A DNA stretch of 64,000 nt from Polytrichum commune (Eukaryota; Streptophyta; Polytrichopsida; Polytrichales; Polytrichaceae): contig OX485804.1 of assembly GCA_950295325.1 (NCBI GenBank), forward strand, positions 33,046,001 through 33,110,000. The letters run 5' to 3'. Of the stretch, positions 1 through 64,000 are shown piece after piece. How positions within the stretch are numbered: the first letter of the stretch is position 1; each line of letters starts with the position of its first letter. Under the pieces are notes generated by a model. It did not search any database. It was given only the letters and a program-made list of their open reading frames with translations, and was not told where the DNA came from. Position numbers and translations under genes: made by a program.

Positions 1-757
1 ACTCTTAGGTTGCACGAACGGAATATCAAATAAATTAAACGGAAACTCTAGAACTACCAACGACAAAATTCGTCCAAAATCAACCCTTTGAACAATCTTG
101 CTCTCCAACGAGCCCATTCCCGGAGACTCTGAAATTTATTTCCCTGACCTGAGAAGTAACGATCACACGCACAAAACACCCTCCACGAACATTTCACCCT
201 TACAAGATTCCCATGCGTCCCCACTTAAATCCAGGAACACTTTTTGGGTAATGTTCACAAAGGAATCCTCCCCCCAATGATCGTAGGGTGAGGTAAAGCC
301 TCAATTGCCGAAATGACAAGCTTCCACTACCCACCCATTGTTGCAGAAATTCTCCAGGACACGTTTCCGGAGGATCCATATCAGCCCTTAGGTTGAATGC
401 TCTTGTCAAATGAATCTTCTCGAGGTCCGGAAATTCTAGAATTACCAACAATGAATTCGTCCAAATGCAAAGCCTTTGAACATTCTTGCTCTCCATAAAG
501 CCCATTCCCGGAGACTCTGAAATATACTTTCCTGGCTGAGAAGCAACGATCACACTCACAAACACCCTCCACAAACCTCTCATCCTCACAAGATTCCCAT
601 GCGCTCCAATCCAATCCAGTAACACTTTTGGGGTAATTTCTATGAAGGAATCCTCCCCCAATGATCATAGGGTGAGGTACTTAGAGCCTCAGTTATAGAG
701 CAAGCTTCCACTACCCACTTATGGTTGCCAAAGTTCCCCATATCCACTCTCAGGTTA
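1..757. repeat. Tandem duplication, about 385-bp unit, in LHC intron 1
   Basis: Two units follow each other. The stretch from about 41 (GGAAACTCTAGAACTACCAA) reappears at 429, and the shared parts include CCCATTCCCGGAGACTCTGAAAT and the block ending AATGATCRTAGGGTGAGGTA. A partial third start (CTCTCAGGTT) is near 755. The first unit may be cut by the window edge. The minus-strand open frame across it (200-661) has different frames in the two units and is not convincing as coding. Confidence 0.8.
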
Positions 758-811
758 CAGAAATTCAGAGAGCTCATAAACAAAGAGGGATAGAGATGCA
801 GAGAGACCCAC

Positions 812-1071
812 GTTCCATTGAGGTGGGCCGGTGGAGTGGAGCCAGGCAACCATAAGGGACGGACGTCCACATTCCCACTACCAACCTCCTCATCAACCTT
901 GGGGGGTAATGCCCCACTTCCAGCCTCCGCTCTCCATCGACTTGCTGGAATCCTCAATCCTCTGCCAAGCTGAAGAGATCGGCACTGCCTCTGGCTTTTG
1001 AGCCGCGAGGTTGATGGCACTGGGGATAAGATAGTTGTGGAGGAATTGGCGACTGAGCAGAGCGTCGCCAT
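812..1071 (-). CDS. LHC chlorophyll a/b-binding antenna protein, first exon only (Lhca2-like)
   Basis: First coding exon of a light-harvesting antenna protein, which would be imported into the chloroplast to bind chlorophyll in the thylakoid, probably around photosystem I. It starts at the ATG at 1071 (MATLCSVANSS), giving a Ser/Arg-rich, acid-poor transit-like leader. The exon ends with RPLWLPGSTPPAHLNGT at a GTGGGT donor at 811. In Lhca proteins the motif RPLW(F/L)PGSTPP comes just before a D/NG-S/T-LPGD..GFDPLGL block. That block should lie in the next exon, which is not found between 1 and 800, so it is probably beyond the left edge. The fit to Lhca2 is best from memory, but Lhca3 or Lhca5 types are not excluded. 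A pseudogene reduced to exon 1 is also possible. The following intron holds a tandem duplication. Confidence 0.7.
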
Positions 1072-1201
1072 CTCTGCAATGTTCAAGATTGGAACAAGAA
1101 ATTGTTCTACTTATTACGTACCTGCTTTCTCTCTCTCTCTCTCGTCTCTCTTTCCCAGGAGATAGGTCTTGCCCACACACTTCCCAGTCGATATGTCCAC
1201 T

Positions 1202-1217
1202 GGATAATCCGCTTATC
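1202..1217 (-). promoter_or_regulatory. Paired I-box (GATAA inverted repeat) upstream of the LHC exon
   Basis: GATAATCCGCTTATC forms two GATAA cores facing each other about 130-145 bases upstream of the LHC start codon. I-boxes (GATAA) are common light-response elements of LHC and RBCS promoters. A CT-rich tract (1127-1155) lies between it and the ATG. Function is inferred from the motif and context only. Confidence 0.4.
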
Positions 1218-2296
1218 TGTTAAATAATACCAATGTCCTATTGATATCACAACAGACCGCTGGTCGCCGCATGCTCGCACCGTCGATCAAAAGGTACGCT
1301 CTCGGGGATTCTGCATTTTAGCAATTGCATACGAGGACCGAGCATCCTTCATCTCCAAGCTTGGTTAACATATGACCCTATGTTATGTTGTTGAAATTCT
1401 GACCTGACGCGAGCTGTGAAGCAGTTTAGGTTCAAGAAATATTGGAGAGCATTTAGGGGTATGTAAACTTTGCAGAAACGAAAGGTGTACCGCAATGGAA
1501 TGCAAATCTTTTGCGGAGTTTTAGCACTCAGTTCCGTGCCCTATATGTAAGCCTAGAAAATTCGAATTCAGCTCGGAAGAAACAAGGATTCGTTGAGTTT
1601 GTGCACGACCAGAATTGGTGGGCTTCAATGTTGGTGCAGCCGAACTTATTATCGTGTGATTAGGGCACTCACATTAAACTCCAAAACTTGCACTCAAGCG
1701 CAAAGGTCTGCGAGTTGCACTTGAACACTCAGTGGGTTAATTTTAGTTCAATGTCTTTGCAGGTAGCCTAATCCAACTTTGCAGGTAATTTAGGAAAAGA
1801 CTTCAAGAAATTTGCACAGTATGAGCGGTTAAATCACACTAGCACCAACCTAGAATGGTCAAGTGCTTTACTATTGTTAAAATTTGAATGAACTATGCAA
1901 TCAGGAAAAACGATTGTCAATTCTTGGTGTTTTCATGGATGACTTCGTACATGGATAGAGTTGCCATATGAACTCATAGAACTAAAGAGACGACATATCT
2001 CAGACACCTGAAATAAATGCACACAAAAACTTGATGTATTTGCTGGAGCCCTTCAAAGATGCACACATGAAGAGCAATCGAAAAACAGGCATGAAACTCT
2101 CCTTGGGTTGTATTACTACCTTCAGGTATTGTGATCCAGAATTGTCCAGTTTGAACTTATCTTCCAGTGACTACACTGCAGGCTCATCTTACATCTAGAC
2201 GGATGCTTGACGAATACTTCTCAACTTAGAACCTAACACTGCATTGTCCTTGATATTGGACTGGCGAGATATTACTGATGCTTAAATGCTATTTAC

Positions 2297-5267
2297 CTAG
2301 CTGGATCCTTTTTGCCTCGCTGATTTCACCATATCCTGAAGGGAGTCGACACAATGTTGACAAATAACCTCTGGATCTGGAATGATGTCTTCAGCTGACA
2401 TGACAACCAAGCTTGCTTTCCCCATGTAGCTCTGCAAAAAAATGCTAAGGGACTGCATATTACAAAAGAATTGATCAGTACGGGGCCCTTAACAAAATAC
2501 CTGAAGCAGACTCCATTCTGAAAAGTATGCAACCAGGAACTGCAGCTCGTTGGAATTCAGAATATGTTAAAAGTGGTGCACGCAACAGACAAGCACACTG
2601 AGCAGATCAAAGATGCTCACATCATTCATTCTAAGTCCTCATCAAAATCTTGTGTAACTGTGTAGCGATAATATATATTGTCTGCATGAACAAAGTCAGA
2701 AATATATGATGACATGTATCAAAGAACAGGTCTGCTCGGCCTCACCTGTGGATGTCCAACGACAGCAGGATAGATGCTGACAATAGGGTTACCGCTGAAC
2801 ATAACAGCTTCCATTGGCCCAGGGACATTTGAAACCGCCAGTGTGGTTTGCAGGATAATTCGCCGAGTAAGAATTGTTGGTAGCTTTAATTTGGGAAAAT
2901 TTACAATTTACACGGTCAGTTAGACTATATCAAAGTCCAGGATTTGGACCCAGAAATTGTAGCAGAAGCACCTTACACTGGTTTAATAGAAATGTAGCTA
3001 ATGAATGTCAAAAACTTCAACATAACAAACATCATGCAAGAGACTTTGGTCCTTACAACTGGCCCTGTTATCCCCATGAGCAATGCTCCACTCCAGTACG
3101 TGAAGATGCCCTCAAGGGATGTCTTCTTCCTGTCACCTATTTTCTTTGCAGCCACGACATGTTCAAGCGGGTCTCCCAGGTGCTTCAGAGGAATGTCAAT
3201 TAGGAGATAACCCAGATGATTCCCCCACCGCGTTTGAGAACCACCCTCCATCATTGATGCTAGCTCCTGCAACCAGCAACACCTAGATTATTCCACCACC
3301 AAAACCTGAAAGGAAGATAAGGAAGAGGGACGTCCTCATTTCCAACACCCTTCCCCTCTAGATGAAAGTGGACAGGGCATTTTCCTTTTGTAAAAGTGTC
3401 AAAGACAAGACCCAGATTGCGTGAATGATGTCAGGAAATACAGGGCATGAAGAATGAGATTATATCAAGCCAAGACTAGATGGATGCAACATTATTTTAT
3501 TCCAAACCTGCAATCCTGGTGACCCTCTTGTATTCATTAAACCAGCTGCACGAATACGCAAATTCTCTATTTTGGAAACAGCATTCTTTTGATTTTCCAA
3601 ATATCGGAGAAGGCCTGCTCCAACCATGCCCATGAGGACATCATTGATTGTCTGTTTTTATCAAGCATAGTGTCAGTTACTAGAAAGGCATCCAACATCA
3701 GCATCAGAATATACCTGCAATATATAGAATGGATTATTGAGAAATGTAGTCAGATCTATGTCACAATCATCAAGGCCATAGAAGTAATGAAAAGCCTCTC
3801 TTATTTTGAATCTGGAACCTGCTTAAACTTAATCCAACCTATCATGATTCTATCCAGGATAATTGAAGCAATGAAAAGCCCAACATATCATGAATAATTT
3901 CTCCATTTCTACCATAACTAGAAGGTTCATACTAACACATTGCCATCTAAATGGGCACTGGATTAGCAAGGAGCCACCAGCTTCCATATCTCACCCACCC
4001 ACCCAATATATCACAAGGATGCCACTTACATGGATATGACTTACAGTTGGTTGATAGAGAGATTTTAAGACTTTGTCCAACTGGACATCCTAAATTATTG
4101 CTTACAAATGAATACCTTACTCTGTCAAGTATGCCTTGAGAATGGAGACCACATTTCCTAATCATTGGCTACCTACCAACAGTAAATCCATATATGCACT
4201 ACAAACTCACCCCATTCACAGCGTCCTTTACAAGACGCATGTCACCAATATCAATGATCTGGTACACAAGCTTCTTCTTCTTCTTCTCCACACCTTCGTA
4301 GCCTTTCAGGACACTGGGGCTGTCTTTCAACCAGATCGCAGTAGAAGTAAAGAGGAAAACACCCACTATTGTGTTCCACAGAAGAACAATCATGGAAAAC
4401 AACCACACAAACAGTGAACCCTTTTCTCTCTTTCTCCTTTTTGCTGCCGGAATTGAGGGGAGCTCACTAGGACTATCCAAACGCCGTGTACAAGCCAGCA
4501 GCAGAGACATGAGTGAAGTTCCGTCGCCTAGAGAATGGTGGACACGGATAATCATGTGAGACTTTGCATTTCCAGACGTCCCTTTTAGTATATGACACTC
4601 CCACAATGGACGCGATACATCCATAGGGGGAGCACTCCCAAGGTCACTTAAATAGTCCTCAGCAAAACGAGGAGCTGCCATTTCTGATTCGGTGTAGCCA
4701 GTTGGCTCAAAAACATGAGCATTTATATCAACTTCTACTGGAACCCAGACATCCACCCCCTTCCTATCCTTGATCTGCATTAAAAGGTCTCAATTTAGTC
4801 AGACTGAAAGCAGAAACCATCAACTAAATTCCAAAATATGTTCTACGATCACCCAAGAATCTGTAGCCAACTCCTAAGAGAAGGTTACACAATTGAAGGC
4901 AGCAAGAAATGATAAATATGGGATATCCACGAGCAAATCCAGCATTAAGCATCAACAAAGAAGAAACTAAATCTGACTAATCAAAAGGAACCACAGTTTA
5001 CAGTTGGAAGATTACCATGATGCTGTGAAACCGTTTATGCTTTACAAGTGTTTCCAGCAAAGATTCCTTGAAATCTGAGACATTTATTGTATCTTTAAAC
5101 CCCAGGGTACATAGAATGTAGCAATTTAAATTTGGTTGAGAAAACAGTCGCCCTGCTGGAGTGACAGGCTCCTCAAACTCTTCTGGTCTTGTTGATAACG
5201 TTGTATGTTCTTGTTTAGTACTGATTTTCCGAAGCCTCAAATTAGTGGTTACATTTTCAGACCCCAT
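2297..5267 (-). CDS. Wax ester synthase / diacylglycerol acyltransferase (WSD family), seven exons
   Basis: Joins fatty acyl-CoA to fatty alcohols or diacylglycerol to make wax esters or triacylglycerol, usually at the ER; in plants this feeds cuticular wax. Model: complement of 2297..2429, 2501..2517, 2746..2883, 3057..3266, 3508..3651, 4211..4774 and 5016..5267, giving 485 aa, normal for the family. All introns are GT-AG and all phases agree. The catalytic HHxxxDG motif is HHSLGDG at residues 163-169 in the second exon, followed by a hydrophobic stretch (LFVWLFSMIVLLW). The conserved TINDVL block opens the third exon and SNVPGP lies in the fifth. The N-terminus has the usual PxxRLF..PNLNCYI segment. 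The ATG at 5267 is the first true ATG of the open frame. The sixth exon is a 17-nt microexon. Confidence 0.93.
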
Positions 5268-6365
5268 GATCAACAGCCTTTGTATCACAATAAGAGAGGC
5301 CTCAATTCGTCACGGGAACACCGACTCAGTGCATGTCACGAATGAAATTCAGCCCACTCCTGCACACACATATGCAGTCACCAAGTATTATGATAGAGTA
5401 TACCATACTTATACAGCATGATCTTCCTTCCAATGTTGCCTCTAGGGAGAACAATACCAACAAGCAACCTCCCAGATTATAAAACACCTATACAAAGGCG
5501 CGGATCTTGCAAAAGATGGCCACACTAATAGATGAGGAGCATCAAAGGAACTAAGAAACCATGTCTTCCTACACGTGATGACCTATTAAATATCTTTACG
5601 TGTTGCTACGTACCACCATTGACCCAAAAAAAACTTGTGAAAATGCATGTCAAATTGCATCTCAAAAATTGTTAAACAATAAGGAGAAATGGAAGTTTAA
5701 TGAGATCGAGTATTTCCTTATACTACACTAAAATGCACACTAAGCCTTATAGAAGTTCTTCCAGTTCTTTTGTAAGTGCATCACTAAACCTTGCCTCTAC
5801 AACAACATCGTCACTTCTTCAAACACCCATTCTCTATAGATCCTGATATTGTAAAATCTCGAATCAGGTTTCTTTAGAGATTCAGCTATTCTCAATACTT
5901 TCTCAACGCTCCCGAGCCGAACATGTTCGTGAATATCACAAAAATAAAAGCATACAGCCGAGAAATCTTAAGACGTCGTGCTCCCTCATAAAGCAGTACA
6001 GGACAATTGCAATAACAAGAGAAATCTAATTCTCTCAAACAGGCCGTCCGTATTCTCCTAGGACAGCTGGCATCAGATACCAAGCGAAGACAATTGAAAA
6101 GACTGAGGCCCGGTTTTAGAGAGTGAACTTCTGAATCTATTCTGAAATTCTATTCCTTAGAGTTCCCTGAAGCTTCAAAGGACGAGAACTGTTTGGAATC
6201 TACTCCACGAGTGCCAGGAAACGGAGCACCTTCGCTGAAAGACTAACCAATGTTACGTTCCACAATATGCTTAAGCTCCTGCTGAAATGCGTTCCCTCTC
6301 TCACATAAACATACACTAAGCTGCCTATCTACTTCGCTGTAGCAAGGTCAGAAGTTTAAACCCTC

Positions 6366-6945
6366 GACGAACTTTCAATCCCCTCTTCACTCCTGTTCTG
6401 ACGCACAAGGATACCAGAAAAGCAAGAAACCGATATTCTCAAGTCCAGAATTATGCGACCGGAAGTGATTTGTTATTTCATCAAAAGTTTAGGCTCTCAA
6501 CGAACTTTCAATCTCTGTTTCACTCTTGTTCCGAAGCACAAGGATACCAAAAAAAAAGTTTAAAAATTAAATACTCAAGGAAACCGAAGCTCTCAAGTCC
6601 GGAATGAATTTAGGCGACCTGAATAAATTGTTCACTTCAAGAAAGGTTTAGACTCCCGACAAACTTTCAATCTCTGTTTCACTCTTGTTCTGACACACAA
6701 GGATACCAGAGACGCAAGAAACCGGAATTTCCAAATTCAGCAAGAATTTTGCGACCAGAATAGATTTGTCATTTCATCATAAGTTTACTCTCAACTAACT
6801 TTCAATCTCCGTTTCACACTCACTCTGACACGCAAGGATACCAGAAAAGCAAGAAACCGAAATTCACAGAGTCCAGAATGAATTCATGCGACCGGAACAA
6901 ATTTGTCATTTCATCAAAACTTCAACTCTCGACGAGATGTCAATG
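6366..6945. repeat. Tandem array, units of about 133-158 bp, upstream of the wax synthase
   Basis: Four units and part of a fifth begin near 6366, 6499, 6657, 6792 and 6930, each with AACTTTCAATCTC..TTTCACTC, then ACAAGGATACCAGA and AAGAAACCG. The array lies 1.1-1.7 kb upstream of the wax synthase ATG, so it is in its promoter or in a 5'-UTR intron. Copies are diverged by point changes and small indels. No gene is supported in 5268-7600. Confidence 0.85.
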
Positions 6946-7620
6946 TCCGTCCCCCCGCTTTTTCAGATACACAAGATTATCACATAATCAAGAAACGGGA
7001 CGAATAAATGGCAAATCGACTGACTTACGCGAGCTTGACATCCAGCACAGAATCGAGCCTTCAAAAGCTGCGCCAATTGCTCTTCCCGCGGTCTCACACA
7101 TAGGAAAGCGCAGCGAATCTTTCTTCCCCCGATACAAGCTCGCAATGTCCTCCACACAACCCCTTCCCCGTACTCACGTGCATCCATCCATCCCCTCGTC
7201 GCGCCAATCCCCTTTCTTCCAAGCAACCTATGTTACCTACTCCAGCTCCTTCAACACTTCACTCCAATCCACCTATCCATGTCTCAGGACAAAAACACAT
7301 TGACATCCATCTGAAACTCCGACCGACCGCTTTTCCTCAAGCATGATTTCCAAAACTGAACTACAAGAGGGAAAATGAGTAGCCTCCTGATTCCGAACGG
7401 GCTTGAAGCTATTGCGTGGCACATACTATATTAAGTCACATGCAAATGTACAGTAGGTTAAGAAAAGCGGCTCTAAAAGGGCTCAAGCTTGATTGGATTC
7501 TTTTTCTCTCGCAGCAATGGCGATGGCGATGGCGATGGATGAGAGAGAATGAAAGCGCATTGTTGTTGATGCAACAGAGAGACGGGGAGACACAAGTGTC
7601 CCTTTACAAACCTAATTACC

Positions 7621-8223
7621 ACACTAAATATTGTATTTAGTGTCGTAGGCTATTTTATGTCATTGTGAATATTACTTTTCTAGTGACACTTCTTAAGAAT
7701 TAGTCTACAAGTACTGTCATCCTAATCTACTTTTAGTTCATCTAATGTCAATTATCAAAACATGTTTTGGTGTATTTTGCATCCTCACACATTTGTAAAT
7801 GAAATTTCGTCATGGTTGATTGAAATTTGGTTGAAATTTCACTTAGTAAGTGATAGTAATTGAAACATTGTATATCTATAATGTCCAATTTTTTTTACAA
7901 TGAATGACAACGAATGTTGGGTTTACATTTAGTGTTGGTTTACAATTAGTATTGAGCAAGACTAATAGAATTGGCGACACTAGATACAATATTTAGTGTA
8001 CTTACCAACATTCTTTAGTATAGAGCAAGACTCATAGAATTGGCGACATTAGATATAATATTTAGTGTACTTACCAACATTCTTTAGTATAGAGCAAGAC
8101 TAATAGAATTGGTGACACCAGATATAATATTTAGTGTACTTACCAACATTCTTTAGTATAGAGCAAGACATATAGAATTGGTGACCCTAAAATATAATAT
8201 TTAGTGTACTTATCAGCATTCTT
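7621..8223. mobile_element. ATTTAGTGT-family repeat with four 69-bp tandem units
   Basis: The element starts with a near-palindrome (ACACTAAATATTGTATTTAGTGT) and shares its body with diverged copies at 31771-32127 and 47996-48354. From 7951 to 8223 its tail (GAGCAAGACT..ATTTAGTGTACTTACC) is repeated four times with an exact 69-bp period (anchors at 7954, 8023, 8092, 8161); the other two copies carry the tail once. No protein is encoded, so it is non-autonomous. Superfamily unknown. Confidence 0.75.
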
Positions 8224-8232
8224 GTTGCTTAA

Positions 8233-8544
8233 GAGTGGGTTTACACTAGGGTCCAAGACCAAAGAAACCCCCAAATCAAGCAATCTTATTAGTTAAGAGC
8301 AAAATTTTGGACCCCATGAGCTAACGCTAGGCTCCGAGTCCAAGGTTTGAAGAAAATGAAATGGCCTCAATGTGGCATCACTTTCCTTCAAATCTCATTC
8401 GCCACACTCAAGAAAATACTCCTCCTAATTTGAGAAACGAATTTTTAAGCAGGGATCCAATCTTGATCCCAAAAATAAGGGCCAATTAAGGGGTGTTTTG
8501 AATCCTCAAAGTTCTTCAACCCATACCCTAATGTAAACCCACCC
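8233..8544. mobile_element. Tourist-like MITE (PIF/Harbinger type), TAA target duplication
   Basis: Terminal inverted repeats GAGTGGGTTTACACTAGGGT and ACCCTAATGTAAACCCACCC flank about 312 bp without a coding frame. TAA lies on both sides (8230-8232 and 8545-8547), the 3-bp target duplication usual for PIF/Harbinger MITEs. A related inverted copy lies near 56955-57260. Confidence 0.8.
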
Positions 8545-11500
8545 TAAGCCATGGGGTGCTGCACATCAACAAAGGTGGGACCCACTTGATGCCATTTGTG
8601 TGGGGAACGGGTCTTTAAAGGGTTTTTTGTTATCGGCCTACTCCTCCAAGGATATTAAGCAAGCCATGACATTACTAAGCAATGGGTCCTTGTTTTCTTT
8701 TTTATATTTAATCGGCCTAAATGGTTTATCGTCGATCAACAATGAGCAAGTAATATAGTTCATTGATCCCTCCATGTTTCTATTGGCTCAACCCACATGT
8801 CCCAAAGCCACAAATTGCTTACGCAGATTTAGATGGAGTTCACAATATCATGGCCAATTATTTGACAATCTCTTGCAAACCATGTAACTTGGGGCCCACT
8901 ATATGTGCTCAACATATTGAGCAATATTATGACATTGATTAGAGAATCCAAAAACTGAGGCCACACTCAGGTTGCCATCATTTCCTCATAACATTTGAGC
9001 AAAGATAACAACTGCAAGTATGTGCAAATTGGGAGAACTCTAAATCAGAATCATCCCGGCATCAATCTCAAGGAAAATACATAGTTAATGCCGATCTACC
9101 TTATACCATAGGCTGATAGCAAGTTGGACAAAAGGTGCCCAATAATTAATCATTTAATACTAAAAATTAATAAAAACTTAGGCAACCCGTAAAAACATCT
9201 ATGAGGAATTAGGCATTTATTTATTATCTATTTAGGCACATAGCATACCTAGATACAAATCCATGTAATTTCATTTATATTTCATTCATTCATGGTGGCT
9301 AAGTACACAATGTTAACCTTAAGGGTTTATGTTAAGTTGTTTTAGTATCCTAATATGGGTTGTGAACAGTGTATCCCCGCACACTCCCAAGCTTCTTTAC
9401 ACTCTTGAATTTGAGAGGTTCGCTACATATATACTGGGTGAATGCCATGTTGACTCCACGTGAATGACATGGTGAATGCACATTGACATGGTGTGTTGTC
9501 AATGCATGTGAGTTGTTGACTTTGAATTGAGTTGTTCCAATGCACCAAATTTTCAAATTTTCAAATATTTAGATATTTTTATGATTACTTCTATGTGCAT
9601 TTAGATTGTTTGACCCAATAACTTTATTTTTAAAGATAAAATAAGATAAAATACAAAATACAAAATTAAAACTGAGTATTTTGAATCGTTTTCTGCCCAA
9701 CATGCTATTAGTCTACGGTACTCGATTTTGCAAGAATGTCAAGCCCAAAGAGCTCCCATGGCTTGACCCCTCCCACGTGGGCTCCATGATGAAGGTTGAG
9801 AAGGTCTCAAGGTAATGAACGTTCCTAGAATCAATCACAAAACCCCCGATGAAAAACATAAACAAAGACATAATATAAACATCCTAGTTAGCCTATGGAA
9901 CTAAGAGATGGGAAAGCACTACGTGCAATTGCACGGATGATGGGGGTTCATCCATAATTTAATGTTCCATGACGAGAGGTTGTGTTAAATATATTTTCGG
10001 TCACATGGACCAGGTGAAAAGTGGCTTCAATACTTGGGGGGGGGGGGCTCGTACAAGTTGTCATGTAGACCGTTTAATAATAGCTTAAAGCCCTAATAGG
10101 TTAAGTAAATGATATGAAGAAGACATAAATTTTTGTTATTGTTCACATGGATCTTTGTGGAATATCATGCATGAAAGAACTTGCAAAAAGAAGTTGAGTT
10201 TCATGATCAACACTTCTTGAACATATTGATGGATGCCAAGTGTACAATATGCAAGTGTTGAAGCTCATGGATTTTTTTCAACTCTTGACTTGTATTGCAT
10301 TTCATGGGCAAACCCAAGTACTAGGTTTCATGACTTGTAAGTGCAAAATGCACACACATGTAATGGTTTGCCTTCCATATTAGACATAATCATCGAAGGG
10401 GTTTTGTATGATTTCTCAAGGGAGAAAAGAATGTGGTGTTTCAATTTTAGCACTTCACAAAGACTTGAATTTCTTGGACATGCTCGACGTCATTGAATTA
10501 TTGTTTTTCAAAATTTGGACGATTATGAATGTAACGTGCTTCTTGTTGGCGAGCTTACAATACGGTAGGGAACAAAGGAATCTAGTGGAATCCTGTAGCA
10601 CAATATGACTGTCATTTGCACAAACTTTAAGACAATATTTTAGTTGAAGTAGTTGAGAAAGGCGAGTTGATTCTCAGGCTCTATCCTTACTAAAAGCTTT
10701 GTCTAGAGCCTAGTATATCAGCATCAGAGACATTTATTTCTAACATGCATTAATATACCATGTTTTTGAATGAGTGTTATTGTTAGAGTCCAACTCTTTA
10801 TTTACTAATTATATAGAGGCTTTTGAAATTGATGCTCAATTGTAGGTCAATGCCTAATGCACCAATAGTTGTTTAACTAAGTGTATCATAGCCATTGAGA
10901 CTCGAGACTACATGAAGTGCTCAAGAGTTCAAAGCCAGTGTGAACATGGATCAAGTGAAAAAGCCAAAAACAAAAACAAGGAAAGACATAATGGACACTT
11001 CATGAACCCCGTTGATCTCTAGACACTTTATCTATCTCCTTATGAACATCCTAACAAGCTTTCTCACACCTCAAGGCATATTCATACAACCACTCTTTTG
11101 ATGAATTGACTCTAGAATTTATTGATTTAACAAATCATGGACCTTGCTCATCTATGCACATTGCAAAATCATGGGATACTATTTAGATGGGTGCATCACT
11201 TTAAAGGCCATGAGTTCATCTCTTCATTCCTCTACGAATCTAATGGTATGGAAATTGGCACACGAATGAAACCCAAAGCACCACAATATGCTCATCGGAA
11301 CCAATGCATGAGTAGCATTTGACACCATTGTTATGGATTCATCAATGATATTTAATGTTGTTTGTGGAAAGGCCATCAATTAAGATGTTGCTAGTTTAGA
11401 GACTCTTGAGTTTGGTGCCCATCAAGAGTTGCCATATTCAACAAAAAAGAACGTGCAAAAAGGTAACCATCTTCAATATTATGCAAAACAAAAAGGGTTT

Positions 11501-11572
11501 TGAAATAGGGCATAAGAATCACCATGCTCAAGATGACAAGAAAAATAAAGGCATGTATTTTTGTTTCTTTAG
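8545..11572. other. AT-rich stretch without a recognised gene
   Basis: No convincing coding frame. There is a G12 tract at 10036-10047. Upstream exons of the zinc-finger gene that follows may lie in the last 300 bases: an open stretch ending at a GTAACC donor near 11462 reads ...TLEFGAHQELPYSTKKN, but its phase does not join cleanly to 11573. Confidence 0.4.
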
Positions 11573-13785
11573 TCTACCTTAGATAAGATCTCGAATTTGA
11601 GGCAATTGAGCACCTATCGATTTTCTAAACGAAGGGGACAAATGGATATATCTGCACCAGTCAATAAGCCTGGAAATCGACCTCGAATGCTTATGTGCTA
11701 CCTTTGTGGCCGTGAATTTGGCAGCAAAAGGTATTATTTCTTTGGAGAAATTTAAAAAAAAATATTAGTTCATGACAGATGAATATAGAACGATCAAAAT
11801 TCTAAAGCAGATTGTTCTACACACATTTACAAGGATTTCTTTTTGGTTTGGATTGATATCTTGTGGGATATTCAGTTTACCCATCCACATTCCACAATGT
11901 CAAAAGAAATGGCTAGCTGAAGAGGAAAAGAAACCCAAAAAAGAACGCCACCCTTTGCCTCCACCTCCTGCAGCTGAACAATCTATTAAGACAACCGGTG
12001 CTCAAATGGTTGATGACTTTAATAGCGAGTAAGTGCATGGATATATGAAAAAGTCTCTATCTCATGTACTTTACATTGATGTCACATTTGTTGTTGTCTA
12101 GCTGAACATAGATATATTGTAGTACTTCTATCACAAGGTTAGGATGTCCATTGATGCCAATCAAGACATTTGAAAGCTTCACATCAGACATTCATAACCT
12201 TACACATTGATGCAAAAACAAGATTCTAAAACTATTTTAAATGGTCTTACGGGCATTCTTTGAATGAATAAAATCATGAATACAATGGATTCTAGAGAAG
12301 AACTTCTTTGGCCGCAATCCAATACTATAAGAAGCCAAATAGAGAGGCCATCTTGCATCATGATACAGGGCATTTGCGGCTTTTGAGCAAAGTTTGGAAC
12401 AATGTCCACATTGTCAACGGCGTTTTGTGCCCAAGGCATTCAAGCATCACTCCAATGCATGTACTGCAACATGTCCGGCTAAGCCTGCTGGCACCAGTCT
12501 CATCGCCAACTCGCTTTCCAACAGGCTAGTACCGGGTGCAATCGCCGGATCCATGCATGGGAATGCAAGTGAGTGCATATCACTCTCTAGCTATGTCACT
12601 CATCCTTTGATAAAATTTGATATTTGTTCCTCAACAATGTCATATCAATTATCAAACAATTGAAACAACATGAATTGGATTTCATATTCTAGCATTTGTA
12701 TGGGCTTACACTAATTACATATTTGTGTGACACAGAAGCACCACCTCCAAAACTTCAAAAAAATATTGGTTTATATAGGTCGTCTATGAAAGAAAAGATC
12801 ATGGATGTGAGGTCACAAAGGGATGGAAATATTTTTGTGCCCTCTACCATAGATCACGTAAGATTATGGTTGTTGTCCCCAACGTTTTTCTCTTTCATAT
12901 ATTTCTATTGTGTAAGTATGTTCGTATGGACTTTGCTTAGATCATAAAGTGACATAAATGATCATCCTCATCCAGATGAACTGCCACTTTCTCTAAGAGG
13001 TTTGAAAGGAGATGCCCTCCTCTAATAATTATATACATTCTATTATACATAAAAACATATATGAAAAAATGTTTAAAATCAACAAACCCACAAAGTCGTG
13101 TTTTGATAGCAGGGCCAAAGCTCAAAGTCAAATAGTTTTTGTGACAATTGTGGGGCACAATATGAGCGGCCTAACTCCAACTTTTGCTCCCAATGTGGGA
13201 CCAAAAGGGCCGGTATGTGAACTTGTCGTTTCTTACTTGAACATGTTTAGAAAGCAAGGTTCTTATGGTTTTGAAAAACTAAATTGAACTTTGTGCAGTT
13301 TTTAAGGGCAACAACCCATGTTTTCCAAGTGAGTGAAAGTTTGTTTTGCTTCAAGTTGGCATGATTGTCAACCTTGTAATATATAGTGCCAATAAGTTGA
13401 ATGGATGTATGAATATCAAACATCAAAGGAGAAAACATCTTCCACTACAAATGTGGTGTCTTGTCTAGGTTTAAATAATGAAGCGTGTGCCCTCACGAGT
13501 GTAATTAATGCACGACATATATTATAAAGGGGCATTTCCTTATGGAATTGCGAAAAAACTCTTTCACAAGTTCCATGAAATCCCACAGGGTTCACGATGG
13601 TTGATGAGCCAAAATTGAATTCCCAAAACAAAGAATCACCGACACTAAGTGTGGTGCATGCCCAAAAGCCGGAAGGAAACTCAAAGACCAAACTACTAGA
13701 TCCTTGGGAAATAGATAAGGATGTTAAAATCGATAATGACGTTCCAATTGAGATTAAAATAAAGATGAAAATTCCCAAAAAATGA
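11573..13785 (+). CDS. C2HC zinc-finger protein with C-terminal zinc ribbon (zf-C2HC_2 family), six exons, 5' end open
   Basis: Model: 11573..11730, 11876..12028, 12393..12568, 12736..12857, 13113..13212, 13589..13785. The frame stays open through five GT-AG introns with matching phases (about 301 aa). The first finger spans the first intron: RPRMLMCYLCGREFGSK joins SLPIHIPQCQKKW, i.e. C-x2-C..H-x3-C. The second finger is EQCPHCQRRFVPKAFKHHSNAC. A zinc ribbon follows: CDNCGAQYERPNSNFCSQCG. The C-terminus is Lys/Asp-rich and ends PIEIKIKMKIPKK. The family includes animal ZNF474 and ZC2HC1; its molecular role is poorly known. ATG at 11642 (MDISAPVNKPGNRPRM) is one possible start, but the frame is open back to an AG acceptor at 11571-11572, so an upstream exon is likely. 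Expression is unproven. Confidence 0.75.
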
Positions 13786-16700
13786 TTTCATTGACAAATT
13801 ATTTCAACGATTATTTACATGAAACAAACACTAATTGATAATGTTGTTTGTGGTTGTCACATATGATGGTCTTATAATAAATGCCATAAGTAAGGTTGGT
13901 GAACGGTTGCAATGGATTTAAGAGGACATGTTTGAAAAGTCAATCTAGTATAAAAGACATGAAAAGTTAGTATAATTTGAAAGATATGAAAGGTCCGTAT
14001 GATATAAAAGATATGAAAGGTCAATAATGATTCATATTATTAGTTGCTAGATTTGTTAGATGTGAAAGGTTATAATAGATAAAAACAAATTTGATTCGAA
14101 ATTCCTCCAAGGGTTTTAAAAGTCTCCATGCACAATAGTATGTCAACAATTTAACCATATAAACCATAAATTTCTATAAGAAATATTTGGTTTCTACTAT
14201 TAAGGAAAGCTAAATCATCATCAACGACTCAACGGATCTTGAAGGTCAAAAAATTTGGTATTACGATATGCATGGAAAGCATGTTGAAATGTTACTAATC
14301 ATGCTAGACGGTTGGGACAAAAGTATCTCAAAGACCGAATGAAGAGAAATTGTTGTTTTTCATAATTGTAATGCATTCTAATCAGAATTTGTTGCAATGG
14401 TATCTTCAATAGACAAGAATATGCAACTTCATTTTAAGTTGGCTGAGAGATTCAACCTTCAACATATTAGGGACAGCTTACACCATGGACCATGAAGTCA
14501 GAGCATAGAAGATGGCCTTTTCCATGGTTTGGTTTCTTTAAGAACCATTTTACAAAGCCTTCGGGCCCCTCATTAGGTGTAGACCAAATGTGGACCAGGA
14601 GGAGTGACCATGCACCAAAATATGAATGTGTTGATTTTTTTAAATATATGCCCAAAAAAGGCAATTTTGAAAAGAAAAAAAAGGAAAAAAAAACTTTGAT
14701 CATACTCTTGTCTTCTCTTGTCTTCATCTTCTCTTCCAAAAAAAACATATTCATTAAAATTTTATTATAACAACATTTCTCTATCATGGGCCCTTGTCTT
14801 TTTCTACTAGTGCACCTCTTTTTCCTCTCCCATTGCAAAACACGGTGGACCATGTCAGTGGGTAATGTAGGCCTTAAAATATGTCTTTGGGGACCTCGAA
14901 TTCCATGATGACTCTAACATTTTTTCCTTGGTGTAAATTAAAGTGGTCCTGGGACGAATTCAACAGCCAATCACATATTTTATAGAGCCTTGGGACGACT
15001 TCATGGTCCATGATGTACAACACCCCCTTAGACTTCAACGCAACATAATTAATAACTTAAGAATCTTGTGAACGCCCTTGATGTGGTCTACAACAATGTC
15101 CTGAAAGAGTTTGATTTGCAGTGATGTGTTAAAGGCCCTAGTTACGTGGAAGATTAGCCTAGGATCTATGTTATCACTTATGCTCCATGGGCCCTTTTGA
15201 AATTCTTCCATCATGGTGGTTTGTTCTCGGTTACTCTAGCAGTTAAATTTGTTCAATTTGTACCCCACAAATCCCCCCCCCCAAAAAATATTATTAATGA
15301 AAAATTATTGAATATATTTGTAAAATTAAATAAAAGAAAGAAAGAAAGAATCATGCTCTTTGAAAGGAGATTCCAATGCACTAGAATATGCCTTCTTTAT
15401 ATTTGAATTGTGTATGCAAAATTTATAAGGATTCTATGTTTTATTAGTAAATAATTTAGAACCATAAGGAGAACATGATGTTTAAGACATTAACATTTTT
15501 CAAACCGCTATGTACTTTATGAATCCTAGTTTTGGGTGGGATGATGATTCCAACATCCTCTATCTTAGGTGACCTTATTTGTTTGGGTAATCAAGCTATG
15601 CCACGTGTTTAGTTATTTGAGTTCAACTTTAGATTTTGGAACCAATGTTTTGTTCATTTTGTTTGGTCAATCTTGAGAATTCCTTAAAGGCTGACAAATT
15701 TTTCAAAAAAAAGTCTAGTTTCGTTAATACTGATAAGTTTCTATGGCATGCAATGTGGTGTTGTAACAATTCCATCAAAACGCATGTGTGTTGTAACCCT
15801 CAAACACCATATGAAAGGAAATTGATTTAAAGTCCAAGAAAGTAAAGCATGTATTTGTTGAGAATGACCACTACCAAGGACACAAGTGTTATGAGAGTGG
15901 AAGGGGGGGGATAATACATCATATTGTATGTATTTAGGATACATATCCTTGTGATATACTAAGATACGTGATCTATGTTACTGGAATTGGTGTGATAACA
16001 ATTTACACTGAATTTGTTGGTATAGAATACCATTACAACTTGTTGAATGAACCAAGCTATTTAAAGTGGTTGGATTTCTTGATTTTTATTCACCTTCAAA
16101 ACGGGACAAATTATACCATGTACATACTAGGACTAGTGACTAGCCACACCAGTGGGAGAGTTTGAGGAGAGTCTCCACTTGATAGGGGTTCTTGTCTTGT
16201 ATGCACTGGCAAAATTGCAATATGTTATATCCAATGAGAAACACTATGAATAGGATAAAATTTCTCATTGGTAGCAATCAATTTTAAGAAAGAGATGCAT
16301 TTTCCCTATCAAGAGGGACTCCTCTTTTTGCCTAGGACCAGCAATTGGCCCTAGTGTGGGCATGGTTTTAGTATATTACACTATCTAACCAATGCGGGCA
16401 CTTTACTTGCAAAAAGTAAATAGTTTTTCATGTCATGTCAACTTCCTCATGTATTCCAACCATCCACTAAGAGAAATGCGGCACCCGCACTCAAGAAAGC
16501 AATTGTTGTTTGCCAAAGTTGATAAGGTACTAAGTTACAATGGATGTTGGACTGGAAGGGTTTTTGTGTGGTCCTTAACCCTTAAAGGACACATTGTCTC
16601 AATATACAACCATATACACACTTTATAAGAGCCTTGCAAAGCTAAGATATCATATTTTATATATTTACAGGGTTGAATCCTTATCTTATATATTGTCTTA

Positions 16701-17898
16701 TCTTTTTTGCAAACTAAAAATATATTCATAATTGATGATCAAAACATAACATGTGTTATTTGCATCCAAGGGCACCCATGTTGCATATTTGAACTTAAAT
16801 CTCCAATATCCAATCAAGAATTCAACCAGTTCAAAAATTGCACTTGAAGGATAAGTTGATTTGAGGTAGGTTTGATTTTGACATAATTAGCTTAAAATGG
16901 AAGGTTGCAGCTCAAATACATGTTTTGTGCTTGGAGAGGCCCGGTCTAGGCCACTTAGACACTTAAGGGTTAAGGTAGAAGCACTAAATTCCGTCAGTGA
17001 TGCCAATTTTGACACATATTCTTTTTCTTCCAAAAGTGGGCAACTACATACTTCAACATCAACACCAACCATACCATTTTGAAACCTAAAAACATAGCTC
17101 ATTGGTTGAAGGACACTATTCGGTTTTTTTTTGGGGGGGTGTTTGTGGCTGTGAGCATTTCATGTGATCTTCATATCGTTGTGCTCATAACGTGATTGCC
17201 AATCAAAATAGAATGATGGATCCTTTGCCTAGCTTAGGTAAGGGATCATCAATGCTCCAAGTGTCCACAGTTTTTGATACCACTAGGGTATGAGTATTTG
17301 ACAATATTTTTGTTTTCAATACCATTCGGGTCAAACATACCATACAAGTTCCTTCATACCTCTGGTAAAATTGCCCTAGTACTAATATGCTTTGAAACGT
17401 AATAAACCCAACAACAAACTCGGATATACAAAGATTCTCTCACCTTGACATACGCATCAAATTTCAAAGCTTTGATTGATAATACGATGTCAATACCCAC
17501 AAGTAAGCTTCTTCTTCTTTTCTTTTCATACCATTATGGATGATGGTGATTAGTGATACCACGCATTCATGTGTACACCAAACCAACACTTGAAATCTAC
17601 CTTGTTTCCAACATGGAGCCAAAGTTCATTGTGAGGCTTCAATTCAAAGTTTACCGTAGTCCTCGGATGGTTTAGGGCAAATCTTTGTCAAATTAATATT
17701 TTGTTTTGCTTTTGAGGCTCCATTTTCGACAATGAAATACTCTGGTAGTTTCCACTTTCCCTTTTAGCCCAACGAGGTTGTTTCACAACCAACAACCAAT
17801 CAAAAAAATCCCCAAATAGCATAATTAACTCCAAAACCGACATGGTTACTCCGGTGTGGTGTGGTGTGGTGTGGTGTTTGTGGATGATGATATGTTGG
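13786..17898. other. Intergenic, AT-rich, no recognised gene
   Basis: Holds short imperfect repeats of a GATATGAAAGGTC-like motif (13924-14062), a C10 tract at 15273-15282 and the hairpin element listed at 16164. The long ORFs here have no family likeness I recognise. Confidence 0.5.
16164..16324. mobile_element. Small MITE-like hairpin element
   Basis: GAGGAGAGTCTCCACTTGATAGGGG at the left faces CCCTATCAAGAGGGACTCCTC at the right (imperfect inverted ends). An inner pair, CCAATGAGAAA and TTTCTCATTGG, continues the fold, so the 161 bp could form one long hairpin. No target duplication was identified. Confidence 0.6.
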
Positions 17899-20800
17899 TC
17901 AAGGGAATTCTCGGGCATAGGGCATGAAGGAGCCTTGTGCTTCTCGCTCTCGACGCTCAGCCGTCACCTGCATGGCCCAACAATGAATGTGTTATTTTTA
18001 AAGTCCATGATACTTTGGGGAAGCTAGACTTCTTCTAAGGGTACGTGGGCCTAATTCGGTTACTAAGGTAGGGGTGGCAATTTCCGTGCGGGTCCTAAAG
18101 TCGACCCCTAGGGTCGGAAGCACCTATCTAGGTGTTTTTACCGTTCACAGCACTGCCAACATTTCATTGGTTGCCAGCGGTCGGTTTTAGAAATCCACCC
18201 AGTGGATATACCACGTACCCTATGTGCGAGTGTTGGTCACTCTACAAGGCTTCCTTTAAAATTTTGTAGGAAATCATAGACATGCTAGAAAATTTTGATT
18301 TTTTCATAGTTGCTCTTGCACCAGCTTTGTGGAGCGCTCAAAATTTATTAAAAAATAATTTCAGCATCCCAACTAGGCACATCTGAAATTTGGACGGAAA
18401 TTGCCACCCCTACGACCGGACACCACCTTCAAGGTCGGTATGCATGTGGCCCTATTGTGGGCACTTCCCAACGTCTACGGAGATTCTTGGCATTTGGATG
18501 GGGGGTTTAGAATTGGCCCCATCGGATTCGCGGTCGTAAATTAGGAGGTTGTTGTTTCCAATTTCGGATTCGTAGTTCAGACGGCGCAAAAAACAAAAGT
18601 ATCAGAAAAGGTTGAAGTGAAAAAATATGTCATCTTTTCTTAAGCAATCGCAAAGGTTGCAGTTTTAGTTCACCGTTGAACCCTAGAACGATGTTGTTTA
18701 TGTTGTGAGCACGTAGTCTGATCTCATCATAACACATGCATTTTGGGTGTCCATTTCTTACCTACAAGCCTTGCCATAGGTATTCCAAGGTTCATAGTCA
18801 ACATAATCTAGGGCGTGGGGGGGGGGGAGGTTATGCGATCATTCACTAAAAGAGAGAATCTATGCTTTTGAAATCAATAACATACTCCTATGAGCCCCAA
18901 AAGTTGGAATGGAAAATAGTCACCGCTTCCGGAACTTGGAATGGCTAGTTATCTTGTCCCAAGTACATGTTTGAAGCATATACTTACCTGTCGCAATTTG
19001 TCTTGAATGTAAAACTCGAAGGGAGTTTGCTTTGCCTGCACTCCACAAACATGAAAACCGTTCATCTTCGAATTTCAATCAACCAATATCATTCATGTAA
19101 ACATCAAGAGCTGCCAAACTCTACTCAACATAGTTGCTAAAATGATGCTCTCAAAAGTTTTATAATTAAGGACTTCATTTTCAGATGGCCGTCTTACGGC
19201 CAAGGTCAAACAAATCCTCTTCATTTCACTAGAATCAAGAATTCTGACACCACTTGAACTCTCCTTCTACGTTACAGTACAAACCGTCAGAACTAGACCA
19301 TGAATTCCTCCTACCAGACCATGAGCTTTTGCGAGACTTTAAAGAATAACTCTATTGAAACCACTCTTGAGTATTGTTCTTAAGGCCGATACCCCGAACC
19401 CAAACTTATTGCAATCTATCCATAAGTATGTTTCCGTTCCGATATTTACAAATCGCCAAATTTTTAACAAACCTAAAAATCATATCAATAGATTTATAGA
19501 GCATGCCGAAGTAGTACGGTAATAATCATTTTGTGTATTTGCCTAGTGAATTGGTTGGGATAATAACCTGCATTTCTTTGGAAAGGTAGTAGTGTTTGAA
19601 TCCATGGTCCATGGCTCGTTTGAGCCGTTGGGTCCTATGATCTTGAACTTGCATCGGCAAGCGGTGAAGCGCTTCCTTTATGTCGAAATCCATCATTTCA
19701 TCATATAGGTCATCATATCGGAGACCTTCCCAAGGTAAAACATATGTGAGTGTTTTTTTAAAAGCAAACAATGAAAACATATCAAAGTAGTTGGACAATG
19801 CACATTCGCTTGAGTGTGATGGGATTCATGGCTCAAAATATTAACCCACAAATGCCCAACGTGCTCGTTCTAGGTTTTCGTGCTAAGTTTTTTATATTAT
19901 ACACCTCTACATAATCAACTTCTTTAGTCGGCCTTGTAGATTGTGGTCCCTATTGGTATCGTTCAATTCATCTTGTAGCACTATCCTAATTGTCAAGGGG
20001 ATCAATCGGAAGTTCAAAATATGCATCGTAGATACACATAGATTGTGTAATCTAAAGTCAGTAATACCTTGACCAGTTTAGACAATCACTTTTTCTAGAG
20101 CTTATCAATTGAACAATTTACATTTTTGTGGCCCAATTAAGTAGATTTTAGGTTGACCCCGCCATCCGAAATTGGGGAACAACCAAACAAACCAATAACT
20201 TCTGTGGTCTCCCTAATAATGGTGACACATTTTGATAAATTTGTTAAATGTAGTGAATTTTAGATATTTGACTTCATTGAAGTGCTCACTATGATGTGCT
20301 TGAGGATTTTCTCTTCTTTTGTAAAGAGATGAAGGAAGTTGAAGGCAAAAATCACGTTCTTATAGTGCAAATAATCATGGATCAATAAAGGTGAATGATA
20401 AGACATGGAAACCTTAATACTTTGTTAGCTTGCAATATCATCATGCACCCTATAACTCATGATGCACTTATAACATGTGTAAGCATTTAGGCATGAGAAT
20501 TGTTTCTTGTCATGATTTGGTATTTCAAACATGTCCTCAAAATTTTACCTTCCAATGCCCATACTTTCAAAAATATATCAGGTATACATTTGATAAACAT
20601 GGATAACCACTCTCTAATACCTTGTCCTTATACTTAATTGGTTTAAGTTAGACATTAATTATCAAAAAAAAAATTGGTATGGCAATAAACATCAAAGAGG
20701 TTTATTATGCTTGCCAAATAGATAGTAAACATGTGACATTGCATGTCCATTTGGATGATTGGTAATCTTGATACATTCAATAATTTCCTTGATTTGTAAT

Positions 20801-21236
20801 CGACAAAGAGTCTATTACAACCCTACAACCTCACATTTCAACATCGATCTCACTTTGATTCAGTCATATCAAACTACAACATGGGATCAATGTCTACCAA
20901 ACATAGGGTTGCAATTTTGATTACGTGTTTCTATACTTTATTGTAGTAAGACCTAAAAGGTCAACTATTATGAGTTGAAACTTGGACGTTGAACAAATCA
21001 TCATATTATTATTCAGTGATCATGGAAAACATATTGAACTCAAGAGGGTTTGTATCAATAATGACTCTCAACATTAAATGATGGTCACTTTCATTTGGAG
21101 AAATTTGGAAGATCATGTAGCAAATTATTGACAATTATTGACAATTGAATTACATCCAAACTTTACCATATTTTTTGAGTTCTTTGGCAACCTTGGCTTG
21201 ATATCGAATGGCACACCAATCAAAAGAAGAACCCAT
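17899..21236 (-). CDS. Mitochondrial cytochrome bc1 complex subunit 7 (QCR7/UQCRB-like), diverged
   Basis: Matrix-side subunit of respiratory complex III, needed for assembly around cytochrome b. Model: complement of 17899..17967, 18988..19035, 19568..19725, 21167..21236 (114 aa; family about 120). The family signature GLRYDDLYD..D.KEALxRLP....RxQRLxRAMD...KHxYL is clear in the second exon. QTPFEFYIQD in the third matches the usual QTPFRSYLQD, and the fourth ends in ERREREAQG. All phases fit and splice sites are GT-AG. The first exon joins LKKYG to LRYDD. The start is uncertain: ATG at 21236 (MGSSFDW) gives normal length, but the frame is open further up, to another ATG at 21338. The C-terminus (SFMPYAREFP) and several core positions differ from the strongly conserved plant protein, so this may be a diverged paralogue. 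Intron 3 carries a hAT-like MITE. Confidence 0.75.
18068..18413. mobile_element. hAT-like MITE with perfect 20-bp inverted ends
   Basis: GTAGGGGTGGCAATTTCCGT at 18068 is exactly mirrored by ACGGAAATTGCCACCCCTAC ending at 18413. TAGGGGTGGCAA is a common terminus of plant hAT-type MITEs. It sits in intron 3 of the QCR7-like gene, inside an older repeat: CTAATTCGGTTACT before it and ACCGGACACC after it are continuous in related sequence at 21492 and 33006. A clean 8-bp target duplication is not visible. Confidence 0.85.
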
Positions 21237-22916
21237 GGCCTTTTGTATTGCATCCGCGCATTTCTCGGCCCAAACATAACGATGGCCCATTGTGGCTTGA
21301 AGAAAGTCCGCAAATTTGCACTTCTCTCTATGGCGCAATCAAGCACAAACACCACAAGTATAATTTCACGAAAAACCAATCAAACTTTTGCTCTCAACTT
21401 CCTCATTTGCATGTTTGTCACCCAAGATCTGCAATAGTATTGACATGGCCAAGGTTTATCCACACAAGTGTCTTATTAAGGTAAGCATGCCCTAATTCGG
21501 TTACTTATCTTAACCGGACGCCTATATCATGAGTGGTGTGTTATTGGGCATAGCTCTAGAAATAGACACCAAAAAGGCATGTGTTTAAATGAGATTGGAC
21601 AATGTGCTCAAATTCTATCCCTTATTCTAAGTTCAATAATCAACTTGATTGAGGAGACCGGTATGACCATTTAAGGAGAACGGAAATTTTCAATTCAATG
21701 AATAAGATAATCATACGAGCTCGAAGGCATCATGAAGAAAATGGGCTATGCCCTTGACTTGGATTCATTAACCACCTTTTGCTTCCTAATCGCATGTTCA
21801 TTAGGGGAGGAGTAAACTCAAAAGGTGCCCACAAGTTTGGTCCCAAAAAAGGATTTTCTCTAATATTTTGTCTTCAAAACTCAAATGAAAATGAGGTTCG
21901 GCTCAAAGGTACTAGAAACTGGAACCACTAAATTGTTGGCACGTTAGGGTGTGGACTTGTCATGGTGTAGTCCTCTAGTATTTGTGATGTTGCCGTGACC
22001 CCCACTATGTACTTTCGGAGTCACATTGGCAAGGTTGAGTACGCTAAGCACGACTCCATTGGCTCGGACCCATGGTTCAAAACCATGTGGCACCTTATGT
22101 GCCATTTGAGCTCATGGGTACGCCCTTGTACAACAAGGCTTGGGATATTAAGAATTTGTTTTTTTGGTTATTACAAGGGTAGCAACCTTTTGAGTCCATT
22201 CCTCCCCTAATGTGATATCTTAGGAGAAGTGCATGAACATGAAGGGGGGAAAGTAACCATTCCATACTCGTTCACATTATGTGGGTCCCTATAGATTGAT
22301 TGAAACTTTCTAACTAGCACATTGCTTGTGACGCAACAAACGCTAACATAGGATAGTGAACTTTTGATATTCCAGGTTAATGGCATCATCATACAACATC
22401 ATTTTGGTTTGTTCTAATTACAAGGGATTCAAAAGCTCTATTTTTATTTTATTTTTTATGTGTTTTTGGGTCTCAAGTTGTGATGTAACCATTGGAAACC
22501 TCTAAATTTGTCCCAAATGTGTACATCATCAACATTGTTTTCATATTGATTCAACCATAGTACACTGCAACATCAAATCAACAACGACACAAACATACTA
22601 GGGTTGTGATTTCACTCCTTTGTTTCCATGCTTTATGATTGTTGCAATAGCTTAGCATGTTGAATGATAAGTTGAATATCAACATTGAACAACACATGAG
22701 ATAAATGTTGAATTAGGGTAACCAACTCAACATTAAATGTGTGGTCACTTGCATTTTGATTTGACCTCCTTCAACAAGGTTGGGTTTCATGCACTCTCGT
22801 CGCCAATTTGTGGAGAAGCCCCCCCCCCCCCCCGGTGGTTGCTATATTACACTTCTTAACCTACCCTTTATGTCCTCTTTTCATGCCCTTTCCAAAAGCC
22901 CCAACTAGCTACTCAG

Positions 22917-23182
22917 GTATGTGAGCCTAAATTGGACACATCTTGTAAATTGTTAACAATGTAAAATTGTCTTAGACTTTCATTCTAAAATGAATAGCGT
23001 AGTACCTTTACTACTTCAGTGATTTTGTAGATGAATCAATTTTATAATTTTCTTTTAAATCCGGAAATCCCCAATTCAAAGAAAAAAAAATCCAAAATTT
23101 TCAATTTTAATTTTTGAGTTTTTGAAATACAATTACCAAACATTTCGGTTTTAAAATTGGTGTATGTTTTAGGCTCACATAC
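22917..23182. mobile_element. MITE-like element with perfect 15-bp inverted ends
   Basis: GTATGTGAGCCTAAA at 22917 is exactly mirrored by TTTAGGCTCACATAC ending at 23182. The 266 bp between contain no coding frame and are very AT-rich. A target duplication is not obvious. The rest of 21237-24138 holds a C15 tract (22819-22833) and no recognised gene. Confidence 0.75.
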
Positions 23183-24138
23183 TTCAATCAAGATTGCATA
23201 CTCAACCATCACATTTCAACGAGCTTTTGAATGATTCTAGGTAACCACTTTGATCAGTTTGGTTACAACACATGGCTTCTCAACCACAAGTAATGTAGAA
23301 GGGTCTTAAACAAATTTTTCTTACAATTAGCCTGACACTTCTCTTAGGATAGTAAACACATGTTAAGTTCACGATGATTAGCAAACTCCAAATCGAAGCC
23401 ATAGTCATTTTCTTCAGGATTTTTGAAGCTCGTATGAATATCTTTTTCATCTCAAATAGACTAGGTATTCTCTTTTCTTCTTAAATTATCATAAAAAGCT
23501 CTACCTTGATATTGATTATTGAAACTACAAAAGAGTATTTGGCAAAGCAAAGCAGATGAAACAATGGGTTTGAGTTTATGAGAAGTAAGACAAAGTCACC
23601 CAAGTTTTCTTGATGCTTATATTACTATACACAAAGAGTGGTGCCGGACTAATGAAAACCGACGTTTTAGCATGACCTACTTGGATGGACAGCCCAAACT
23701 AACCTTGCATAGACCAATCCACGATTTAGGTGAGTAGGTCCCATGTGCATACCCTATTTTAGATCCAAAATTTCTCTCAAAGTTTGAGAGGTGAAAAAAT
23801 GAGGTCCCAAAATTTCAACCAACTTTAATTATAGGCTCCGATACAAATACAAGGAACTAACTAGCACTTCACATTAAGCTTTCTCAAAGAAGGATCAAAC
23901 CTACGGTTTCATCCCTCTTTTGAAAGACTTTACAAATAATCCTCAAACCTACCAAATTATGAACCCATAATTTATCATCCTTTAAAAGCATGTTCTTGAA
24001 TCCACACCTAACCACAAATTACTCAATCATACTTGTCCAATGAAAACAAGTCACCAGATTTAGCCCAATAATTAAATTCCACGATATGTAATAAAGAAAT
24101 ATATATATATATATTACATATTGGGTAGTGGTCATCAA

Positions 24139-24220
24139 GTGCTCGTGCCGGAGTGGTTATCGGGCATGACTAGAAATCATGTGGGCTCTGCCCGCGCAGG
24201 TTCGAATCCTGCCGAGCACG
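24139..24220 (+). tRNA. tRNA-Ser (anticodon AGA)
   Basis: An 82-nt type II tRNA. The acceptor stem GTGCTCG pairs with CGAGCAC, followed by discriminator G. The anticodon stem CATGA/TCATG encloses the loop CTAGAAA, giving anticodon AGA (IGA after modification, reading UCU, UCC, UCA). The long variable arm GTGGGCTCTGCCCGC folds on itself, and the T arm GCAGGTTCGAATCCTGC is canonical. No intron. A CAA motif lies just upstream (24135-24137), AT-repeat DNA lies further up, and a T5 tract at 24231 can end Pol III transcription. Confidence 0.97.
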
Positions 24221-25631
24221 TTTAATGGACTTTTTCTTTTTTCACATCTTGTACCCCATCCACTTATCTCATAATTTCTGCAGCTCTTATGAATAGCCTA
24301 TGAGAATATGTAGTCCAAACTCTTTTGAAACACATGTCTTTTTGGTGTCCGTTCTTAGATCCACACCACTCATGCGTCTGATCAAGATAAGTTACAGAAT
24401 CAAGCACGCTTACCTTACTGCAACATGAGCAATCACTTTCCTGTACAATCACAATCAAGTTTCTGGGCTTTCTCACGACATGGCTCATGCAATTTTCTTG
24501 AAAGCCCGTGTGGAAGTGTTGAGCATATTTACTATGTGTCTGCAACAGTTTTTTTTTCACTAGGAGCAATGGGCTTTCATTCATGGATTGCTGCACTTGG
24601 AAACTAAGGCATGTGATCCTATCATGTGAACTTGCAACTCCACAAATGAATTTGGTCAGTGCATCAAATCAAGAATTGCCTCATTCAAATAGCAGTTATG
24701 AGTCAGAAAGATTGCATGTCAAGTTTTGGAATTGGAATTGGAATTGAGAGGCAAAAGTTATACAATGGAATGGACATGGTTGAGTCAAAGTTATGTCTAT
24801 GTTATATCATGGAATTGTCAACTACTGAACCTAGAATGTCGTCTACGTTTGAGCACATGGTCAAACTCATTGGAAGAAGAGTCTCGTGGCAATGCTTTTG
24901 TCGAATGCCATATAACTCAAATGTAGGTCTCCACTTCAAGAAGAGTGACCACATAAGGCCCACATACTTTACACACATCAGATAGAAGAGATTGTCATGC
25001 AACTTTCCACCACATCGTGGTATCTTCTCAAAGATAGCAACACTTTTCATATGTGGTATACATTCAACCCGAGTTTTCTTGAAGTGTCTACTCAGAAGTG
25101 AGAGAGCATTTATAAGGGTGGTTTTGTGCTGCACATCATGATGCTTTCCCTATGAACCTGCTCACCTCTCTATTCTACCAAACCCACCATTTGGTGCTCA
25201 AGTTGACTATGGCTACAAAAATTGGAGAGGCTAATCAAACACGTATGTGGCTCCCTTGCTACTCCAACTCCATTTATAAAACTAAAGAGGTATTCAGTTC
25301 CAAACTGATTGTTGTCTTTGGCTTTCTTTCCACTCGAGAAAGAGGGAAACCAGAGACAAAGATTGACTGGAACATTTTGCTCATCAGAATATAAGGGTAG
25401 TTTCTAACTGGCAACACTAAAATTCTCTTCACTAAAACACACAAGGGCAGGTAAAGAAAACTCAATTTCCTATTCCCTTACCCCTTCACATGTGCACACT
25501 AACTGTACCTTGGATTTGCAACAGATATTGCAAACAGCCCACAGCACCTGATGATCCAAGTCTACACTAACTAAACCTTGGCAATGCTTCAAAGCTTCAC
25601 TAGTAACAAGCACTTACACCACTCTTAAGTA
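24221..25631. other. Downstream flank of DRG1, no recognised gene
   Basis: Lies between the tRNA and the DRG1 stop codon. It probably includes the DRG1 3' UTR on the minus strand. Several ORFs of about 110 aa are present (for example 24264-24596 and 24802-25134, minus), but none resembles a known family. Confidence 0.4.
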
Positions 25632-28600
25632 TCACACCTTTTTGATAATCTGGACCACATCCTCATCCTCCAGCTGGTGCTCCTGGGTTCACAAATCCAA
25701 CAACTTTATTCAGAAATCTTATTCTTGGGAGTAAATAGACTTATCCCCTCACTCATCATGACTTTTGGTTGGGAGTCGATTGTTTTGCATACAAAACCTT
25801 CCATGTTCATTAAGTTTTTGGTGCATGCTAAGAGGTTTTGAATTAGTTTGCCCTCAATGGACTGACATAGGTTGCTCTTCACTTAGATTCAAACACTGCC
25901 TCCAAGCATGAACCACAAGTGGAGAGATAGTATTGATTTTGTATGCAAAATAACTGATGGGAATTATGGGGGGATAAACTCCCAATGAAGGTCTCTCTAA
26001 AAAAGACTTCCATACCATGAGCAACAAGGCCATGCAACCTGAGGATGACTATGTCTCCAAAATCCAAGAGACAATTACAGGAACAAAGTCCCACAAATAT
26101 GGTCACTAAATTATCACAATCCTCTTTCCCCCATTCATATCTGTAACAACTATGTTTAACCAAGATCGTGGGAAGTAAACATAAAGAGAATTCGGTCAGA
26201 AGCAGACCTTGCCCACCCGCTGTGGTTTATGTTTTGCACTTGAGCCCCATACTAAAGCACTGTCATCAAACATTTACCCAAAGCACAAAGTTACTCATCA
26301 AATAATCCCTTCACACCAACTGGAAAGAAAATATGTCCACTTGCACAAATTCATCAGTGTATCACTCTCAAATTTGGCTTTGACTTTGTGGATAGGAACT
26401 TACAACTTGAACTGTTTCACCATGTCCTTATGAATGCGCTCACAGAAATCCTCCACAGTACACTTGTTGGCTGAGAGGATGACAGGATCTTCATAATCAG
26501 GGCTGTTGCCCTTGGGTTTTGTATAAACTCGAATTAGGTTCAGATACTCCCAAATCTTTTCTAAAAGACCATCCAGATTCCACTCAAGGTGTGCACTGCA
26601 ACACAATACAAGCATTTGACATGTGAGTGTATATAATCAAAAAGAGAATGCGCATTCTCACAAGACCACTAAGGACCACAATAGGTCTTGGACCAAGTCA
26701 GTACCAAAACCCCACCCCTTGGGTAAGATTTCTGAATTGAAATACATAATTGTATGTAGGCCCTCAAGTGATTTAAAATTTCCTTACCTGACCGGACAGT
26801 AGTGAGGTAGTCTGTCCAGGACATGAAGCTCCTCAAGTGTAATTTGATCAATCTTGTTCACAACATAAATGCAAGGCATGTAGATACGATTTCCTTCAAT
26901 AACATCGATCAAGTCATCTGCAGTTGCATCAAATCGTAAAGAAATATCTGCATTGTGAATTTTGTACTCTCCGCAAATAGCCTTGACAGTCTCTAGATCC
27001 AAGTGGGTATTAGCAACTGTGGATGTGAAATTGATTCCACCCTTATCCTTCCTTCTAAAACCCATATTTGGCGGTTCCTTATTTAACCTGCAAAAACACC
27101 ACAAAGACGTTCCTTAACACTCAGAATGCAGTCTTCTGAAGTGATGGAATTATCGGAACACAACAGGCAAGCAGCAGAAGAAGAATGAAAAACCACAACG
27201 AGTGCATTTCCGAAGTGGAAGGAACAAATAATGTCCATTTATACAGAACTAACAAAGATTCCAAAACTTAGTTCCTTCCCTTCTAAATTCATGACAACGC
27301 AAGAACACATCAAAGAAATCAGGAGGAATACACATTGCACAGTGGACATATTCCCAATTTGGAATGGAACCCCCATGCTGAGCACTAAGGTGACTATGGT
27401 CAAAATAAATAACATGTAACAGAGCAATGAGGAGTTTGAAACAAATCAAACCTGATTCCAAAACCTTCCAGCTCCTTCTCGATCAGCCGCTTGTGAGTGA
27501 TAGGTTTAATGGCATCCAAAACTATCAATATACAGTTGCATGTTCGTGCAGTACTGATAACCTGTTCAAGACCAGAAAAAGGGTCAACTATGTTCCTGAG
27601 AAATCCTTCCAGGCAAGTGCACGTTCTTTAAACAGGAACAAAGATTGCCCCTAGGAGTCGGAGATGCAAGTCATTTACACAATTCTGGAACAGATCATGT
27701 AGGGCCTAAAGATGCCAAAAGAAGACCATGTTGAGTAATTACTCCAATGATGCTAATACGTAATAAAAGAGGACTATTCTGCAAAAAGTTCAGGATTTCA
27801 ACCTGTCGACCTCGACCTTTCCCATCTTTTGCTCCTTCAATAATTCCAGGAAGATCCAATAGCTGCAGACACAAACCCAAACTCAAAAACATGCATATTT
27901 GGATTGCAAGGTGGCAAGGTGGCAAGGCTGATCTCCTAACCCAACCTCCATACCATGGAAGATCAATTTCTTGCATCTAGACTGCCCATCCTTAAAAACC
28001 AGATGATACACACAAACTGCCAATTTGTGTCACAGCAACCTGATCACATAATCAAGAGCATGAGATCCCACAAGTAGAATATTGACCTGAATTTTTGATC
28101 CTCTATATTTGATGACACCAGGCACACACGTCAAGGTCGTGAACTCATATGATGCAACCTGTAATTACATCCAACCGCACAAGGGCCACGTCTTGAATTT
28201 TGGAAAATGCTGCCAAAATCATACAGGGATTCCACATGGGTCATTCATATTCTGGGGAGCTTGAAGTCCACCAAAGAGTTTCAAAATTCCAAAAAAAGTG
28301 CATACAAAGTCCATTGTTGCTGCTTTGTGCTGTGAAAGCGCTGCATATCATATATTTCCAGGAGCGCCTGGGAAATCCAAGCATTTTAGGAAGCCAGATT
28401 ATAATGGGAAATGTCAGGAAGCAAACCTCAGAAAATGTCCCTGTGAGCTTGTTGAGGAGTGTAGACTTGCCCACAGATGGAAAACCAACTAACCCGACCC
28501 GTGAATCCCCACTCTTGGTCACATCAAACCCCTCTCCTGCACCTCCCCCTTTGGAAGATGGTGGAGCCAAAATCTCCCGCCGCAACTTCGCCAATTTAGC

Positions 28601-29571
28601 CTACACAATTACAAATTGAGAGTTTAATGCTTCCGTCGAGGTCAAGGATCCTACATCCAATTATCAAGCACCAGACCACTTCATAGACTACTAAGCACAT
28701 GAACAGAGTGCTAAATCTGATGCATATTCACATCAAACATCTCTGATGATTTGGTTGAATGACATCTAAAATCCTAACCAACTTTGCACCACAACCGGAA
28801 AGTTGCTTACAGCGATTTAACAATGTTCTTTTGAAAATTGAGAGAAAGTGTGTCACGTGAAAGCAAAGCAACAAAGATCCTCGCATGAGCAGATCACCTT
28901 GAGGAGACCCAGATGATGAGCTGTTGCCTTGTTTTTTTGAGTCCTTGCCATCTGCACCCATCCACACTCATCAGTAGAGGTTCCTATCTCTCTTCCATCC
29001 TTTTCTTCTCAGAAGGTTTAGGGTTCAAATTGAAAATACAGATATTCTTAAGAGACTGTCTCGTCCTTGGAGATGTAGTCAAAACCTCCCAGCTCAACGC
29101 ATTCTCCTTGATGCACAGTAGGAAACAAAGGGACAAGAAACTGAAGCTCACGCAACAGAAATCAATCCAACAGTGACACCAAAAACGAAACCCTAATGAT
29201 TTCCTCTGTCACACACATCCATTACAGTCTCCTAAAGGCGTCGTCGACCATTAAGTTACTGTCATACAAGCGATACTAATACATCTTTCGCCAAATTCCA
29301 CTATGCATCCACAAAATAAAGTCAACTTCTGCCATGTGATGTCCCCCACGCTGCCATAATCTCCTCCCAAAACCCTACGATAGTAACCTAACACACTCAT
29401 TCAATTCCAATTTTTGTTCCTCTCCCGAAAATTGATATTAACAACACGTAGCGTCACCACCGAGCTCTGACTCTCGATGAAACTCTCGATTGAAGAAATA
29501 AGATGAAAATAATCCTCGTACTGTCCAACCTCATCTTCGATATCCTTGATTTTCTGCATGACGGTCGCCAT
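25632..29571 (-). CDS. DRG1: DRG1-type developmentally regulated GTP-binding protein, ten exons
   Basis: Cytosolic GTPase of the Obg/DRG family that associates with ribosomes; partners of the DFRP type stabilise it in other eukaryotes. Model: complement of 25632..25682, 26208..26259, 26404..26595, 26788..27087, 27452..27561, 27803..27862, 28087..28158, 28427..28600, 28898..28951, 29530..29571. This gives 368 aa; human DRG1 has 367. Every intron is GT-AG and all phases fit. G1 is GFPSVGKS (residues 71-78), switch II DLPG is at 117-120, G4 NKID at 248-251 and G5 SAH at 271-273. The C-terminal TGS domain starts near residue 290 (RVYTKPKG) and ends [11 protein letters not shown]. The N-terminus, [21 protein letters not shown], is spread over two short exons. 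Complete and apparently functional. Confidence 0.97.
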
Positions 29572-29991
29572 GGTGGCTGATCACGATGTTACACCAGCTG
29601 CTACGCAGCGAATGATAAGAACAATTCCCTTCTTCGTGAGCTCCAAGAATGTTGATGTGACCCGGCGATGGCGATGGCGATGGCAATGGCGGTGGTGGCT
29701 TCCCAAGGCTTTGTTCGAGTGCTCTTCGCCAAACCGGCAGCCCTGCTTTGGGTTTCACTCGACGGCGCCCCTCTTCTCGTCCGAGAAACGAACACTTTCG
29801 TTCGTCCACCTCCTCTGGTCTTCGTCCACTAGAATCCATCTTCACTAGGCTTGTACGAAACCATCCCTTCTGCACGGATCTCGTCTATGTAGCGACGAGC
29901 TTCGTTGGCCGCCCTCGCTCTGTCACTATCTTCATCGACGTCAGACGAAATCATCCACTTTGGACGGATCTCGTCCACTTAGGGCCACTTT

Positions 29992-30469
29992 TCACACACG
30001 AGACTGAGGGCCCGCGACCACTGCACTTCAAGCACTCTCATCGGTGGAAACGGCGGAGCCAGTCCAAGTTCACTTCACACTACGCTTGAGGGACCAACGG
30101 AGTATATAAGTGAATGCAAGACGGATGTAAAGTCTACATGGATTCCTACATGGCATCAAATGGATCGTGTTTCACCGTCACTTGGACTATTTTCAAAAAC
30201 CCTTTTCTAGAGGTAGGTCCAACACAAAAACCGGGAGACCATGACACTCCAAAATCTAACAAACCGTTACTTTTGTTTACATTTCAACATTCCTGAAGAC
30301 CCCACATGAATAGAAGTTCATCAAAATAACATTTGATCGAGAGCCCGTGACGACGACACTACTACATGATGTTGGAAATGTCTTTGGACGGCTGTTGGAC
30401 GCTTCCTTTTGGGCTCTCACAATCTCAATCTCACGGTCACGGCTCTTTCGCTCGTGTGTGAAGTGGCCC
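29992..30469. mobile_element. Tourist-like MITE, family A, copy 1 (inverted)
   Basis: Ends are GGGCCACTTTTCACACACG and TGTGTGAAGTGGCCC. The body is the reverse complement of the copies at 33607 and 37910, e.g. ACGCTTGAGGGACCAACGGA and AGGTAGGTCCAACACAAAAAC. Flanks are TTA and TTT, so the 3-bp duplication is imperfect. Confidence 0.8.
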
Positions 30470-30872
30470 TTTTCGCGACCCCCTGGACGGAGGGGAGGAG
30501 GAGATAACAACCCTAACCTGGTGAGTACCTTCATCCAATACACTTTCATTCTCCCCCACTCCCCTTTCATTCATTCGGAGGTGGATGAGAAGTTGCCTAG
30601 TTCATTTCGGTCACGGAACTCCTCCTAGGACTAGTTCAACTGCACGTACGGACGGCTTTCATCACAAGCAGGTCCCCCAAACGCCATCGTTGTTGCTGCT
30701 GCCGAATCTCGCCTACCCAAAACAGTGATGGGTCATACTGTAAAGGATGCAACAATAATAATAATAATACTGTTGTACCCCGGGATGTGGTAGGGACCAT
30801 GTGAATATGTATGGCCCCATTATCAAGGCCACCAAGAGTGGAAAAACAAAAAAAAACAAAAAACAAAAAAAA

Positions 30873-31440
30873 CCCAATTTTTTTTTTCTGCCCCGTGCAT
30901 TGGGTTTTTGGTTGTAATGCAAACAATCATGGTTTTATTCCAGCTGTCGCCATATGTATTACAGCCGGCAGTTAACATCAAGGGTGGGAACAACCCAACT
31001 TTTTCTCTGGCCGATGCAGTGAGTTTTTGGTTTTAATGCACAAAAACCATGGTTCTTTTCCAACTGTTGTCATATGCATTCATGTTAGCAGTTATCATCA
31101 AGGGTGGAAAAAACCCAACTTTTATTTTGCGTGATACATTGGGTTTTTGGTTGTAATGCAAAAAAACGTGGTTTTATTCTAGTTGCAGCCATGTGTATTC
31201 CAGCCGGCAGTTATCATCAAGGGTGGGAATAACCCAACTTTTTCTCCGGCCAATGCATTGGCTTTTTGGTTTTAATGCAAAAAAACCATGGTTTTATTCC
31301 AATTGTTGCCATATGCATTCATGTCGGCAGTTATCATCAAGGGTAGAAAAAACCCAACTTTTGTTCTGTGTGATGCATTGGATTTTTGGTTTTAATGCAA
31401 ATAACCTGATTTCTACAAAATAAAACCGGATTTTGTTGGA
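30873..31440. repeat. Tandem array, about 120-bp unit, alternating two subtypes
   Basis: Units begin with CCCAA at 30873, 30994, 31114, 31233 and 31353 (steps of 119-121 bp), sharing GGGTTTTTGGTTNTAATGCA and GCAGTTATCATCAAGGGTGG. Two subtypes alternate: units 2 and 4 have TTTTTCTCYGGCC, units 3 and 5 have GYGTGATRCATTGG. That makes a dimeric repeat of about 240 bp. Confidence 0.88.
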
Positions 31441-31770
31441 CCTGGGATGATTGGGTTTTTCAAAAAAAAAACTATGAAAAACCCAATTGTAAAAAACCGC
31501 GTGGTGCCAGCCTTGCTTCAAGCTCCTCTCTAAGCAGAGGGCCCCATGCATGTTACCAAGCTTTTAAATAAAAACAAAATATGAAATCCATGGAGTTTTG
31601 TTGTCATAACATTACCTCGGTTGATGAGTTGTGTTTGATTGCTTTGCCTTCATATTCAATCTGAAACATTGCGATTTCGACATTCGGAGGTTGTATTGTC
31701 GAATCTATTACGGGGCCCATGAACACAGCTCATCAATTAAGTGTTGTTATGGGTTTCTAGGGGGTTCATT

Positions 31771-32127
31771 ACACTAACTATTGTGTTTAGTGTCGTATGG
31801 TGTTTTATGTCATTGTGGTAACTTCTCTAATGATGCTTCTTATGAACAAGTTTACAAGTATTGTCATCCCAAATCACGTTTAGTTCATCCACTTTTGGTG
31901 TATTTTGCATCACGACATTCATGTAATGAATCACCAACATGGGGTGATTGAAATCTAGATGAAAAATCACTTAGTCTGTGGCAATAATTGCAACATTGTG
32001 GATTCATAATGACCAAATGTTTTAAAAATTAATTACAGGTAGTGTTAGGTTTACATTTAGTGTTGGTGACACTACACGGACGGTTTATGATTAGCATTGA
32101 GCAAGACATATAGAATTGGTGAACCAT
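31771..32127. mobile_element. ATTTAGTGT-family repeat, diverged copy
   Basis: Opens with ACACTAACTATTGTGTTTAGTG and follows the 7621 copy through TTTTATGTCATTGTG, TTTACATTTAGTGTTGGT and ATTGAGCAAGACATATAGAA. It carries the tail unit once. Another copy is at 47996-48354, and a short piece at 33577-33605 is fused to a family A MITE. Confidence 0.7.
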
Positions 32128-33606
32128 TTATGAGATTATTACATTGATGTTTATTAAGTTTAGCATTGATATGTCCTATCACACACACACACACATAACA
32201 TTTTTCCATCATGTTCATAATATTGTTAAGCTTCGCCTACATAATCGTGCAGTAGGATGTTTTCTTCTATATTGAGTTTGTGGTTGCAACAATATTTCGC
32301 ACCCGTGCAATACACTTATTGCGTATATTATAGCAACTGTACACAACAACATATGTGGTGGAAAAAAACTACTACAACACTAGCGACGAGAATACAAAGA
32401 ACTTGTCACAAGTAGCCAATACTCAATCACCCATTGTGGATAATTCTATTGAAAGAATCATGGTTTCATGTAACATTCTTGTTAATGATTCCTATGCACC
32501 GGCCAATAAATGTTTGGATATTATATGCATACTTTACAAAAACCTAATTTGTTTATTAGCGGATGTATCGTCATAACATAAGATTTCATGAAAATTTGAA
32601 TTGTATCACAATCCTCACCAAACAATCAATTTGGAACCCAAATTGTCAACTCCGAAGGAACAATCAATATGAAATAAAAGGTAGGGAGTAAATTGAGTGT
32701 GTTTTCATCTTAGGTAAGATTAGTGGACCCCGGAGGTGTATATATAGTGTAAAGTTAGTCATGGCCCATTGACCAAAGACTTGTAGAATGCCCCAATGGG
32801 CCGCGTCTACATGGGGTTTGAAAGTTTCAAACCCACTAGAAGGCTACCACCTTACATGTCAGTTATTTTAATATGGGCAGCTCCGGGCACGGACTCCAAC
32901 TTCTCCGAAATTTCTCACATTGTGTTTCCGGGGGGTGTGGAAATGTAACTAGCGATTTTTTCGCATGGCAATTCTTTGCAGTGTGGGATGAGGTACGTGG
33001 GTGTTATTCGGTTACTTTTCTTGACCGGACACCTATTTTTGATTGGTGTGATGGGTAGGTGAGGATCAAAGAACAAACACCGTAAAGAAACATGTTCCAA
33101 AAGAAAGATGCTTTAAAGAGATCGGATTGCGTTTTCCAAAAAAATATCGACTATTCCACGCTTAACAATGTCCGCAGTTGGGAGGACATATGTTTTGTGC
33201 TAAGGAATCAACAAACATGCACTTCCCCTGACCAAAACCGTATCATTCTGATTTTGCGTTGATATTTCATCGTGGATTTGCTAATGCAACACAGTCGTGT
33301 TATAAAAATGATTTGTAGAAGTTTGAAAGCAAGAAAGCACACCTTATGACACCCATGTACCTTACCTCAACACACACGCCATCTAGGAGGCCAAGAGAGT
33401 CAAATGTTAGGTAATGTACCTACTCTTCTCTTCCAATCGTAATGTAGAAAGAAAAATTCCCCCCCCCCCAAGTTGTTTGAAAGGAAACCATCGAAGGTAA
33501 TGCCCAAGTGGCCTTGAAACACCTTACACACATCTTCCTAAACAAAAGAAAACTAGATAACAAACTACCATGAAGTATTGTGTTAAGTGTCATATGATAT
33601 TGTATG

Positions 33607-34062
33607 TCATGTCCAAAAGAAAGTGTCCAAAGGCCGTCCCAACACACCTCCAAAATCATGTAGTGTCGTCACGGACCCTCAAGTGTAGTGTGAAGTCACA
33701 TGTGACCAGGCCCTCAACCAAACGCTATTTCAATAAATTTCTATTCATGCGGGCCCTCACACATGATAAAATAGAATAAACCAACTGTTGTGAGTGCTCG
33801 GAGTGCCATGGTCTCTTGGTTTTTGCGTTAGGCCTACCTCCAAGAGGTGGTTTTTGAAAATGGTCCAAGTGATCGTGAAACATGGTCCATTCGATGCCAT
33901 GTAGGAATCGATGTAGACTTTACATCCATCTTGCATTCACATACTCCGTTGGTCCCTCAAGCATAGTGTGAAGCGAACTTGAACCGGCTCCGCCTTTTCC
34001 ACCAATGAGAGTGCTTGAAGTGTAATGGTCACGGGTTCTCAGTCTTGTGTGTGAAGTGGCCC
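33607..34062. mobile_element. Tourist-like MITE, family A, copy 2 (left end lost)
   Basis: Same orientation as the full copy at 37910. It matches from GTGTCCAAAGGCCGTCC onward and ends AGTGGCCC followed by TAA (34063-34065). The left inverted end is missing: the DNA before about 33607 (GTTAAGTGTCATATGATATTG) belongs to the ATTTAGTGT family, so the junction is chimeric. Confidence 0.75.
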
Positions 34063-37000
34063 TAATATGACCATTAGAATACCAAACATACCTAACTAAT
34101 TGCCTATCAACACATTATAACATTACCCAATAGATGAGTTGTGTTCATTTCCCATAAATGGCATGGGTTGTGTTCATTCCCATGCATGGTCCATGTTTAG
34201 TTTGATACTACAAAATCACAATGTAAGGTTCAAGAATCGCAGTTGGCCCCATATAACAAATTATGTTTGTTGAACAATGTTATGTCAAAGCTTTTATGCA
34301 TAAGTTATTATAGTTTTTGTACAATTTCATCCACGCATGTCATCCAATTATGCCCTATACCCAAAGTCAAGGAGTCCATGTTCAATGATTCATTTATTGT
34401 TGTTGTGATGCTATATACCATCCCTTCTTTTTGTATGTTAAATATGTATTGGCATGTGGGTTATCCATAAAGTCTTTAAATCAAACTCCATGTGCGTTAC
34501 TTAAAAAGGTAAATATGAGAGCTTATCCCTAAAGTCACCCAAGTTTTCTTAAGTCCTACATCAACATGCTTAAAAAAAACACATGGTGACCCACAAAGCC
34601 ATACACACACAATGACGACCCTAATCCTAAAAGAAAGAGAGCGAATTTTCACACCTTGTTCATGATCTGTAACTTACAATGTCAACTTCTTCGTCGCATG
34701 TGATGTGTATTATTTCCTACGCGTCTTTCACACCCTAAGAGGAGACAAGCTTCACAACATCAAAGCAACACATTTAGAGGAGTCAGCAAGACCATGCTTG
34801 GAAATGACTCCAAGCTCCGTCGGCGCTTTTCTAACCCTAACCCTAACAAGTGACATGGCCACCTCAGAGGGCGGCATTTTCAGAAAGGACTATAAACCTC
34901 CTCCTCGAAGAGTGGGGCTTAACTTTAATAATATGGCTTTTACGTTTGTCATACTAGGATTAGCTAATCTTGCACATGTCAATCTAGATTTAGGATGATG
35001 GATCCCAAGTGTAATTTTTGTTTTATAAATTGCAAGAGAAGATCCAAGGAGTTAGTCCCAACTCTCATAACTATGACTAGAATGCGCCTTTTCATAGAAA
35101 GAAAAAACAGGCCAAAAGAACGTCCAAATTCCTAGTTTGGTGCCCTCTTTGAGATACTTTATGGATAACTCCAGTGTCACGATACAAGATCGAAGTGAGG
35201 GATTGGTATCAAATTTGGAGATTAAAGCTATTATGTTTAATGATAGAATCGACATTCAAAGCGCTACGTAAACACACTAACCGAAGCACTGTATGAAGGT
35301 TAGTTATTTTGTTTGCCATGTTGTCGTATCCCAATATTGGGGTTGGCGACTGCCTTTTTGGCACATATGACAAGGCACTAAAAAGAGAACAAATAATTCG
35401 ATGAATACACCATTCCGTTGGTGCTCCTAAAGTCTCCTCATTCTATCACCTCACACACACTCTACCTTGTTTGATTTGAAAGATGGAAATTTAAAAAGAA
35501 GAGGGTTTGGGCAAGAATGACAAATGCTTGCCTCATCGGGCCATGGACTCGGCCTCATATGCTAGCCCAAACCATATTCATTGGTCCATCTTACTTGGCA
35601 AATTGACTTATGCACCTATTTCCAAATAATATTTAATCGACCTTTATGATATTATTATTATTTTTCATTATTATTATTATTACCTTTTAGAACTTCTTTT
35701 GCCTAATTCAGAGAAATAAAACCGAATGGTTTACAAATTTGTCTTGGTATGAATTATTACATATCAACAAGATCACCAAGTTGCTTCTTGGATAATTGGG
35801 TCAGGTAGATGTTGGTACATGCTAGAATCGACATGGATAGATGTTAGACAATTATTACAAGCATGTAGTACCGTAGATGGCTCTCTATTTCAACATACTC
35901 CCCCCCCCCCCCTCTCTTCTAAAGCTTTGCCACATGCCAATCCTATCCTCTTGAATCCCACGTGAAAATTACATTCAAGCACTAGTTACGATGAAATAAA
36001 GCGCCCTCTACAATATGCAACGAGGGAGGACCATGTTTTGGTGTGATATAAACCCAATATTAGGCTTGGTTAGAACATTTTATTTCAAAGAGTCTCTTCA
36101 TGTTAGGACTACCTACCGCCTCATTTATGAGGTGGAGCTTGTGCAATCTAGCCTCGATGCCCACACATTTTTGGACAATTGTGTGTGTTGTATGTGTACA
36201 TTATGTACTTGTTTCTTTGTAAACCCAACTCAAATTTACATGTGAGCTTGTGGTTTGTGACCAATAGTGAAGCATCTCTATCTATGTTGTTCTTTGTGTA
36301 GAACTATGTGTATCCTTGAAATGGTGCGAAAGAGAAGCTAATTTCTGTAAAAATTCAAGAGGCTATAAGTACGAGGTGCTCCAATTTGATTGAAAAGTGC
36401 ACTAAAATGACAACCAAGGCTTATACTCAAACAATGATTGGGTCCACTCTAATGGCACATACTTTTCCAAGCATGGAATTGAATGTTCAAATTTGAACCT
36501 TCAAACTCCATTCAAACATCTTATTCCTAGTAGGAGTTGCCTCTTTCAACTCATGTCCAGTTGAGACCATGGTGAAGAAGAGTATTGGTCAAGAATTTTA
36601 GGGGAATGAAGTAATATGATTGGTTCCAAAATGAATCCTTCATTGGTCGGTGTTTATACTACGGCCAAGACTTCTCTGGTGGAGAACTTCAAGCATGAAT
36701 GAAAAGATGACATGGTTATCAACATGGGAGCGCACTTTGCTAGCGGAATTCTCCGTAGGTCAAGTTTCTTGGGCAACCTCAAACCTTCAGACAATAAATT
36801 TGGACTCCATAGAACTCCACCTCAAGGTCTTTTTCTTTTTCTTTTTTTTCTTTTCCATCTTGTCCGTTGTACCAACTGTTACCTCAAATAACCTTGTCGC
36901 AGGCTGAAATTCTTGACCAACTGGTGCACTTCATCACCGTAGTCTAAAGCGGCCCTCAGTCTTCCACCCTTTTGCTTTGCACAAGGTGAAACGAGGCATT

Positions 37001-37909
37001 GAATTTAATGAACACCATGTAACATGTGCCCATGAGCCTGTCATATGCACCTAAAAACAACCTATTTGTTAGGATTGATAACAAACCGATTTCTTCGTTC
37101 AAATCCATGCTTCAAAAAAAGGGAATAAATATTCAAGTACTAATAATAGGAATATATGTTTCCAAGTCAAATGTTATGCTACATCCGATGGAACACATGG
37201 TCAAAATGTCACATTAGGTTTGTGGGCCTTATGGGGACACTTTCGTCAATTGGACATTGACATTTGAGTGATATGTTGGAGAACCTTTGGTTAAAAATGG
37301 ACACCAAAAGAACACATGTTATGATGAGATTGGATTTTGTGCCAAATATATGGTAACCAATATGAGATCAACGGTGAATAAATACGGGAGAGGCCTACGT
37401 GATCGCACCACAAAAACAGAGAATGTCAATATTGACCTCCTATCATTTCTGCATATAAACTTCAATATTGAAGCTTGAAATGACAGCCTACATGATTCTT
37501 CCAATTGCTAATTGGGTGAGACGATTCCCGATCCAATCCAACGACTAACATTGTTTATGAAGTTGGAAGTGCCCACAATGGGGTCGTATACTTTACGTAC
37601 TCAAATTATGAAAAACTAGGGCATCCAAAATATCCTTGAGATTTAGAATGACGTGACAACCCTAAAATCCAGTTCAACACAAAGTGAGGGGTGGCCCTAG
37701 GGGCGGTGACTAAGCAATGGTTGTTGCTGACGTGGCAGTAGAGCCCCATGCAGATAATACCAAATGGCTTTTGACCCCATCCCACTTGTGCCCCCCGAGC
37801 AACCCGGCTCACTAAAACACACTGAGTTATTCATTAACCTAATCAACTCCGGGCACATGAACCCTTTAAAGAATATTTGTTTATGTCGAAAAATTGTATG
37901 GTGTTCTAA

Positions 37910-38412
37910 GGGCCACTTCACACACGGGCCAAGAGCCGTGACCATGAAATTGTGAGAGCCCAAAAGAAACGTGTCCAAAGGCCGTCCCGACACACCTCCA
38001 ACATTATCTAGTGTGGTCACTAACCCTCGAGTGTAGCATGAAGTCATGTGTGGCCGGGCCCTCGATCGAATGCTATTTCAATGAATGTATGTTCATGCGG
38101 GTGGTCACACATGATGGGATTGAATAAATCAACGGTTGTGAACATTCGGAGTGCCATGGTCTCCCAATGGTTTTGTGTTAGGCCTATCTCCAAGAGGTGG
38201 TTTTCAAAAAAAATCCAAGTGACAATGAAGCATGATCCATTTGATGCCATGTAGGAGTCCATGCAGACTTTACATCTATCTTGCATTCACATACTCCGTT
38301 GGTCCCTCAAGCGTAGTGTGAAGTGAACTCGGACCGGCTCCGCCTTTTCCACCAACGAGAGTGCTCAAAGTGTAATGGTCACGGGCTCTCAGTCTAATGT
38401 GTGTAGTGGCCC
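37910..38412. mobile_element. Tourist-like MITE, family A, full copy (PIF/Harbinger type)
   Basis: Terminal inverted repeats GGGCCACTTCACACAC and GTGTGTAGTGGCCC, 503 bp, flanked by a perfect TAA duplication (37907-37909 and 38413-38415). There is no transposase frame, so it is non-autonomous. Two further copies lie within 8 kb. Confidence 0.9.
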
Positions 38413-40079
38413 TAACTTGGATATTGGCTTGTCCGACTTTGGGCAAGTTATGGCTCTTAGTTGTGTTCGGCCAAACGTTAGGACTAGGTCCCTTTGAGCA
38501 TAGTTTTTTTCTTCTAGGATTTAGTTGTCTTGGTTATACATGTTTTTCTCTTTGTGATGGATATTTTTTCCCACCGTAAGAACTAAAATACAATAAGATA
38601 TAAGGGGAGAATTATAACGAATTTGTATTGGTCTTTATTTCACTTTATCAATAAGTGTATTTCCATTTTCCTTGTCTTGTCTTGTTAGAATTTATCTTCC
38701 TTTTGGTAAATGTGTTTTGGCATGGGATGGGTTTTGTTTTTTGTTTTGGATTTACAAAGAAATACTGGGGCCATTGGAGTGGGAAAAATAGTTTGTGCAT
38801 ATTGGTGGATGGTTTGTTTTCACCGTAAGAACGGCAAGAGGAAGCATCACCTGCAAGTGAACTTGAACCGACATATGGATTGTTGTAGTACCAAGTAGGG
38901 AAAGTGATTTTCAAGTATGTGAGTCACCACAACACTCAGTTGCTTAAGAAACGGAACGTGGTCGTGTCCACATATACAAGAGAGCGACCTTGGTTATATG
39001 ATACTTCTATTTGGCACTAGCGCAAGCACAAATTTGCACTTGAGCCGAGTGGCTAGGGAATGCTTTAGTTTTGTCAGGAAGTGGATCTTTTGTTTTGTCT
39101 TCCTTTTGCAAAATAATTTTGAAATGGGAGAGGGGTACGAAGCACACTAAGTATAAGAAATAATGTGCCACACAACAGTCATCATCGACCCACATTAATT
39201 ATCTTGCAATCAATGGGTGGCAACTAAAGACAATGTAACATGACACCTGTTGTTACATGACAAGTCACAAAGACCACCCTAATCAATACGGTACACCGCT
39301 TTTGTCTCCCGTTGAAGGGATTTAAATAGGGAATGGGAGTCTATGAATTTTCTCATGTTTTTCAGTTCTTTGTTTTCATGTCTATTGTTCATAGTTTTGA
39401 TCTTTGTCATGGTTTTCAAGCGATTTGCTCATTGGCTTTAGTGTCCACAAGACCTATCTTTCTTGGCAACGAAATCCTCATATGCATCGGAAATGACAAA
39501 AAGAAAAGAAAACAATCAATCTACACCAATTCATTGCCTAACTAAATCAAATCTTGATTAGAGGTAAGTGTGCTTGGAAGCAACACTTCCATAAACTTTC
39601 TCACTTTCAATGGGATTACACAATTTGGATAAATTAAAAAAGTTTCTCATACATCTACAAATGGATGAAGAGTCTCTCCACCCAAAAACCAAATATGCAC
39701 CCAGAGCATTAAGGTTGTTGTTTCAAGAAATTGCATTCCATTACCTACTAGGGGGGGGGGGTCAATAATGTTGGATTGTTAGGTGAGGATGACCAAAATT
39801 CAACCTTGTAATGCGTGAGAGTCTTCCGTTGAATGAGGCTATTGTTCACCTTTTGTTTAACACTTCTTGCTGAGCATATAGATCTTATAATAGCCATTGG
39901 GATTGACCATTTTGATGCTATTATGTACATTATGCCACATAGGATTAGTGGCTTTTAACTTTGGCTTACTCAATACATTGTTGCACTCACTTGTTGATAA
40001 ATTAAGAATGATAAACATGCATTAGTTTGAGACTCGTGTTACTTTTAGGCACACATACCTTATTGTGGATGAATCAAAT

Positions 40080-40710
40080 TTGGGACCCAACAACTACCCC
40101 GTACTCGCTCTTCACTCAACCCCTTCCAAGGCAAACCCCTTCCAAAAATCGCATGATGCAAGGCTAAACCAATGGGCAACATGGGAAAACAAATGTTGGT
40201 GTGTGTGTGGGGCAATTGGAGATGGTGTCACATGACATTCGGTACAACATGACAAGTCACAAATATCATTCTAATCATCATGACACACCAACTTTATCGC
40301 CACACTAAATCATATGTTTAGTGTAGTGCTAATGAATAAAATTTTGGTAGGGCAGGGACCCTAACAACTACCCCCCCCCCCAAACGCTCTCTTCACTCAA
40401 CCCTAGGTATGACAAGCAACTTCCACATGGGTTGCAAGGTTGGACCACGAGCAATAGGACTTTGTGGTCCGTCAACCCTAAACTCTTTCACTCTCTAGGG
40501 ATGGTCCCTCAATGGTCCCTTCCTTGCCACTTTATAGGTAAGTATGATGTTACATGACAAATCACAAAGACCACTCTAAGCTTAATTAGCATAACACACT
40601 AATCTTAATGCCACACTAAATTAGATTTTAGTGTGGTGCTGATAATCGAAGTTTGGATAGGGGCGGGACCCAGCAACTACCCCGGACTCGCTCTTCACTT
40701 AACCCCGGGC
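40080..40710. repeat. Diverged repeat, unit about 290-305 bp, ending close to DCP1
   Basis: Three units are anchored by CAACTACCCC..CGCTCTTCACTYAACCC near 40090, 40366 and 40673. The spacers hold TTACATGACAARTCACAAA and a short hairpin of CCACACTAAAT/ATTTAGTGTGG type (40304-40327, 40610-40635). A further piece of the unit occurs near 39240-39280. The last unit ends about 360 bp before the DCP1 ATG. Confidence 0.7.
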
Positions 40711-41066
40711 ACAATAGACACCTTCAGAGGACTGCCCGACGCAAGACCGGGCCAGCGGGCAGCAGGGGATGAAAACTCTCTCCAGGAGGGGAGGAGAGCG
40801 CAGGTTCGCAACGCAAACCAAACAGAAGAGCTTGCGCAAGGTTTGCGAGGCCAATGCGACATAGCATTCGGCGATCTGTGCGAAATCTTTCAAAACCACG
40901 GCACTGCAATCGCTCGGTAGCTGGCGAGCAAGAGAGGCGAAGAGAGAACACAGGGTCGTGATTATGTGGTGGCCGGGTGGAGAACAAAGACTCCGGTGAG
41001 TTTTAGGGCGAGAGGGTAGGTTAAGGTAGGGAGGAGTCCTCCTCCTCTTGTAGCGAGGTCTACGAC

Positions 41067-44000
41067 ATGGCGCAAAATGGGAAACCGATGCCACCGCAGC
41101 TGGATCAAAACAGCACCAAGGAGCTCAACCTCACAGTGTTGCAGCGGATGGATCGGCATGTGGAGGACATTTTGACGACCGCGGCTCATGTCACCTTCTA
41201 TCAGTTCAATACAGACTCTAATCAATGGGTGAGTGAGTGAATGGCGGAATTGTTTCGGAAGGTTTCTAAAAACATTCCTAACGTTCGATCGAGGTCTCTC
41301 TGCACTGTTCCAAGGGGCTTCGTGATAGCGGTTTGTGAAGGAAGAGGGAAGAGGCTGGGGTTCCCCTACTACTGAGTCATAGTCCTTGGGAGAGTTAGTC
41401 CATTCCGTAGGCCTTGAGTGATGATGGCAAGGGCAACTGGATTCTGGTCCGCTATGTATGCGAGGAGGAGCGCTTATGCAATTTATCATGTGAAAGGTAG
41501 CAAAAGAACATTCGGGTTGTTAGCTTCTTAAAGCTGAGAGAGGTCTGGGAAGCAAACCACGAGGAGAACGGAAATTATTGAGTGAGTGATGGAATTGCGT
41601 CGTTCTGAGCGAGTGTAAGATTTCTGGAAGCATTCCTACTAACATTTGCAGCCGCTATGGCCGATTGAGGTCTCTCTCTGTCCTGCTCCAATAGAGTGTT
41701 CTCAGAGGCCTCTTGATAGCGGTTTGTGAAGGAGGAGGGAAGAGGCTGAGGTTCTCTACAACTGAGGCATAGTTCTCGCAGAGTTAGTCCATTTCGTAGG
41801 CCGCGGGTGATGATGGCAAGGCCAACTGGATGTTGGTTCTCTGTGGGTATCAAGTGATAGTTAGCAAACTGAAACTTTGCTAATGCCAAAATTTTAAAGC
41901 TTGGGAGAGATTTGTGAAGCACAACGCCAGCACATGGAAATGCCTGCCTTTTGTTCGATTTTCTGGCAGATTCTCTGCGTGCGGTCTTTCCTGTTTGTCG
42001 GCAGAGTGAGGTTAACGGGATACGCGAGATTACTACTCGAAAGTGATAGCTCTGAGTTGTAGAATACAAGTCCTTGAAGCATGGGCGGGGCAGTCGGGGC
42101 TAGTATAGCAGAGATAGATGTGAGGCAAACCCTATTTGTTGTCACTTTTGAAGGGCGAGGTGTGCAATTTTTCATTTTGGATATCTGATTGATGTTGCTT
42201 CTGGGTGATTGCAGAGTCGCAAGGATGTTGAAGGTTCACTCTTCGTAGTAAAAAGGTGTGAATTTCTGAACAATCTGCGACAATTCTTGGTTTAGGACAG
42301 TTGCTCAAAGCCTGTTGTGGAGGTTATTTTAGTCTAGTCACTAAAGGGTAGGATTGCTATGTGGCAGGCGAACTCCCCCACGGTTTCAATTCATTGTCAT
42401 GAATCGACGGAGTACAGGTACTGTAACTGACAAGCTGATTCCTTAGTTGTTGCTGCAGTTGTGTCTCTTGGCCTTGGAACTCACTCAGGGGTGTTTTAAA
42501 CCTGGACACATATATTTTGTCTTAGTGGGTTGAGAGAAGTTCCATTGTTGGGAGTGAGGAGTATTCTTCTCCATGAATCATGTGTTACTGGTGGCTTGGC
42601 TACTGGCAGTTCCTTCTGTGAATAGTACCATGGAATTTGGAAGAGGGACTATTGAATAAAAGCGTCTAACTTTAATTAAGTGGCATGAGCTGGAGTAGGG
42701 AGGTGAGCTTCTGTAAGTTATTGTCTAATGCACATATGTGGTGATTGGTGTCAGATAACCTGGTCGAAAATCTCCTGGGCGATTTTGAGTACGAGGTGCA
42801 GTCACCATATTTGCTGTATCGAAATGCAGCTCAGGAGGTCAATGGCATCTGGTTTTATAATGCTCGAGAATGTGAGGAAGTAGCCAATCTCCTGTCAAGG
42901 TGAGTTTCTCCTAGCTGGTTGGCATCTTATTTTGAGCAGGCAGGGTGAAAGAAATGGTCACATTGTCAACCTGCTTGTTTGAAGATAGTGTGCAATTCAT
43001 TGTTGCTTTTTAAGGTGGGCTGCAATAGAGACCCCAGATGCAAAAGTTGTTAGAGCATGTCTAGGTTCCTCCACAAATATTAAGATCTCATCTTTTTGTG
43101 ATGGTAATATGAAAATAAAATTTCTGAAATATATAAACATGTGGTTATCGTTGTTTACCTATTGGTATTCTGATGTGCAATGTGTCGTGCTTCAGGATCC
43201 TGAATGCCTTCACGAAGACTCAACTTTCAAAAACAAGGTTGATCCCTTCAAGGTCTGTTTTCATTGCAGTAGTGCAGTATAAGTAGTGGAGAGTACAGAG
43301 ATGATGTGTCAAGTCCTATCCTGATATGTTGTATTCATCCCGTATGCGTCTGAACTGGGAATGATTATCGTAAAACAGGTACCAGACCTACGCTATGACA
43401 TTAAGTTATTGGTTGTAAGAACTAAATCTATGTTTCTGAGAATTCTTGCGCAGCGCCTGTTGTGCTTTTCATGGTGTTTGGTACCAATTTTCTGTTTTGT
43501 TCTCCATATGAGTACCTGCAGTTCAGATTATCAGGAACTCGAAGCAGTCCCGACACCATCTCTTGTGGACGGGCCATTGGAACGAGGTGGTCATGCCTCA
43601 GCGACACATTCTGAGATTCCTGATGAGCCTCTTGAGCGATTTTTTGTGAGTCTTTGAACTCCAATGGTCTTGTGAAAGTGGATTTTTTGCATTAATAATA
43701 CTGTCAATGTGTGCATATCGGCCAGTCATCATTGCCACTGCCCTGTTTGTGGGTGGTAGATCGTATGATTGAATTCTCACTCAAGTTTGTATGTGCCACA
43801 GAATGCAGCACGAATAAGCACCTCTGATATCACCCAAACCACTGGGTCATGGCCTACAACAACACATTCATTGCCATCTCGTTCCACATTGTCAGCGTCT
43901 CCAACTCTTGCTCCCATGCCCATCCCTTCGATCATCTCCCCTACTTCAACATCTCTGCCACTAACTTCTCCGGCACCCCCTCTTTCTTTAGACACTCCTG

Positions 44001-44977
44001 ATATTGCCAGCAAAGTTCGTGCAACGCTCATCAAGCCGTCATTCTTTGTTCCGCCGCCTTTGAGCACAGCACCAAACGCCGCAGCATTGGCCCCTTCCTC
44101 AAGTTCAATGCAGCCCTCACATGGTGCTCCTTTGCTTCAACCGTTTCCTCCCCCAAATCCACCTCTTTCACTTGCCCCCACTATACAACATTCCGTACCA
44201 ATCACAAGAGATGGAGTTCGAGATGCATTGCAACGACTTGTGAAGGTACTTTCTATGTCTCTGACAGCGTAGGGGTGTATAAATGGTACAATGGAAACTT
44301 GGGATTGATGTGCTACATGTAGGCTTGAGTTCAAGGGTCAAATTGTGGAAGTTTATTCACTTGATGAGGTGAACTAAGTGGGGCTTCAATCAATTGGATC
44401 CTACCACACGTATTTTCTCAGTGCGGCGGGTTTGGGGTGATGAAAGTGATCTTATTGATGGATGGTCAAGAGAATTCCACATCACATAAGGGTTATGTAA
44501 ATAAGCTCCAATCACTTCGATTTGAAGGGTCAGTTTGGATGCTTGGCTGAAAGGATTGGGCTATTGATAGGAACTGTTAGTTAATGTTGTGGGCGGAAGA
44601 CAATTTGTAAATTTGTATGCGCCATGTAGAGTAGCATTTGTAACCAAATGGACCTGGATGCTGTTATTTATGTTGTGGCAAAGGAAATAGTTTGTGGAGC
44701 GTTTGTACATCTAAATATTTGCACAAGATATGGAATCAGGCATCCACTGAGAAATGAACACATGGATCATCAATGGAATCCAGTTTAAAGTGTTACTTAG
44801 CTTAGCTGATAAAATAGTTAGCAAAATACGTGTACTCAAAGTTGTCCATTTTCTTGATTCTTAACCACATCGATTTTCTCAGTTTGGCAAGGTTGGGATG
44901 GTTGTTATCTGCAGAACGATCAATTCTTGGAGTTGGTGTATCGGGAGATGCTAAATGCGCATCAACATAATGTCTGA
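41067..44977 (+). CDS. DCP1: mRNA-decapping enzyme subunit 1 (DCP1), eight exons
   Basis: Activator of the decapping enzyme DCP2 in cytoplasmic P-bodies, promoting 5'-to-3' mRNA decay. Model: 41067..41228, 42215..42255, 42368..42417, 42755..42899, 43196..43252, 43522..43645, 43802..44245, 44915..44977, giving 361 aa (Arabidopsis DCP1 about 367). Introns are GT-AG and all phases fit. The EVH1 domain covers about residues 12-150: LNLTVLQRMDRHVEDIL, FQFIVMNRR, YLLYRNAAQEVNGIWFY and the CEEVANLLSRILNAF helix. A Pro/Ser-rich linker in the seventh exon (PPNPPLS and similar) joins it to the C-terminal trimerisation helix, VRDALQRLVKNDQFLELVYRE, which crosses the last splice site. Intron 1 contains a tandem duplication that starts at the donor. 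No truncation seen. Confidence 0.96.
41229..41930. repeat. Tandem duplication, about 350-390 bp, in DCP1 intron 1
   Basis: The first unit starts at the splice donor itself (GTGAGTGAGTGAATGG) and the second at 41580 (GAGTGAGTGATGG). Shared blocks include GATAGCGGTTTGTGAAGGA (41324 and 41715), GAGTTAGTCCATT and GTGATGATGGCAAGG. The second unit has internal insertions. Confidence 0.85.
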
Positions 44978-45830
44978 GAAGGGAGGGAGGCACGAGCTTT
45001 GGGGTATCTCATTGCTAGGCTGCCTGTGGAGCATGGTTGCTCACTTGTGTATTAGATTCTTACCTTACTGTATTTTGGATGTAGATTAGATGCATGAAGA
45101 GGTTCTAATTGCAGAGTCAGATTTATGGCATGAATGTGTGTGGTTTTCTTTTTGTTCCCCTTTTTAAGCACATAGTTACTGGGATGAGAACATTAAACTA
45201 TTTAATAGCAGTGTAGGCCATGTCAATATTGATTCTGGGTCGCTAGTTGTGGACATTGCTCTCTACAGCCTGTTTTGAGTCTCACTAGAGGCTAAGCAAT
45301 TTAATATGGCCACAAGACCAATGTACATCTACATCATTCGAGTCCCTCCCTATACTGTGCTGGCTGCTCAAGTCCCTGTAGAAATTACAGGTGGCCCCAG
45401 ATGGCTAAATAAGAGACACATGGTACAACTTACTCATTATTTAGGTCAGTTGTTATTTTCTTTTGCAAAACAGACATGTCAGCAGCAAGTATTGCCAGTT
45501 GCATCTTATCTCGATATTATTCAGGGATGGTTGTACTAAGGCACATGGCCCTATGCGGTCACTCTTCTTAATCATACGCCGTGTGACAATGAAACTGGAC
45601 TATGTGCTCAGAATATGTTAAACCATTCTAGGCTAAATAGTGAACACCAGGGCTGGCCTACATGCCTTATTGAGAAAGAGAAACTTCACTTTCACCCACA
45701 ACTTGCTAATACTGGGACCATGGAACTTGAAAATAGAATCTGTGCGGGTCACAATTTGCTGACTGGATGAGACAACCCCCAACCGATTGAAGAGCCAACA
45801 TGTGGACCATCTACTTCAATTGATTGCTTA

Positions 45831-46005
45831 GGGTGGGTTCTCATGACCCACTAGATTCTAGACAATAGTGGGTTGGATGTGCTCATATAAAGATAACCAA
45901 AGCACCCAACCAACCACATTCTGGTTGTCTATTAGAATGTGGAGACCCATGACCATGGGCCAGTAGACCTTAATGTGCTTGCTAAACACTTAAAATAACA
46001 ATAGT
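45831..46005. mobile_element. Partial copy of the GGGTGGGTT-type MITE
   Basis: GGGTGGGTTCTCATGACCCACTAGATTCTA and ACCACATTCT..AATGTG..CCATGACCATGGGCCA match the reverse complement of the element at 55808-56078. The far inverted end is not recognisable. Similar dispersed DNA (GACTAYRTGCTCARAATATGYTAA) continues at 45600 and 46165. Apart from these, 44978-46483 shows no gene. Confidence 0.6.
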
Positions 46006-46483
46006 TGGTGGGGATATATGAACCCTACGCCACTATTCCAATTGTAAGGTGGGCATGCCTAAATCAAACATAGCAATAATTTGGATAATGTATTTGAGTG
46101 GTATGTGGTTAGGTGTAAATTGAAGAACAACCACCAAAAAACCATGTGTTTAAAAGAGATCGGACTACATGCTCAAAATATGCTAATCATTCTAGGCTCA
46201 GTAATAAACATGATTAGGAGCACCTATGTTGCCACTTGATGAGCATGAGAATCTTCACTTTGATGATATATAAGATATTCATTAGAGCTCTGAAAATTAT
46301 CGCTACAGGTGCGGTTTGATTTTGCTAATCATCTCGCACTAATTGCGTGTTTCATATCCTACAAGAAGTGGGTGCAGAGAGAAACGTATATGAATAACAC
46401 ATGTTTACCCTAAATAAGCGATCCAATTGACAAACTACATGGTAATAGACGTAGAAGGAACTAGCAATGAAGTGAGGGAGTAC

Positions 46484-47284
46484 CTGAAAGGCTCCTACAA
46501 TAGGAGATGAGAGAACGTCTCCAAATACATGTATAAACACCGTTGACATAGCCATGGCAAGTGGCATTAGAGTAGGGCTTAATTACACTGCGTAAAGAGA
46601 CAAAATTTGCAAGTGCTTGCCAGCCAAACATCATGCTACTATCAATACAAACTGTAAGGGCTTCACATAGCCCTTAATAACCATGTTAGCCATAAAAACC
46701 ATTGTCCACCAACAATGATCCCTTCATAATTAGAATCTACTAAATGCTAAAACTAGAATGTATGGATGACATATTTTGAATAGGTCACCACCAATGTTGG
46801 ACTAGTATATAGGTGAATGCATGGTATCAATACACGATATTAATAGTGGTCTCAAAGAACCTACCCAACCATTATCAAACCAATATTCGTACTTGGTGGG
46901 TATCACATGATGAGAGAATCATTGTATACCCAAGTTATTATTTGGGTCAATACCATCCTAATACCATATTGCTACTAGGGTGAATTTACCTAGGTTTGAA
47001 GTTCCTTGGATGGTACATAGACCCCACATGGTATTGAAACAAAGGAGTCTTCAAATACTTGTACCCTACCAGTGTCAAATAGATGTAAAAACTCATTATA
47101 TATATTACAAGTTGCAACAGCGTTTACAAGGACTTCTGTGAGAGACAACATAAACATGACTTACCTGAGTGGCAAATAAGAAAATCTCTCCAATTGCAAA
47201 GAGAGGAATAAAGACTGTCAAGCTCCGTGACATGAATGCTATCAAGCAACCCGAGGCACCCAGTGCTATTGCCAATGCAAGCAG
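46484..47284 (-). pseudogene. Fragment of a spinster-type sphingolipid transporter (MFS), degenerate
   Basis: Two exon-like pieces on the minus strand. 47284-47165 is bounded by AG and GT and reads GASGCLIAFMSRSLTVFIPL..FAIGEIFLFATQ. 46587-46484 is likewise bounded and contains PLAMAMSTVFIHVFGDVLSS followed by PIVGAFQ. Both fit plant spinster homologues (..PLSMAISTVSIHIFGDVPSSPLVG..), which are membrane transporters of the major facilitator superfamily. The second piece has an in-frame TAA near its start, where CVKPSLRPL would be expected; small indels seem to have shifted the frame. No upstream or downstream exons were found, so this looks like a truncated, decayed copy. An unmodelled alternative exon is possible but less likely. 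Confidence 0.65.
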
Positions 47285-47995
47285 CTGTTTAAACCACCAC
47301 AAAAAATGATAAAATACTCACTTGTACTCCTTCAGATAACTTAATTATGTAATCTCCACCGAGGAATTATGAACTAAACGGGGAAATCACAATTGCCGAT
47401 ATGTATGTTGCCCACAAGCTTAACGTACTACCCACTTCATTCGATTCCCAATGAATTTAGACAATGTGCAAAGAGCAAGGCTGAAAGGTATATGTGTTGC
47501 CCACAAGCTAGGTATTTCATTCTATTAGCATATTGAATTGGACAAGAAGGGTTCAAGGTCTACCGTTAGGTAGCAAGGATGTAAGGTATGTACTGGTGTT
47601 GGTCTGGTGTCATCTTTTTCTTTCTTTCTTTTATACCATTCGGGTATTGGTATTGAAGATTTTACATTTTTTTATACCAGAAGGGTATAGATGTATGCAA
47701 GAACCTCCATATCTATGCAAAATCATCGTAGTATTAATATGGTTGAGACTGGTATCATATGCAACATTTTGGAAGTCATCATCCACGCAATGGCCTCTTG
47801 TATTGAGCAAACATGCACTAGGCCCCTCCTAGTCCAACCTTATGTCAGGAAAACTTCAACCGATACCCGTAGCAAGAGGAATCATCCAAGAGGACACCCT
47901 TTGCCCTTACCTTTTTTGATCTTCCTGGATCCGCTACTCCGTTGGCATGAAAGAGTGAACTATAGCTATTATCTCAACACATCCAACCCCAAACT

Positions 47996-48354
47996 ACACT
48001 AAATATGATATTTAGTGTCATATGGTATTTTATGTCACTATGGTAACTTTTCGGATGACAATTCTTATGAATAAGTGAACAAATATTGTCATGAATGATG
48101 GACGGGTTCATCCATTGGCCAAAACTCTACCTTTTATTGTCAGCAACTTGTGATGAAATATTGTCATGGATGATTGAAATTTGGATCAAACGTCACTCGG
48201 TAAGTGACATTAATTGCAACACTGTAAATTCCCCCAACAAATTTACAAGGAATGACAACTAACGTTGGGCTAACATTTAGTGTCGGTGACACTGACACTA
48301 CACCGCGGTTTACAATTAGTATTGAGTAAGACAATTAGAATTGGTGCACTAAAT
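47996..48354. mobile_element. ATTTAGTGT-family repeat, third copy
   Basis: Opens ACACTAAATATGATATTTAGTGT and matches the copies at 7621 and 31771 (TTTTATGTCACTATGGTAAC, AACATTTAGTGTCGGTGACA, ACAATTAGTATTGAGTAAGAC). It ends near GGTGCACTAAATAT. The remainder of 47285-50441 holds no recognised gene. Confidence 0.7.
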
Positions 48355-50441
48355 ATCTTACTCATACTAATTATGTATTTCTTGTTTTATTATGTATGTG
48401 CGAAGCCCAAAGATGTAAGAGTAATGCTTGTTTTCGTCAGTGGAGACCTGCCCCAAACCCACATGGATGGGGGGATAGGTATGTCAAAATTGTGTCAATA
48501 TTCAAACATACATTGAAGTAGCAGAATGTGCAGTGTAAAATCCTTGCATACAATATGTACGAGGGTTAAAGTTTGGTTGATACTTCTATCTTCAAATTGT
48601 TTAGTTTGTAGTCCAGGGATTTCATGAAATTTGTTTCAATAAGATGTGTCAGTCAATCCTGATCCACTCCCTATCTCCTAAAGTACCACATCATGGCAAC
48701 TTCTTGTGAGTATAGGAGAAATGCACATCACTGCTCAAGTATTGGACTCATATAAACTAAGTGACCTAAAAAGGACATTTAAGCATTTTACCCACTTCTC
48801 CTTGGATATTACGTACGCAATCAGGAAGTCCAAGATAATTAGCAAATCCAAACCGAGGGTACAACCTTCTTCCTCATCATTTTGGGGGCTCATACAAATG
48901 CACCCTAAACTCTGTAATATCAACCCCCCATAATGTCACTCACCCTCTAATATCCCAAAACCCTAGGGAACGGATGTTCGTAGTTCAAATCTCACTCCTT
49001 ATTGTCACAATTCTCTCCCTTATATCACAAATTTTGTCATTAATACAAACCATCAAAGAAGTCAAACCACACCCTCGCATTGTATCATGAGTCAATATGT
49101 GAAGTGTCACCTTCTTATTCTTATTCTTCTTCTTGTTCCTTTTATGCCACTTGTGGAATGTTGGTGCATGCATATGCCACATCGCCCGGGAAGGCCAAGT
49201 GGAGTGGACCACACCACATCATTAAAATGTCGCACTTTGTGCTATTACATATTGTCACATGCTACACTAATCTTATAGTATTACACATCCATGTTAACAC
49301 TACAAATCTCTGTAATATCATGTGCACTTTGATTGCCACATGTGTGATACTACGGAGTTTAGAGTGTATCTTCTTCATTATCAAAGTAAAGATTCTATTT
49401 TACTTTAAACGATCATACAAGGTAGAAGCACCTAATAAGTCTGTTTGTTACATGCCTAATTCCGAGAACTATTTTGGTTCCATTACAAGTTGCTAGCATC
49501 CCTTAATCAGTTAGCAACCCCATACAACTCCTTTAGTCTTGTAAGAAATACGTGATGTGTAAAATGGGCGACACCACCATATTTGGTAATCTTAATCTAG
49601 ACACGTTGATGTGAACTTTAGTCACTTTCATAGTTGCGAACCTCTTTATTTTTTGGTTTAGGTGGTTATGATCCTCGTGAGCATCTCAACTCATTGACTA
49701 TTCAGACCTTTTAAGACAAACTAGCATGATATGTTTCACCCTAACATTCTTATGGACATGAAAATCTCATTGTTCACTGATTATATCATAGAGGTCCTCT
49801 CACAGCTCATGGCCCGATCGCACCAAAATTTCCGTCCAGTTCAACCATGAAATTGCTAGGGATCATGTTGAAAAATAGATGATGCTCCACCACTTCTCAC
49901 ACTATTACAACTAGAGATGCCAACGGATGGTATCTGAATTGGCCAGTGTAATCAACCCCTCACCAAGTATGACACGTGCAAGGGTGTATTTGAAGAGAGA
50001 GGTATTTATTACATAATTGGAGGGTATTGAGAATTTTTATGAAGATATGTGGACTTTGGAGGTGGGATGTGGCATCATGCAGTCTTGCTACGAAAAGAGC
50101 AAACTAAGCCAATCGTAGTGGCCTGTTTGGGGCTGCATGTGTGGAGATGCTCTAACAACGCACATGAAGGTAACCAAATTACGCCCGATTCCGTTAACAA
50201 CAATTCTATACGAAGATTCAATCTTATTACCAAGGCAAATCCACAAAGTCTAATCCATTTCACAGCAATATGTTACAGTTGGATGTGCGCCAAGCGCATC
50301 AGCCAGATTTCTGTCCAATTCGAACCGCAGACAGGTCGACTGCAGTACTGCAGAACTCGCGGAAGTTCTTATGCAGCCAACTCACGACGATCTCTACGCC
50401 AAGAGTTATAGTCACATGATTGATGGCTGATTAAGGAAATT

Positions 50442-51613
50442 CTAGCCGAAGAGGTGATGGGCTTTCTTCTTGTTGCCATCGGAATCATAGCCAAGCTCCT
50501 CCAGTTTATCCTCGGCTTCACTCTTCTGGTGATGTTCGTAAAGCCCGTAGCCTACCGCCGCCGCGGCCACGCCCTCCGCAATGCGCTTATGCTTCCGCTC
50601 GTCGTCCATCTCTTCGCCATCTTCCTGCAGGGCGGACAAGAAGTAGGAACAGATCAGCGGGGTAAGGATGAGCGTGGTGTGATTCACAGGGCGGCAACTT
50701 GCGAGGGTTCTTGGATAATAACTTACAGTGTTTTGAAGCTGATCATGCATTTAGAATGTATTATGCTGAGCTTATAGTAGACATGTTGTACAAAGATGGT
50801 GGAGGAGAAATCGTGTCTCTGTGCAGGGGAGAAAGGGAATATTCCAAACTCTGCATGAGCGGACCCTGGAGTTGATCACTACTTGAATACATCATTACTT
50901 TGATATATTTGCACCTTAATTGCGCTATCTTCATATTGATGGAATTGTTTTTTATTTACTCTACACATCCACATCCACTTCCACTTCCACATCACTACCT
51001 TCGCGCTGATAATGGTGTGGAACCCACAGTAAGGTGTAACACCGTCGCAACATCATCACAACATGATAACCATGTAATGCCCGGATGTTCAATCGGGAGC
51101 TGGCGTTCTTGAAACTCACCCACACTCACCAACACTCACAACAAGAGGAATCTCAACACGTGGTTACATCACAGCAACTAGTCTGCATCTGATTTACAAA
51201 CTGAACTACATGTATGAATATCAAGTCAGTACCTTCGATTCGCCGTATCCGCTACTATATCCGGTGCCAGTACCGTCGGAGCGACCGTATCCGCTACCGT
51301 AGTCAGGTGTTCCTCGAATGCCATTGTCCATCAGACCGGTTCCCAGGTCCGAAACTTCAGCTGGCTCGCCATACATCGCCGTGGGAGGGGGAGGCCGAGC
51401 TGGACGTCCGCCATAGCCACCTCCTCGCATACCTCCTTCCACCTCATCCTCATACACAGGTGGAGCATCGTAGCCCGGACCGTCGAATGCCGAGCCTCTC
51501 ATGAACCCGCGATCTCCTACAGGTTGTTCTTCTACCATTGCCGGACCGTCCTCTCCGAGCTCGTCGTCGAAGCCATCGCGCCGACCATACCCCGTCGACT
51601 CCACGTATGCCAT
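50442..51613 (-). CDS. ASR-like (abscisic acid / stress / ripening, ABA/WDS) protein, two exons
   Basis: Small hydrophilic stress protein; ASR family members bind zinc and DNA and act as chaperone-like factors under drought and ABA. Model: complement of 50442..50624 and 51233..51613, 187 aa, one phase-0 intron, as is usual for ASR genes. The second exon carries the ABA/WDS signature: RKHKRIAEGVAAAAVGYGLY, then EHHQKSEAEDKLEE and a terminal KKKAHHLFG (classical ASR: HKIEEEIAAAAAVGSGG..HEHHEKKE..HHHLF). The first exon encodes a Gly/Tyr/Pro-rich, probably disordered region (RGGGYGGRPARPPPP, YGSGYGRSDGTGTGYSSGYG), longer than in typical ASRs. It starts at ATG 51613 (MAYVESTGYGRRD), with three ABREs upstream. 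Identity rests mainly on the C-terminal 50 residues. Confidence 0.75.
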
Positions 51614-51829
51614 TGCGTCGATTTTCAAGAGTAACAACAATGTAGTTCCAGCTCGTAGGAAAATTGGAAGTACAATAAGATTGCAAAGTGGAACTGACTT
51701 CCTATTGATCTGGTGAAAGATTTGTACACAACTTGATTGATGTTTGGGTCAAAGGTGAAGGCGAAGCGATGCTTTATTGAGTCGGAGACGACGAAGGGTC
51801 GGAGGTTGATTGGAGGGACCCGCCTCTCC

Positions 51830-51874
51830 ACGTGGCTGGTGGGCAAAGTGACACGTGGCGCCTGTCTACGTGGC
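51830..51874 (-). promoter_or_regulatory. Three ABRE/G-box elements (ACGTGGC) upstream of the ASR-like gene
   Basis: ACGTGGC occurs at 51830-51836, 51853-51859 and 51868-51874, about 215-260 bp upstream of the ATG at 51613. ACGTGGC is the core ABA-response element bound by bZIP factors of the ABF/ABI5 group, and multiple copies are typical of ABA-induced promoters. This supports ABA/stress control of the gene; untested. Confidence 0.75.
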
Positions 51875-52055
51875 TGAAGGAGGTGGGACCAGGTCAGTGG
51901 AGAGTTAGGACAAAATCCTGGCATTGGATGCTGGTGGGATTAATCTGGAATATCCCAATTAAAGTGAAGGTTTGAACACTAGGGTCCCTTTCCTAACCCC
52001 ATAAATTTATCCAATGTTTTATTTGGATTAGCAGTTAAGTTTTGAGCACGACCAC

Positions 52056-52364
52056 ACTACACTAAAAAGGATGTTTAGTGTTTGGTACACTAAATGTCAA
52101 TAACCCTATAAAAATAAGTAACATTAAATGGAAACTCAAACACTAAATATCAAGTATGGAAATATGTGGAGGTTACATGTTTGAATTCAATGTTAGTAAG
52201 GATATGAAGAGAATAAAATTAACAATGATAAAAAGAGAATTCTAGCATATGTTCTAGCATTCCAACATATTTATGTCTAACACTAATTGTCAAGGAATTG
52301 AAAATTAATGTTGAGCAGGGTAGGGTGGTAACAACATCAAATATAATGTCCTATTTAGTGTAGT
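52056..52364. mobile_element. MITE-like element with CTACACTAAA ends
   Basis: ACTACACTAAAAAGGATGTTTAG at the left faces ATGTCCTATTTAGTGTAGT at the right, 309 bp apart, with several more ACACTAAAT motifs inside. No coding frame. Related in flavour, but not clearly homologous, to the ATTTAGTGT family. Target duplication not resolved. Confidence 0.65.
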
Positions 52365-53308
52365 AAGGTCACGTGAATTTCAAATCTCCTACGTAATTTA
52401 CAAAGCCACAAAACCTCATTCGTCTTTGTTTAATCACATAGCCCTCCCCCCCACCCGAAGCGGACAATGTTGATTACTAGCATTTTGTCTCTTTCAACCA
52501 ATGAGTTGCATTTTGGGTTCTTAAAGTAATATTGTTAATGTGCATGTTGAAAGACATGGTTTGACTTTAGTACAAAATACAAGTGTCGGGATTGGGGTCA
52601 ATGATGGAATTGGGTGTTTCGACCTTACCTAAGACTTTGTATAGGTAGGTATATTGATTAGTCCAAGTAAATAATTGCAAAACATTTGCCATGAACCTGA
52701 TGGGTAGAGTCTTCATGTGAAATCTAAATGATGTGTGTGGGTGACTATGAAATTAAACCCCCCCTATATACGACAAGCTTATAGAGGAAAAATAATGTAT
52801 ATTTACTAACAACATGCTAGAAAATGAACTCATGTCTTTATATATATTTTTTCAATTAATGTGATAAGTGTCTCCACTACATACACAAAATATAAATCAA
52901 GAATTGAATATGACTTTATGACATGAAAAATACATGTTTACTTTGCAATGAGAAAGTCATTGAACATTTTTTCATCATTAGCATAGAACTCAACGATTGC
53001 ATCAAACGAACAAAGACAAGAGCACAATAACTTATCCACAATTTGGAGAGCAAAACTCAAGGGAACCCATGTGCTCTTTAACAGACTCTAGCTTGTTAAA
53101 TCCTAGAGCCCAAATGCAAAATTAACAAGAATGAACAAGGTAGTCAAGAACTATTACCATATGACAATAATGAATGAAAACATGTTGGATGAAATTAACA
53201 CATCTATTGTCAATTTTTTCTCTAAACCTTAAGGCCCCTTGTTGCTCACAGTCTTGAAATTGGTCTATTCACCACTAGGTGAAATCCTGATCTCCAAGCT
53301 GATGTGAC

Positions 53309-54282
53309 TGTCGCAACCCTTGCTAGGTCCCTTAATAATCTTGCCAATTTTCAATTCTAGCAAAGGTTACGAGTCGCTAACCCTTCGCATTCCGCCATGC
53401 TAATGGATAGCTCCTCTTACCCCGGACCAATAGTTCATAGGAGGGAACCAACCCTCCTACTTTGCTTTCGGGACTCACCCCTTAATCGGTAACCCATTTC
53501 CCCAATGTGGACTTCCATCCATGGAAGTCCAATCCTATGTTGATCATCGCGTTGCCGGAGCAACACTACAACAACCCGAACCATACTAGGCAACTATGGC
53601 CTCACAATGGGCCAATGCCCATGGAGGCCGTGCCGTTCGGCCTCGGGTGGGTGAGGCCACACCACCTCACCCATATAAGCCTCTAGGACTTCACGCGGGG
53701 CCCCTACCCCACCGTCAACCAACCTCTTGTCTCTCTACCAAGAGTTGGGGCCAAGTGGACATTTTCCTTTAGCTGCTGGGCCTAGAACCCCCCCAGCAGC
53801 TTCAGACCATCATAACTTCCTTGTATGATGTCTGATCATAACAACCAACCACTCCATGTTCATCTACGCTTCACGTAGATGCCGATGGACTCCTCACTTG
53901 CTCCATTTGAGCAAGTCTTGAGGAAGTTATGCCTGTTTGAACCTTGGCAGTCCCGGGAATCACTCCCAGGCACTGCTGTACCAGGGCGCTGTCCCGGGAC
54001 AGCGCCCCACTCAAATGGCCATAACTCCTAGCTCACACCTCCGATTGAGATGTTCTTGAGCTTTCTAGAATCACCACGCCATGAGCTACGCATAACTCAT
54101 GGCCTTACCCTTGTGCCTCCTAATCTTCGTGGGTGGGAGGCGTTCCCAACGCCCGGGGCCCTCACCCACACTAGGATCACTTGGGCCCTCTCACCAACGG
54201 CGCCACAAGTCCCGGGTGTCACTCCGGGGTCCCCCTTGTGCCCATGGTGTTTCGGCCACTCCTCATGGAGAGGTGCGCGACA
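53309..54282. mobile_element. Solo LTR of an LTR retrotransposon (974 bp)
   Basis: Begins TGTCGCAACCC and ends GGTGCGCGACA, the inverted TG..CA ends of an LTR (TGTCGC/GCGACA). A perfect 5-bp target duplication, GTGAC, lies on both sides (53304-53308 and 54283-54287). The interior is clearly GC-richer than its flanks. No second LTR or pol frame is present, so it is the product of LTR-LTR recombination. Short ORFs inside are not genes. Confidence 0.92.
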
Positions 54283-55450
54283 GTGACCTTCCAATTCTTG
54301 CTTCCAATCCTTTGTCATAACTAATCCCCATAGGAATGAACATGCAACAGTTCCACAAAGTCATCAAACTTACACCATAAATGTACAGAAGAATAAGGTG
54401 ATGTACAAATAGGACAAATCGGAGGGGCAGCTACAAAGAGAATCACAAGTATTCAGTGGTCCACTTGGGCAATCCCTTTCATTGTTCTCGATTGACTTCC
54501 AGCATTCTGACCAAGATAATGTTAATTATCTCTTGTTGAAAATTGCACATAGATACAAAACATGTTCATATCATTACCCAACATACAACTCTTGTTCCGT
54601 GGGCCCTCAGAACATAACAGTGCCATGCTCGGAAAATTGCGCAGGAAGACTTAGACTGTGACTGAAATCTTAGCTTCTCACTATTATATTATGAAGGCCC
54701 ACGTCGTTGAGTAATGCTGAGTTCACAACCATGAAGTAGTATTCCATAAAATTTTGTATTGAAACACTAAACCCTCACTCCCCCGTTCTCCTAGATTTCA
54801 CACGACACACCCGGTTTCAAATCGATTTCATCATAATTGTCAAACTGTCAATTTGTCATAGCAACTTGTACCCCAATTTTTATTTTTAATTCTGACGGCC
54901 TTGAATTTAAGCAGCACACACAAACTTCTTGATGTAATTGGACATGCATATGTAACACCTTTGGACCTATTTTTGTGTACTAGGCGATCTAGGGGCCTCT
55001 CCTGATTTCAAACCCAGACCAGGGTGACATTTCCCTACTGATGTCACACCTACTTATCACTTACCCATACTCCACCACCAATTCCGGCTACCATGATGGT
55101 CATAATTTGAGTTAACCATATATAGGGCCTACCCTAGAGAGGAAAGGGGTAGTAATCTGCAGGCAAAGCGGCTCTTCATTCATGCTTGTTCCAACATGAG
55201 CCATGGTTACATCTTTGGACCTTAATCAAAATGAGTTTTCCCAATGAACTGCTAATGGAGCCTGAGAATGTACAGGAAGACTCCGAGCATTATTTCGGTC
55301 ACTCAAGACAAAACCTCACCTCCCGAGAGGGCACAACAACAACAACAACAACAACATGCTGGCAAAGAGGCTCTTTATTCATGCTTGCCCCAACAATAAC
55401 CACTGCTTATTTCTACCTGCTTGGACCTCATTTGAAACGAGTCCTCCAAA

Positions 55451-58400
55451 TCAACCTATTGGGAATTTCTCAAAATTGAGTTTGCAGAGTTTGGAGAGTG
55501 TATATGAAGGCTCCAAATACTTCCCTTTGAGGAGCGATTCGGCCAGAAGTCGAGCCACAGCTTCAGTGATATGGATCCCGTCCCAGCTGAAGTAGGAATT
55601 TGGATCAGCACAGGACTTTCCTTCAAGCAAGACCCCATTTACATATCCACTTGACCCACAATGAACTGCTCCCAGTATGTTATATTTCCCTCCTCCAGCT
55701 CCACAGCAAGCCTTTATTGTCTCGTTGAACCCTGCCAATGCCAAGAGAAGGACCACATAAACGCATGAGGATACGTACGTATTGAGGTGTGTGGCTTTAT
55801 GTGGTTAAGGTGAGTTTCCATGTATGTTGCTCACACACTAGACTCTGGTGGGAATAAGGGATAAGTGTAGATGACTCGTGTGTGTTAACTGGTTGTTGTT
55901 GATTTTAAGTGTTTAGTGAGGGCATTGAAGTCTAGTGGCCCATGGTCATGGCCCTTCACATTCTGGTTGCCTACTAGAATGTGGTCGGTTGCTTGCTTTT
56001 GTTATCTTCATGAAAACACACCCCACCCATTATTATGTAGAATCTAGTGGGTCGGTGACAAACATGGAAACCCACCCTTATCCTTCTGATTTGAACCCAA
56101 TTTGGATGCCCATATTATATTGGTATATGGCAAGGCTTTTAGTAAGGAATCTTGGACACCACAAAGACCCGTGTAGTGATGAGATTGGATGATGTGATCA
56201 AAATCGATTGATAGCATTCTAGGTTCATCTCTTAATACTATTGGGAGGGCATGTGTGGTAACTCTTCATAATCAAGCACCTATATTTGAGCAGTAATTGG
56301 CGAGGACTATAGTTAAGGGTGCCGGACTCCACAAAGACACTTGACATTGCAGTGAGATTGAACTATGTGCTCAAAATGTAGACATCATTGTAGAGGAGGA
56401 TCTTTATTTTGACCTCTTCGAAGTTTTGCATCTCAATTCAGATGATGACTAGAATTGATGATCGTCGTGATTCACAATCGCTATTTGGATGAGACATTTG
56501 TTGCAATGAGATTAGGACTATGTGCTCAAAATCAATAGACACCATTCTAGGTTCAGTTGTGAACACTTTTGGGAGGGGACTATGTGATCACTAAAGAGAG
56601 AAAGACAAGCTTCACTTTGACCTCTTCTAGTTTTGACATAGAGTGGTTACATCTCATCTCTAACAACTTGGAAACTCGATCTACATGGTTCATTGCAATT
56701 GCTAACCAAATGATATTATTTTGGCCCGATTCATTGTTGGACTTGGACATGCCCATACTATGGCCTAACACCCTGTAAACTCAAGTGACATTTGCGATGA
56801 CCATGCAAAAGTAAGGAATGAGAGCCTAAAACAAACACATTTCTCAAATGATTACCAATGTATGACATTCTTAGATTTGCATTTTCAAATGAAGAGACAT
56901 GTGACATTTAACAAGACTCTGACCACTTTACAATTGGCCTCCAATTTAGCTCACACGCCTTAGGGTTAGGGTCCAAGTCCAAGAAACTTGAGGTCCAAGA
57001 AATTTGGGGTCCAAAACCCGCTTAATTTGAACCCAAGCTTGAAGATTGGTCTCTCAAACTGGGAGGATTATTCTCTTGAGTTGGGATCCGCCGAAACATG
57101 GTGGGAAAGTGATGCCCATTAACGCCACTTTATTTTTTCATGCCTTGGACATTGACTCTAGTGCGAAGTCCTTGGGTCCAAAGTTTTGCTCTTGGGCAAT
57201 AGGGTCACTCGATTTTGAAATTTCTTTGGTGTTGGACCCGAAGAGTGTAAAGCTATCTTTTATCACACAGGGTAGAAAAAAGAAGAAGAGGGAAAAAAAA
57301 AGTAACGCCCGTAACGAAGTACTGGTGTGACTGTGAGCCCGTTAACCTAATGTTGATCGCGGTTGTCCATGATGCAACATGAGGTGTTACGCCTCTCACA
57401 CAGACAAGGTACACAAAGAGGCACCCACCGAGAAGGTTTCACTGGCAAACTACAATTTTTTTTTAAAACAGCAAGTAGATTTGGGGTACAGTACTTGGGA
57501 AAAACATAACTTACCGTAGGCAGCAGGGTTGGTGAGGACGGCGTCAAAAAAACCGTACATGTCTGCATTGAGGATGGTGGCATCAGGATACTTGTTGCCG
57601 AGGGCCTTGAGACCAGCTTTGATTAACACATTTGTGGAGTGTATGACCTCATTCAAAGTGGCAAGGCATCCTCGACTATCGAAGGTGGACAGGTTGCGTG
57701 ATCCAAGAGAAGCTAGAAAAGCTGGGTAGCATCCGAGTGGAGGAATGTTGAAAACCATCAGAGCTCTTGCGCCTTGGTGGTAGAGCTCCTGCAACAACGT
57801 CCTTGTGATGCTTAGATCGATATCCAAAGCATCGATCGTTCTATTTGCACTGAAACAGTACATAATAATCTACTGAAATCAGCCTTGGTGGTAGAGTTCC
57901 TGCAACAACGTCCTTATGATGCTTAGATCAATAACCAAAGCATCGATCGTTCTATTTGCACTGAAACAGTACATAATCTACTCAAATCAGCCTTGGTGGT
58001 AGAGCTCCTGCAACATGTCCTTAATATGCTTAGATCAATAACCAAAACATCGATTGTTCTATTTGCACTGAAACAATACATAATAATCTACTTAAATCAG
58101 TTTTGATTAGCTTAGGCAACAATTCCATATTGATTCCTGAAGTCACACCACAGGGGGCTTTCGACAGTTCTCTTCATAGGGAAAGATGTGGTAAAGTGGA
58201 CAAAAAACTTAGGAGTGGACCTTGATTCACAGGGTTTCCTACTCCTCAGGTTTAGTCCATGTTACCACATGTTTTCTTAGGTGGTAAATTGCCCAAAATT
58301 CCTAGTGCATTAATTACTTCCTCAACCATTGCAATCCAAGTTTCTTTGAGGTGGAGATTTCTTTTTTAATCTTTACTTGATTGAAATACTATCTAATTTT

Positions 58401-61400
58401 AGGAATCAATTAAGAGAGATAATTTAGGAATCAATCTGTAAGTGTTTTTCAACATCCTACCATGCGGACATGATATCAGCTTTGTAGGAGTTATCCAAAA
58501 ACGTATCAACTATCTACGTGGCAATGTGAATGAGAAACTAGTACATATGTGAAGGTATAATGGGTGGGGTAGATGATTGAAAACAAACTTTAATCCTACT
58601 GACATCGTTAAATGAATGACGGGATGAGACCCAATTGGGATGAAACTTTTTGCATAAGATTTCCAACTAAATTGTGAACCTTTGAGGCTCGAAATTTTTA
58701 TGTTTGAACCGAATGTGATTTTTTGAGAACCCTTGCAATGTGTAGCACTCCATTTTACATCCAATCTTACATAATGTTTTTTAAGTAACTTCAAAAACTC
58801 CAATCACCAACCCCACCAGTAGATATCTGAAACATAAAATAATGTAAATCCTTGATAATTTTCATAGCATTCCAAGTACATACAAATGTTGTTCTCTTAT
58901 TTGACATATTTCCTAGTGTATCATGAGGTTTAGTCCACATCCAATGAAATTTAGGGCGTTGGATGCTAAATGAAATTCATTAATTCTGATAAAAATTTCA
59001 CCTCCATCTAAAAAAATAAAAGGTCTCATTCGAAACAAAAACCATCAAAAATTGATCATTTTGGGTCTCTCAGGAATTTAGGGGTTAAGAATAAAATTTC
59101 AAGAATCAAGATCTTTGGTTGCATGCATGATACCAAGCATAGTCAAGTGGCAAGCTCTCATTAATCGACACTTCATATATTGTTGCTTATCTTTGGGCAC
59201 AAATAACCTTGTTCCATCCACCACAGGGGCGTCCCCGATGACATCATTCTCACGAGGTGATTCAGATTACCTAAGAATTATTCCATTTGCATAGTAAATA
59301 AGCTTGCTTAAGACGGTTGTGATTTTTAAGGGTTCAAGATCCTTACTTCCACACCTGCCACCATAGCGTTGGAGATGCCGGTGATGTTGGCCCGAACTTG
59401 ATCGATCGTTTGACCCAAATCGATGAGCGGGACGAGGAAATCGTTGAACCCAGTAGTGATGAAAAACAATGCCTTCTGGAAGCGCCTCGGCTTCGTTTGT
59501 AGCCTCAAACTGCTCTTCAAAAGACCTGCTCTTCAGAAGACCTAAGTTACCGCGGTTTACGATTTAGGGCACATGAATCACTCCTGATATTCCTCCTACT
59601 ACTGCTCAGATGCAAATCCTCAATCAATCAATGCTTCCAAACTACAAAACAAATATCGACTTTGAACATCTACTGGGGTCTGTACAATTACAATCCAGTT
59701 TGAAAATGGGACATTTGAACACATTGTTGATAGTAATATGCAAGTTATAGATCACACAAGAACAGCCTTGCCTTTATCATATGTGTAAGAACCCACACAT
59801 GAGTGGGAAGTTTGCTTGGTAAGTCTATCAGGTTTGGCCTATTCTATGTAATTCCAGCGGCCACTAGAAGCAATCTTGTCTGTTGCAATCATCTGTTGTG
59901 ACTTGTTCATTATGAGTTGGCTGCGAGGAATGTATAATATACAGCAATGCTATATATATATGCAAATTTTCTTTCGTTGAGAGCTGCAATGAACAAGTCG
60001 CAATGGACAACTGAAGCGGATAAGATTTCTCCGAGTGAATGTTCTTATACAAAGAATCAAAATCTTGTGAATGATTTAAGAGAATGTTACAACATCGATT
60101 ATGCCACTCACAACATTACTTCACAAGTTGAGCCGTTTTTGACATGATCTAACTCATAGTTGCATTGCTCTTTGAATGAAAATAAAAGTGGGTCTTGTTC
60201 TGGAATTTGTTAAGTTTTTAGCTTGAACCTATAAAGTGAGTGAAAGGGGCTCTCGGGGGGGGGGGGGGGGGGGTAGTCATTGGTTGGAGTAGCAATATAC
60301 GTGCGAACAAATGATAGGGTATTTTAAAAACATGGGGGCTAAAAATTATAAATGGACTTAAGAGTAATATAGGGTATCAAAAATGGCACTGGACATCTTT
60401 AAAGTACTATAGGGTATGGAATAATAGGTAATTTGGAATTATAAGTAATGCAAGCCATTTTTCTATTAACCCAAAGTAGAAATTTACATAATGATAGCAT
60501 GTGAAAAAAAAAAAAATTGAAAGTAATACCCCCCTATAAAATAGTGGTTGTTCGCACCTACATCCTTAACTTTTTAACACACTGCCCCCCCCCCCCGAGA
60601 AGGGGCTAGCCAAGGCTAGAAGCCCACCTCTTTGAGCTGGCCCCCACTATTATGACCCAAGGTGACATTGCAATTAATATTATATCCCATAGAGTTCTTT
60701 TTAAATATAATTTGATTCCAAAATAGTATCAGAGATTCAAAAATGAATCTAGAGTGACCCACTTGTGATGAATCTATCACAAATTTATAAAGATCGATTT
60801 ATTTCTTAAAACCCCTTCTCTCAGCATTCGTGGTGGGGATCCAACTCAAAGAAGTGGATGTTTAGTCTAGGCTAGTAAACGGACCCACTAATCTAAGAAG
60901 CATTGATTTGCTAAGAATTGAAGATACTGAGAGTTGTGTTGTTTATGAAGTAGGTAATGAATGCGAGGAGCCTTGCCATAGGCTCTAGTAGACGTCCGAC
61001 CTAGCGATGACTTTGTTTAGTTACTAGGTATCTACTACCTCTGATAATAGGCTTATAGGATGTAGTGGTCAGGCCACAAAAAGGTCAACAAGTACGGGTG
61101 CTCTTGCAGTTCCTCCTATTGGGGGCACTCATAAAATCACTTGGACGGATCACTATGGAAAGAAAACATCAGATCATACTTATGGTCACGGAGGAATGTA
61201 ATGATGAACATACACCACCGATGTTTAGAACATGAACAGAGTGAATTCAAAAAGAAAACTAGTGAATGTTATTACCATTCTCCGCATTCTTCCACAACGC
61301 CACAGTCTGCTGCTTGAAGTACTCGAATTGCTTCGACTGGACATAGAATGTGAAGGGCGGGGTAAGACTCGCAGAGTAGGAATTGTTTTGCGCCATGCTT

Positions 61401-62894
61401 CCCGAGGTTGCGAAATTGGCGCCATGCCTGAAATCACCGCCCACAGGTTGCAGGTATGGATGCAGGAACGGAAAATCCAGAGCCTGGGCTGCAGGAGCAG
61501 TCACAAAACACAAACCAAAGTATATAAAAATTGTGAAACAAAAGGAATCCTTGGTTTCTGGATCTCCAAGTAAAGAATTTAGGAGCTTAATCAACAATCA
61601 AGCATGAACTCATAGCATTATTATTTAGTCTATGAAGCTTGGTCTCTTTCTAAATTACCTAGTAAAACCTATTCCCTCTCTTCCATACACTACAGATTGA
61701 TTCAGGCTGAAACTGAATCCAGGCATCCTGCACTTTAGTTGTAGAATCAAAGAGCAGCCAACAAAGAGAACAACCGAATTGACTTCTGAGGGAGGACTTA
61801 TTACTACTTTCCGAGCCCCATCACAAGTTGCCTACGTACCTCTTATGGAGAAGATGAATGTTGCAGAAAGATTAAGGAAAGTAGATCAGCGCAATTAGGA
61901 ACAGTACCCGACTCATGCTTGAAGATGGGTTTCACACCAAAATTGACTTCTGAGGGAGGAATTGGCACTTGTCGAAGATATTGATTGCAAGTTACCTGAA
62001 TCTTATGGAGGATCTGAATATTGCAGAAACGATTAAGGAAGTACCGCTCACGACGAATTAGACAGGTCCATCCTTCAAGATTGATTCCACACCAGAATCG
62101 ACGTCTGAGGGAGGACGACTTAGTACTTACCGGAGAAATCGATCATGAATTGCCTAAACCTTTATGGAGGAGCTGAATGTTACAGAAAGATTAAGTAAAG
62201 TAGATCAGCGCAATTAGCAACAGTACCCGATTCATGCTTGAAGATGGGTTTCACACCAAAATTGACTTCTGAGGGAGGAATTGGCACTTGCCGAAGACAT
62301 TGATTGCAAGTTACCTGAATTATGGAGGATCTGAACATTGCAGAAACGATTAAGGAAGTACCGCTCACGACGAATTAGACAGGTCCATCCTTCAAGATTG
62401 ATTCCACACCAGAATCGACTTCTGAGGGAGGACGACTTAGTACTTACCGGAGAAATCGGCCATGAGTTGCCTAAACCTTTATGGAGGAGCTGAATGTTGC
62501 AGAAAGCTAAACGGAGGTACATCGACGACACAAGGAATTAGAGCGGTTCATGCAACAACAGATTTCACATTCAAATTGATTTCTAAGGGAGGCGGACTTA
62601 GGAGTTACCGAAAAAATCGATGACGAGTCGGCCATTGGAGTATCGGTTGGCGGGCTTCTTGAAGTAAGTCTCGCCGTAAGGCAAAGAGGTTTGCGGGGCA
62701 GATGCGTAAGGAAACGCAGCCTGAGCATTCCCCGTGTCGGTCATGGACGCCCCAAACGCAAATATGGCTTCGGGGCATGAATCTCCCTCTGCCAGTCCCA
62801 CCGCACAGCATAGCATCAACACCGAAGCGATGAGTCCCAATTTGAAGGCCGCATGAAAAACACCGCCATGATCGTCTCCTCCCAATTTCATCAT
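55451..62894 (-). CDS. GDSL-type esterase/lipase (SGNH hydrolase), secreted, five exons
   Basis: Plant GDSL lipases hydrolyse acyl esters, mostly in the cell wall or secretory path. Model: complement of 55451..55731, 57515..57788, 59347..59525, 61276..61488, 62609..62894, 410 aa, GT-AG introns, matching phases. A signal peptide follows the ATG at 62894 (hydrophobic LGLIASVLMLCCAVGLA; the upstream in-frame GTG is not a start). Block I is FAFGASMTDTGN with Ser50: the family GDSL is GASM here. Block II is GANFATSGS (Gly118), block III GFND (Asn194), and block V DGIH (Asp368, His371), so the Ser-Gly-Asn-His set is complete. Exon 4 opens ELYHQGARALMVFNIPPLGC. The exon-4 acceptor was chosen for phase and family fit. 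Introns 1 and 3 hold tandem arrays that copy the exon edges. Substrate unknown. Confidence 0.93.
55808..56078. mobile_element. MITE with long imperfect inverted ends, in GDSL intron 4
   Basis: AGGTGAGTTTCCATGTATGTTG..CACTAGACTCT at the left faces AGAATCTAGTGGGTCGGTGACA..CATGGAAACCCACCCT at the right: about 40 bp of imperfect inverted repeat. TA lies on each side (55806-55807 and 56079-56080). A partial copy is at 45831. The rest of the intron holds dispersed repeat pieces (GAGATTGRACTATGTGCTCAAAAT near 56350 and 56510) and the inverted relative of the 8233 MITE at about 56955-57260. Confidence 0.75.
57771..58097. repeat. Three tandem units of about 109 bp copying the exon-4 acceptor (GDSL intron 3)
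   Basis: Units start with GCCTTGGTGGTAGAG at 57771, 57882 and 57990. The first covers the real start of exon 4 and its acceptor (minus strand GTTGTTGCAG/GAGCTC). The other two repeat both the coding edge and the upstream intron (GCATCGATCGTTCTATTTGCAC). The second unit keeps an intact acceptor; in the third the CAG remains with nearby changes. Confidence 0.92.
60255..60273. repeat. G19 homopolymer in GDSL intron 2
   Basis: Nineteen consecutive G, the longest of many poly-G/C runs in the window. A C12 run follows at 60585-60596. Real length may differ because such runs are error-prone in sequencing. Confidence 0.8.
61782..62609. repeat. Tandem array of about 157-bp units copying the exon-1 end and donor (GDSL intron 1)
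   Basis: Units start with ACTTCTGAGGGAGGA-like sequence at 61782, 61946, 62101, 62265, 62418 and 62579 (steps of 153-164 bp). The last runs into the true end of exon 1. The units at 61946 and 62101 pair with those at 62265 and 62418 as a nearly identical higher-order repeat of about 318 bp. On the minus strand units 62101 and 62418 carry GATTTCTCCG/GTAAGTACT, a copy of the exon-1 end GATTTTTTCG/GTAACTCC. Confidence 0.93.
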
Positions 62895-64000
62895 CCCCAC
62901 CACAGTACCTTAACCCTGCAACAACTCACACACTTTGACACCCCAAATCTCTAGAATTTATCTCCAGCCTCATCATCCTACTGATTACACTGGCGTCGTT
63001 GCTCGGAACATGCGTAATTCGGATGACGAAGCCCAGCAGATCCACTGCTACACAACCCAGAACTTTCCAAAGGCGACTTTTCAACAAACCTGTTTGAAAC
63101 ACCGTGACAGTACATTGAAACACGAGAATCACGGTGCATTGAAACACGGTGCATTCCAAGGGAGCTAAATTTATCACTACAAACAGAAAGAGAAACCTTA
63201 ATATCCTAGAACATAGCATCTGGAGCAGTGTGGAGAAGTGCCATGTCATCACTGCAAAGAGCGACGTGTTGCTCTCCCTCCCATCCTCTCTCGGACACTT
63301 AGTAGCTTCTTGCTCTCATCCTTCTCATTTCAAATCCTAAGAGATCACAAACCCCATCGTCTGCATGCCGTCTTGCTTCTTAAATTAAAAATTCTTCAAA
63401 GCTTGAATGCAAGTAGGGTTTGGTAGCATTAGATCAACCTTGCAAATCTCAACTTTTCAACTACTTATTCAACAAGATGTGCGAGGGTTTGGATGCTTCT
63501 TCTCTAGCATGTAGAAGAACATGGTATTTTATTTGCTTCCCTACTCCTCTCCTGTAATGATATGGCATGGTAGCCATGAGAATGTAGAGGTGGTGGCGGT
63601 ATGTGGTAGTTAGTTTGTTGATGCCATGTGGAGTTTTTATGGTGAACTCTGGGTTTAGGCTATTGCTTTTCTAGGCCCTTCACTTGCTCACATTTATACA
63701 CTTAGTTTTCCCTCCTCTCATGGCACACAAATATAGAAGCTCGTTTAAACTTGTGTCTACAGTCTCATGGCCAATGAGGTCACTCAACTTTGTGTTCAAG
63801 GTTTTGGTTGCATTGAAACACAACCAAGAATTACATTTTCCCAACTACTATGCCCCATTTTGAGTATTGTCCCAACCATAGTGGCCTCCTTAAGTCGTGG
63901 CTTTATTTTTTGTTATCAAGCCTTTGGAAAATGGATTGTAAATATCCGCTAAACCCCCTTCAAAGAACTTGGTACAAAAAGTTTTTTGCAATTTGCATTT
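62895..64000. other. Upstream flank of the GDSL lipase gene, no other gene seen
   Basis: Contains the presumed minus-strand promoter and 5' UTR. I see no clear TATA box and no convincing coding frame to the right edge. Confidence 0.4.

Follow-up and report, generated by a model that had tools for sequence, protein, structure and literature searches.

A GDSL lipase gene of five predicted exons

The window that we analyzed, a 64,000-nucleotide stretch of the Polytrichum commune genome, carries on its minus strand a gene for a GDSL lipase/esterase, which we recognized by a Lipase_GDSL domain lying within an open multi-exon reading frame. Judged by its gene content, the window resembles nuclear DNA of a plant. 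Five exons, when spliced, give an open frame of 410 codons with GT-AG introns in phases 1, 1, 0, and 1. Exon 1 (62609 to 62894) extends from the first ATG to the residues FF plus one base (phase 1), and it is followed on the same strand by exon 2 (61276 to 61488), exon 3 (59347 to 59525), exon 4 (57515 to 57788), and exon 5 (55451 to 55731, including the stop codon). The junctions of this spliced model were picked by eye from the sequence, and the model is a prediction. It requires four introns only, and an additional new intron could conceivably be present.

The Pfam model PF00657 (Lipase_GDSL) matches residues 44 to 383 with an E value of 6.9e-30 and a score of 105.2 bits against a cut-off of 23.6. 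When the predicted protein was compared with the PDB using phmmer, two sequences reached an E value of 0.001 or lower, namely lysophospholipase A (2.2e-05) and thermolabile hemolysin (0.00053). Residues 47 to 56 (62727 to 62756, minus strand) read FGASMTDTGN, with an alanine at the position that is usually occupied by aspartate among GDSL enzymes.

A tandem array across the exon 1 donor junction

Six related units of 156 to 161 bp, the last of them partial, occupy the start of intron 1 and run from 62628 to approximately 61765 on the minus strand. We numbered these u0 to u5 (anchors at 62592, 62431, 62278, 62114, 61959, and 61795). Measured from donor to donor, the lengths of the five full units are 161, 156, 161, 158, and 161 bp; the sixth was cut at 61752, and its likeness to the others fades near 61765 as judged by eye. 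Unit u0 (62468 to 62628) begins with the final 20 nt of exon 1 and continues through the model donor, GTAACT at 62608, into intron sequence. Units u1 (62312 to 62467) and u3 (61993 to 62150), which we call type A, each contain a GTAAGT donor, at 62447 and 62130, respectively. Units u2 (62151 to 62311) and u4 (61832 to 61992) form type B; the former has a GC donor, GCAAGT, at 62291, while in the latter ACAAGT at 61972 replaces the donor, and each has a CAG/GTAACT sequence just upstream (62314 and 61995). In the partial unit u5 (61752 to 61831), which was placed by unit alignment, GAAAGT at 61811 replaces the donor. The donor position thus reads AC in u4 and GA in u5, which is neither GT nor GC.

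The repeat overlaps the junction between exon 1 and the intron, repeats the donor, and keeps its units in register there. The original prediction had correctly described an amplified junction of six units, although it had them start from the edge of exon 1, and we found that the array instead begins 18 to 20 nt inside the exon. When the end of exon 1 was anchored at the donor and compared with the units, u1, u2, u3, and u4 scored 8, 8, 10, and 8 over 18 to 20 nt, values that are not independent of each other. Among 2,500 control G/GT or G/GC sites sampled in the window, 5 scored at least 8 and none reached 10. The same donor-anchored comparison gave no exon-end match in u5 (score 3). The copied exon end encodes the end of RLVIDFFA, and RYSNGRLVIDFFA is aligned with both PDB relatives, though the aligned segments are weak (1.8 and 9.0 bits). 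Because this is family sequence, copying most likely proceeded from exon to intron, with the exon as the source and the intron copies as its product.

Likeness among the units is uneven. Identity is 0.97 between u1 and u3 and 0.96 between u2 and u4, and it falls to 0.65 to 0.67 between types A and B, to 0.58 to 0.64 between u5 and u1 to u4, and to 0.50 to 0.59 between u0 and u1 to u5. Within the array, TRF reported only a dimer of 317 bp (61838 to 62506; 2.1 copies, 95% matches), and a repeat search found the dimer copies to be 94% identical over 204 nt and 95% identical over 159 nt. A near-identical and recent dimer had been proposed beforehand; the dimer is there and appears to have been copied later, but the units themselves are not near-identical, with the types only 50 to 67% alike. 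The simplest history that we infer is one older amplification followed by one later duplication of the dimer. At position +5 of the donor, u1 to u5 all have G and u0 alone has C, so either the exon 1 donor lost the better base after copying or the first copy gained it.

Candidate splice sites and their effect on the reading frame

We computed donor strength as the pairing, in kcal/mol, with the 5′ end of U1. The model donor at 62608 pairs at -5.2, compared to -10.7 for the GTAAGT sites at 62447 and 62130, which bears out the expectation that these two extra donors are better than GTAACT as it stands at the exon. The CAG/GTAACT sites at 62314 and 61995 reach -8.0, the GC donor at 62291 reaches -5.7, and the ACAAGT at 61972 reaches -2.5. 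By sequence strength alone, candidate donors are found in more than one unit: GTAAGT in u1 and u3, and GC in u2. The other three donors of the gene model pair at -5.1, -5.0, and -9.3, and 22 of the 293 GT sites in introns 2 to 4 pair with U1 as well as or better than the model donor, which marks that donor as ordinary. None of the same 293 sites reaches -10.7. Intron 1 has two GTAAGT sequences (62447 and 62130), and introns 2 to 4 together have one, which is the model donor of intron 4. Recursive splicing at the two CAG/GTAACT sites would be possible. We also considered local RNA folding as a reason for the choice of u0, and rejected it: the computed accessibility of u1 and u3 exceeds that of u0, a result that counts against the explanation we favor.

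Sequences resembling small exons precede the donor positions. In the five units downstream of u0, the distance from a TTCA(G/T) element to the donor position is 42, 39, 42, 41, and 42 nt (candidate cassettes c1 to c5), and each of these is preceded by 117 to 119 nt of possible intron. Since c5 lacks an AG and both c4 and c5 lack a donor, the complete candidates are c1 (62448 to 62489, 42 nt, TTCAG to GTAAGT), c2 (62292 to 62330, 39 nt, TTCAG to the GC donor), and c3 (62131 to 62172, 42 nt, TTCAG to GTAAGT), all on the minus strand. As putative poison cassettes, c1 and c3 read APP and then a stop, and c2 reads DPP and then a stop. The 20 nt at the acceptors of c1 to c4 contain 13, 13, 14, and 13 pyrimidines, compared to 13, 9, 9, and 13 at the model's four acceptors. 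These TTCAG acceptors are as rich in pyrimidines as the model acceptor of intron 1 (13), which would fit real cassette exons and is a point against our favored explanation.

None of the extra sites that were tested would preserve the protein. Extending exon 1 to any of the five downstream donors brings a stop after residue 98, as does inclusion of any single one of c1 to c4, tested one at a time; u0 alone gives the full protein. Cassettes read from CAG to the donor run into a TAA, in agreement with the truncation that had been predicted for them; the CAG, however, belongs to the intronic portion of the unit and was not copied from the exon as had been supposed. The two 23-nt cassettes that start at CAG/GTAACT shift the frame. 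The GC donor in u2, the CAG/GTAACT sites at 62314 and 61995, and two other junction duplications in the gene go beyond what had been foreseen.

Two further junction duplications in the same gene

The first of these is an array of three units of approximately 108 to 111 bp across the intron 3 acceptor (57771 to 58100, minus strand), which was identified by TRF and unit alignment. In each unit, about 90 nt of intron 3 leads through a TTGCAG acceptor into 18 nt from the start of exon 4. Pairwise comparison of the units gave identical bases at 99 of 107, 100 of 110, and 103 of 108 aligned positions. In translation, both upstream copies give ELYHQG followed by TGA; the third alone leads to the 410-codon frame. 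As an alternative start of exon 4 we examined TTTCAG, and all four such sites (57780 to 58110) run into a stop no more than 4 residues past the junction in the model phase. That choice is also disfavored by the PDB alignment, which is ungapped at TTGCAG/GAG, the target having two gaps a few residues earlier.

The second is a 16-bp duplication across the intron 2 acceptor (59510 to 59543, minus strand; TRF), in which the last 16 nt of the intron and the first 16 nt of the exon are alike at 15 of 16 positions. It creates three AG sites spaced 16 nt apart, of which only the middle one keeps the 410-codon frame. At every duplicated junction, then, the model site is the only one among the copies tested that preserves the frame.

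Three of the six TRF arrays (score of at least 50) inside the gene cover a junction. Uniform random placement gave a mean of 1.02 junction-covering arrays and a probability of 0.026 of three or more, and placement with exon content limited to 30 nt gave a mean of 0.24 and a probability of 0.0013. Both the placement test and the 30-nt limit were devised after the arrays had been seen, and the intron 1 array entered with its extended span (61752 to 62628), so the result is suggestive only. At a lower TRF threshold of 36, three further rows appear around the gene, which were left out of the test; none is at a junction, one lying beyond the stop codon (55333 to 55356), one in exon 5 (55478 to 55499), and one being a run of 19 G in intron 2 (60255 to 60273), which is also a possible sequencing trouble spot.

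At a score of 50, TRF returned 17 rows over the entire window, and none of these falls in the open reading frame stretches at 4202 to 5309 and 26403 to 28600, which have wax-ester synthase and GTPase matches. Four 69-bp units lie at 7946 to 8223, and in the minus-strand consensus of the unit TTGGTAAGTAC forms a further strong donor-like site that is repeated. Arrays of longer period are found at 30867 to 31406 (120 bp, 4.5 copies) and 6662 to 6916 (135 bp, 1.9 copies). Other matches in the window, on the minus strand at 4202 to 4789, 26787 to 27113, 28244 to 28600, and 50445 to 50750 and on the plus strand at 12364 to 12660 and 24139 to 24220, are to WS_DGAT_cat, MMR_HSR1 and its C-terminal region, ABA_WDS, zf-C2HC_2, and tRNA-Ser; the ABA_WDS and zf-C2HC_2 matches are both just below their Pfam cut-offs.

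Probable tolerance of the duplications, possible decoys, and alternative explanations

We think it probable that junction-spanning tandem duplications have been tolerated in this one GDSL gene, and that the extra splice sites they supply are at most decoys. What the analysis shows is the repeats, their overlap with exons, the frames in which they read, and how strongly the donors are computed to pair with U1; the order of events, the donor used, and any effect at the mRNA level are inferred. Local tandem duplications would have chanced to span exon-intron junctions of the gene, one copy of each junction would still have given the full frame, and the remaining copies would have become intron. 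In intron 1, a segment of about 160 bp that took in some 20 nt of exon 1 together with the donor and about 140 nt of intron would have been multiplied to about six units; types A and B would have diverged, and the A-B dimer would have been copied again later. Productive mRNA would use the exon-proximal donor at 62608, with the extra donors acting as decoys at most or permitting low-level inclusion of the 39- to 42-nt cassettes. Such duplications would be tolerated because one working copy of the junction preserves the mRNA.

The extra sites need not be silent, and the donor choice, decoy splicing, or cryptic exons proposed beforehand may occur. Two decoy donors are both stronger and computed to be more accessible than the model donor, which counts against our reading; some decoy splicing would be expected, and the decoys may cause some unproductive splicing. 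Since use of a decoy or cassette leads to a stop after residue 98 or to a frame shift, the result would be reduced output and not an additional protein.

The same properties could be read as a working brake, in which strong decoy donors and poison cassettes send a regulated share of transcripts to nonsense-mediated decay and the number of units tunes expression. This would account for the gap in U1 pairing between two decoys and the model donor (-10.7 versus -5.2 kcal/mol) and for c1 to c3, with their length of 39 to 42 nt, TTCAG, GT or GC donor, 117 to 119 nt of possible preceding intron, and stop after residue 98. Against it, two of the five extra donor positions lack GT or GC and one is GC, and columns invariant among u0 to u4 showed no significant clustering (shuffled P values of 0.32, 0.30, 0.24, and 0.058 for windows of 10, 15, 20, and 25 columns). 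Without such clustering, nothing shows that the copies were kept for function or by selection, although the P value of 0.058 for the best 25-column window would be compatible with weak constraint on the units. We regard a regulatory brake as unlikely. Quite unlikely, too, is a broader proposal that one gene amplifies its own splice junctions on both donor and acceptor sides, setting a weak authentic donor against stronger copies as a repeat-number-dependent rheostat of unproductive splicing made out of its own exon edge, possibly with a bias of duplication toward junctions.

Intron-mediated enhancement and telescripting suggest another role for the array, in which the extra donors would serve as unspliced U1 binding sites in a promoter-near first intron, raising transcription or blocking early polyadenylation. 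The intron is indeed the first, lies near the start codon, and holds several strong U1 matches, but a separate reason would have to be found for the duplications on the acceptor side of the same gene, and we judge this role very improbable. It is more doubtful still that an unrelated intron minisatellite resembles the exon end by chance: u5 has no exon-end match and the match elsewhere covers 18 to 20 nt only, but scores of 8 to 10 in u1 to u4 are rare among the controls, the intronic part of u0 also aligns with the units, and exon 4, with 18 of its nt in each copy, is a second and clean example. An assembly artefact that inflates the number of units, which the 94 to 95% identity of the dimer copies might suggest, is hardly credible, given that types A and B differ at about one-third of positions and the dimer copies at about 1 in 20 bases, more than a duplicated read would.

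If the decoy donors are used, the locus would test how a weak exon-proximal donor beats stronger copies downstream and whether expression is set by the number of repeats. Even if they are inert, the presence of three duplications across junctions of a single gene suggests that such events are buffered by splicing, since one copy keeps the mRNA intact; they may also offer introns a way to grow and to gain cryptic sites.

Comparison with known junction-spanning repeats

A literature search combining GDSL, intron, and minisatellite returned no match, and we recognized nothing closer than the three cases described below, which does not prove absence. The locus is a further case of a known kind of junction-spanning repeat, here with longer units and with donor and acceptor sides both affected in one gene.

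In the human IFI6 minisatellite, two repeat units downstream reportedly serve as splice donors, which enables three mRNA species (PMC4526556). There, as in the GDSL gene, a tandem repeat supplies several splice donors, which in our case are candidates. The GDSL units differ in being about 160 bp long, in having extra candidate donors that would truncate the protein instead of giving isoforms, and in being accompanied by acceptor-side duplications.

In potato, a tandem duplication in an RdRp gene spans the boundary of intron 1 and exon 2, and a new intron was detected there (PMC4974935). This is likewise a duplication in a plant gene that crosses an intron-exon boundary, so that splice signals are inherited, and it is best compared with the array at the GDSL intron 3 acceptor. 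Unlike the potato duplication, that array has three copies, and its upstream copies, which reach TGA after 18 nt, appear to have been absorbed into the old intron. In Drosophila, intron gain via tandem duplication of coding sequence has been described (PMC2891723), and the two systems share the principle that new splice sites can arise from exon sequence that has been duplicated. Whereas the Drosophila introns occupy novel positions, in the GDSL gene it is old junctions that have been multiplied, without an evident new intron.
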